From the NCBI GenBank assembly GCA_009920665.1, contig RFZL01000016.1:1-42300 (forward strand): a DNA stretch of 42,300 bases, written 5' to 3'. Source of the DNA: Alphaproteobacteria bacterium (lineage in GTDB: Bacteria > Pseudomonadota > Alphaproteobacteria > Puniceispirillales > Puniceispirillaceae). Shown here piece after piece: positions 1 through 42,300 of this stretch. The notes beneath the pieces were generated by a model. The model saw only the letters and a program-made list of their open reading frames with translations. It was not told the DNA's origin and searched no databases. Both the position numbers and the translations under genes were made by a program. The stretch's first letter is position 1. Every line of letters begins with the position of its first letter.

Positions 1-176
1 ACATTGAAAAGCCCGGCATATCCCCACTGGATATTCACGCCAAGCGCCATGATCGCCGAGATGATACACATATTGAGCAGCGCCAGCGACACATCCCAGC
101 TCTGCATGAACCCGACCGTCACGAACAGCAGCGCCATCAGCGCGAACATGGACAGATTGCGGACCGAGATGCTCAT
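1..176 (-). CDS. livM: Branched-chain amino acid ABC transporter permease LivM, N-terminal part (runs off left edge)
   Basis: Inner-membrane permease subunit that pairs with LivH to import branched-chain amino acids or similar amides. Only the first 58 codons are inside the window. They give a hydrophobic N-terminus followed by the segment GVNIQWGYAGLFNV, which is characteristic of LivM proteins. The ATG at 176 overlaps the livH stop in an ATGA arrangement, so translation is probably coupled to livH. It is the last visible gene of the leftward livK-livGF-livH-livM operon. The identity is clear from the motif and the context; the substrate is inferred only from the family. Confidence 0.88.
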   Translation of the reverse strand, partial: MSISVRNLSMFALMALLFVTVGFMQSWDVSLALLNMCIISAIMALGVNIQWGYAGLFN

Positions 177-1186
177 AAAGACTTCCCGCTGAAGATGCCG
201 GTCGGTTTGACCAGCAGAACAATCACAAGGATGACGAATGACACGGCGAATTTGTAATCCGTCGAAAGAAACTGAACCAGCGTGTCGGGCGCCATCGATT
301 CCGGCACCAGATAGGTCACCACACGTTTATAGGCAAAGGTGACGAACAGCTCGGAAAAAGCGATGACAAAGCCACCGGCGATGGCGCCAATCGGATTACC
401 CACCCCGCCGACAATCGCGGCGGCGAAGATCGGCAACAGAAGCTGCAGATAGACAAAGGGCTTGAAGCTCTTGTCCAGCCCGTACAGCGTGCCGGCGATG
501 GTCGCCAGCGCGGCCGTCATGATCCAGGCAATCATCACCACCCGGTCCGGATTGATCCCCGACAGCAGCGCCAGATCCTCGTTGTCAGAAAAGGCGCGCA
601 TTGATTTGCCGGTGCGGGTTCGGTTCAGGAACCAGAAGACCGCCGCGACAGTGATGATGGCGGTCACGACGGTCACCACCTGGGTTGTCTTGATGGCCAG
701 CCCCTCATTCAAACCCGTCATGTTCTTGAATTCCCGCGCCTTGATGATAAAGCGCTGGCCATCGGCGAAGACCTGGTCGCGCGGGCCAATGACGAACCGG
801 ATCAGCCCGTTATAGACAAACATCACCCCGACCGAGACAATGAGATAGATCACGCCTGACGCCTTCTGGCGGCGGTAATAGCGATAAACCAGCCGGTCCG
901 TGACCAGACACAGGATGATGGCGGCGAAAATACCGACGGGAAGCGCCAGCAGCGCGGTCGGCAGCGGGCCAAAGCCGATTCCAGCGCTCTGCAGCCCCCA
1001 GGTGGCCAGGATCACGAACATGGTGCCGATGGCCATCGTCTCGCCATGCGCGAAGTTCGAGAATCGCAATACAGCATAGACAAGCGTTACCCCAAGGGCA
1101 CCAAGCGCCAGCTGGCTGCCATAGGCAAGGCCCGGCACGATGACGAAATTGGCCAGGATCACAAGGGCGTTCAGGACATCGCTCAT
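173..1186 (-). CDS. livH: Branched-chain amino acid ABC transporter permease LivH
   Basis: Integral membrane permease of a LivFGHMK-type importer, 337 residues with about eight hydrophobic segments. The N-terminal region reads GLAYGSQLALGALGVTLVYA followed by RFSNFAHGE, the LivH hallmark. GGVGNPIGAIAGGF near residue 255 is the conserved cytoplasmic loop that contacts the ATPase. The frame is open upstream to 1279, but the start at 1186 is preferred. It has a GGGAGG Shine-Dalgarno a few bases upstream, matches the usual family N-terminus and lies one base after the livGF stop. The longer reading would add a non-conserved arginine-rich leader. Its stop overlaps the livM start. Confidence 0.93.
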   Translation of the reverse strand: MSDVLNALVILANFVIVPGLAYGSQLALGALGVTLVYAVLRFSNFAHGETMAIGTMFVILATWGLQSAGIGFGPLPTALLALPVGIFAAIILCLVTDRLVYRYYRRQKASGVIYLIVSVGVMFVYNGLIRFVIGPRDQVFADGQRFIIKAREFKNMTGLNEGLAIKTTQVVTVVTAIITVAAVFWFLNRTRTGKSMRAFSDNEDLALLSGINPDRVVMIAWIMTAALATIAGTLYGLDKSFKPFVYLQLLLPIFAAAIVGGVGNPIGAIAGGFVIAFSELFVTFAYKRVVTYLVPESMAPDTLVQFLSTDYKFAVSFVILVIVLLVKPTGIFSGKSL

Positions 1187-1187
1187 C

Positions 1188-2645
1188 TCACCCTCCCAGA
1201 AACGCCCGCCGCACCTCGGGGTCGGCCATGAGGGCCGCGCCAGTGTCGGTATAGGCGTTGCGCCCCTGCACCAGAACATAACCGCGGTCGGCGATATTCA
1301 GCGCCTGCTTGGCGTTCTGTTCGACCATCAGAATGGCAATCCCGGTCTGCGCCACCTCGATGATGCGGTCAAACAACTCGTCCATGACGATCGGCGACAC
1401 ACCTGCCGTCGGCTCGTCAAGCATCAGGATTTTCGGCTGTGTCATCAGCGCCCGACCCACCGCCACCTGCTGGCGCTGGCCACCCGAAAGTTCTCCCGCC
1501 GGCTGGGCGCGTTTCTCATGCAGGATCGGGAAAAGGTCGAAGACCTGCCGCATCGTTGTGGCGATGTCATCGCGGCGGATGAAGGCCCCCATTTCAAGGT
1601 TTTCTTCAACCGTCATGCTGGTGAAGACGTTGTTTGTCTGCGGCACGAACCCCATGCCGCGAAGAACACGTTCCTGCGGCTTCAGCCGTGAGATATCCTC
1701 GCCCTCCAGTAGCACCCGCCCCTCGCGCAGGCCCAGCATGCCGAACATCGCCTTCATCGCCGTCGATTTGCCGGCTCCGTTCGGCCCGACGACCACGGCA
1801 ATCTCACCCGGCTCAACGCCAATGGTGCAGCCATGCAGGATATCGGCGCCGCCATAGCCGCAGACCATCTCCTCACCGACCAGAAAGCTCATGACACAGC
1901 CAAGATAGGCCTCGATGACCTCTTCATTCGCGCGCACCTCGGCGGCAGTGCCGGTGGCAAGGACGGCGCCCTCGGCCATCACAATGACCGGATCGCACAG
2001 CCGCGAGATGAACTCCATGTCATGCTCGATCATGCAGAAGGTATAGCCGCGTTCGCTGTTGAGCCGCTGGATGGCGTCGCCGATAGTGCGCAGCAGGGTA
2101 CGGTTCACGCCGGCGCCGACCTCGTCGAGAAACACGATCTTGGCATCGACCATCATGGTCCTGCCGAGTTCCAGCAGCTTTTTCTGCCCGCCTGACAGAT
2201 TTCCGGCAAGCTCATCTGCCACCTGGTTGATCTGCAGGAACTCGATCACCTCATCGGCCTTGCGGCGAAGCGCGGCTTCCTCGGCGCGAACCCGCGCCGG
2301 GCGGAGCCATGCATCCATGAGCCGTTCCCCCGACTGGCCGCCCGGCACCAGCATCAGATTCTCGCGTACGGTCAGCGTCGAGAATTCATGCGCAATCTGG
2401 AATGTCCTCAGCATGCCCCTGGCGAACAGCTCATGCGGCGGCAGGCCGGTAATATCCTGACCATCCAGAAGCACCCGGCCCGATGTGGGGGCATGGAGTC
2501 CCGCAATCACATTGAACAGCGTCGTCTTGCCGGCACCGTTCGGACCGATCAGGCCGGTGATTGATCCGGGCGCAATCGACAGCGAAACATTGTCGACAGC
2601 CTTGATGCCTCCGAAATGCTTGGAGAGATTTTCAACGACAATCAT
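1188..2645 (-). CDS. livGF: Fused LivG-LivF double ATP-binding protein of a branched-chain amino acid ABC transporter
   Basis: Cytoplasmic ATPase for the LivHM permease, with both nucleotide-binding subunits in one 485-residue chain. The LivG half (about 1-249) has Walker A GPNGAGKT at 34-41, signature LSGGQ at 150-154, Walker B ending in VFLDE at 171-175 and the switch histidine in IEHDM. The LivF half (about 252-485) has Walker A GPNGAGKS at 287-294, LSGGQ at 386-390, LMLDEPTAG at 408-416 and the LivF-typical VEQNA. These subunits are normally separate proteins of about 250 and 235 residues. The junction is just Cys250-Val251 before a methionine (codon at 1892-1890) that looks like the old LivF start. 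Cys250 is TGT, one base from TGA. The usual LivG proline after the Walker B glutamate is valine here. Confidence 0.92.
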   Translation of the reverse strand: MIVVENLSKHFGGIKAVDNVSLSIAPGSITGLIGPNGAGKTTLFNVIAGLHAPTSGRVLLDGQDITGLPPHELFARGMLRTFQIAHEFSTLTVRENLMLVPGGQSGERLMDAWLRPARVRAEEAALRRKADEVIEFLQINQVADELAGNLSGGQKKLLELGRTMMVDAKIVFLDEVGAGVNRTLLRTIGDAIQRLNSERGYTFCMIEHDMEFISRLCDPVIVMAEGAVLATGTAAEVRANEEVIEAYLGCVMSFLVGEEMVCGYGGADILHGCTIGVEPGEIAVVVGPNGAGKSTAMKAMFGMLGLREGRVLLEGEDISRLKPQERVLRGMGFVPQTNNVFTSMTVEENLEMGAFIRRDDIATTMRQVFDLFPILHEKRAQPAGELSGGQRQQVAVGRALMTQPKILMLDEPTAGVSPIVMDELFDRIIEVAQTGIAILMVEQNAKQALNIADRGYVLVQGRNAYTDTGAALMADPEVRRAFLGG

Positions 2646-2696
2646 GCGGCACCGGCACAGCCATCAGAGCGGACAGACATTCAAGACATTATACAT

Positions 2697-2733
2697 AAAA
2701 GAAAAACGGCCCAGACAGAATGTCCGGGCCGTT
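2697..2733 (-). terminator. Rho-independent terminator between livK and livGF
   Basis: Read leftward, arms at 2733-2721 and 2717-2705 pair over 13 base pairs (one G-U) around a three-base loop. A run of five T, one C and four T follows on the transcript side. It sits 17 bases past the livK stop and 50 bases before the livGF start. It should end most livK transcripts while allowing some read-through to the transport genes, a common way to make more binding protein than membrane complex. Confidence 0.9.
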
Positions 2734-2749
2734 CATGGATGTCTTGGCC

Positions 2750-3931
2750 CTAGCGGTAGCCAACGGTGGTGTTCTTGCCACCGTCGATCAGGATCTCGGC
2801 ATAGCTTCCTGCCGACTCACCGGACCCGATCAGCTCAACAGCCGACGCGCCAACATAATCGACGTCGCCGCCACCGGCGATGATCTTCAGCGCCTTGGCA
2901 AGTTCACCCGGGTAGATCTTCTCACCCGGCGCGTTGGCGACCATCATGACCTTTTCCTTGTAGGAGGATGCGTCGGTCGAACCGGCGGCCTGCATGGCCA
3001 TGATCAAAAGCGCGGCAGCGTCATAGGACTCGGCCGTGAACGGGCCATTGGCAAAGCCGGCGGCCTTTGCCATGTCATCAAGCATCTTCGCACCCGGGCT
3101 GTCGGTTCCCGGCAGCGTGCCGATGGACCCGTTGAGATCAGGGCCGATCGCCGCTGGCAGGGCATCACCGATCATGCCGTCGGGAAGGAAGAAGCTGTCG
3201 AACGCACCGGTGTCAAGCGACGACTGGATGATCATCTTGCCACCCTGGTCGAGATAACCGGCCACCACCAGCATGTCACCGCCGGCCTGCGACAGGGCCG
3301 CAACCTCGGCACTATAGTCGCCCTTGCCCTCTTCGTGAGCCGCGTTGATCGTCACGCCGCCACCAAGCTTTTCGTAATTCATCTGGATGCTGTCAGCCAG
3401 ACCCTTGCCATAGTCGTTGTTGGTGTAGGTGATGGCGACGGATTTGATGCCCTTTTCCATCAGCATTTCAGCCACAACCTGGCCCTGACGCGCGTCAGAG
3501 GGCGCGGTGCGGAAGAACAGGCCTGAATCCTCCATGTCCGACAGCGCCGGCGAGGTTGCCGAAGGCGAAATCATCGCAACGCCCTTGGCCATGGCCACAT
3601 TCTGCAGCGTGGCGATGGTCACGCCGGAGCAGTCGGCACCCATGATGCCACTGACACCGTCAGAGGTGATCAGACGCTCGGCTGCGGCGGTGGCTGCCGC
3701 TGCATCAACACAGGTCGAGTCCGCACGGACAGGGGAGACCGAGCTGCCACCCATGAACGCACCGGAGTCGGTGGCTTCCTTCATGGCGAGTTCGGCACCG
3801 GACGCCATGTCGGGCGTCAGCGATTCAATCGGGCCCGTAAAGCCGAGCAATACGCCGATCTTCACGTCTGCAGCCATCGCAGGTGTCGCGACAAGCGCCG
3901 ACGCCATGGCCACCATAAGCAATTTCTTCAT
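2750..3931 (-). CDS. livK: Periplasmic branched-chain amino acid (Leu/Ile/Val or amide) binding protein
   Basis: Solute receptor of the Liv importer, 393 residues, periplasmic binding protein type I fold. The N-terminus is a clear signal peptide (MKKLLMVAMASALVATPAMA) cleaved before ADVKIG. The mature start KIGVLLGFTGPIESLTPD and the later SPSATSPALSD segment fit the family's ligand pocket. The start at 3931 has GGAGG five bases upstream; an in-frame TTG at 3943 overlaps that site and is less likely. It is the first gene of the leftward operon and is followed by a strong terminator. The ligand cannot be fixed from sequence: branched-chain amino acids, amides and aromatic acids all occur in this family. 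Confidence 0.92.
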   Translation of the reverse strand: MKKLLMVAMASALVATPAMAADVKIGVLLGFTGPIESLTPDMASGAELAMKEATDSGAFMGGSSVSPVRADSTCVDAAAATAAAERLITSDGVSGIMGADCSGVTIATLQNVAMAKGVAMISPSATSPALSDMEDSGLFFRTAPSDARQGQVVAEMLMEKGIKSVAITYTNNDYGKGLADSIQMNYEKLGGGVTINAAHEEGKGDYSAEVAALSQAGGDMLVVAGYLDQGGKMIIQSSLDTGAFDSFFLPDGMIGDALPAAIGPDLNGSIGTLPGTDSPGAKMLDDMAKAAGFANGPFTAESYDAAALLIMAMQAAGSTDASSYKEKVMMVANAPGEKIYPGELAKALKIIAGGGDVDYVGASAVELIGSGESAGSYAEILIDGGKNTTVGYR

Positions 3932-4062
3932 CAGGACCTCCAAAAGTGATGAGAATACCAGGCGGCAAGTAAAGGACAGGACGTGACCTCAAGGCAAGCA
4001 GGAATCCGCCCCTTTCGGGCTATATACCGACTGAACCGGCAGCTCGACCCTGCCTGGACAGC

Positions 4063-5961
4063 TCATCCCTGCTTTGGATAGCCCAATGTTTTCAACGCGG
4101 TGGTGATCTCGTCCAGAATGACCGGATCATCGATTGTCGCCGGCATGTTCCATTCGACGCCATCGGCGATTTTCGCCATGGTACCGCGAAGCACCTTGCC
4201 GGAGCGCGTTTTCGGTAGCCGGTCGATGGCAACGACAAGGTTGAATGCGGACACCCGGCCAACCCGCGTTTTCACCAGGTCTGTCGCCTCGGCGCAGACC
4301 TGATCGACCGGCTTGTCACAATTCGGATAGAGGCAGATCAGCCCCAGCGGCAACTGCCCCTTCAACTCGTCGGCAACACCGATGACCGCGCATTCCGCGA
4401 CATCGGGATGTTCGGCCAGTACCTCTTCCAGTTGTCCGGTCGACAGCCGGTGGCCGGCGACATTGATGACATCATCGGTGCGCGCCATGATGTAGAGATA
4501 CCCGTCCTCATCCTTGTAGCCGGCATCGCCGGTCTCGTAATAGCCCGGAAACGTGGTCAGATATTTCGCGATGAAAGCGGCGTCCGCGCCCCATATCGTG
4601 GGCAGGCAGGATGGCGGCAGCGGCAGCTTTACCGCGATGGCGCCAAGTTCGTTCACCGCCCGCACCGCGCCATCCTCGGCCAGGATGTCGATCTCATAGC
4701 CGGGCATCGGCACCGAGGGCGAGCCAAGCTTGACCGGCAGCGTCTCGATCCCAACCGGGTTGGCGCAGATCGACCAGCCGGTCTCGGTCTGCCACCAATG
4801 GTCGATCACCGGCACGCCAAGCTTGTCCTGCGCCCATATGATGGTGTCGGGATCGGCCCGTTCGCCGGCCAGGAACAGATGTGTCAGCGATGAGGTATCA
4901 TAGCTCTTCAGGAACTCGCCATCGGGATCGGCGCGCTTGATGGCGCGGAACGCGGTCGGCGCGGTGAACAGAACCTTGACGCCATGATCGCGGATCACCC
5001 GCCAGAACACGCCGGCATCGGGTGTGCCGATGGGCTTGCCCTCGAACAGCACGGTCGAACAGCCGGCGATCAGCGGCGCGTAGACGATGTAGGAATGGCC
5101 GACAACCCAGCCGATATCGGACGCGGCCCAATAGACGTCACCGGGCCTGACGTCATAGATGTTCGGCATCGACCATTGCAGGGCCACCGCATGGCCGCCA
5201 TTGTCGCGCACCACCCCCTTTGGCTGGCCGGTTGTTCCCGAGGTATAGAGGATATAGAGCGGATCGGTCGCCTTGACCGGCACCGGCGCCACCTCATCGA
5301 CACCTTCATGCGCGGCGTGCCATTCCAGATCGCGCCCGGCGACAAGGTCGGCCGCCAGCGCCGCACGCTGATAGATCACGCAGGAGTCCGGCTTGTGGGA
5401 AGACAACTCTATCGCCTCGTCAAGAAGCGGTTTGTAGGCGACGATCCGGTTCGGCTCATGCCCGCAGGACGCGCTGATGATGGCCTTTGGCGTCGCGTCA
5501 TCGATGCGCTTGGCAAGTTCGGCCGCGGCAAAGCCGCCAAAGACAACCGAATGCACCGCGCCAAGACGCGCGCAGCCCAGCATCGCGACCACCGCCTCGG
5601 GAATCATCGGCATGTAGATGATCACCCGGTCACCGGTGCCAACACCAAGCCGTTGCAGCATGCCGGCAAAGCGCGCCGTGGCGGTCTGCAGCTCGGCATA
5701 GGTCAGCGAGGCCGCGTTGCCGGTAATCGGCGAGTCATAGATGATCGCCTTCTGCGCGCCTCGTCCGGCGGCGACATGCCTGTCAACGGCGTTGTGACAG
5801 GTGTTCAATTCGCCATCGGGAAACCAGCGATGGAAAGGCGGCTGCGACGAGTCGAGCGCCCTTGTCGGTGCCTTGTGCCAGTCTATGGCATCGGCGGCCT
5901 CCATCCAGAACGACGCGACATCGGCCTGCGCCCTGTCATAAAGTTCCTGATAACCCGCCAT
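4063..5961 (-). CDS. prpE: Propionyl-CoA synthetase (acyl-CoA synthetase, AMP-forming)
   Basis: Activates propionate (or another short-chain acid) with ATP and CoA through an acyl-adenylate, feeding propionate catabolism. The 632-residue protein follows the PrpE plan. It has an N-terminal domain with FWMEAADAIDW and PPFHRWFPDGELNTCHNAVDR, the P-loop-like LYTSGTTGQPKGVVRD, GWVVGHSYIVYAPL, IDHWWQTETGW, RTDDVINVAGHRLSTGQLEE and the C-terminal catalytic lysine in KTRSGKVLRG. I chose the ATG at 5961, which has AGGGG upstream and matches the family start; an ATG six codons earlier has no ribosome site. It is transcribed divergently from the rhodanese gene. Acetyl-CoA synthetase is the main alternative, but the overall pattern fits PrpE better. 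Confidence 0.88.
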   Translation of the reverse strand: MAGYQELYDRAQADVASFWMEAADAIDWHKAPTRALDSSQPPFHRWFPDGELNTCHNAVDRHVAAGRGAQKAIIYDSPITGNAASLTYAELQTATARFAGMLQRLGVGTGDRVIIYMPMIPEAVVAMLGCARLGAVHSVVFGGFAAAELAKRIDDATPKAIISASCGHEPNRIVAYKPLLDEAIELSSHKPDSCVIYQRAALAADLVAGRDLEWHAAHEGVDEVAPVPVKATDPLYILYTSGTTGQPKGVVRDNGGHAVALQWSMPNIYDVRPGDVYWAASDIGWVVGHSYIVYAPLIAGCSTVLFEGKPIGTPDAGVFWRVIRDHGVKVLFTAPTAFRAIKRADPDGEFLKSYDTSSLTHLFLAGERADPDTIIWAQDKLGVPVIDHWWQTETGWSICANPVGIETLPVKLGSPSVPMPGYEIDILAEDGAVRAVNELGAIAVKLPLPPSCLPTIWGADAAFIAKYLTTFPGYYETGDAGYKDEDGYLYIMARTDDVINVAGHRLSTGQLEEVLAEHPDVAECAVIGVADELKGQLPLGLICLYPNCDKPVDQVCAEATDLVKTRVGRVSAFNLVVAIDRLPKTRSGKVLRGTMAKIADGVEWNMPATIDDPVILDEITTALKTLGYPKQG

Positions 5962-6063
5962 TGATCTGTCCCCTGCCATCCGGCGTCAGCTTTGAGCGCC
6001 ATCCATATACTAGCCATAAATTGATGACCGGCAAAAGCCCTGCAGGCGAGCCCCTTCTCCTGT

Positions 6064-6081
6064 TATCACAAGTCAGTGATA
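6064..6081. promoter_or_regulatory. Inverted repeat in the prpE/rhodanese divergent region
   Basis: TATCAC and GTGATA are separated by six bases in the 236-bp space between two divergent genes. The size and symmetry suit a dimeric regulator. No regulator gene is adjacent, and the only evidence is the symmetry. Confidence 0.3.
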
Positions 6082-6150
6082 GCATGCGGCACACACCCTC
6101 CGCATCTTGGTCAGGAAGGTATCTACCGATATAAGGGACCCATCGACATT

Positions 6151-6178
6151 CCGGGCAAATGAAACCGGGCAAATGAAA
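6151..6178. repeat. Perfect 14-bp tandem duplication upstream of the rhodanese gene
   Basis: The unit CCGGGCAAATGAAA occurs twice in direct succession, ending 19 bases before the rhodanese start, so it lies in its 5' untranslated region or promoter. It looks like a recent slippage duplication. Confidence 0.85.
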
Positions 6179-6197
6179 TCGACAGAAGGGGACAGAC

Positions 6198-6590
6198 ATG
6201 CCGGTTACCCAGCACGTCGCCGACATGATTGCCTCGGCGCGGTTGCTGATCGATTCGATCGGTGCCACCGAAGCCGCAGAATTGCAGCGGCTTGATGCCG
6301 CCATCCTGATCGATCTTCGTGATATACGCGAACTGCAACGGGCTGGAACGGTGCCGGATGCCTTTCATGCGCCGCGTGGCATGCTGGAATTCTGGGCCGA
6401 CCCTGCAAGCCCCTATCACAAATCGGTCTTCCAAACCGACGGGAAACTGATCCTGTTCTGCGCCTCCGGGTTGCGTTCGGCGCTGGCGGTAAGAACATTG
6501 CAGGAGATGGGCATGGACAATGTCCTCGACATGGAAGGTGGCTTTACCGAATGGAAGATGCAGGGCCTGCCAGTTGAATTCCTGACCTGA
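6198..6590 (+). CDS. Single-domain rhodanese-like sulfurtransferase
   Basis: Small cytoplasmic protein of 130 residues made of one rhodanese domain. AILIDLRDIRELQRAG is the conserved strand with its aspartate and arginine. The active-site loop CASGLRSA carries the persulfide-forming cysteine, followed by LQEMGMDNVLDMEGGFTEW, a typical rhodanese C-terminus. AGGGG lies about eight bases before the ATG. It stands alone, divergent from prpE and convergent with the NylB-like hydrolase, so its sulfur acceptor is unknown. The family ranges from true thiosulfate sulfurtransferases to sulfur carriers for tRNA or cofactor synthesis. Confidence 0.88.
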   Translation: MPVTQHVADMIASARLLIDSIGATEAAELQRLDAAILIDLRDIRELQRAGTVPDAFHAPRGMLEFWADPASPYHKSVFQTDGKLILFCASGLRSALAVRTLQEMGMDNVLDMEGGFTEWKMQGLPVEFLT

Positions 6591-6615
6591 CGCCAGGCAG
6601 GAATCGCCGCCATAA

Positions 6616-7803
6616 TCAGCCAAGCGCCCGCGACGTTGCCCGCAGCATTTCGATCAGCGCCGGCCGGTTATCCGGGTCGCTCGGCGCATCCTGCGAGGCA
6701 AGATGCACAATGACCACTTCACGGGCCGGGTTGATCCACAGCCACTGGCCATGGATGCCGATGCCGCAGAATTCGCCGTCAGCCAGGCCTGTCTGATACC
6801 ATTTCGAGCGATAGCATCCATCCGGGAAATGGCGCGGACCGTCGGCCTGTGCCAGCCACGCCGCGCGCGTGTCATGCGTTTGCATGTCGGTGATCCAGGC
6901 CTCCGGTACCACCTGCCGGGCGCTGGCGGCACCGCCACAACGAACCATCTCGCCAAGCCGGGCAAGGTCAGGCGCGGTCAGGCAGATGCCGCCGGCAACG
7001 CGCGGCGCGCCAAAGGTATCGAGGGTGATATAGGCTTCGGTGGCAATCCCGGCCGGCCGCATCAGATGGCGAGACATCAAGGCCGCAAAATTGTCCCCTG
7101 CCACGCGCTCGACAATCCAGCCGAGAAGATCGCTATGCGGCGAGCAATAATGGAACCGCTCGCCATGCGCGCCATCCGAGGCCGGCAGACGTGCAAGGAA
7201 GCTGCGCAGCCCCTCACTCGACGCGCCCTCTTCCGGCGGGTTCCAGGCGGCCGCCCGGCGATAGGCCATGAAGATGCCGTCCTCATCGAGATATTCCTCG
7301 CTGAAGGCCGATGCGACCGTCATGTCGAGCACATGCCGCAGCGTCGCCCCCTCATAGGCGCTTCCCCCTGTTTCGGGAAGGTAGTGCGTCACCGGTTGGT
7401 CCGGGTCGAGAACGCCTTCACCGACAAGAACACCGACAAGCAGCGCGGTCAGTGATTTCGAGATGGAGAAGATGATGTGCTGCCGGTCCGGCGCGCCCCA
7501 ACCGCCATACCACTCATGAACCAGCCGCCCACGATGCAGCACGACAAATGCGTCGGTGGCGTTCGCCCGCAGAAAATCGGCAAGGCCGGTACCGGCATCA
7601 TCCACCGTCAGGCCGGACAGATCCCGGCGTGTCTCGGGCAGCGCCTTCATGTTGGCGGCAGGCGGCATCGGCGCGGTTGGCAGCAACTGCCGGACATGCG
7701 AGAAGGACCAGCGGCAGACGCCCGGGCCCCGCCAGTTGGCCACCGTCACCTGCCTGTTGGGCGTTGGCGGCGCCCCCTGCATGAGATGCATCACATCACT
7801 CAT
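6616..7803 (-). CDS. Serine hydrolase of the class C beta-lactamase / NylB-like family
   Basis: Predicted 395-residue serine hydrolase with the DD-peptidase/beta-lactamase fold. The catalytic S-x-x-K is SISK at residues 113-116 (in IIFSISKSLTA). The second motif is YCS at 219-221, taking the place of Y-x-N. A glycine-rich strand GIGIHGQWLWI near the end fits the third motif region. Motif spacing is close to 6-aminohexanoate-dimer hydrolase (NylB), better than to true beta-lactamases, so esterase or amidase activity is more likely than antibiotic resistance. There is no convincing signal peptide, so it is probably cytoplasmic. It is transcribed alone, convergent with the rhodanese. The start has only a distant AGGG; a methionine four codons later is possible. 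Confidence 0.82.
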   Translation of the reverse strand: MSDVMHLMQGAPPTPNRQVTVANWRGPGVCRWSFSHVRQLLPTAPMPPAANMKALPETRRDLSGLTVDDAGTGLADFLRANATDAFVVLHRGRLVHEWYGGWGAPDRQHIIFSISKSLTALLVGVLVGEGVLDPDQPVTHYLPETGGSAYEGATLRHVLDMTVASAFSEEYLDEDGIFMAYRRAAAWNPPEEGASSEGLRSFLARLPASDGAHGERFHYCSPHSDLLGWIVERVAGDNFAALMSRHLMRPAGIATEAYITLDTFGAPRVAGGICLTAPDLARLGEMVRCGGAASARQVVPEAWITDMQTHDTRAAWLAQADGPRHFPDGCYRSKWYQTGLADGEFCGIGIHGQWLWINPAREVVIVHLASQDAPSDPDNRPALIEMLRATSRALG

Positions 7804-8116
7804 CCGACATTATCCCTCAGCTGTGCATTGTCTCAACTGCCACCAGACAAGCTGGCATCGCAGCCAACGGCGCGATTATTCTTGCCGTCAAATCCCACTG
7901 CCGGCAAGCGCCGCGCTCTCGGCAGGCGTCGCCAGCTCGGCGTAGGCGATGGCCGCATTCACGAAAACTGCGGGCTGATGGACATCATACACATCATGTT
8001 GCAGATGGAGGTCGATGTGTTTGCCAGGCTTCGTCATCTGCAGGGTGCGCCAATGACCGACCTGCCCCGTCGCCAGTTTGACCGGCAGGCGGTCAGGTGG
8101 TCAGGCGATCAGGTGG
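7804..8116. other. 313-bp stretch without an established gene
   Basis: This lies between the ynjD stop and the NylB-like hydrolase start, both leftward. It holds most of an 8-bp tandem repeat at its right end and a leftward open frame (about 7888-8100) whose translation looks protein-like. I saw no clear promoter or terminator, though the promoter of the hydrolase gene should be here. Confidence 0.6.
7888..8037 (-). pseudogene. Possible small gene or C-terminal gene remnant, 49 codons from the only ATG
   Basis: From the ATG at 8037 this reads MTKPGKHIDLHLQHDVYD, then HQPAVFVNAAIAYAELA and a short Ala/Gly-rich tail. The same frame continues upstream without a stop to about 8100 (LPVKLATGQVGHWRTLQ), where it meets the 8-bp repeats and a TGA. 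The composition is that of a folded protein, and codon third positions are GC-rich like neighbouring genes. However, no ribosome site precedes the ATG and the conserved-looking part extends upstream of it. It may be the C-terminal remnant of a gene disrupted near the repeats. I do not recognise the family. Confidence 0.3.
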
Positions 8117-8128
8117 TCAGGCGGTCAG
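8089..8128. repeat. Five tandem 8-bp units overlapping the ynjD stop codon
   Basis: Units on the + strand are GCGGTCAG, GTGGTCAG, GCGATCAG, GTGGTCAG and GCGGTCAG. Each contains TCA, so each carries a TGA when read leftward. Because the period is not a multiple of three, the array puts stops in all three leftward frames. The ynjD stop (8119-8117) is one of these TGAs. Confidence 0.85.
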
Positions 8129-8746
8129 GCTGATTGGTGCGCCGTCCGCAAGGTTGGCATCGGCCGGATCGTGGCTGACAAGCAACGCCGGAATCTGTCG
8201 GTCACGGATCCGGTCGCGGACAAACATGCCAAAGCCCTGCCGCAATGCCGGGTCAAGTGCCGAAAACGCCTCGTCCATCAGCAGAACCTGTGGCTCGGCG
8301 AGCAATGTGCGCATCAGCGCCGCCCGCGCCGCCTGCCCGCCAGAGAGCGATGCCGGGTCGCGGTCGGCAAATCCGGGCAGATCGGCCGCCTGCAGCGCCG
8401 CCTGAACCCGCGCCACGCGGTCACGCCGGTGGCGGGCGGCAAGCCCGAAGGCAAGATTGTCGCCGACCGACATATGCGGAAACAGAAGCGCGTCCTGAAA
8501 CATCAGCCCGACACCGCGCTGTTCGGCCGGAAGGCTGGAGATATCCACCCCGTTGAGGCTGATGCGCCCCGACCATTGAACGGTATCATCCATCGTCCCG
8601 CCGATCACTGCGAGCAGGGTCGATTTACCACATCCGCTTGGCCCCTGCAGAAGATGCAGTTCGCCAGCGGGCACCGTCACCTCCAGCCGCTCGATCAGGG
8701 ACGGCTGCCCGGCATAGGCAATGGTCAGATTGCGCAGCTGCAGCAT
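8117..8746 (-). CDS. ynjD: ABC transporter ATP-binding protein, YnjD-like
   Basis: Cytoplasmic ATPase of an importer, 209 residues. Walker A GPSGCGKS spans 35-42, the Q-loop is in GLMFQDALLFPHM, the signature is SLSGGQAARAAL, Walker B is VLLMDEAFSALD and the H-loop is LLVSHDPAD. Its length and sequence fit E. coli YnjD and related small-molecule import ATPases such as ThiQ. The YnjB- and YnjC-type genes just across the divergent promoter region support the YnjD assignment. No ribosome site stands out. The stop codon lies inside a run of 8-bp repeats, so the C-terminus may have been altered. The substrate is unknown. Confidence 0.85.
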   Translation of the reverse strand: MLQLRNLTIAYAGQPSLIERLEVTVPAGELHLLQGPSGCGKSTLLAVIGGTMDDTVQWSGRISLNGVDISSLPAEQRGVGLMFQDALLFPHMSVGDNLAFGLAARHRRDRVARVQAALQAADLPGFADRDPASLSGGQAARAALMRTLLAEPQVLLMDEAFSALDPALRQGFGMFVRDRIRDRQIPALLVSHDPADANLADGAPISLTA

Positions 8747-8778
8747 GTTGGGGCCCTTGTTTACGAATGTGCGAAACT

Positions 8779-8801
8779 ATAGCCTGTGACGGTCAGGCTA
8801 T
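8779..8801. promoter_or_regulatory. Inverted repeat in the ynjD/ynjB divergent control region
   Basis: ATAGCCTG and CAGGCTAT flank seven bases, forming a perfect 8-bp inverted repeat in the 116-bp gap between divergent ynjD and ynjB. Its position suits an operator acting on both directions. A small RNA hairpin in the ynjB leader is the alternative. Confidence 0.45.
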
Positions 8802-8862
8802 GCTAGATCGACGCACAGGAAAGTCATCCTGAACCTGAACCGATAAACCAGAAACGCTGAAA

Positions 8863-10146
8863 ATGAACCCGTTCCATGCGCTGCACCTCGTGATCCTGCG
8901 GGCGATCTCCCCGTTCATGATGATCGTCACGATACTGTCCGGGGCAACGCTGATCGGGTCATTGTTGGCCGGGTCATTATTGGTCGGCCAGGCGCTTGCC
9001 AGTGACCGCGACTTTGCCGCGATCCGCGAGGCGGCGCGTGGCCAGACCGTGTATTTCAACGCGTGGGGCGGCGACGACAAGATCAATGACTATATCGCCT
9101 GGGCCGGCGATGAACTGGCACGGCGCTACGGCATCACGCTGAAGCATGTCAAGCTGGGTGACACTTCGGCCGCCGTGTCGCGCATTTTGTCGGAACAGGC
9201 GGCAGGACGAAATACCGGCGGGTCGATCGATCTGCTGTGGGTCAATGGTGAGAATTTCGCCGCCATGAAACGGAACGGGTTGCTGCAGGGCACGCCCTGG
9301 GCGGAATCGCTTCCATCCTGGCGGTATACCGATGCCGACTCCCTGCCAGCGATCAAGCTTGATTTCGCGGTACCGACCGACGGGCTGGAATCCCCCTGGG
9401 GACGGGCGCAACTGGTCTTCGCCCATGACAGCGCCCGCCTGCCAACCCCGCCAAGAAACGCCGCCGACCTTGCCACTTACATCATCAACACGCCCGGCAG
9501 ATTCACCTATCCGCAGTCACCCGATTTTGTCGGCCTGTCCTTTCTGAAGCAGATCCTGATCGAGACGGCGGTTGACACGGCGCCGCTCTACCGGCCTGTC
9601 GAACCGGCGCTGTTCGATGCGGTGACAGCCCCGCTATGGCAGTGGCTTGACAGCGTGACGCCGCATCTGTGGCGCGGCGGGCGGGCCTATCCGGCGAATT
9701 ATCCGATGCTGCGCCAGCTTCTGGCCGATGGCGAGGTCGATATCGCTATCGCCTTCAACCCGGCCGATGCGTCCTCGGCGATCGAGCGCGGCGAGCTGCC
9801 GGCCAGCATACGCACCTATATCCATGATGCCGGTACCATCGCGAATGTGCATTTCCTCGCCATTCCGTTCAATGCGAACGCGCCGGAGGCGGCACAAACC
9901 GTTGCCGATTTCCTGCTCTCGCCGGAAGCCCAGATCCGCAAGGCCGACCCACGTGTCTGGGGCGATCCGACCGTGCTGGCGATGCACCGGCTGTCGGCGG
10001 CTGATCGGGCCGGTTTTGCCGCCCTGCCGCGCGGCGTGGCCACATTGTCAGAAGCCGACCTCGCCGCCACGCTGGCCGAACCGCATCCCTCATGGATGAA
10101 GGCCATCGAGACCGAATGGCGGCGTCGTTATGCCAGCGGTGGCTGA
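8863..10146 (+). CDS. ynjB: Periplasmic substrate-binding protein, YnjB-like
   Basis: Binding protein of an ABC importer, 427 residues. The first ~47 residues hold a hydrophobic export signal ending near GQALA, before SDRDFAAIREAARGQTVYFN. The mature part carries AWGGDDKINDYIAWAGDELA and DLLWVNGENFAAMK, segments typical of YnjB. GRFTYPQSPDFVGLSFLKQI and IRKADPRVWGDPTVL also fit this type II binding-protein family. The first ATG gives a long N-region; a start at the MM pair near residue 19 would give a more usual signal peptide, and neither has a strong ribosome site. It is followed by ynjC after 76 bp. The substrate of YnjBCD systems is not established to my knowledge. Confidence 0.84.
   Translation: MNPFHALHLVILRAISPFMMIVTILSGATLIGSLLAGSLLVGQALASDRDFAAIREAARGQTVYFNAWGGDDKINDYIAWAGDELARRYGITLKHVKLGDTSAAVSRILSEQAAGRNTGGSIDLLWVNGENFAAMKRNGLLQGTPWAESLPSWRYTDADSLPAIKLDFAVPTDGLESPWGRAQLVFAHDSARLPTPPRNAADLATYIINTPGRFTYPQSPDFVGLSFLKQILIETAVDTAPLYRPVEPALFDAVTAPLWQWLDSVTPHLWRGGRAYPANYPMLRQLLADGEVDIAIAFNPADASSAIERGELPASIRTYIHDAGTIANVHFLAIPFNANAPEAAQTVADFLLSPEAQIRKADPRVWGDPTVLAMHRLSAADRAGFAALPRGVATLSEADLAATLAEPHPSWMKAIETEWRRRYASGG
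8955..8984 (+). repeat. In-frame 15-bp tandem duplication in the ynjB signal peptide
   Basis: Two adjacent 15-bp units (CGGGTCATTGTTGGC and a copy with two differences) encode GSLLA-GSLLV. They lengthen the hydrophobic core by five residues without shifting the frame. Confidence 0.75.
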
Positions 10147-10222
10147 TTGTAGATGACACGATCCGGCGCGATCTGGCACGACCCGGCAAGGCATCACCTA
10201 ATGATGTCAGGATGATGTCGGC

Positions 10223-11911
10223 ATGATTGGCGCACGTCATATCATCACCGGCATTCTGGCGCTGGCAACCGCGCTGCCGGTCATCGCCGGCATCATCGGG
10301 GTTATGGCGCCGGCCATCGGCCTGTTCCCACCGCTGGGTTTTGTCACTCCATCACTTGATCCGGCGCGCGAATTTCTGGCCACGCCCGGGCTTGGACGTG
10401 CTGGCATGACATCGCTGATCACCGGGCTTGGCGCGACATGTCTTGCGCTTCTGTTCAGCTTTGCGCTTGTTGTCACATATGTGGGCGCGTGTCAGGCAAG
10501 CTGGTTGCGGCGGTTTGCCGGGCCGCTGATCGCCGTGCCGCACAGCGCGGTCGCCATCGGCGTGCTGTTCCTGCTGGCACCCTCGGGATGGCTGATGCGG
10601 CTTGTCTCGCCCGGCCTGACCGGCTTCGACCGGCCGCCCCTTTGGGCGCTTGTCCCGGATGGCAGTGGGGCGGTGCTGTGTCTCGGCCTGCTGGTCAAGG
10701 AAGTGCCGTTTCTGGTCCTTGTCAGCCTTGCCGCTCTCGCCACCCTGCCGGTCCGGCGGTTGCTGGCGACAGGCATGTCATTGGGATATGGCCGCGCGGC
10801 AAGCTGGGTCTATCTGGTCCTGCCACTCGTCTATCGACGCATCAGGCTACCGGTATTCGCCGTTCTTGCTTTCAGCCTGTCGGTTGTCGACATGCCGCGC
10901 CTTCTTGGCCCGATGCTGCCACCGCCACTGGCTGTGCTGATTGTCGAGGGGTTCGAGGATGCCGAGCTTGCGGCGCGCCTCCCGGCCTCTTTCGGGGCGG
11001 TGATGCAGATTGGCCTGACCATCGCCGCGCTGGCAATCTGGTGCGCCGGGGAATGGGTCTGCGGCCGCACGCTGGCATGGCTGCGGCGCAGCGGGGTTCG
11101 CCTTGCCGCCTTGCGCGCCTGTGTCGGCCTGCTGGCCGGGTTGGCGACTGTGCCGCTTGTCATCGGCTGTGCCGGGCTGGTCGCAGCAGCGCTGTGGTCG
11201 GTCGCCGGACCCTGGTTCTTTCCGGCAGCCTTGCCGGAGTCGCTGACATTCCGGTTCTGGATGCGTGCCGACAGCCTCGCCCCGGCGTTGACAGCCAGCC
11301 TCGTCATCGCCGCCGCCGCGTCATTCCTTGCCGTAATACTGGCCCTGATGGCGATTGAATTGGCGCGCTCACGCAGCCGTACCGGCCTCTGGCAGGTCTT
11401 TATCTTCGCGCCCATCCTGCTGCCGCAGGCGGGTTTTGTTCCCGGGCTGCAGATGGTGCTGACCGTCACCTGGCTTGATGGCACCTGGCTGGCGATGATC
11501 TGGATGCACATGCTGTTCATCCTGCCCTATGTCTGGTTGATTCTGGCACCGGCAGCGGCATCGCTTGACATGCGGCATGACCGGATTGCGGCCAGCCTTG
11601 GTGCCGGTAGATGGCGACGCTATGGCCGTGTGACCCTGCCGATGCTGACACCGGCCATCATCACCGCGCTGTTTGTCGGCACCGCGGTGTCGGTGGCGCT
11701 GTATCTGCCAAGCCTGTTTGCCGGTGCCGGCCGGATCACGACAATGACCCTGGAGGCGGTGGCGCTTGCGTCGGGCGGCAGCCGGCCCATGGCCGGTGTG
11801 GCCACGATGCTGCAACTTCTGGTGCCGATACTGTTCTTCGCCCTGTTTCAGACGCTCTACCGCCTCGGTTATGGGCGGTTCGCCGGCATGCGCGCTGGCG
11901 GCTTGCATTGA
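10223..11911 (+). CDS. ynjC: Fused two-domain ABC permease, YnjC-like
   Basis: Integral membrane permease of the YnjBCD system, 562 residues, with two homologous halves in tandem and about twelve hydrophobic segments. Each half carries an EAA-like loop: ATGMSLGYGRAASWVYLVLP (about residue 180) in the first, and AASLGAGRWRRYGRVTLP (about residue 460) in the second. These loops dock the ATPase, expected to be the divergently encoded YnjD. The fused arrangement removes the need for two permease genes. The ATG at 10223 has no strong Shine-Dalgarno. It is probably co-transcribed with ynjB, and perhaps with the SGNH esterase 54 bp downstream. Confidence 0.85.
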   Translation: MIGARHIITGILALATALPVIAGIIGVMAPAIGLFPPLGFVTPSLDPAREFLATPGLGRAGMTSLITGLGATCLALLFSFALVVTYVGACQASWLRRFAGPLIAVPHSAVAIGVLFLLAPSGWLMRLVSPGLTGFDRPPLWALVPDGSGAVLCLGLLVKEVPFLVLVSLAALATLPVRRLLATGMSLGYGRAASWVYLVLPLVYRRIRLPVFAVLAFSLSVVDMPRLLGPMLPPPLAVLIVEGFEDAELAARLPASFGAVMQIGLTIAALAIWCAGEWVCGRTLAWLRRSGVRLAALRACVGLLAGLATVPLVIGCAGLVAAALWSVAGPWFFPAALPESLTFRFWMRADSLAPALTASLVIAAAASFLAVILALMAIELARSRSRTGLWQVFIFAPILLPQAGFVPGLQMVLTVTWLDGTWLAMIWMHMLFILPYVWLILAPAAASLDMRHDRIAASLGAGRWRRYGRVTLPMLTPAIITALFVGTAVSVALYLPSLFAGAGRITTMTLEAVALASGGSRPMAGVATMLQLLVPILFFALFQTLYRLGYGRFAGMRAGGLH

Positions 11912-11965
11912 CCGCGCATCCCGCGCACTCTTCTGCTGCGAGACTGGTGATGGACGGGTGCAGAC

Positions 11966-12622
11966 GTGCGCATTCTTGTTTATGGCGATTCCAACAGCTG
12001 GGGTTATCTTGATGACGGGTCGGGAACCCGGCACCCTGAACGCTGGCCGGTGATGATGGCGCGGCATCTTCGCGCCGCCGGCACCGAGATCGAGCTTGTC
12101 GAGGAATGTCTTCCCGGCCGCACGACCAATGTCGATGACCCGCAGGAAGGCGCCTGGTGTAATGGTAGTGCGCCACTGCAAGCCATTCTGCTGTCACAGC
12201 AACCTCTCGATCACATCATCCTGATGCTTGGTACCAATGACATGAAGGCGCGCTTCAACCGCGATGCCCCAGCAATTGCCGCCGGCCTGATGTCGCTGTT
12301 GGCGATCATCCGCGACACGGCTGCCGGCCCCGGTGGATGGCATGATGAAGCAACCGCGCCAGTCACCATCATCTGCCCGCCCGAACTGGGCGAGCTGGCC
12401 GATGACCCGCACTGGATCCGTCACCGGGAATGGCGTGGCGGGCGCGCCACCTCGCAAACTCTGCCGCCCGTGTTGCGCGAGGCCTGCGTCGCGGCGGGCG
12501 CCGGATTCATCGATGGCAACCGACACGCTGTGTCATCGCCGCGCGACCCGATCCACTGGAGCGCCGAGACCCAGGCCGCTTTCGGCGTCGCGATCGCCCG
12601 CGAAATCAAGGCCAGCGGCTAA
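11966..12622 (+). CDS. SGNH/GDSL hydrolase, arylesterase/acyltransferase type
   Basis: Predicted serine esterase, 218 residues, starting with GTG. Block I is GDSNSWG (nucleophile serine), the glycine block includes EECLPGRTTNVDDP, block III is LGTND and the catalytic Asp-His pair is in DPIHWS. The combination of these blocks resembles the octameric Mycobacterium smegmatis esterase/acyltransferase (AcT) subfamily, which acts on small esters. No signal peptide is visible, so it should be cytoplasmic. It lies between ynjC and a DMT transporter, with only two bases to the latter, suggesting one rightward operon. The natural substrate is unknown. Confidence 0.85.
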   Translation: MRILVYGDSNSWGYLDDGSGTRHPERWPVMMARHLRAAGTEIELVEECLPGRTTNVDDPQEGAWCNGSAPLQAILLSQQPLDHIILMLGTNDMKARFNRDAPAIAAGLMSLLAIIRDTAAGPGGWHDEATAPVTIICPPELGELADDPHWIRHREWRGGRATSQTLPPVLREACVAAGAGFIDGNRHAVSSPRDPIHWSAETQAAFGVAIAREIKASG

Positions 12623-12624
12623 GC

Positions 12625-13512
12625 ATGGTCTACCGGGTCATTCTGCCGCTCATTTTTGTCGGGCTATGGTCGTCCGCCTTTGTCAGCGCCAAGGTCGGGG
12701 TGCAATATGCGACACCTTTTGCGATGCTGATGCTGCGTTTCGGCATCGTCAGCTGCCTGTTCGGGCTGATCATGCTGGCGGCATGGACCTTGCGCTACTC
12801 CCCGCCGGAGACCCCGGAACGGCCGGTGATGGCGCTGACCGCGCTTGTCGGCCTGCTTTTGCACGGCATCTATCTTGGCAGTGTGTTCTTTGCCCTCTCG
12901 CGGGGGCTGTCGGCCGGCATTTCGGCGCTGATTGTCTCGCTGCAACCGCTTCTTGCCTCCGGCCTTGCCATCATCCTGTTTGATGAAAGGCTGCGCCCGG
13001 TCCAGATCATCGGCATGCTGGCGGGCATCACCGGCGTTGTCCTTGTGCTGCTACCGAAGATGGATGGCGCGATGCCGATGATCGGGCTTGCCTCGGTGAC
13101 AGTTGGTCTTGCGGCGGTGACGGGCGGCACCCTGCTGCAAAAGAAGATCGGCGGCAAAATCGACCTTCTGACGAGCAACCTCATCCAGTCGCTTGCCGCG
13201 ACGGCCTTCTTCCTGGTGATCTGCGCCACCGTCGAGCCGCCACAGATCGACTGGCAACCGCCCTTCCTGCTGGCGCTCGGATGGCTGGTGCTGATGGTCT
13301 CGATGGGGGCCTATCTGATCCTGATGGTGCTGATCCGGCGCGACAGCATGGCGGCGGTGTCATCGCTGATGTTCCTGGTGCCGCCGGTCACCGCCATCAT
13401 CGCCGCCATCGGCTTTGACGAGCCGCTGACACTTCTCGGGATTCTTGGCTTCTGCGTGACAAGCGGCGGCGTCTATCTGGTGACCCGCTATGCATCCCCC
13501 GGCACGTCATAG
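12625..13512 (+). CDS. DMT-superfamily (EamA) membrane transporter
   Basis: Inner-membrane drug/metabolite transporter of 295 residues with about ten hydrophobic helices in two EamA repeats. FVGLWSSAFVSAKVGVQYATPFAML is its first helix pair (shown in part: LIFVGLWSSAFVSAKV), and later parts include LSAGISALIVSLQPLLASGL and a second copy near MAAVSSLMFLVPPVTAIIA. The frame is open much further upstream inside the esterase gene, but the ATG at 12625 is two bases past the esterase stop and gives the family's normal N-terminus. Members export amino acids or metabolites; the substrate cannot be predicted. It is convergent with the Rieske oxygenase gene. Confidence 0.88.
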   Translation: MVYRVILPLIFVGLWSSAFVSAKVGVQYATPFAMLMLRFGIVSCLFGLIMLAAWTLRYSPPETPERPVMALTALVGLLLHGIYLGSVFFALSRGLSAGISALIVSLQPLLASGLAIILFDERLRPVQIIGMLAGITGVVLVLLPKMDGAMPMIGLASVTVGLAAVTGGTLLQKKIGGKIDLLTSNLIQSLAATAFFLVICATVEPPQIDWQPPFLLALGWLVLMVSMGAYLILMVLIRRDSMAAVSSLMFLVPPVTAIIAAIGFDEPLTLLGILGFCVTSGGVYLVTRYASPGTS

Positions 13513-13536
13513 CGGGGCCTGCCGGTCATGACCGTA

Positions 13537-14679
13537 TCACCGGTCACACAGCTGGCGCGCCAGATATTGCGCGAATTCATGGTTTCCACGCTCCAGCCAG
13601 CTGAGCGGTCCCGGCACGCCCAGCGGTGACCCGGCACCGTTGAAAATACCCTCGACAACGTGCCTGTCCTCGATCTGCACCTTGTCCAGAAACGCCTTGG
13701 TCGCGGCAAGATAGCCATCCCGGTCTTCTTCTCCGGCCAGCTTTTCGGGCGCGATCGCGGCGCCATAGAGAATGCGGGTGCGGTCTGGCCCGTCAGGCTG
13801 CAGCGACAGATACCATAAATGATCAGGAGCCAGCACATACATATGGCTCGGGAAGATTGTCGGCATCACCGATGTATAACGCCAGACGCCTTCCAGGCTG
13901 GTGTTGTCCTGATGCGCCCGGCCGACCGGCGCGCCGTCACTTTTGGTGAAGAACTGGCAGGTGAAACCGTCGAAGGCACCGCGCTCGTCAAAGGTGTTCT
14001 CCTCGACCGAATAATGCGCCCCGACGGTGCTGCGATGCGCCACCGGAAGATGGTAGCTTTCCATGAAATTCTCGGTCAGGCATTTCCAGTTCGTGTCCCA
14101 TACATGCTCTTCGCGGAAAATCGTGACGTAATCCTGCTGGTTGTAGCGATCGGTCAGCGGCGCCAGTTCGGCGAGCTGATCGGCGACCGGCGGGATATCG
14201 GGGTCAAGTGTGACATAGATCCATCCCTGAAAAATCTCGCACCGCACCGTGGCCAGCGCCAGATCATCACGGGTGAAACAGTCCGTCCTGTCCATATGCG
14301 GCGCGGCGACCAGTCGGCCGGCGATGTCATAGGTCCAGGCATGATAGGGACAGGTGAACTTCCTTGCCGAGCCACGGCCCTCGACAAGCCGCATCATCCG
14401 GTGCCGGCAGACATTGGCGCGGGCATAAACCTCGCCATCGGCACCCCGGATGATGATCACCGGCTGCGGACCAAGCTCGAAACTCATATAGTCGCCGGGC
14501 GACGGCAACTCGTCGGCACGCCCTGCGCACAGCCAGCTTCGCGCGAAAATACGCCGCTGTTCCAGATCATGAATTTCAGGAAGGACATAGAGATCCTTTG
14601 GTGGCGCGCTGGCCTGTGAAAGTGGTCGCGCCGCCAACGACTTCAGCTGGTCCAGAAGCGGGTCAAGCGGCAATGCCAT
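13537..14679 (-). CDS. Rieske non-heme iron ring-hydroxylating-type oxygenase, alpha subunit
   Basis: Terminal oxygenase of 380 residues. The Rieske [2Fe-2S] ligands are Cys91, His93 (CRHRMM) and Cys110, His113 (CPYHAW). The catalytic domain has ENFMESYHLPVAH, giving mononuclear-iron ligands His210 and His215. Glu207 sits at the bridging position where many oxygenases have Asp; glutamate there is known in carnitine/choline-type oxygenases such as CntA. The ATG has GGAGA seven bases upstream, inside the end of the aminotransferase gene, three bases after its stop, so the two are surely co-expressed. No reductase or ferredoxin gene is adjacent. Substrate candidates are an N-methylated or aromatic amine; this is inference. 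Confidence 0.88.
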   Translation of the reverse strand: MALPLDPLLDQLKSLAARPLSQASAPPKDLYVLPEIHDLEQRRIFARSWLCAGRADELPSPGDYMSFELGPQPVIIIRGADGEVYARANVCRHRMMRLVEGRGSARKFTCPYHAWTYDIAGRLVAAPHMDRTDCFTRDDLALATVRCEIFQGWIYVTLDPDIPPVADQLAELAPLTDRYNQQDYVTIFREEHVWDTNWKCLTENFMESYHLPVAHRSTVGAHYSVEENTFDERGAFDGFTCQFFTKSDGAPVGRAHQDNTSLEGVWRYTSVMPTIFPSHMYVLAPDHLWYLSLQPDGPDRTRILYGAAIAPEKLAGEEDRDGYLAATKAFLDKVQIEDRHVVEGIFNGAGSPLGVPGPLSWLERGNHEFAQYLARQLCDR

Positions 14680-14682
14680 ATG

Positions 14683-15567
14683 TCAGTCTCCGCTATCTGC
14701 CTGAAGGGCCGCCTGTTTCGGGAATTCGGCCCGCGCCAGTTCAAGATAGGCGCTTCGCAGCGCCGCCGTCATCGGTCCAACCCCGCCATCGCCGATCTCG
14801 GTATCGTCGATCTGGCCAACCGGCAACACATAGATTGACGAGGCGGTGATGAAAGCCTCGTCGGCGGCGAGCGCCTGTTCCAGCGTATAGGTTTCCTCGC
14901 GGATGCGAAGCTGGTGCCTTTCGGCAACCCGCAGCATGGTCTGGCGGGTGATGCCGTGCAGAATGTCATTGCTGACCGGGCGGACAAACAGCTCGCGATC
15001 CTTGATGAAGAAAAAGCTGGAGGACCCGGCCTCGGTGACATCGCCGTCAGGCGCGATCATCAACGCCTCATAGGCGCCGGCGCGGCTTGCCGCCTGTTTC
15101 GCCATCACCTGGCCAAGAAGGTTGGTTGATTTGATATCGCGCCGCGCCCAGCGGATGTCGGGCGTGGTCGCCAGTTTCACCGGTTTTGGTGGCGCGTCCG
15201 CGGCGAATTTCTCCTTCTGCGTGAAGGCAAAGACATTCGGCACGTAATCACCGTCATACAGGTAATTCCGGTCACGCTCGCCGCGCGTGACCTGAAGATA
15301 CATGAACCCCTCGACCGAATTGTTCATCTCGATCAGGCGCATCATCGCAGCGAACAGATCATCGCGCGCCATTGGCGACGGCATCTCAAGTTCGTCAAGC
15401 GACCGGTCAAGCCGGTCCATGTGATATTCGAAATCGACAAGCTGCGAATCGAGGATGCCGAACCCCTCATAGACGGAATCGGCGAAAAGAAGCCCGCGGT
15501 CGAAGATCGAGAGTTTTGCCTCGCTCTCCGGAATGAAATCACCGTTCAGAAAAACTGTTCTGTCCAT
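14683..15567 (-). CDS. Class IV PLP-dependent aminotransferase (D-amino acid/branched-chain type)
   Basis: Fold-type IV aminotransferase of 294 residues. Lys146 in RRDIKSTNLL is the PLP lysine. VTEAGSSSFFFIKD and LHGITRQTMLRVAE are the conserved cofactor-binding blocks. LQVTRGERDRNYLY resembles the D-amino-acid transaminase substrate region rather than IlvE. The ATG at 15567 is favoured by AGGAC eight bases upstream; a TTG five codons earlier overlaps that site. It is the first gene of a two-gene leftward operon with the Rieske oxygenase. The activity could be D-alanine, branched-chain or (R)-amine transamination; the pairing suggests joint action on an amine. Confidence 0.86.
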   Translation of the reverse strand: MDRTVFLNGDFIPESEAKLSIFDRGLLFADSVYEGFGILDSQLVDFEYHMDRLDRSLDELEMPSPMARDDLFAAMMRLIEMNNSVEGFMYLQVTRGERDRNYLYDGDYVPNVFAFTQKEKFAADAPPKPVKLATTPDIRWARRDIKSTNLLGQVMAKQAASRAGAYEALMIAPDGDVTEAGSSSFFFIKDRELFVRPVSNDILHGITRQTMLRVAERHQLRIREETYTLEQALAADEAFITASSIYVLPVGQIDDTEIGDGGVGPMTAALRSAYLELARAEFPKQAALQADSGD

Positions 15568-15658
15568 GAAACTGTCCTGCAAATGTCTGTTCTAACACCT
15601 CGCACGCTATCGCGTTTGAAGCGGGTTGGAAACTATGTTTGCCGGCCCCTTGCGCTTG

Positions 15659-16945
15659 TCAGGCGGTTACCAGCTCCGGCCAGCGTGCGCGAAAGCGTGA
15701 CCAGTCGGCCTCATCCATCGCCACATTGATGGTTTCGCTGCCGCAGTCGGCCATCTCGGTCAGCCGTACCTCGCCGCGCTCGAACAGCCAGGCCCTTGCC
15801 GCGCCGTCGGCCGGCCCGATGGTGATACTGGACAGGCGCCGGCCGGCACCAAGCCGTTCATCGATGGCCCGCAGCAGCGCCTCCACCCCGGCACCGGACA
15901 GCGCCGAGGTGAAACATCCACCGTCAAACATATTGCCAAGCATCTCGGCACCGGCCTCGTCCCCGGCCAGCAGATCGGCCTTGTTCATCACCGGCAGGAT
16001 GCGCTCAGCCTGTGCCTGCTCGTCAATCCCGAGATCGACCAGCACCTCGCGCACATCGCCTGCCTCCTCGGCCACCAGCGGCGAGGCCGAGTCATGCACA
16101 TGCAACAGCAGATCGGCCTGCACGACCTCTTCCAGCGTGCTCTTGAAGGCCTCGACAAGTTCGGTCGGCAGCTGGCTGATGAAGCCGACCGTATCGGCAA
16201 GGACGACCTGCCGGCCGGATGGCAGGGTGATGGCGCGCATGGTCGGGTCGAGGGTGGCGAACAGCATGTCCTTGCTGAGCACCCCGGCTCCGGTCATGCG
16301 GTTGAACAGCGTCGATTTGCCGGCGTTGGTATAGCCGATCAGCGCCACGGTCGGCACCTCGCCACGCGACCGGTTGCCACGCTGCAGATGCCGCGTCCGT
16401 TCAACCTCCTTCAACTCCTTTCGGATCCGCACGACGCGGTCCATCAGCATCCGCCGGTCAAGCTCGATCTGGCGTTCACCCGGGCCGCCGAGGAAGCCGC
16501 CGCCGCCACGCTGCCGTTCAAGGTGGGTCCAGCTTCGCACCAGCCGCGAGCGCTGGAATGTCAGGGCGGCAAGCTCGACCTGCAACCGGCCGGCATGCGT
16601 CTGCGCGCGGGCGCCGAAAATCTCCAGGATCAGTGCCGTCCGGTCGATGACCTTGCATTTTGTCGCCGTTTCCAGATTGCGCTGCTGGACCGGGCTGAGG
16701 CCGGTATTGACGATGATGACGGGCGGGTCGTCCTCATCGACCTGATCCGCAAGCCGGTCGACATAGCCACTGCCAAGAAAGGTACCGGCGCGCGGCTTGT
16801 GAAGCGACACCGTTTCCGCCAGCACCACCTCAAGTCCGATCGCGGCGACAAGCTGCACCGCCTCCTCCAGCATCGCCCCGGCCCCGCGCGGCATCGGCAT
16901 GCTGCGCACCTCCGGATGGATGACGAATGCTGTCGGGTTGCCCAA
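15659..16945 (-). CDS. hflX: HflX ribosome-associated GTPase
   Basis: GTPase that binds the ribosome and can split stalled 70S particles under stress, 428 residues. The N-terminal HflX domain includes GTFLGSGYVDRLADQV and NTGLSPVQQRNLE. A glycine-rich coiled region follows (GGGGFLGGPGERQIELDRR). The G domain has G1 GYTNAGKST, G3 DTVGF, G4 NKAD and G5-like TSALSG. No ATG fits the conserved start: the frame begins with TTG at 16945, with AGGG about ten bases upstream and an in-frame stop further up. An ATG at 16900 would cut into the conserved N-terminus. It is divergent from the SDR gene. Confidence 0.92.
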   Translation of the reverse strand: MGNPTAFVIHPEVRSMPMPRGAGAMLEEAVQLVAAIGLEVVLAETVSLHKPRAGTFLGSGYVDRLADQVDEDDPPVIIVNTGLSPVQQRNLETATKCKVIDRTALILEIFGARAQTHAGRLQVELAALTFQRSRLVRSWTHLERQRGGGGFLGGPGERQIELDRRMLMDRVVRIRKELKEVERTRHLQRGNRSRGEVPTVALIGYTNAGKSTLFNRMTGAGVLSKDMLFATLDPTMRAITLPSGRQVVLADTVGFISQLPTELVEAFKSTLEEVVQADLLLHVHDSASPLVAEEAGDVREVLVDLGIDEQAQAERILPVMNKADLLAGDEAGAEMLGNMFDGGCFTSALSGAGVEALLRAIDERLGAGRRLSSITIGPADGAARAWLFERGEVRLTEMADCGSETINVAMDEADWSRFRARWPELVTA

Positions 16946-17094
16946 ATCTGTATGCCCTGCCGCTGGAACTTGTACCGTCTCATGCTAGAGGTATGAAACT
17001 CCCCGCCCCCGCGCAAGCGTGCATTTGCGTAAATCGTCAATGGACGGTTCGCCGATGGATGCCTATCGTGGCCTTGGGAAAAGAGGACAGGACC

Positions 17095-17832
17095 ATGACC
17101 AAATCCATCATCATCACCGGTGCCGGGCGCGGCATCGGCGCCGCCACCGCGGCAGCCTTTCTCGACGCCGGATATCGCGTCGGGCTGATCGGGCGGAATG
17201 AGGACACGCTGGCCGCGACGGCGAACGGGCATCCGAACGCGCTGGTGCTGGCATGCGATGTCGGGGTGCCGGAAGAGGTCGAGGCCAGCTTTGGCAAGGC
17301 GCTGGCAGAATGGGGGCGGCTCGATGTGCTGTTCAACAATGCCGGGCGCGGCAGCCCGGCCCGCACCATCGACGAGACGGATATCGATGACTGGCTGGAT
17401 GTCGTGCGGATCAACCTGACCGGGTCGTTCCTGTGTGCCCGCGCCGCCTTCCGGATCATGCGCGCCCAGACACCGCAGGGCGGGCGGATCATCAATAACG
17501 GGTCGATCTCGGCGCATGTGCCGCGCCCCGGATCATCCCCCTATACGGCGACCAAACATGGCGTCACCGGCTTGACCCGCACGCTATCGCTTGACGGCCG
17601 CCCGTTTGACATTGTCTGCGGGCAGATCGATATCGGCAATGCGCTGACCGAGATGGCAATGCCGATGACGAAAGGCGTGCCGCAGCCGGACGGCTCGATC
17701 CGGGCCGAAGCCACGATGGATGTCACGCATGTCGCCTCGTCGGTGCTGCATATGGCCGAGATGCCGCTCGATGCGAATGTCCAGTTCATGACCGTGATGG
17801 CGCCGAAGATGCCCTTTATCGGGCGCGGCTAG
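17095..17832 (+). CDS. Short-chain dehydrogenase/reductase (SDR)
   Basis: NAD(P)-dependent oxidoreductase of 245 residues, classical SDR fold. The cofactor loop is TGAGRGIG near residue 9, the structural NNAG follows in the middle, and catalytic YTATK (Tyr and Lys) comes after the serine-containing INNGSISAHV. The ATG at 17095 is preceded by an AGGACAGGA purine-rich site and gives the normal SDR N-terminus; the frame is open upstream but without similarity. It lies divergent from hflX and convergent with cysQ. The substrate is unknown. Confidence 0.88.
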   Translation: MTKSIIITGAGRGIGAATAAAFLDAGYRVGLIGRNEDTLAATANGHPNALVLACDVGVPEEVEASFGKALAEWGRLDVLFNNAGRGSPARTIDETDIDDWLDVVRINLTGSFLCARAAFRIMRAQTPQGGRIINNGSISAHVPRPGSSPYTATKHGVTGLTRTLSLDGRPFDIVCGQIDIGNALTEMAMPMTKGVPQPDGSIRAEATMDVTHVASSVLHMAEMPLDANVQFMTVMAPKMPFIGRG

Positions 17833-17850
17833 CGGCGGATACCGGCGGCG

Positions 17851-18654
17851 TCAGCCAGCCCCGATGTCATAGCCGGCGCAGGCGATAAAGGGCGTGTTGC
17901 GGAATTCCGGCTTGCCATAGGCAAAGTCGCTGCCGTCAAGACAGGCAACGCGCCCGCCGGCCGCCCGCAGCACCGCTTCACCCGCCGCTGTATCCCATTC
18001 CATGGTTGGCCCGAAACGCGGATAGACATCTGCCTCGCCGGCGGCCAGCAGGCCGAATTTCACGCTCGATCCGGTGGCGATGGTGTTGGTGATCCCGTGC
18101 TCGTCCAGCCAGCCATTGGTCTGCGGGTCACGGTGCGAGCGGCTGGCCACCGCCAGCGGACCATCCTCCGGAATCTGCCTGACCCGGATCGCGCGTGTCT
18201 CACCGCCCGTTGTTTCCCACGCACCGCGACCGACAATGCCGGCAAAAAACCGGCCCAGCGCCGGCGCATGAACGATGCCGAGAACCGGTTGGCGATCAAT
18301 CACAAGTCCGATATTCACCGTGAAGGCCCCATTGCCGTCGGCGCGCAGAAATTCGCGGGTGCCGTCAATCGGATCAACCAGAAAGAAGGCCCGCGGCGGG
18401 TCGATGGCGTGGCTTGCCGCGTTTTCCTCGGACACCACCGCGATATCGGGGGCGCATTCCGCCAGCGCCGCAAGCAGGATCGCCTCGGCCGCCTCATCCG
18501 CCTCGCTGACCGGCGAGCCGTCGGATTTTGTGCGGGCGACGACGCCGCGCCGGTGAATCTCCATGATCACCTCACCCGCCTTTAGCACCGCCGGTGTAAG
18601 GTCGGTCAGCAGGTCAGCCATCTGATCCATTGTCAAATTGTCGGGTGAACTCAT
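17851..18654 (-). CDS. cysQ: 3'(2'),5'-bisphosphate nucleotidase / inositol-phosphatase family protein, CysQ-like
   Basis: Mg-dependent phosphatase of 267 residues, likely removing the 3'-phosphate of PAP formed in sulfate assimilation. KSDGSPVSEADEAAE, EE in VVSEENA, DPIDGTREFL with FTVNIGLV, and PTMEWDTAAGEAVL are the metal and substrate motifs. The pattern DPIDGT-(K/R)-EF followed by FTVNI distinguishes CysQ from inositol monophosphatases and HisN. GGAG lies eight bases before the ATG. It is 35 bp downstream of the photolyase gene on the same strand, so they may share a transcript. Confidence 0.86.
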   Translation of the reverse strand: MSSPDNLTMDQMADLLTDLTPAVLKAGEVIMEIHRRGVVARTKSDGSPVSEADEAAEAILLAALAECAPDIAVVSEENAASHAIDPPRAFFLVDPIDGTREFLRADGNGAFTVNIGLVIDRQPVLGIVHAPALGRFFAGIVGRGAWETTGGETRAIRVRQIPEDGPLAVASRSHRDPQTNGWLDEHGITNTIATGSSVKFGLLAAGEADVYPRFGPTMEWDTAAGEAVLRAAGGRVACLDGSDFAYGKPEFRNTPFIACAGYDIGAG

Positions 18655-18689
18655 GATGCGCTCCAGAACAGGCGTGACAGTCTAGGCGG

Positions 18690-20216
18690 CTAGAGGTCGA
18701 GTTCCAACTGATTCCGCGCCGCATGGCCTGATGAGATGCGCCGTCCCGGCCCGCGGTCGGAGACGAAATGACGACCACCACGGCTGCCATGTTTTTCGAC
18801 CACGGCGGCGGCTTCCCTTGCATGCACGCCCGATTTGCGGATAGCAAACATGGCGGCCGCGGCGGCGCGTCTGGCCCGCCTCTCATCGACAAGCGGCGGC
18901 GGATAGTCCGGCGCGGTCGAAGGTTTCAGCCAGGGCGTGTGGATCAGCGTGTCCGGCATGGCGGCAAGCTCCGGCACCCACGCGCGGATGAACTCACCGT
19001 CCGGGTCCTGATCCTGCGACTGCTTGATCGGGTTGTAGATCCTGATGGTATTGATGCCGGTGATGCCGGACTGCATCTGGCACTGGCTGTAATGGATCCC
19101 CGGCTCATAATCGGTGAACCGACGCGCCAGATGCAGCGCCGGCCCCCGCCAGTCAAGCCACAGATGATAGGCGGCAAAGCTCATCACCATGGCACGCATG
19201 CGGAAGGTCAACCAGCCGGTGGCATCGAGATGGCGCATGCAGGCATCGACAAGCGGATAGCCTGTCTGCCCGGCCTGCCACGCCGCCAGCCACGCGCCGG
19301 CATCGGCATGCGATTTGTCGAAATCATGATAGGCGGGATGGAATGGCCTGAATTCTGCCACCGGTTCATCCTCCAGCTTCTGCATGAAATGACAATGCCA
19401 GTGAAGACGGCTGTTAAAGCTCTTCAGTGATTGTGTCCAGCCGCGACGCGCCTCGGCTGGACGCTGGTCGACCTCTTCCCGCGCCCGAGTTTGCGCCTGC
19501 CACACCTCGCGCATGGACAGGGTTCCAAAGGCCAGATAGGGGGACAGCCGTGAACAGTTCGCCGGCGCCGTGACAGGCGATGACATGCTGAAACGATAGG
19601 CCCGGCCGCGATGCGACAGAAAGCTCGACAGGCGTTCAAGACCGGCCTGCCGCCCGCCCGGCTGGCGTTGCGGGCAGTGGTCGCCGGCAAGGCCAAGCTG
19701 ACATGGGTCGGGCCAGCCATCCCCGCTGACATGAACCGGCATCAGGCTACGGGGTGCCGGGATGATCGGCGCTGCCATCATCGCATCCCACTTGCCGGCC
19801 CAACCGCGCCGCGACATCATGCGCCGGTGAATGCCGAACTGCATCTCCTCGACGATGTGAATGCCGGCCGACCGCGCCCAGGCGCGCACCCGCCGGTCAC
19901 GATTATAGGTCCAGCCATTCCAGGTTTCCTGATGCATCCGGATCGTGGTCACACCATGGACGCTGCACAGCGTGGACAGAATCTCGACGGCATCACCAAT
20001 GCGGAGGACCAGTGGCTGGCCAAGCGCCGTCAGGTCGCGGTCCAGTTCGCCAAGACATTCGGCCAGAAAATCATAATGCCGGCCGGCCATGTCAGGCTGC
20101 TGCCACAATTCAGGCTCGAGGATATAGAGCGGGATGACAGGCCCCTTCGCCGCCGCCGTGGCCAAGGGGGCATGATCATGGATCCGCAGGTCGCGTTTGA
20201 ACCAGACAATTTCCAC
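18690..20216 (-). CDS. Cryptochrome/DNA photolyase family protein
   Basis: FAD-dependent blue-light protein of 508 residues, probably a pyrimidine-dimer photolyase or related cryptochrome. The N-terminal alpha/beta antenna domain begins EIVWFKRDLRIHDHAPL. The FAD-binding helical domain has SRLSPYLAFGTLSMREVW, FNSRLHWHCHFMQKLE, GYPLVDACMRHLDATGWLTF and the segment TDYEPGIHYSQCQMQSGI preceding GINTIRIYNPIKQSQDQD. Start is GTG at 20216 with AAGGGG seven bases upstream. The subclass cannot be settled by eye; there is no obvious DASH or iron-sulfur cysteine signature. Repair versus signalling function is therefore open. Confidence 0.86.
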   Translation of the reverse strand: MEIVWFKRDLRIHDHAPLATAAAKGPVIPLYILEPELWQQPDMAGRHYDFLAECLGELDRDLTALGQPLVLRIGDAVEILSTLCSVHGVTTIRMHQETWNGWTYNRDRRVRAWARSAGIHIVEEMQFGIHRRMMSRRGWAGKWDAMMAAPIIPAPRSLMPVHVSGDGWPDPCQLGLAGDHCPQRQPGGRQAGLERLSSFLSHRGRAYRFSMSSPVTAPANCSRLSPYLAFGTLSMREVWQAQTRAREEVDQRPAEARRGWTQSLKSFNSRLHWHCHFMQKLEDEPVAEFRPFHPAYHDFDKSHADAGAWLAAWQAGQTGYPLVDACMRHLDATGWLTFRMRAMVMSFAAYHLWLDWRGPALHLARRFTDYEPGIHYSQCQMQSGITGINTIRIYNPIKQSQDQDPDGEFIRAWVPELAAMPDTLIHTPWLKPSTAPDYPPPLVDERRARRAAAAAMFAIRKSGVHAREAAAVVEKHGSRGGRHFVSDRGPGRRISSGHAARNQLELDL

Positions 20217-20330
20217 GATGTTCCCCTTCTGTACCTGCCCTTCAGCAGATAGAGGGGTATCACGCCCGGGTCAACGCCGCCACCGGTCCGCCGGACCAAA
20301 TGCCGCATGGGTCAGGAGGCGGTACGGTGC

Positions 20331-21101
20331 CTAGCGGGGCTTCATTTCGGCAGCGATGGACCGAAGGCCGCGCGCCAGCGTCACGGCGTCGATCGCCACG
20401 GCGACGAAATCCACACCGCGGTCGATATAGCCACGCGCCACCACCGGGTCCAGCGCCATGATCCCCGACGCCTTGTCCGAAGCGGCGATCCTGTCGAGGG
20501 CGGCCTCGATCTCGGCGACCACCTCGGGCGCGCCGGGATTGCCGAGATGACCAAGATTGGCGCTGAGATCGGACGGGCCGATAAAGATAGCATCGACACC
20601 TTCCACCGCGATCAGATCGTCGATGGCATCAAGGCCGGCGCGGTTCTCGACCTGAACGACCAGACACATCTCGTCATTCGCCGTGGTCAGATAGTCGGCA
20701 TGGTTTGAAAACCCGGTGGCCCGCGCACCGGCCCCGCCAACGCCGCGAACGCCATGCGGCGGATAACGCATCGCGCGCACCAGCTCTTCGGCCTGTCTGC
20801 CGCTCTCGACCATTGGCACGATCAGCGTCTGGCATCCCAGATCGAGGATCTGCTTGATGACATGCGTCTCGCCAATCGGCGGGCGGACAGCCGCCGGCAC
20901 GCCATAGCCGGCAATCGCCTGGAGCTGCGCCAGAACCGATGGCAGGTCGTTCGGTGAATGTTCGGTATCGACCAGCAGCCAGTCGAAATCGGCGGTGGCG
21001 GCGATCTCGGCGGCGATCGCGGTGCCCTGGGTCAGCCAGCAACCGATGGTCTGGCGACCTTCCTTCAATGATTGTTTGAATGTGTTGACCGGGGCTGCCA
21101 T
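20331..21101 (-). CDS. hpaI: HpcH/HpaI family aldolase (4-hydroxy-2-oxoheptanedioate aldolase)
   Basis: Class II metal-dependent aldolase of 256 residues that splits 4-hydroxy-2-oxoheptane-1,7-dioate to pyruvate and succinic semialdehyde, the last step of homoprotocatechuate degradation. FDWLLVDTEHSPND carries the base His, VPMVESGRQAEELVRAMRYP and GVGGAGARATGF follow the family, and VQVENRAGLDAIDDL with IFIGPSDLSANLG contains the metal-binding Glu and Asp. AAGGAG precedes the ATG by eight to nine bases. It is the last gene of the leftward hpaEDGHI run, 51 bp after hpaH. Confidence 0.9.
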   Translation of the reverse strand: MAAPVNTFKQSLKEGRQTIGCWLTQGTAIAAEIAATADFDWLLVDTEHSPNDLPSVLAQLQAIAGYGVPAAVRPPIGETHVIKQILDLGCQTLIVPMVESGRQAEELVRAMRYPPHGVRGVGGAGARATGFSNHADYLTTANDEMCLVVQVENRAGLDAIDDLIAVEGVDAIFIGPSDLSANLGHLGNPGAPEVVAEIEAALDRIAASDKASGIMALDPVVARGYIDRGVDFVAVAIDAVTLARGLRSIAAEMKPR

Positions 21102-21152
21102 GGCGGCCTCTCCTTTTCAGCTGCATGCTTGTCCGTAACGGCGGCTTGCCGC

Positions 21153-21962
21153 CTATTCGAAATCCACCCTGACCGTTCCAAACGGCCCATAATCGGCAAG
21201 GAAACTGTCGCCATGCCGCGCCTCGATCGGCCGGATGAAGCTTCCCGACAGCACGACATCGCCGGCCCGCAGGCCATCCCCATATTGTGCCAGCCGGTGG
21301 ACAAGCCAGGCCATGCTGAGAACCGGGTCATTCAGCACGCCGGCACCAAGCCCGGTTTCCTCGATCTCGTCATTGCGCGCGACGATGGCGCCAACCCAGC
21401 GAAGATCGGCCTCGCCGATGGCATGCGTCCTGTCACCAAGAACGATGCCGGCATTCGCCGCATTATCCGAAATGGTGTCGAGAACGCTGCGCTGCGCGCC
21501 AGTGTCCGGATCAGCGCGGTAAATCCGCGTATCGAGGATCTCCAGCGCCGGCGCCACATGTCCGGTGGCAGCGATGACATCGGCCGGCGTGACATCCCCG
21601 CCGGCAAGGTCGCTTTTCATGATGAAGGCGATCTCGGCCTCGATACGCGGTTCGATGAAGCGGTCCCCCGGCACCACCCCGCCATGGTCAAAGAACATGT
21701 CGGCGAAAAGAATGCCACTATCCGGAATGTCTATGTTGAGCGCAGATTGCATGGCTTTCGAGGTCAGTCCGATCTTCCAGCCGCGAATGGCCCCACCGGC
21801 GGCAAGCTTGTGCCTGACAAAGGCCGCCTGCACGGCGTAGGCATCATCCATGTCCATGCCCGGATGCGCCGCCGAGATCAGCCGCGTCTGGGCGCGGTCA
21901 CGCTCGGCCGCGAACAGCGTCTCGCCAGCGGCAGAAACCTGATCCTCATTCATCACCGGCAT
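21153..21962 (-). CDS. hpaH: 2-oxo-hept-4-ene-1,7-dioate hydratase
   Basis: Adds water to 2-oxohept-4-enedioate before the HpaI cleavage; 269 residues, fumarylacetoacetate-hydrolase-like fold shared with MhpD. WKIGLTSKAMQSALNI, the metal ligands in IEPRIEAEIAFIM and LEILDTRI, and VVLSGSFIRPIEARHGD are typical. GGAGG sits nine bases before the ATG at 21962, inside the end of hpaG; only three bases separate the two genes. A methionine three codons later is a weaker alternative. 2-Keto-4-pentenoate hydratase is the closest alternative name, but the cluster supports HpaH. Confidence 0.9.
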   Translation of the reverse strand: MPVMNEDQVSAAGETLFAAERDRAQTRLISAAHPGMDMDDAYAVQAAFVRHKLAAGGAIRGWKIGLTSKAMQSALNIDIPDSGILFADMFFDHGGVVPGDRFIEPRIEAEIAFIMKSDLAGGDVTPADVIAATGHVAPALEILDTRIYRADPDTGAQRSVLDTISDNAANAGIVLGDRTHAIGEADLRWVGAIVARNDEIEETGLGAGVLNDPVLSMAWLVHRLAQYGDGLRAGDVVLSGSFIRPIEARHGDSFLADYGPFGTVRVDFE

Positions 21963-21965
21963 GGG

Positions 21966-22868
21966 CTAGACCTCCTCGTCACGCACACCGTTGCAAAGCG
22001 TGCCAAGCCCGTCGGCGGAGATTTCAACGATGTCGCCGGGGCGAAGCCATTTCGGCGGGTCGAAACGCGCCCCGGCCCCGGTCGGCGTGCCGCAGATCAG
22101 CACATCACCCGGCGCCAGCGCGGTGAAGGTCGAGACATAATTGATGATCTTGGTGAAACCGAAGATCATGCGGCCGGTGCGGTCCTGCTGGCGCAACTCG
22201 CCATTGACCCGCGTCCTCAGCTCGATATCAGCCAGCATCTCCGGTCCGGTGAAGGGCAATAGAGACGGTCCCATCGCCGCCGACCGGTCCCAGTTCTTGC
22301 CCTGGGTGACATTGAATTTGGCATGTCGTACCCAGTCGCGGATCGTGCCCTCATTGCACAGCGTCACAGCCGCGATATGGTCCCAGGCATCGGATTCCGC
22401 GATACGCCGCCCGCCACGCCCGATGACGATGGCGATCTCGCCCTCATAATCAAGCTGTTCGGATTCCGGCGGTCGGACAAGATCATCGCCATGCCCGACA
22501 AACCCGGATGGAAAGCGCACGAACAGCGACGGGTTCAGCTGCGATGCCTGCCCGTCCTTATATTCATCATTGCGATCCGGGAAATTCACCCCGACGCAGA
22601 CAATCTTGCCGGGGGTGGCCTTGCCGGGGGTGGCCTTGGCGGGGACGCACAGCGGTGCGAGCAGCGTGACATCGGCAAGCGCCGGACCGGCATTGCCTTC
22701 GCTAGCGAACAGTTCGGCCAGCGCGCCGGCATTGGCGGCGGCGGCAAGGCTGTCGAACCGGCCGGCGAACAAATCTGTCAGGTCGGCAATGGTGTCGCCG
22801 CCAAGCCGTCCGAAACGGGCCTGTCCCTGATGGAGGAAGCTGATAAGGCCTGTCATTGCCGCTGTCAT
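21966..22868 (-). CDS. hpaG: Fumarylacetoacetate hydrolase family protein, HpaG-like isomerase/decarboxylase
   Basis: Expected to decarboxylate (and perhaps isomerise) the C8 oxo-dicarboxylate intermediate of homoprotocatechuate degradation. It has 300 residues: an N-terminal cap and one FAH catalytic domain. KIVCVGVNFPDRNDEY, LDYEGEIAIVIGRGGR (metal Glu residues) and GDVLICGTPTGAGARFDPPKW are visible. E. coli HpaG is about 430 residues with two FAH domains; this is a single-domain version, so the job may be split with HpaF. AGGAG lies just upstream of the ATG. An exact ATPGK-ATPGK duplication precedes the catalytic domain. Confidence 0.85.
   Translation of the reverse strand: MTAAMTGLISFLHQGQARFGRLGGDTIADLTDLFAGRFDSLAAAANAGALAELFASEGNAGPALADVTLLAPLCVPAKATPGKATPGKIVCVGVNFPDRNDEYKDGQASQLNPSLFVRFPSGFVGHGDDLVRPPESEQLDYEGEIAIVIGRGGRRIAESDAWDHIAAVTLCNEGTIRDWVRHAKFNVTQGKNWDRSAAMGPSLLPFTGPEMLADIELRTRVNGELRQQDRTGRMIFGFTKIINYVSTFTALAPGDVLICGTPTGAGARFDPPKWLRPGDIVEISADGLGTLCNGVRDEEV
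22605..22634. repeat. In-frame 15-bp tandem duplication in hpaG
   Basis: CTTGCCGGGGGTGGC is repeated exactly, followed by a partial third copy. On the coding strand it gives ATPGK twice, in the linker between the cap and the catalytic domain of the FAH protein. Confidence 0.85.
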
Positions 22869-22898
22869 TATAATCTCTCCTGCGGGGGTCGGCGCGCC

Positions 22899-23879
22899 CT
22901 AGGGGGCGACAATGGGCTGCGCCTGAAGATCAGGTGCCTGCGTTTTGGTGCCGGCAAACCCGGTGCCATGTTCAAACCAGGATTTCGGTGCCGGTGCGCC
23001 CCACAATGTCTGTCGCTGCGGGTCCTTCAGGTCCCAATGGATCGGCTCATGGTCCGGATCGACCGTCTGATAGTCCGAACAATAGATTTCGGTCCGGTGG
23101 CCGTCGGGGTCGAGGATATAGAGGAAGAAGGCGTTGGCGATGCCGTGCCGGCCCGGCCCGCGCTCGATATTCGTGACATAACCGGTCGTCGACATGACAT
23201 CCAGAAGATCGATGATGTTCATCGGCGTCGGCACCCAGAAGGCGACATGATGAAGGCGCGGGCCAACGCCGTTGGTGAAAGCAATGTCATGAACCCCGCC
23301 CTTGCGGTGCATCCACGCCGCCCAGAGCCGGCCCGTCTCCTGATCCTCGGTATATTCGGTGGTCCGGAAGCCCATGTCGTTATAGAAGGCGACACTGTCA
23401 TCGACATGCGGTGAGAAGCAGTTGAAATGATCGATCCGCAGGGGTTTCACGCCTTTGTAGAGGGCGTATTGCTGATGGATGGTCGGCAGGCGCTCCATCT
23501 TGAAATAGAATTCCAGCGGGATGCCATGCGGGTCGCGAACACGGATCGTGCGGCCCTGAAACGGGCGTTCGACCCAGGCCACGTCATGTCCCTTGGCGGT
23601 GAACCAGGCGGCGGCACGGTCGACATCCTCTTCCGAGAACAGGCGGAAGGCCAGATAATTGCAGGTCGGGTCGGTGCCGCGGCGCAGCACCAGACAATGA
23701 TGGCCGCGTTCCTCCATCGCCCGCAGGCAGATGATCTCGGAATCCTCGAAACTGACCTGCAGGCCGAGCGTGTCGGCATAAAAGGCGCGGCTGGCAGCAA
23801 GGTCACTGACGATCAGTTCGGCATGCGAGACGCGAACGATATTGAAGTCCGGATAGAGATTTGGCGCAGGAACCGGCAT
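22899..23879 (-). CDS. hpaD: 3,4-dihydroxyphenylacetate (homoprotocatechuate) 2,3-dioxygenase
   Basis: Extradiol ring-cleaving dioxygenase of 326 residues, vicinal oxygen chelate type, converting homoprotocatechuate and O2 to 5-carboxymethyl-2-hydroxymuconate semialdehyde. Two VOC modules are present. In the C-terminal one the iron ligands are His151 (IDHFNC), His210 or His211 (RLHHVAFWV) and Glu264 (HRTEIYC). The preceding GPRLHH and the ending DPDGHRTEIYCSDYQT match the Fe/Mn homoprotocatechuate dioxygenases. GGAG lies eight bases before the ATG, nine bases after hpaE. It belongs to the hpaEDGHI operon. Confidence 0.92.
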   Translation of the reverse strand: MPVPAPNLYPDFNIVRVSHAELIVSDLAASRAFYADTLGLQVSFEDSEIICLRAMEERGHHCLVLRRGTDPTCNYLAFRLFSEEDVDRAAAWFTAKGHDVAWVERPFQGRTIRVRDPHGIPLEFYFKMERLPTIHQQYALYKGVKPLRIDHFNCFSPHVDDSVAFYNDMGFRTTEYTEDQETGRLWAAWMHRKGGVHDIAFTNGVGPRLHHVAFWVPTPMNIIDLLDVMSTTGYVTNIERGPGRHGIANAFFLYILDPDGHRTEIYCSDYQTVDPDHEPIHWDLKDPQRQTLWGAPAPKSWFEHGTGFAGTKTQAPDLQAQPIVAP

Positions 23880-23888
23880 GACGCGCTC

Positions 23889-25409
23889 CTAGAGGCCGAG
23901 TTTCGGGACGTTGCGCGGCACCGTGGCGAAGGCAACATTGCGGGTTTCCATGTAGAAATCAAAGGACCAGTCACCGCCATCACGCCCGATCCCCGACTCC
24001 TTGGTGCCGCCGAACGGGGTTGGCAGATGCCGCACATTTTCCGAATTCACCCAGATCATGCCGGCATCCATCCCGTCGCTGAAGCGTAGCGCGCGCGTCA
24101 CGTCATTCGTCCACAGATATCCGGCAAGACCGTAGGCCACATCATTGGCGAGGCCAAGCGCCTCGTCCTCGTTGTCGAACGGGATTGCCGTCAAAACGGG
24201 GCCGAAAATCTCCTCGCGCGCCACCCGCATGGTCTGGCTGGCGCCGGTGAACAAAGTCGGCGCGACATAGCAGCCGGCCGCAAACTCGCCCCCCATGACC
24301 TTCTCGCCGCCGGCGGCAATCGTCACGCCCTCGGCGCGCGCCACATCGAAATAGGACAGCACCTTCGCCTCGTGATCGGGATGGATCAACGGGCCAACCA
24401 CAGTGTCTGGATCCAGCGGATGACCAACCTTCAGGTGGCGCGCCTTGTCGGCCAGAACGGCGACGAAGTCATCATGGATCGAGGATTCGACCAGAACGCG
24501 GCTTGACGAGGTGCAGCGCTCACCATTCAGCGACCAGATCATGAAGGCGGCGGCATCAGCGGCGCGTTCCAGATCGGCATCGGCAAAGACCACTACGGGG
24601 TTCTTGCCGCCAAGCTCGAAATGGACGCGTTTCAGCGTGTCCGCCCCCTGGCGCATGATCAGCTTGCCGGTCGCGCTCTCGCCGACAAAGGCGATGGCCT
24701 TGATCGCCGGGTGTTCGGTCAGCGCGCGGCCCGCCTCCTCACCAACACCGTTTACAAGGTTCCAGACCCCCGGCGGCAGCCCGGCCTCGGCGGCGATATC
24801 CATCAGGATGCGTGCCGTCACCGGTGACAGTTCGGCCGGCTTGTGGACAACGGTGCATCCGGCGGCCAGCGCCGGCGCAATCTTCCATGTCGACAGCATG
24901 AAGGGGGTGTTCCAGGGTGTGATCACCCCGACCGGCCCGATCGGCCGCCGCGAGGTCACGTTCAACTGGTTGGCGGCGTGAAGGCTCTGCCCGTCGCGGG
25001 CATAGGGCGCCTTGTCGGCGAAAAAGCGGAAATTGTCAGCCCCGCGGAGTGCCGCCTTCGACATGAAGCGCAGCGCCTGGCCGGTGTCGATACATTCCAG
25101 AAGCGCGATTTCCTCGGCCCGCGCGACAATGCCGTCGGCGATCCGGTGCAGGATGGCGCGCCGCGCCGCGCCGTCCATGTCACGCCAGGCGGGAAAGGCA
25201 TCGCTTGCCGCCCTCGCCGCATCATCAATATCCGCGGCATCCCCCCGCGCCACCGTCGCGACCCGGGCCATGTCGATGGGCGACACACTCTCAAACGTCG
25301 CGCCGGACCGCGCCGGACAGTCCTGCCCGCCAATATGATTGAGGATCGGCCTGTCGCGGAAAGGCGCCAGAAACGCATCCGCCCTTTCAAGATTGTCAGC
25401 GAGGGTCAT
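23889..25409 (-). CDS. hpaE: 5-carboxymethyl-2-hydroxymuconate semialdehyde dehydrogenase
   Basis: NAD-dependent aldehyde dehydrogenase, 506 residues, oxidising the HpaD ring-fission product. TPWNTPFMLSTWKIAPALA (Asn167), the Rossmann segment FVGESATGKLIM, catalytic Glu265 in FELGGKNP and nucleophile Cys299 in NGERCTSSSR are all present. PFGGTKESGIGRDGG is near the end. The start at 25409 has GGAG at good spacing; an in-frame ATG at 25454 has none and lies in the presumed operator region. First gene of the leftward hpa operon, divergent from hpaF-hpaR. Confidence 0.91.
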   Translation of the reverse strand: MTLADNLERADAFLAPFRDRPILNHIGGQDCPARSGATFESVSPIDMARVATVARGDAADIDDAARAASDAFPAWRDMDGAARRAILHRIADGIVARAEEIALLECIDTGQALRFMSKAALRGADNFRFFADKAPYARDGQSLHAANQLNVTSRRPIGPVGVITPWNTPFMLSTWKIAPALAAGCTVVHKPAELSPVTARILMDIAAEAGLPPGVWNLVNGVGEEAGRALTEHPAIKAIAFVGESATGKLIMRQGADTLKRVHFELGGKNPVVVFADADLERAADAAAFMIWSLNGERCTSSSRVLVESSIHDDFVAVLADKARHLKVGHPLDPDTVVGPLIHPDHEAKVLSYFDVARAEGVTIAAGGEKVMGGEFAAGCYVAPTLFTGASQTMRVAREEIFGPVLTAIPFDNEDEALGLANDVAYGLAGYLWTNDVTRALRFSDGMDAGMIWVNSENVRHLPTPFGGTKESGIGRDGGDWSFDFYMETRNVAFATVPRNVPKLGL

Positions 25410-25539
25410 AAGGACTCCAGAAATCTGTCTGGCCGCAAGATTGACTTTGACCATGGCTGTGATTTAATTCACATGTTAAGTAAATGATCATGGAAATCAT
25501 CTGGCAAGTCAATAGCCCCCGCAACACAGGACCCCGTCC
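25410..25539. promoter_or_regulatory. Divergent hpaE / hpaF-hpaR control region with candidate MarR operators
   Basis: This 130-bp space is noticeably more AT-rich than its surroundings in the middle. It contains inverted repeats TGTGA-6-TCACA (25458-25473) and ATGAT-7-ATCAT (25484-25500), plus the palindrome core ACATGT flanked by TTAA boxes (25464-25479). The adjacent hpaR encodes a MarR-type repressor, so these are plausible HpaR sites controlling both directions. Exact promoters are not resolved. Confidence 0.5.
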
Positions 25540-25944
25540 ATGGCGCATCTGAGTTTTGAATATTCGGCCAATCTGGAAGCCAATCTGGATCTACAGGCCT
25601 TCTGCGATCATCTGCGTGACGCGATGGTTGGGTCGAGTGTGTTCCCGCCTGGCGGGATCCGCGTTCGTGGTACACGGGTTGATGTGGCCACCATTGCCAG
25701 CGGCGAGGAGGAGCTGGGCTTCATCGACATGACGCTTCGTATGGGCATGGGACGCGGGGAGGATGTCAGGGTGGCGGTGACCGAGGCAATCTATGCGGCG
25801 GCCGAGTCCTGGCTGAAGCCGCAGATTGGCAGCCGCCCTTTCGCCCTGTCGCTTGAGGTGATGGAGATCGACTCCCGCTTTTCCGAGAAGCGGTTCAACA
25901 CAATCCACCAGTTCCTAAAGAACAGCGAGGCAGGGCGTGGCTGA
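25540..25944 (+). CDS. hpaF: 5-carboxymethyl-2-hydroxymuconate isomerase family protein, lacking N-terminal proline
   Basis: Tautomerase-superfamily protein, 134 residues, expected to isomerise 5-carboxymethyl-2-hydroxymuconate. The central GIRVRGTRVDVATIASGEEE and IDMTLRMGMGRGEDVR segments align well with E. coli HpaF (CHMI). The family's catalytic base is Pro1, exposed after methionine removal. Here the second codon is GCG, so the mature N-terminus would be Ala. It is one base from CCG. AGGA lies about nine bases before the ATG at 25540, making the start secure. It overlaps hpaR by eight bases. The enzyme may be impaired, or the reaction may be covered by HpaG or occur spontaneously. Confidence 0.85.
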   Translation: MAHLSFEYSANLEANLDLQAFCDHLRDAMVGSSVFPPGGIRVRGTRVDVATIASGEEELGFIDMTLRMGMGRGEDVRVAVTEAIYAAAESWLKPQIGSRPFALSLEVMEIDSRFSEKRFNTIHQFLKNSEAGRG

Positions 25945-26395
25945 CGCGCCGCGCTATGATGATTCGCTGACCATCGCGTTGTTGCGGGCCCGCGACGCGG
26001 TCACGGCGCAGTTTCGCGACCATGTCGGTGCGGCCGGCCTGACACTCCAGCAATGGCGGGTGATCAGGGCACTTGCCGGCGGCACCGCGCTCGATACCAC
26101 GACGCTGGCAAAAAGATGCGTGATTCTGGCCCCGTCGCTGACCCGCATCCTGCGCCATCTCGGCGATGCCGGCCTTGTCGAGACGGTGCCATCACGCGAC
26201 CGGCGGCAGCGCGTGATCAGACTGACACCCGCAGGCGAGACACTGTTCATCGATATCTGGCAGGTTTCACAGCAGAAATACGCCGCCATCGAGGACGCCT
26301 TCGGCAAGGATGAACTGCGTGACCTAGTGGTCAGCCTGAACCGCCTTCGGGCCAGCCTCGAAACAGACCAGGAGACCGGAGACGTCCCCGCCTAG
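25937..26395 (+). CDS. hpaR: MarR-family regulator HpaR
   Basis: Winged-helix transcription regulator of 152 residues, presumed repressor of the hpa cluster. [15 protein letters not shown] starts the w[23 protein letters not shown] is the recognition region and [18 protein letters not shown] is the wing, all typical of MarR/HpaR. Start is GTG at 25937 within the end of hpaF, preceded by GAGGCAGGG, so the two are translationally coupled. It should bind a pathway intermediate and act on the divergent control region. Its TAG stop overlaps the stop of the convergent epimerase gene. Confidence 0.88.
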
Positions 26396-27405
26396 TCGTT
26401 CCGGCCATGATAGGCCAGATACCACTCAACAAAGCGCTTCACGCCATCACGCACATCGGTGTCGGGTGCGAACCCGACCCATGCCGCCAGTTCCGACGTG
26501 TCGGCGCTTGTCATCGGCACATCGCCAGGCTGCATCGGCATCATGTTTTTCTGTGCTGTGATGCCAAGCGCCGATTCCAGCGCGCCAATGTAATCCATCA
26601 ACGGCACCGGGTTGCCGTTACCGATATTGAACACCCGAAAGGGCGCGCGTGACGATTGCGGGTCGGGCGCCTTCGGGTCGAAATCCGGGTCCGGCGTGGC
26701 CGTCTTGTCCAGCACCCGGATCACACCCTCGACGATATCGTCGATATAGGTGAAGTCGCGCACCATCTCGCCATTATTGTAGACATCGATGGCTTCGCCC
26801 CGAAGCATCGCCGCCGCGAATTTGAACAGCGCCATGTCGGGTCGACCCCACGGACCGTAGACGGTAAAGAACCGCAAACCGGTCGTCGGCAGATCGAACA
26901 GATGGCTGTAGGTATGCGCCATCAATTCATTCGCCTTCTTCGTTGCCGCATAGAGCGAGACCGGGTGGTCCACACTGTGATGCTCGCTGAACGGCATCTG
27001 TTCATTACCACCATAAACCGATGACGAGCTGGCATAGACAAGATGCTCAACACCATTATGCCGGCACCCCTCAAGGATGTTCATGAAGCCGGCCAGGTTG
27101 GCATCGACATAGGCGTGGGGGTTCTCCAGGGAATAGCGCACACCGGCCTGCGCCGCGAGATGGATGACCCGGTCCGGTGTCTCCCTTGTGAACAGGTCGG
27201 CCATCGCATCCCGGTCCTCGATCGAGATGATATGATTTGTGAAAGCCGGATGGTCGGCGATCCGCGCCAGACGGCTTTCCTTCAGCGAGACCTCGTAATA
27301 ATCGTTCAGATTGTCGATGCCAACGACAGTATCACCGCGCGCCAGCAACCGTTCAATACAGTGCATGCCAATAAATCCGGCGGCACCTGTCACAAGAACC
27401 TTCAT
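26392..27405 (-). CDS. NAD-dependent epimerase, UDP-glucuronate 4-epimerase type
   Basis: Extended SDR sugar-nucleotide epimerase, 337 residues, probably converting UDP-glucuronate to UDP-galacturonate for surface polysaccharide. [10 protein letters not shown] is the NAD loop. [17 protein letters not shown] is a signature of the UDP-glucuronate epimerase group. [11 protein letters not shown] and the Tyr152/Lys156 pair in [10 protein letters not shown] are catalytic. [13 protein letters not shown] and [16 protein letters not shown] complete the pattern. AAAGG precedes the ATG by about nine bases. It lies 34 bp after the MBL-fold gene on the same strand; no other polysaccharide genes are nearby. 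Confidence 0.88.
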
Positions 27406-27439
27406 TGCCTAAACCTTTTCCCGGACCGCGATGAGCCGA

Positions 27440-28363
27440 TCACACCATACCACCCGGCTTGCCGCCATGCCGATAGGGTATGACCGAAATATTCCGCCCG
27501 ATCTGGATTGTCATCAGGTCCTCGGCGACCACCACCGTGCCGTCATATTCGCGCGCAAGTTCCGTCATGACATCATTGATCGGCACCGGGTCGGGAGGCA
27601 GCAGCACAAGATGCGTCAGCATGGCAAGCTTTGGCCGTGTCTGCGCGAAGACCCGGCCGACCTCGGCCGGCGTGGCGTGGTGGTCAATCGCCACCTTCAC
27701 CGCCGGAAAGTTGGCCAGCGTTGCGGCGCTCGCCGCCGCCACCTCATGAACGAAGACATCCGCGCCCTGCGCCTGCGCGATCAGATTTTCATTGTAGCGC
27801 GTGTCATGGCTGTGAACGAAGACACGCCCGCCATATTCGACCCGGAACCCGTAGGCCGGGCGGATGAACTCCCCATGATCGACCTCGATGGCGCGGATCA
27901 CCAGCCCGTCGCGGTCATAAACGACGCCCTCGGTATATTCATGCGGGATGATCCGCATATGCTCGGGGTCGATTTCATTGTCGGCCACGCGGATGGCACG
28001 ATCAGGGCTGGTGGCCAGCCAGGCGCCATCGGCAATGTCACGGACTCCCGGCGGGCCATAGACCTGCAGCGGCGCGTTACGACCGCCGAATTTCTGCGGA
28101 ATGCTGCCGGTCATCGCCATGTCGAAGAGGCCGGCATAATGATCGGAATGATAATGCGAGATGATGATTGTATCGACGCAGCCAACCCCGAGCCCGATCT
28201 GTGACAGGCGAATGGCCGTCCCGCGGCCACAATCAATCAGGACACGCTGGTCCCCGGCCTCGATCAGCGTCGAGGTGCCAAAGGCGTTGATCTGCGGGTT
28301 GGGAATACCGGTACCGAGAAGCGTGACCTTGAGAAGGTCGTCCTGCGAAGTCCTGTCAGTCAT
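27440..28363 (-). CDS. Metallo-beta-lactamase-fold hydrolase, ribonuclease Z/arylsulfatase-like
   Basis: Zinc hydrolase of 307 residues. LKVTLLGTGIPNPQ opens the fold, and SHYHSDHYAG gives the metal site His70, His72, Asp74, His75. FVHSHDTRYNENL and DVFVHEVA resemble the ribonuclease Z branch, with IDHHATPAEVGRVF following. The exosite arm expected for true tRNA-processing RNase Z is not obvious, so it may hydrolyse a small ester. The start at 28363 (MTDRT) has GGGGA eight bases upstream; an ATG two codons earlier overlaps that site. Leader gene of a pair with the epimerase, divergent from the thiolase. Confidence 0.82.
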   Translation of the reverse strand: MTDRTSQDDLLKVTLLGTGIPNPQINAFGTSTLIEAGDQRVLIDCGRGTAIRLSQIGLGVGCVDTIIISHYHSDHYAGLFDMAMTGSIPQKFGGRNAPLQVYGPPGVRDIADGAWLATSPDRAIRVADNEIDPEHMRIIPHEYTEGVVYDRDGLVIRAIEVDHGEFIRPAYGFRVEYGGRVFVHSHDTRYNENLIAQAQGADVFVHEVAAASAATLANFPAVKVAIDHHATPAEVGRVFAQTRPKLAMLTHLVLLPPDPVPINDVMTELAREYDGTVVVAEDLMTIQIGRNISVIPYRHGGKPGGMV

Positions 28364-28540
28364 TGTCATCCCCGATTCAACGCGCCCATGGCAGATGCCG
28401 CCACAAGACAGCACGACTACCCCCGGCGCGCAAGCCCCGATCACACGGATCAGGCGCGCCCTTCTTTTTTGGTGGCGTCAGCAGCACCCCACCGGTAATC
28501 ATGCCACAAGTTGAAACAATTACAGCCAGTGAGAGTGATG

Positions 28541-29749
28541 ATGTCCGATGTGTTTATCTGTGATGCCGTGCGCTCGCCCATCGGCCGGTTCGGCGGCGCG
28601 CTGTCCGGGGTGCGGGCGGACGATCTTGCGGCGCACCCGATCAGGTCGCTGGTGGCGCGCCATCCCGACCTTGACTGGACAGCCGTGGATGAGGTGATCC
28701 TTGGTGCCGCCAACCAGGCCGGCGAGGATAACCGCAATATCGCGCGGATGGCCCTGTTGCTGGCGGGCCTGCCACAGAGCGTGCCGGGGATCACCCTGAA
28801 CAGACTGTGTGCCTCGGGTATGGAGGCCGTCATCGCCGCCGCCCGCATGATCAGGGCCGGTGAAGGCAGCCTTGTCATCGCCGGCGGGTCGGAAAGCATG
28901 AGCCGCGCGCCCTTTGTCATGCCGAAGGCGGATAGCGCCTTTTCGCGCAAGGCCGAAATCTATGATACCACGATCGGCTGGCGGTTCGTGAACCGGCAGA
29001 TGAAGGCGCTTTACGGCACCGATTCCATGCCGGAAACGGGCGAGAATGTCGCCGAAAGATGGAAGGTCAGTCGGGCCGATCAGGATGAATTCGCGCTACG
29101 CTCACAGCAGAAGGCCGGTGCCGCGATGGCCAATGGCCGGCTGGCCGCCGAAATCGCCCCGGTAGTAATTCCGCAACGCAAGGGCGACCCGGTCACCGTC
29201 AATACGGATGAACATCCGCGTCCGCAAACCACCCTTGAACAGCTTGCCAAGCTGCCAACACCATTCCGCGACGGCGGGTCCGTCACCGCCGGCAATGCCA
29301 GCGGCGTGAATGACGGGGCCGCCGCCATGATCATCACCGGCACCGATGCCATCCGCACGCATGGGCTGACGCCGCGGGCGCGAATCATCACCGCCGCCGC
29401 CGCCGGTGTTGAACCCGCCATCATGGGCATCGGGCCGGTGCCGGCGACACAGCGTGCGCTGGCACGGGCCGGCCTCGCCATCGGGCAGATGGATGTGATC
29501 GAGATCAACGAGGCATTTGCCGCGCAGGGTCTTGCCTCGATGCGCGAGCTTGGAATGGCGGATGATGATGACCGGGTGAATCGCAATGGCGGCGCCATCG
29601 CGCTTGGCCACCCTCTGGGGATGAGCGGAGCCAGACTGGTGATGACGGCCACCGAGGAATTGCAGCGACTGGATGGCGCGCGTTATGCACTGTGCACGAT
29701 GTGCGTCGGCGTCGGTCAGGGAAGTGCGGTCATTCTGGAAAAATGCTGA
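28541..29749 (+). CDS. pcaF: Acetyl-CoA acyltransferase (beta-ketoadipyl-CoA thiolase type)
   Basis: Thiolase of 402 residues. Cys90 in LNRLCASGMEAV is the acyl acceptor; EINEAFAAQ, NGGAIALGHPLG and the second cysteine in CVGVGQGSA complete the site. MSDVFICDAVRSPIGRFGGA and FVMPKADSAFSR fit the PcaF/PaaJ branch, which releases succinyl-CoA and acetyl-CoA from 3-oxoadipyl-CoA. The start has GAGAG five bases upstream; an extra ATG directly before it is equivalent. The frame stays open nine codons further up. A general 3-ketoacyl-CoA thiolase is the alternative. No other beta-ketoadipate genes are in the window. Confidence 0.82.
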   Translation: MSDVFICDAVRSPIGRFGGALSGVRADDLAAHPIRSLVARHPDLDWTAVDEVILGAANQAGEDNRNIARMALLLAGLPQSVPGITLNRLCASGMEAVIAAARMIRAGEGSLVIAGGSESMSRAPFVMPKADSAFSRKAEIYDTTIGWRFVNRQMKALYGTDSMPETGENVAERWKVSRADQDEFALRSQQKAGAAMANGRLAAEIAPVVIPQRKGDPVTVNTDEHPRPQTTLEQLAKLPTPFRDGGSVTAGNASGVNDGAAAMIITGTDAIRTHGLTPRARIITAAAAGVEPAIMGIGPVPATQRALARAGLAIGQMDVIEINEAFAAQGLASMRELGMADDDDRVNRNGGAIALGHPLGMSGARLVMTATEELQRLDGARYALCTMCVGVGQGSAVILEKC

Positions 29750-29770
29750 GGATGAACCCCTGAATGCGGG

Positions 29771-30814
29771 TCAGGCTGCCACGATGCCGCACTCATCATC
29801 CTTGGCGAAATGCGGCATCACCTCTTCAGCGAAATACTGGATCGAATCCATTGTCTCGTGAGGGTCGCAGCCGAAATTCACATTCATGATGATCCGGTCA
29901 ACACCCATCTCGTCATAGGCCGCCAGCTTGTCGATCATTTCCTGCTTCATGCCGATCAGCAGGCTTTTCGCCAGCTGGTCAATGGGCTGGCGTCGTGGCA
30001 ATGCCCGCACGATGCCGTTATCGACAAACCCGGGACCGCCATAGACATTTTCGAACCGCCCGAGGAAGGAATGCGCCATCTGGATCCGCTCGCGCTTTTC
30101 CATCTCGCTGTGACACATGAAGCCAACGCGCAGCAGGGTCAGTGATGTCTCTCCCGACCCGCCAAGTTCATCCTTGCCACGATTGAACGCGGCTACCTGG
30201 TCACGCAGAAAGGCTTCATTGCCGGGCTGCGGCGTCGTCTGGACGTGATAGCCCTGCCGCGCGCAATGGTAGATGGCATCGGGATTGACCGCCGCCATCA
30301 TCATCTGCGGGCCGCCCGGGTTCATCGGCCGCGGCATCACGGTGATCGGGCCGAATTTGTAATATTTGCCATCCCATGACACTTCCTCCTCATTGAGGAG
30401 CGCGCGCAGGACCGCCAGTGATTCATCGAATCGCTCGCGGGTCTCATGCATCGGGATGCCGAGATTTTCCATCTCATAGGGGAAGTTACCGCGGCCGACG
30501 CCCAGCAGCAGCCTGCCTTCGGTGAAGATGTCGGCGACGACAACCTCGCCGGCGAACACCCGCATGTCACGGATCGGCAATATTGTGATGGCGGTGATGA
30601 TCCTGATCTGCTCGGTGTGCGCCGCGATCTTGACCGCGAATTGCAACGGCGCGGGCATCATCAGGCAGTTCATCAGATGATGTTCGGTGATGGTGACCGA
30701 GTCGAATCCCAACCGGTCGGCAAGCACCGCCTGGGCGAGCATGTCCTGATAGACACGGTCGCCACCATAGGACTTGTCGGGATAGTCCGCCGATAGCTGG
30801 ATACTGAATTTCAT
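29771..30814 (-). CDS. LLM-class flavin-dependent monooxygenase (luciferase-like)
   Basis: Predicted FMN-dependent oxidoreductase of 347 residues with the bacterial luciferase TIM-barrel fold. FSIQLSADYPDKSYGG, VLADRLGFDSVTITEHHL, ITAITILPIRDMRVFAGEVV and GRLLLGVGRGNFPYEMEN are family segments. The C-terminal part ends with VDRIIMNVNFGCDPHETM. AGGGGGA lies just upstream of the ATG. The gene is alone, convergent with the thiolase and downstream of MATE on the same strand, behind an AT-rich 86-bp gap that probably holds its promoter. The substrate is unknown. Confidence 0.85.
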   Translation of the reverse strand: MKFSIQLSADYPDKSYGGDRVYQDMLAQAVLADRLGFDSVTITEHHLMNCLMMPAPLQFAVKIAAHTEQIRIITAITILPIRDMRVFAGEVVVADIFTEGRLLLGVGRGNFPYEMENLGIPMHETRERFDESLAVLRALLNEEEVSWDGKYYKFGPITVMPRPMNPGGPQMMMAAVNPDAIYHCARQGYHVQTTPQPGNEAFLRDQVAAFNRGKDELGGSGETSLTLLRVGFMCHSEMEKRERIQMAHSFLGRFENVYGGPGFVDNGIVRALPRRQPIDQLAKSLLIGMKQEMIDKLAAYDEMGVDRIIMNVNFGCDPHETMDSIQYFAEEVMPHFAKDDECGIVAA

Positions 30815-30900
30815 TAGTCCCCCTGATCGGGCTCCACCGCCTCGATCATGTATTAGACTATACTTAAACTATCAATACGCCAACAATAAAGGCAGTGCGG

Positions 30901-32286
30901 CTAGGCGGTGTTGGCATCCGTCCTTGTCGCACGCAACCCGCCGATGGACCCGCGCGCCACATAGTCCGCCACGATCAGCGAGATCAACCACCCTGTCGTG
31001 ACCGCCGTCGCAATGCCGACCCAGACACCCATAACGCCAAAATCATAAATCATCACATAGAGATAGACAAAGAAAGCAACGCCAAAGGCCTGTCGGTAAA
31101 CGCCGATCCAGAAGGTCCAGATGGGACGTTTGAGCGCCTGCAGGAACGAGTTGATGGCGAACAGCATCATGTAGATGGGCAAAATGAACCCGTCGATGCG
31201 GAGATAGCTGACGCCAATCCTGATCACCTCCGGATCATCGGTGAAGGTGCGCATCAGGAGCGGCGAGGCGAAAAACAGAATCGGACAGGCCACTGCCATG
31301 AATATCCAGCCAAACTTCCAGCAGTCGAACAGCGCCTGGCGCACGCGGTCATGCCGGCCAGCCCCGAAATTCTGCGCCGCGATCGGCAGCAACGCGCCGG
31401 TGAGGCCGAAAACCGGCAGCAGGAACAGCTGTTCAACCCGCAGCGCGACGCCGTAAGCCGCCACCGCCGATGTGCCGAAACTCTTCAGATAGAACTGGAC
31501 GATGAAACCCGCCGACATCATGACGAACATGGTCATCGTGACCGGCAGCATCTGCCGCGTGATCGCGCCATAGGTGCCAAGCTCGGGCCAGAAGCAGGAC
31601 CGTGTGACGCCAGCCATCAGGTCAGTCTTGAACAGGCGCCAGATCACATAGATCATGATCCCGGTCTGGCTGAGAACCGTCGAGACGGCGATGCCGTCAA
31701 ACCCCATACCGCCCCAGACCCCGGGAATGCCGAAGACAAGCAGGGGATTGAGCGCGATATTGGCAAAAAAGGCGGCGATCTGGCCGCGCTGCATCGACAC
31801 GGTATCCCCCTGCGACTGTAGCAACCCGTTGACCCCGAAGGCCAGAACGAACCCCGGCATGGACAGCAGCAGAACCCGCAGATACCGGGTGCCGGCATCA
31901 CGATATTCGCCCTCGGCCGAGACAAGCTTGATCAGTTCCGGCCCGATGAACCAGGCCGCGACCATCAACACGGTGCTGATGATGACGCCAAAACCGATGC
32001 CGCGCGCGGCGACGATGCGCGCCTCGGCATCCTCTTTCGCGCCGATGGCGTTACCGACCAGCGCCGTCATCGCCGAAGACAGCCCGAAGCCGAAGGTGAT
32101 GAACAGGAAAAAGGCCTGAAAGGAAATGGCGAGACCGGCCTGCGCGGCGGTGCCGATGAGACCGGCAAAGAACACATCCACAACATTATACAGCGTTGTG
32201 AACACCATGCCGATGGCCGCCGGAACAGCCAGCCGCCGGAAATGCTGCGCCAGCGAGCCTTCGGTCAGGTCATAGGTGCGCGCCAT
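30901..32286 (-). CDS. MATE-family efflux transporter
   Basis: Inner-membrane multidrug/toxin exporter, 461 residues with about twelve hydrophobic helices in two repeats. LAVPAAIGMVFTTLYNVVDV and GLIGTAAQAGLAISF open the first half; VALRVEQLFLLPVFGLTGAL with AAQNFGAGRHDRVRQAL is the conserved hinge of the second half. The ending TGWLISLIVADYVARG is also typical. GAGG lies about nine bases before the ATG. It would use a Na+ or H+ gradient. Together with the MFS gene upstream on the same strand it makes an exporter pair, with a hairpin-forming palindrome in the gap. Confidence 0.88.
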   Translation of the reverse strand: MARTYDLTEGSLAQHFRRLAVPAAIGMVFTTLYNVVDVFFAGLIGTAAQAGLAISFQAFFLFITFGFGLSSAMTALVGNAIGAKEDAEARIVAARGIGFGVIISTVLMVAAWFIGPELIKLVSAEGEYRDAGTRYLRVLLLSMPGFVLAFGVNGLLQSQGDTVSMQRGQIAAFFANIALNPLLVFGIPGVWGGMGFDGIAVSTVLSQTGIMIYVIWRLFKTDLMAGVTRSCFWPELGTYGAITRQMLPVTMTMFVMMSAGFIVQFYLKSFGTSAVAAYGVALRVEQLFLLPVFGLTGALLPIAAQNFGAGRHDRVRQALFDCWKFGWIFMAVACPILFFASPLLMRTFTDDPEVIRIGVSYLRIDGFILPIYMMLFAINSFLQALKRPIWTFWIGVYRQAFGVAFFVYLYVMIYDFGVMGVWVGIATAVTTGWLISLIVADYVARGSIGGLRATRTDANTA

Positions 32287-32307
32287 ATAAAGGGACCTCG
32301 GCCATCG

Positions 32308-32347
32308 GCGGATTGTCGAGGAAAATGATGTTTTTGTGACAATCCGC
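32308..32347. promoter_or_regulatory. Palindrome upstream of the MATE gene
   Basis: GCGGATTGTC and GACAATCCGC form a perfect 10-bp inverted repeat around a 20-base centre that itself holds an AAAA/TTTT pairing. It starts 21 bases upstream of the MATE ATG in the 117-bp gap after the MFS stop. It could be an operator for drug-induced expression or an RNA hairpin in the leader; there is no T-run placed for a terminator. Confidence 0.5.
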
Positions 32348-32403
32348 GGGGCGGGCCGAACTATGCGCCCGGGCCGGTAAAAAGTCCATCTCCACCAGCC
32401 GGC

Positions 32404-33531
32404 CTATTCCGCCGGCTGGCGGTCAAGCCGCTGCGAGTCCGCCTGGATCGGCAACAGCGCCCCGGCCATCACCACAAGCAAGGCCAGCACACTCATGACG
32501 CTGAACAGCGTCGCCATCTGATACCCCGCCTGCAGAATGGCACCGCAGATCGGCAGCACCGACGCCCCGATGGTCAGATTGACCATGAATTTCACGCTCA
32601 GCACCCTGGCCCGCCAGCTGTCCGGGACATAGCGCGACAGGATGGTGTCGGTGATCGGGATCTGCCCGAAGACAAAACACATCGCCACCAGCATGGCGAA
32701 GAACAGCGCGTAATCGGTGAAACGCGCCGCCAGCGCGACAAACACCACCTGCCCGACCCCGATCGCAAACAACACCCATTTCGGGGCCACGCGGTCAATC
32801 AGCCAGCCAACACCCACCTGGGTGAATGAGGCCACCGCATAGACAATCGAGGCCAGCAGGCCGGTGATCGCCACCGAGGTCGAGATGCTTGGCAGCGAAA
32901 TCTCGAAATAGCGCGGCACGACAAAGGTCATCGCCCCGAAGATGAAGCCGCCACTGGCGGTTGACAGCAGCATCGCGCCAAGCGCCATCCGCCAGCCGGG
33001 CGCAAAGCCGGTGGCAAGCCTGGCACCTGACCTGGCGGTGGGCGCCGCCTCGTCAGCAAGCGCCGTTATGAAGACAATGCCGTAGCCGATGCAGAACAGG
33101 CCCGACGCGATAAAGCAGAGCCGCCAGTCACCGACGGTCAGCAGCAATCCGATGATCAGCGGCGCCGCCGCCACCCCCATATTGCCAAAAACGCCATTGA
33201 TGCCCAGCCGCAGCCCGATACTGCGATTGCTCTTGATCAACATGGCGATCCCGACCGGATGATAGATCGCCGCGAACACACCAATCAGGCCAATCGCCGC
33301 GCCAAGCTGCCAGACCGATTGCGCAAGGCCGGCCAGAATGGCGGCGATGCCGATCCCGAAATGATAGACCACCATCAAGAGCGAGCGCGAATAGCGGTCG
33401 GCAAGCTGCGCCGCGACCGGCGCCATGCCGCCGAAAAGCACAAACCCGGCGACGCCATAGACGATGATCTCCTCATAACTCAGACCGAAATACCGACCGG
33501 CATCATAGGCCGCCTTGGCAAAGACAAGCAT
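32404..33531 (-). CDS. MFS transporter with a short N-terminus
   Basis: Major facilitator protein, 375 residues. GGMAPVAAQLADRYSRSLLM is the loop 2-3 motif A region, and GVFAAIYHPVGIAMLIKSN, LGINGVFGNMGVAAAPLIIG and VSVKFMVNL-like LSVKFMVNLTIGAS follow. The first ATG in frame falls in the middle of helix 1: the codons just before it read DHFIM, which look conserved, but an in-frame TGA lies further upstream with no start between. Either the N-terminus is truncated or a small frameshift separates it from the ATG near 33585. No ribosome site precedes 33531. The substrate is unknown. Confidence 0.78.
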   Translation of the reverse strand: MLVFAKAAYDAGRYFGLSYEEIIVYGVAGFVLFGGMAPVAAQLADRYSRSLLMVVYHFGIGIAAILAGLAQSVWQLGAAIGLIGVFAAIYHPVGIAMLIKSNRSIGLRLGINGVFGNMGVAAAPLIIGLLLTVGDWRLCFIASGLFCIGYGIVFITALADEAAPTARSGARLATGFAPGWRMALGAMLLSTASGGFIFGAMTFVVPRYFEISLPSISTSVAITGLLASIVYAVASFTQVGVGWLIDRVAPKWVLFAIGVGQVVFVALAARFTDYALFFAMLVAMCFVFGQIPITDTILSRYVPDSWRARVLSVKFMVNLTIGASVLPICGAILQAGYQMATLFSVMSVLALLVVMAGALLPIQADSQRLDRQPAE

Positions 33532-33692
33532 GATGAAATGGTCACACCTGCATCCAGTTGCCTGCCGTACCCGTCATGGCGCTACCACGCTCACATGACC
33601 TTACCAGCCACCAAAACGGCTTGTTGGCGGAGTTGGTTGCCGCTTGACGAGATTGTCTGTAGCGTCGGGTGACATCGAAAGGAAGTCAAGCC

Positions 33693-35042
33693 ATGGAATG
33701 TTGCGGCCCGGGATATGCAAGCCCGAGCGAGGCAATGAAAGCCCCGCGCGAGGAAATCCTCTACACCATTGCGATTTATACCGGCACCGGCATCCAGAAA
33801 CCGGACTATCTGTGCACCATCGACGCCGATCCGGCCAGCCCGACCTATGCGCAGGTCATCCACCGTCTGGAGATGCCGAATATCGGCGACGAGCTGCACC
33901 ATATGGGCTGGAACGCCTGTTCATCCTGCTTCGATGACGGGTCGATGAGCCGCAGCTATCTGCTTGTGCCGGGCGTGCGATCATCGAACATCTACATCGT
34001 GGATACCGCCACCGACCCGCGGGCACCGCGTCTTCACAAGACCATTCAGGGCGCGGACATCAAGTCGAAGACCGATCTGTCAGCGCCTCACACCGTGCAT
34101 TGCCTCGGCTCGGAGATCATCATCTCGATGCTTGGCAACGCCAAAGGCGAGGCCCCGGGCGGCTATCTGCATCTCGACCGGGATTTCGAGATTCTGGGAC
34201 GCTGGGAAAATTCGATGGGTGACATCCCGTTCGGATATGATTTCTGGTACCAGCCACGCCACAATGTGATGGCGTCATCGGAATGGGCGGCGCCAAACAC
34301 TTTCATGCCGGGCTTCGATCTTGAGGAGGTCGGCCACCTGAAATATGGCCGCCGGATCCATCTCTGGGATTTCGAGAAGAAGGAGCCGAAGCAGACCTTC
34401 TATCTCGGTGAGGACGGGTTGATTCCGCTCGAGGTGCGCTTCCACCATGATCCGGACAGCACGCACGGCTTCTGCGGTGCCGCCCTGTCATCCAACATCA
34501 TCCATTGGTGGCAAGATGGCTCTGGCGACTGGCAGTGGGAAAAAATCATCGATGTCGATAACGAGCCGCATCCGGAATGGCCGATCCCGGTTCCCGGGGT
34601 GATCACGGTGATCCTGCTGTCGATGGATGACAGGTTCCTGTATTTCTGCAACTGGCTGCATGGCGATATCCGGCAATATGACATCTCCGACCCGCATAAC
34701 CCGAAACTGACCGGCCAGGTCTGGATGGGCGGGCTTTTAGGCAAGGCGCCCGAGGTCAACGGCCTGCAGATCACCGGCGGGCCGCAGATGATCCAGCTGT
34801 CGCTTGATGGCAAGCGGCTCTATGTCACCACCTCGCTGTTCAGCACCTGGGACAACCAGTTCTATCCCGAGATTCGCACCAATGGCGGCTGCATGCTGAT
34901 GGTGAATTGCGATACCGAAAATGGCGGCATGGAAATCGATCCCGATTTCGCCGTTGATTTCGGCAAGGAGCCCAACGGCCCGTCACGGTGCCATGAAACC
35001 CGCTATCCGGGCGGCGACTGCACAAGCGATATCTGGCTATGA
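33693..35042 (+). CDS. mtoX: Selenium-binding protein family methanethiol oxidase
   Basis: SBP56/SELENBP1-family protein, 449 residues, expected to oxidise methanethiol with O2 and water to formaldehyde, H2S and H2O2. MECCGPGYASPSEAM is the family N-terminus. GWNACSSCFDD holds the conserved Cys pair; SAPHTVHCLG, RHNVMASSEWAAPN, FHHDPDSTHGFCGAAL and LYVTTSLFSTWDNQFYP contain the histidines thought to bind copper. AAGGAAG precedes the ATG at 33693. No signal peptide is visible, although some bacterial MtoX proteins are periplasmic. The TGA overlaps the ferredoxin start (ATGA). The catalytic assignment comes from family knowledge. Confidence 0.87.
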   Translation: MECCGPGYASPSEAMKAPREEILYTIAIYTGTGIQKPDYLCTIDADPASPTYAQVIHRLEMPNIGDELHHMGWNACSSCFDDGSMSRSYLLVPGVRSSNIYIVDTATDPRAPRLHKTIQGADIKSKTDLSAPHTVHCLGSEIIISMLGNAKGEAPGGYLHLDRDFEILGRWENSMGDIPFGYDFWYQPRHNVMASSEWAAPNTFMPGFDLEEVGHLKYGRRIHLWDFEKKEPKQTFYLGEDGLIPLEVRFHHDPDSTHGFCGAALSSNIIHWWQDGSGDWQWEKIIDVDNEPHPEWPIPVPGVITVILLSMDDRFLYFCNWLHGDIRQYDISDPHNPKLTGQVWMGGLLGKAPEVNGLQITGGPQMIQLSLDGKRLYVTTSLFSTWDNQFYPEIRTNGGCMLMVNCDTENGGMEIDPDFAVDFGKEPNGPSRCHETRYPGGDCTSDIWL

Positions 35043-35419
35043 CGACGATCACGCTGGCCAATCGGGGCAACACCACTTTTGAGGTCACCGGCAGGCGCCC
35101 GCTTCTTGACGAGCTGCGCGATCAGGGGGTCGACCTGCCCTTCGGATGCAAATATGGCGGCTGCATCACCTGTGCCGCGAAATTGATCGAAGGCGAGATT
35201 GACCAGCGGTCACAGGTCGCCCTGAACAACAGGCAGATTGCCGACGGATATGTTATCCTGTGCGTGGCGCGGGCCAGGACGGACTGTGTTCTGGAAATCG
35301 GCACCGAAAGCCATGACCGCCTCTACCGCAACCCGTTTCTTGATCCGCTGGAGCCGCATGAGCTGAAGGCCGACATCGCCACCGCAAAGGAGACCCCGGA
35401 TGGGCTACATGAATCATGA
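35039..35419 (+). CDS. Plant-type [2Fe-2S] ferredoxin
   Basis: Small electron carrier of 126 residues. CKYGGCITCAAKL gives the C-x4-C-x2-C cluster motif and the fourth cysteine is in YVILCVARARTDC. The beta-grasp start TTITLANRGNTTFEV fits. A C-terminal tail of about 35 residues, rich in acidic residues, has no cluster ligands. Its ATG overlaps the mtoX stop and its end overlaps the next gene by 20 bases, so all three are translated together. No reductase is nearby. Association of a ferredoxin with a methanethiol oxidase is unusual; it may serve as redox partner or in maturation, which is inference. Confidence 0.87.
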   Translation: MTTITLANRGNTTFEVTGRRPLLDELRDQGVDLPFGCKYGGCITCAAKLIEGEIDQRSQVALNNRQIADGYVILCVARARTDCVLEIGTESHDRLYRNPFLDPLEPHELKADIATAKETPDGLHES

Positions 35420-35858
35420 TGAGCCTTACAGCGAGGACTATATCAGGGACATTCTGTCATCGGTGAAGACCATCGCCATGGTCGGTGCCAGCCCGGACAA
35501 GACAAAATTCAGCTATGGCGTGCTGCGGGTCCTTCATGAGACTGGCTATGACATCATCCCGGTCAACCCGCGCCCCGGGCTGGAGGAGATACGCGGACTG
35601 GCGGTCTATCCTTCGCTTGCCAAAATTGACCGGCAGGTCGACATGGTCGATGTGTTCCGCAGGCCGGAGGACCTGCCGGGGATCGCGCAGGAGGCGATTG
35701 ACATCGGCGCGAAAGTGCTGTGGGGCCAGATCGGCGTGGTCAATCATGAGGCCGCGCGGCTGGCCGAGGATGCCGGCATGAAGGTCGTGATGAACCGCTG
35801 CCCGAAAATCGAGCTGTTCCGCCCCTTCTGGACACCGAAGCTTCATCTGGGGATCTAG
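35400..35858 (+). CDS. CoA-binding domain protein, YccU-like
   Basis: Small cytoplasmic protein of 152 residues consisting of one CoA-binding Rossmann domain. KTIAMVGASPDKTKFSYGVL is the nucleotide loop; DIIPVNPRPGLEEIRGLAVY, VDMVDVFRRPEDLP, KVLWGQIGVVNHEAA and MNRCPKIE are the conserved segments. AAGGAGA lies seven bases before the ATG at 35400, which sits inside the ferredoxin gene; an ATG three codons later is less likely. Family members bind CoA but have no settled function. Third gene of the mtoX operon. Confidence 0.87.
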   Translation: MGYMNHDEPYSEDYIRDILSSVKTIAMVGASPDKTKFSYGVLRVLHETGYDIIPVNPRPGLEEIRGLAVYPSLAKIDRQVDMVDVFRRPEDLPGIAQEAIDIGAKVLWGQIGVVNHEAARLAEDAGMKVVMNRCPKIELFRPFWTPKLHLGI

Positions 35859-35892
35859 GCCCCGCCCCGTTGCGCGCGCCGGCGCCCGATTT

Positions 35893-36630
35893 CTAGCGTT
35901 TGACGAACCCCTGACCTTGCAGGAATGCCAGCATATGTGGCCGGCCCTCGCGGCCAAGCAGGCCGGCCATCTGCTCTGACCACCCTTGTGCCTTCTGATT
36001 GTCGGTGCGCGATGCGTAATAGGCGCGCATCTCCTCATCATAGGCAGCGATTGCCTCCGGCTCGCCATCGGTGCTGTAGCTGTTTTCCTTCAGCACCACC
36101 GGGACCGGCAGGCGCGGCTTCACCTCCGGGTCCTGATCCGGAAACCCAAGGCACAGGCCGAAGACCGGATAGACCTGCTGCGGCAGATCGAGGAGTTCGG
36201 TGACCCGCGCCGGATCATTGCGAAGCGCCCCGATATAGCAGATGCCAAGCCCGACCGATTCCGCCGCCACGACCATGTTCTGGGCATAGAGGGCGGTGTC
36301 CACGGTGGCGATGATGAATTGTTCGGTCAGGCCCTTTGCCGCCTCGCCGCCATGCATCTCGCAGCAGCGCATCGACCGGCTGAGATCGGCGCAGAAAACC
36401 AGGAATTCGGGCGCTTCCTCGACATAACGCTGGCCGTTCGCCACCTCGCGAAGGGCGACGCGTTTCTCGCTATCGGTGACGCGGATGATCGTCACGCCCT
36501 GCAGAAAGCTGGAACTTGCCGCCGCCTGCGCCGCGGTGATGATGGTGGTCAGCGTATCGGCGGGCACCGGCGCGTCGGTGAAACGGCGAATGGACCGGTG
36601 GCTGTTCAGAAGATCGATTGTCGGATTCAT
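35893..36630 (-). CDS. NfsA-type oxygen-insensitive NAD(P)H nitroreductase
   Basis: FMN-dependent oxidoreductase of 245 residues, nitroreductase fold. LNSHRSIRRFTDAPVP is the FMN-phosphate-binding N-terminus. ASSSFLQGVTIIRVTD, AAESVGLGICYIGALRNDP and LCLGFPDQDPEVKPRLP match the NfsA/FRP group. It would reduce nitroaromatics, flavins or quinones. The ATG has no strong ribosome site. It is divergent from the SDH operon and convergent with the mtoX operon. Confidence 0.87.
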   Translation of the reverse strand: MNPTIDLLNSHRSIRRFTDAPVPADTLTTIITAAQAAASSSFLQGVTIIRVTDSEKRVALREVANGQRYVEEAPEFLVFCADLSRSMRCCEMHGGEAAKGLTEQFIIATVDTALYAQNMVVAAESVGLGICYIGALRNDPARVTELLDLPQQVYPVFGLCLGFPDQDPEVKPRLPVPVVLKENSYSTDGEPEAIAAYDEEMRAYYASRTDNQKAQGWSEQMAGLLGREGRPHMLAFLQGQGFVKR

Positions 36631-36716
36631 ATGTCAGGTACTTTCAGTCATGAGGGACGGTGACGGACCACCTCCTGCTAGCCCATTTCGCGCCAATGTT
36701 CAAATGTCATGCCGTG

Positions 36717-36736
36717 AAATCGCGGCGCGGCGATTT
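36717..36736. promoter_or_regulatory. Inverted repeat upstream of the SDH operon
   Basis: AAATCGC and GCGATTT flank six bases, in the 171-bp gap between divergent nfsA and sdhB. It could be an operator for the operon; the following TTTTCC run is too weak for a confident terminator call. Confidence 0.3.
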
Positions 36737-36801
36737 TCCTCGTTTCGCCTTCAGTCTTCAAAAGCTATGCTGCATGCCTCAGTTTGCAGAAAGGAACACC
36801 C

Positions 36802-37560
36802 TTGCTCGACGACGCGTCCATTGCAGAAACAGATCACGCCGCCGACAGCATTGCGGTGTCGGTCTGGCGCGGTGACGCCAGTGGCGGCACCTGGGAGACG
36901 TTCACCGTCCCGCGGCAACCAAGCCAGACGGTCCTGGACATCGTCACCTGGATTCAGCAGGAGGCCGACCCGACGCTGACCTACCGGTTTGCCTGCCGTG
37001 TCGGCATGTGCGGGTCCTGCGCCATGATGGTGAATGACGAGCCGCGCTGGACCTGCCGCACACATGTCGGGCGGGTCGTGAAGGACGGGGCCATCAGCAT
37101 CGCCCCGCTTCGCAACCTGCCGGTGATCAAGGACCTTGCCACCGATATGGACCCGTTCTTCGACAAATGGGTGAAGGCCGAGGCAACACACCATCCATCG
37201 GCCGGCCGGCATGATGATTTCGCCGCCGTGCTGCCGGATGATGAACAGCGCGTCGAGGCCAGCGCCGGCATCGAATGCATCAATTGCGCGGTCTGCTATG
37301 CGGCCTGCGATACGGTGGCCGGCAATCCGGACTATCTTGGCCCGGCGGCGCTGCAACGTGCCTGGACGCTGTATAATGATTCCCGCGATGATGCCGGCGG
37401 TGCCATCCTCGACGCCGTGTCGGCGCAGGGCGGATGCCACAGCTGCCATTCGATGGGAAGCTGCACGCATTACTGCCCGAATGATCTCGACCCGATGGGG
37501 GCAATCGCCGGACTGAAACGTGCCACGGCGAAACGGTTCTTCCGGCGGGGGCGCGGCTGA
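36802..37560 (+). CDS. sdhB: Succinate dehydrogenase/fumarate reductase iron-sulfur subunit
   Basis: Electron-transfer subunit carrying three clusters, about 252 residues. [2Fe-2S]: CRVGMCGSC and the later Cys in RWTCRTH (about 65, 70, 73, 85). [4Fe-4S]: CINCAVCYAAC (about 159-169). [3Fe-4S]/last set: CHSCHSMGSCTHYCP (about 212-225). No ATG fits. The TTG at 36802 has AAAGGA eight bases upstream and is preferred over a TTG six codons earlier. It passes electrons between the flavoprotein and membrane quinone. First gene of the operon B-anchor-anchor-A-fumarase; its stop overlaps the next start. Confidence 0.88.
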   Translation: MLDDASIAETDHAADSIAVSVWRGDASGGTWETFTVPRQPSQTVLDIVTWIQQEADPTLTYRFACRVGMCGSCAMMVNDEPRWTCRTHVGRVVKDGAISIAPLRNLPVIKDLATDMDPFFDKWVKAEATHHPSAGRHDDFAAVLPDDEQRVEASAGIECINCAVCYAACDTVAGNPDYLGPAALQRAWTLYNDSRDDAGGAILDAVSAQGGCHSCHSMGSCTHYCPNDLDPMGAIAGLKRATAKRFFRRGRG

Positions 37561-37892
37561 TGCTGGATTTCCGTCTTTATATGGCACAGCGCCTGTCCGC
37601 GCTGATCATGGCACCGCTGGTGGTCGGCCATCTGGCGGTGATGATCTATGCCGTTCAGGGGGGCCTGAGTGCCGGTGAAATCCTTGGGCGGACACAGGGC
37701 AGCCTGTTCTGGGCGCTGTTCTATGGCGGGTTTGTTGTCGCGGTGTCGGTGCATGCCGCGATCGGGCTTCGTACCGTCATCTCGGAATGGACACGGCTTC
37801 GCGGCGGCATGTTGAATGGCGTTGCCATGGCGATTTTCGCCACCCTTCTTGTCATGGGGGGACGCGCCGTTCTGGCCGTCACACTGGTATGA
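37560..37892 (+). CDS. SDH/fumarate reductase cytochrome b-type membrane anchor, first copy
   Basis: Membrane protein of 110 residues with three hydrophobic helices. It carries the SdhC-like pattern R11-x-S-A, then His24, then His65 in HAAIGLR; the two histidines are candidate heme-b ligands. The ATG overlaps the sdhB stop (TGATG). The next gene encodes a protein with the same spacing of these residues, so the two anchors look paralogous. It would hold the catalytic subunits on the inner membrane and bind quinone. Naming it C or D is not possible by eye. Confidence 0.8.
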   Translation: MLDFRLYMAQRLSALIMAPLVVGHLAVMIYAVQGGLSAGEILGRTQGSLFWALFYGGFVVAVSVHAAIGLRTVISEWTRLRGGMLNGVAMAIFATLLVMGGRAVLAVTLV

Positions 37893-37903
37893 GGGGTGGG
37901 GAT

Positions 37904-38272
37904 ATGAGAGGTGGCGATCCGAACGCCGCCACCCGCCGTCCGGTACGCGGCCATGCATTATGGTACGCCCATATCATCCACCGGGTCTCTGGAATCGCGC
38001 TGGCGCTGTTTCTGCCATTGCATTTCTGGGTGCTGTCATTGGCACTGACCGATGCCGCCCGGCTCGACAACTTTCTGGCCTTCACCGAACTGCCCTTCGT
38101 GAAGGTTGCGGAATTCGGCCTTGTGTTCCTGCTGGCCCTTCATCTGTTTGGCGGCATGCGCCTGATGGCGCTGGAATGGCTTCCCTGGCGGGCACCTCAC
38201 AAGACGCTGGCTGCCGGCACGCTGGCCGTCTCGGCCTTTGTATCCGGCGTGTTTTTCCTGCAGGCCATATAG
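37904..38272 (+). CDS. SDH/fumarate reductase cytochrome b-type membrane anchor, second copy
   Basis: Membrane protein of 122 residues with three hydrophobic helices. HRVSG at 26-30 is the SdhC signature; His40 and His80 (HLFGGMR) follow at the same distances as in the preceding gene. The start at 37904 is favoured over an ATG five codons earlier that overlaps the preceding stop, because AGGGGTGGGG lies just upstream of 37904. It pairs with the preceding subunit as the quinone- and heme-binding membrane part. Confidence 0.8.
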   Translation: MRGGDPNAATRRPVRGHALWYAHIIHRVSGIALALFLPLHFWVLSLALTDAARLDNFLAFTELPFVKVAEFGLVFLLALHLFGGMRLMALEWLPWRAPHKTLAAGTLAVSAFVSGVFFLQAI

Positions 38273-38293
38273 GCGCAACGGAGAGGATTACCG

Positions 38294-39981
38294 ATGACAG
38301 CCACGCTTGAACGCCATGATACGGATATCCTGATCCTGGGGTCCGGCGGCGCCGGCCTGTTCGCCGCGCTGCACGCCCAGCAGAGCGCGCCGGAAGGCAC
38401 GAAAATCACGCTGGCGGTGAAGGGATTGATCGGCAAATGCGGCTGCACCCGCATGGTCCAGGGCGGCTATAATGTGGCGCTTGGCGGTGGCGACACGGTC
38501 GAGCGGCACTTCATGGACACCATCAATGGCGGCAAATGGCTGCCTGACCAGGATATGGCATGGCGGCTTTGCAGCACCGCGGTGGAACGCATCCATGAGC
38601 TGGAAAACGAGGTTGGCTGCTTCTTTGACCGCAATGAAGACGGCACGCTGCACCAGAAGGCCTTTGCCGGCCAGACCGCCGACCGCACCGTCCATAAGGG
38701 CGACCTGACAGGCATCGAGATCATCAACAGGCTGATGGAACAGGTGCTTCGCCGCCCGGTCGAAAAGCTTCAGGAGCACCGCGCCATCGCGTTGATCCCG
38801 GGGTGCGAGGGTGACGGGCTGTCAGGCGTGCTGATGATCGACATGCGCCGCGGTGTCTTCCGGCTGGTGCGCGCCAAGGCGGTGCTGATGGCGACCGGCG
38901 GCGGGCCGACCATGTATCGCTACCACACGCCGTCCGGCGACAAGACAATGGACGGGCTGGCGATGGCGCTGAGGGCCGGATTGCCGCTGCGCGACATGGA
39001 GATGGTGCAGTTCCACCCGACCGGCCTGCTGGCCGGCGACAATACCCGCATGACCGGCACCGTTCTTGAAGAAGGGCTGCGGGGGGCTGGCGGCATTCTG
39101 CTGAACGGGTCCGGCGAACGCTTCATGTTCGATTATGACGACCGCAGGGCGGGGTGCATATCGAGATGGCGCATCTCGGGCCCGACAATGTCAGCCGCAG
39201 ATTCGCCGGCATGGTCAAACGCTGCGCCGATTGCGGGTTCGATCTTGCCGCTGGCCGGGTCGAGGTGGTGCCGACAGCGCATTACTTCATGGGCGGGGTT
39301 GTCGTCGACACCGACACGCGGACCGCCCTTCCCGGCCTCTATGTGGCGGGTGAGGATGCCGGCGGCGCGCATGGCGCGAACAGGCTTGGCGGCAATGGTG
39401 TCGCCAATTCGACCGTCTATGGCGGCATCGCCGGCGATGTGATGGGGCGCGATATCGCCGGTCAGTCAACGCTTCGTGAGCCTGACGAGGCGGTGCTGTC
39501 CGCCGAAATCGACCGCACCATGGCACCGGTTGGCCGTAGCGGCGGCAATATCCATGAATTGCGGCGCGCGCTGCAGGATGTGATGTGGGATGATGTCGGG
39601 GTGATCCGCACCGCCGGCGGCATGACGCGGGCGCTGGACCGGCTTGACGGGATCGAGTCCGCATTGATGGAGACAGGTGTTGCGGCTGGCAATCTTGCTT
39701 TCAATCTGACCTGGCATGACTGGCTGAACATGCGATCACTGGTCGATATCTCGAAAGTCATCACCCGCGCCGGGCTGGCCCGCGAGAATTCACGCGGCGC
39801 GCATTACCGCGAGGATTTCCCCGAGGTCGGCGCGCTTGAAGGCTCATATTTCACGCAGGCGCAGATGGCCGGCGAGGATGTCGAGGTGACGCGCGCACCG
39901 GTTGCCTTTACCATTGTCAAACCGGGCGAGAGCATCCTGCCGGACGGCGCGCCAGACACGCTGGTCGCGGCGGCGGAATGA
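38294..39981 (+). pseudogene. sdhA: Succinate dehydrogenase/fumarate reductase flavoprotein subunit, broken by internal deletion and frameshift
   Basis: Catalytic FAD subunit whose reading frame changes at about 39142-39148. The left part (from ATG at 38294, AGAGGA upstream) has the FAD loop ILGSGGAGLFAALHA, KCGCTRMVQGGYN, FHPTG with catalytic His241, and GERFMFDYDDR. The right part, in another frame, resumes at PQGGVHIEMAHLGPDNV and continues with HYFMGG and GANRLGGNG to the stop at 39981. Family members have about 25 residues between these parts, including the G-E-R-A-T-R-D-x-V-S-R segment with a catalytic arginine. That segment is missing, and the lost length is not a multiple of three. 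As written, the left frame would end at 39442 with nonsense residues. Either the gene is inactivated or the sequence has an assembly or sequencing error here. Confidence 0.85.
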
Positions 39982-40019
39982 CGGCCGGAGCAGACGTCGC
40001 AGCAACAGGGGGACAGGCG

Positions 40020-40982
40020 ATGATCCCAATCGACATCATCGAATCCACGGCGAATGAGCTGATGGCGAAGGCCGCCATCGAGATCCCGGATGATTACCTG
40101 ACCGGCCTGAAAGCCGCGGCGGACAGCGAGGATGGCGATCTGTCCTCCTTTGTGCTTCATGCCATGCTGGAGAATTATGACGCCGCGAAAGAGGATGGCC
40201 GCGCCATGTGCGGCGATACCGGCACGCCGCGCTGGTATGTGAAGATGGGCAACGAGGCGCGCATCGAAGGCGGTCCGGTGGCGCTGGAGGCGGCGCTGCG
40301 CCGCGCCACCGCCGACGCGACAGCCGCCGTGCCGCTGCGCCCGAACCGCGTGCATCCGCTGTGGCGGACCGACCATAACAACAATGTCGGGATCGGCGCG
40401 CCGGAGATTGAATATGCGTTCGAGCCTGACGGCGAATGGATCGATCTGATCACCGTCCATAAGGGTGGGCTGTTCGGCACCGATTACCGGATGCTGTTCC
40501 CGTCTGACGGGATCGAGGGGATCAAGCGGTTCTATCTCGACAGTCTGGTGGCGTTCGGCAAGCGGGGTCTCGCCTGCCAGCCGGCGATCATCGGGATCGG
40601 ACTTGGCGGCACCAAGGATGCCTGCATGGTGCTTGGCAAGCGGGCGGCCTGCCTTCGCACCGTTGGCGATCGCAACAGCGATCCGCGCATCGCCGAGATC
40701 GAGGACGAGTTCAAGGAGCTTGGCAATTCCATCGGCATGGGGGCGATGGGGTTTGTCGGCAAACATATGGTGATCGACTGCAATATCGAGGTCGGATACT
40801 GCCATACCGGCGGTATGCAGATGTCGGTCCATGCCTTCTGCCTGTCATCGCGCCGCGCGGTGGCGCGCGTTCATGCCGATGGCCGGGTCGAATATCGCAC
40901 CGACCCGGACTGGTTCACCCCCTATCAGCGACGGGAGACGGTCGAATGGGAACTTCCCGCAAGCCACGCGAAATCCGCCTGA
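40020..40982 (+). CDS. Class I fumarate hydratase, alpha subunit
   Basis: Iron-sulfur hydro-lyase subunit of 320 residues, TtdA/class I fumarase type. DGRAMCGDTGTPRWYVKMG contains the first cluster cysteine; CQPAIIGIGLGGTKDACMVL and GYCHTGGMQMSVHAFC carry the others. HPLWRTDHNNNVGIGAPEI is substrate-binding. The ATG at 40020 has an AGGGGGA site; an earlier ATG overlapping the sdhA stop has none. It overlaps the beta gene by 37 bases. It hydrates fumarate to malate, next to the SDH that makes fumarate. Tartrate dehydratase and mesaconase are related alternatives. Confidence 0.86.
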   Translation: MIPIDIIESTANELMAKAAIEIPDDYLTGLKAAADSEDGDLSSFVLHAMLENYDAAKEDGRAMCGDTGTPRWYVKMGNEARIEGGPVALEAALRRATADATAAVPLRPNRVHPLWRTDHNNNVGIGAPEIEYAFEPDGEWIDLITVHKGGLFGTDYRMLFPSDGIEGIKRFYLDSLVAFGKRGLACQPAIIGIGLGGTKDACMVLGKRAACLRTVGDRNSDPRIAEIEDEFKELGNSIGMGAMGFVGKHMVIDCNIEVGYCHTGGMQMSVHAFCLSSRRAVARVHADGRVEYRTDPDWFTPYQRRETVEWELPASHAKSA

Positions 40983-41578
40983 GCACGACGCCGAGCGCGG
41001 AGGCCGTCGCCGAGCTGCAGCTTGGCGATATCGTCTATCTCGACGGGCTGATCTATACCGCGCGCGAGGGCGTCTATATGCGGGCGCTTGAGGACCAGGC
41101 CAACATCCCGATGGACCTGCCGTCACAGAGCGCGGCGAATTTCCACTGCTCGCCAGCGGCCAATATCCGCGCCGATGGCAGTTTCGATCTTGGCGCGGTC
41201 ACCGCCACCGCATCCTTCCGCTTTGCCAAATGGCTTCCCGAATGGATGGCGAAGACCGGCGCCAGGCTGATCATCGGCAAGGGCGGTATGTCATCGAAGG
41301 ATTACAAGGATTATTTCGTGCCGAATGGCGCTGTCTATCTGTCGACGGTGGGCTATGGCACCGGCGCGCTGCTGGGGCGCGGGGTCGAGACGGTCGAGGC
41401 CGTCCATTGGCATGAGGAGCTTGGCATCGCGCAGGCCATGTGGGTGATCAACTGCCTGTTCGAGCGCGAGAACGCCAAGATCGCGGCCAATCTGGAAAAA
41501 CTCTATGAAGGCACCCGCCCGGCGGTGCTGAAACGCCTCGGCGAGACGGATGACCGAAGCGACGAGATGATTGGGTAG
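40946..41578 (+). CDS. Class I fumarate hydratase, beta subunit
   Basis: Swivelling-domain subunit of 210 residues, TtdB-like. LQLGDIVYLDGLIYTARE, the catalytic-loop GKGGMSSKDY and PNGAVYLSTVGYGTGALLGR match the C-terminal domain of class I fumarases. GGGAGA lies seven bases before the ATG, which is inside the alpha gene, so the subunits are translated together. It is the last gene of the SDH-fumarase operon and is followed by a hairpin. Confidence 0.87.
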   Translation: MGTSRKPREIRLSTTPSAEAVAELQLGDIVYLDGLIYTAREGVYMRALEDQANIPMDLPSQSAANFHCSPAANIRADGSFDLGAVTATASFRFAKWLPEWMAKTGARLIIGKGGMSSKDYKDYFVPNGAVYLSTVGYGTGALLGRGVETVEAVHWHEELGIAQAMWVINCLFERENAKIAANLEKLYEGTRPAVLKRLGETDDRSDEMIG

Positions 41579-41585
41579 AAACCAG

Positions 41586-41632
41586 TTGCGAAAGACCACG
41601 CCAAAAGCTTTCGCAAACAAGGACTATTTTTT
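41586..41632 (+). terminator. Possible terminator after the SDH-fumarase operon
   Basis: TTGCGAAAG (41586-41594) and CTTTCGCAA (41608-41616) form a perfect 9-bp stem with a 13-base loop, eight bases past the fumarase beta stop. A run of six T follows about ten bases later, further away than in a standard terminator. Placement supports transcription termination between the convergent fumarase and toxin genes. Confidence 0.5.
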
Positions 41633-41690
41633 GAAAACTCGCGTTTAGGCCTTATCGGCCACTTGCCGCAATTGGGTTCGTTTCGGGATT

Positions 41691-41948
41691 TTAGCGGTAC
41701 ACAGCCCCACGGTGGCCGATCTTAATGATCAGGATCACGACCCCCTCATTGTCGATGGCGTAGATCACGCGATACCTCCCCACCCGGAGCCTGTACGCGT
41801 CTCGGCCCGTCAGGCTCCTCGCGTTTTGGGGCAGTGGGTATTCAGATAGGCCCTCAATGGATTTAAGAATGCGCTCGACGTCGTGGCGGGGGATGCCCCT
41901 CAAGTCTTTCTTTACCGAGGGCTTGAATGCAATTTTATAGGATGCCAT
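41691..41948 (-). CDS. RelE/ParE-family toxin
   Basis: Small basic protein of 85 residues with the RelE fold. YKIAFKPSVKKDLRGIP, LPQNARSLTGRDAYRLRVG and RYRVIYAIDNEGVVILIIKI are typical of RelE mRNA interferases, which cut mRNA on the ribosome. The arginines of the YRLRVGRYRVIY strand are the usual catalytic and RNA-binding positions. The ATG overlaps the antitoxin gene by 14 bases, so it is translated after it. Local base composition is more AT-rich than the surrounding genes, suggesting acquisition. Confidence 0.9.
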   Translation of the reverse strand: MASYKIAFKPSVKKDLRGIPRHDVERILKSIEGLSEYPLPQNARSLTGRDAYRLRVGRYRVIYAIDNEGVVILIIKIGHRGAVYR

Positions 41949-42168
41949 CGGCCTTCAGCGACTTAACAAAGTCAGCATAACTAATGCCTGGCTCACTTGT
42001 GCGGGCATCATAATCGGCAATGTCCTCTGCGTCCTCAGCCGTGAGCATTGCAATGGCCTCATTGACAATTTCAGAAATGGATCGGTTTTCCTCTGCGGCC
42101 TTGAGGCGGAGCGCCTTGTGCATGTCGGGGTCAAAGTAGATGGTCGAACGCTGTGAGAGTTGCGGCAT
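41935..42168 (-). CDS. Ribbon-helix-helix/RelB-type antitoxin
   Basis: Antitoxin of 77 residues. The N-terminal part STIYFDPDMHKALRLKAAE followed by NRSISEIVNEAIAM is a ribbon-helix-helix DNA-binding domain. The acidic C-terminal half (EDAEDIADYDARTSEPGISY) should wrap and neutralise the toxin. AAGGAAA lies just upstream of the ATG. The gene precedes and overlaps the toxin gene, and its promoter lies in a long palindrome, the expected autoregulatory site for antitoxin and toxin-antitoxin complex. Confidence 0.9.
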   Translation of the reverse strand: MPQLSQRSTIYFDPDMHKALRLKAAEENRSISEIVNEAIAMLTAEDAEDIADYDARTSEPGISYADFVKSLKADGIL

Positions 42169-42190
42169 TGTCTATTTCCTTAATTTAAAA

Positions 42191-42221
42191 ACATTATAGC
42201 GTTGTAACGCTATAATGTCAA
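42191..42221 (-). promoter_or_regulatory. Consensus sigma-70 promoter inside a 28-bp palindromic operator of the toxin-antitoxin operon
   Basis: Leftward, TTGACA (42221-42216) and TATAAT (42198-42193) are separated by exactly 17 bases: a perfect consensus promoter. The same bases form an inverted repeat with 13-bp arms, ACATTATAGCGTT and AACGCTATAATGT, around a two-base centre (42191-42218). Binding of the ribbon-helix-helix antitoxin here would block RNA polymerase. Confidence 0.88.
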
Positions 42222-42250
42222 AGCGTCATCGACACCTTGCTTGGCAACAA

Positions 42251-42300
42251 TTATTGGCTGAGCCTATTGGCAATCCATTCCCTCGCGCCGTCGTAGTCGA
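42251..42300 (-). CDS. C-terminal end of an unidentified gene (runs off right edge)
   Basis: A leftward frame entering from the right edge reads DYDGAREWIANRLSQ and stops with TAA at 42253-42251, 30 bases before the toxin-antitoxin promoter. The composition looks like a real protein C-terminus, but fifteen residues are too few to name it. Confidence 0.45.
   Translation of the reverse strand, partial: DYDGAREWIANRLSQ

Follow-up and report, generated by a model that had tools for sequence, protein, structure and literature searches.

Does the flavoprotein gene of this complex-II-like operon carry a genuine deletion, and what would the cell have lost with it? The stretch of DNA analysed, referred to here as the window, comprises 42,300 bases and is the whole of contig C58, part of an assembly of 2.69 Mb in 214 contigs (99.15% complete, 2.49% contaminated). 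The operon lies at 36784–41578, in the order frdB, anchor, anchor, flavoprotein, fumA, fumB. Its features are as follows.

36784–37560, + strand: iron–sulphur subunit, frdB/sdhB-like, intact (TIGR00384, 186.5 bits, cut-off 88)
37560–37892, + strand: membrane anchor subunit 1 (Sdh_cyt), intact (PF01127, E = 1.7e-07)
37904–38272, + strand: membrane anchor subunit 2 (cytochrome b556 type), intact (PF01127, E = 5.4e-13; TIGR02970, 54.8 bits, cut-off 52.3)
38294–39145, + strand: first part of the flavoprotein, 284 aa, SdhA/FrdA-like, with the FAD-binding domain and part of the capping domain (Pfam FAD_binding_2, E = 1.6e-47)
39142–39146, + strand: deletion junction, 73 bases gone, with the shared repeat CCGC at 39142–39145 (spacing counts, junction alignment)
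39146–39442, + strand: out-of-frame tail of the first ORF, 98 aa, ending in TGA (ORF translation)
39154–39981, + strand: second part of the flavoprotein in a shifted frame, 275 aa from GTG, with the end of the FAD-binding domain and Succ_DH_flav_C (PF02910, E = 4.8e-25; PF00890, E = 7.1e-16)
39978–40982, + strand: class I fumarase-like alpha subunit (fumA), intact (PF05681, E = 1.4e-65)
40946–41578, + strand: class I fumarase-like beta subunit (fumB), intact (PF05683, E = 2.3e-16)

The sequence-only reading had called the rest of the operon intact, and this holds: frdB, both anchors, fumA and fumB have open frames, and each matches its family. The ATG of fumA overlaps the stop codon of the shifted-frame flavoprotein segment (ATGA), an overlap not kept in the related genome G001, where the placed fumA ORF starts at an inner ATG (40020). 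The two downstream genes match the families of two-subunit class I fumarase/L(+)-tartrate dehydratase (TIGR00722/PF05681 and PF05683) above the cut-offs, whereas the alpha subunit falls below those of PRK06246 (fumarase) and PRK08230 (tartrate dehydratase), and the beta subunit below that of TIGR00723. A further difference from class I fumarase is that fumA and fumB of the window share an operon with a complex-II-like enzyme.

Other genes flank the operon. Upstream, the stretch 33669–35419 has a selenium-binding-protein gene (SBP56, PF05694), of the methanethiol oxidase type, with a small ferredoxin-like gene; the ORF at 33669–35039 could be placed from G002 and not from the stretches of G001. 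At the contig end, the stretch 41691–42170 has a ParE-type toxin gene (PF05016) on the minus strand, next to a short reading frame judged by eye to be a putative antitoxin.

A 73-base gap in the flavoprotein gene

Reading frames and comparison with relatives were used to define the break. The ORF at 38294–39442 is in frame with its relatives through residue 284 (FMFDYDDR, ending at 39145), after which it adds 98 out-of-frame, unrelated residues and stops at TGA 39440–39442. The family sequence (GGVHIEM...) resumes in another frame, where the first GTG is at 39154 and the stop at 39979–39981. Against the homologous protein of sister genome G002 (P0002), the first part is 98% identical over residues 1–285 and the second part 93% identical over residues 307–586. 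The jump out of frame that had been read from the letters at about 39142–39148 was thus borne out both by the ORF frames and by the relatives.

The size of the gap was obtained from the spacing between residue 284 and the GTG at 39154. This is 8 bases in the window gene, as against 81 bases in 78 of 80 named loci and 84 in the other two (L078 and L094), with all 80 in frame; it is likewise 81 bases in each of 19 loci fetched from relative genomes. The named loci are 80 out of 527, and the fetched set overlaps with them (L033 and L114, for example, are one gene); L027 and L028, each only half a gene at a contig end, were excluded from the counts. The window gene is therefore short by 73 bases at 39142–39146, within the 70–77 bases previously proposed, and 73 is not divisible by three. 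The same deletion was seen in none of the 80 named loci and none of the 19 fetched loci, the two sets overlapping as stated.

About 24 residues (GERATRDxVSR...) are absent as a result, close to the 25 or so that the sequence-only reading had counted, and the catalytic arginine of the RD-x-V-S-R segment is among them. In the sister genomes, with which that reading had proposed a comparison, the protein runs through GERATRDIVSRAIYDEMRK.. and continues to ..TPQGG as in the window. Segment and frame are thus retained in all 80 named loci and missing from the window gene, as expected of a pseudogene.

In the sister genes, CCGC is found at both ends of the deleted segment, as had been suspected from the junction; if the ancestor resembled G002, the shared bases are ACCGC, five in all. 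Random deletions of 40–110 bases in two sister genes shared at least 4 bases in 2.5% and 2.9% of cases, and at least 5 bases in 0.9% and 1.1%. The repeat thus speaks mildly for slippage or end joining. No hairpin between the repeats was apparent, the sister segment folding barely better than its shuffles (z = −0.98; 31 of 200 folded at least as well). Replication slippage or microhomology end joining between the two CCGC copies would produce an out-of-frame deletion of 73 bases. Pseudogenes formed by short-repeat (microhomology) deletion are a known kind in bacteria, and the window gene shares with them an out-of-frame lesion, 4–5 junction bases, a single lesion and an accessory gene. It has no feature that sets it apart from them, and it is known from a single genome assembly.

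A divergent accessory relative of complex II

The flavoprotein was compared with SdhA/FrdA of complex II, with which it shares an operon context of an iron–sulphur subunit and two anchor subunits. Of the 80 named loci, 72 have all five partner genes in order, and 8 are without at least one partner in the stretch covered. By the record titles of the 80 loci out of 527, the operon is spread over many Alphaproteobacteria; it also occurs in some other groups. Among 18 plasmid records, 13 name the flavoprotein "FAD-binding protein" and 1 "fumarate reductase", and 4 have no annotation or feature for it; in an archaeal plasmid record it stands without adjoining anchors and fumarase genes.

Intact relatives keep the residues that align with H232, R287, H355 and R390 of Escherichia coli FrdA (80 of 80), whereas the window copy has lost the R287 segment. 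Two other positions, mapped by hand on the alignment, differ from FrdA across the whole set. At codon 51, all 80 loci have cysteine (GKCGCT; GKCGCTRMVQGG) in place of H44, the covalent FAD-binding histidine of FrdA, and FAD is perhaps free in this Cys-bearing family, or perhaps bound through the cysteine. At codon 259, all 80 have glutamate where FrdA has T244, the threonine that binds the substrate.

The arginine of the RDxVS motif aligns with chain position 288 of E. coli FrdA by a manual count along the printed alignment; H355 falls at 356, so position 288 corresponds to R287 in the numbering of PMC5773532. R287 of E. coli FrdA is described there as the proton donor to fumarate (PMC5773532). 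Within RDxVSR, x is the only position that varies among the 80 named loci. With the R287-aligned residue lost, 98 foreign residues added and the C-terminal domain out of frame, the window flavoprotein is, we infer, dead. Both gene pieces scored below the cut-off of every NCBIfam family among the matches listed (25 of 29 and 25 of 27), as gene pieces would be expected to do in any case. Effects may extend downstream: translation now stops 536 bases ahead of fumA, so both fumarase genes may be less well expressed, and any coupled translation at the ATGA overlap may suffer from the earlier stop.

At least 38 of the order's 136 genomes carry the gene, the window's own included (E 1e-100), as do 23 of the 43 high-quality ones. 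The first figure is a lower bound: many of the genomes are incomplete, and G049, whose copy lies broken up at contig ends, is not counted. Among the 37 other matching genomes, the segment is not covered in G034 and partly covered in G115; the deletion is absent from the rest. Copies in G112 and G119 had been flagged as broken, with one TGA each, and were rejected as such, the alignments being stop-free over residues 5–583 and 20–586.

A second sdhA had also been suggested as something to look for, and an intact gene for the ordinary succinate dehydrogenase flavoprotein is present in the same genome on contig C138. It encodes 596 aa and contains TRSHTVAAQGG; the adjoining ORFs are anchor-like and iron–sulphur-like (named by eye, the iron–sulphur one also by a 32% match). 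The window flavoprotein is a divergent accessory paralogue and not the ordinary SdhA of the TCA cycle. Loss of the operon should be tolerable, because the operon is accessory in the order.

Real deletion or assembly fault

The sequence-only reading had left the choice between a very recent inactivation and an assembly error. The evidence leans to a real deletion in the sequenced DNA, and we think it probable that a very recent loss of 73 bases inactivated the accessory complex-II-like flavoprotein in the cells whose DNA was assembled. The recent loss is favoured by the short repeat and by the lack of any other break or intact allele; an artefact keeps an appreciable, smaller share of the probability. 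ORFs from G001 and G002 were placed on the window (40 and 43, respectively, including some antisense shadows of genuine genes), and among these no interior frame break was found besides that in the flavoprotein. Other multi-frame flags were raised at 23892–25611 against G001, and at 5838–7071, 25148–25478 and 28363–29746 against G002. Two of these (5838–7071 and 25148–25478) were rejected as antisense to better-matched genes, and the other two (23892–25611 and 28363–29746) as 5′ extensions past the likely start.

In the competing account, the break is an assembly artefact, or a low-frequency variant picked by the assembler while most cells carry the intact gene. We regard this as rather unlikely, and several observations fit it. 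The deletion comes from one fragmented assembly of 214 contigs, with its junction 3.1 kb away from a contig end; it is absent in the 37 other matching genomes wherever the segment is covered; and finding 4–5 shared bases by chance would be only mildly surprising. Short repeats are also places where chimeric molecules can join. Against an artefact, the placed ORFs show no other interior frame break, and neither the missing segment, nor an intact allele, nor a second intact copy was found on any other contig of the assembly. A repeat of 4–5 bases is moreover far shorter than assembler k-mers and too short to mislead a normal assembler, so the junction most probably existed in some molecules, with no implication for the share of cells that carried it.

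Substitution counts bear on the age of the event. Since the split from G002, with G001 as the outgroup, the window branch has gained 8 non-synonymous changes against 45 synonymous ones, and the G002 branch 10 against 44, so that the excess of amino-acid changes expected of a pseudogene under relaxed selection is not seen on the window branch. Pairwise rates agree with these counts, except in the comparison with G009 (85 codons, second half), where 3 non-synonymous differences for the window and 1 for G002 are too few to weigh. Had the gene been dead for longer than a few per cent of the branch, we estimate, a non-synonymous excess would be visible. Its absence means that the event is very recent or that the population still has the intact gene; relaxed selection is unseen in either half, and purifying selection continuing to the present, as under the artefact or minor-variant account, is equally expected to give this result.

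Two further accounts would leave a working product. In one, the gene is a tolerated split, its second part restarting at GTG 39154, and the two pieces have some function that differs from the original reaction. The second part has 275 open codons, AGGGCGGG stands just upstream of the possible restart codon, six of seven aligned genus sisters have GTT or GTC in place of this GTG (G011 has GTG), and the lack of a non-synonymous excess would also fit. The catalytic arginine, however, is in neither piece, the first piece carries 98 foreign residues, the single codon difference may be chance, and recency accounts for the missing decay, all of which makes a functional split very improbable. In the other, programmed frameshifting or another form of recoding fuses both frames into a working protein, as the open second half might allow. 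Programmed frameshifting was rejected: it could not restore 73 bases and an arginine that are missing from the gene, and the site is shared by no relative examined. We give recoding of any kind almost no credence.

Operon neighbourhood and a possible sulphonate pathway

The surroundings of the operon in other genomes were examined for hints of its role. Of the 80 named loci (L033–L112), 36 have a gene of the TauE/SafE family (sulfite exporter) at most 3 kb from the fumB end; among the 54 loci with full flanks, 32 do. The number expected is about 0.02–0.03 per locus, calculated from 5–9 genes per 3.4–5.3 Mb in 12 hand-picked genomes, with kinship among loci uncorrected. YeiH-type exporters occur at 7 of the 80 loci and SoxC/SorA-like proteins at 19 (weak matches of about 31% identity). 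Six of the 18 plasmid records were inspected, and all six carry a TauE/SafE gene within the stretch viewed. In the relatives of the window, a TauE gene is present at only 4 of the 19 loci; no TauE, YeiH or SoxC/SorA-like gene was found in the window, and the seven TauE genes of its own genome are all on other contigs.

This neighbourhood suggests a sulphonate-degrading, sulfite-releasing role for the complex-II-plus-fumarase operon. The enzyme with cysteine in place of histidine would oxidise a sulphonated C4 dicarboxylate, for example sulfosuccinate to sulfofumarate. Hydration of sulfofumarate by the fumarase-like enzyme would then give an unstable hydroxysulphonate that would yield oxaloacetate and sulfite. 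Sulfosuccinate is proposed here from chemistry. The glutamate that replaces T244 near the substrate speaks for a substrate other than succinate; its negative charge would not obviously suit a sulphonate, which counts against the sulphonate reading, as do the lack of such neighbours in the window, the low count at the relatives' loci (4 of 19) and the placing of the genome's own TauE genes on other contigs. Among the matches listed, titles and abstract openings in the literature did not describe the operon, and "sulfosuccinate" did not occur in them. A role for the broken gene in a sulphonate-degrading pathway for which no description was found, an ability that this strain would just have lost, is offered as a tentative idea, more doubtful than probable.

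The deletion itself is ordinary, a further case of recent gene loss. It calls for caution where metabolism is predicted from the genome, because the operon might otherwise be scored as present. The more interesting lead is the operon family, whose neighbourhood points to sulfite handling.
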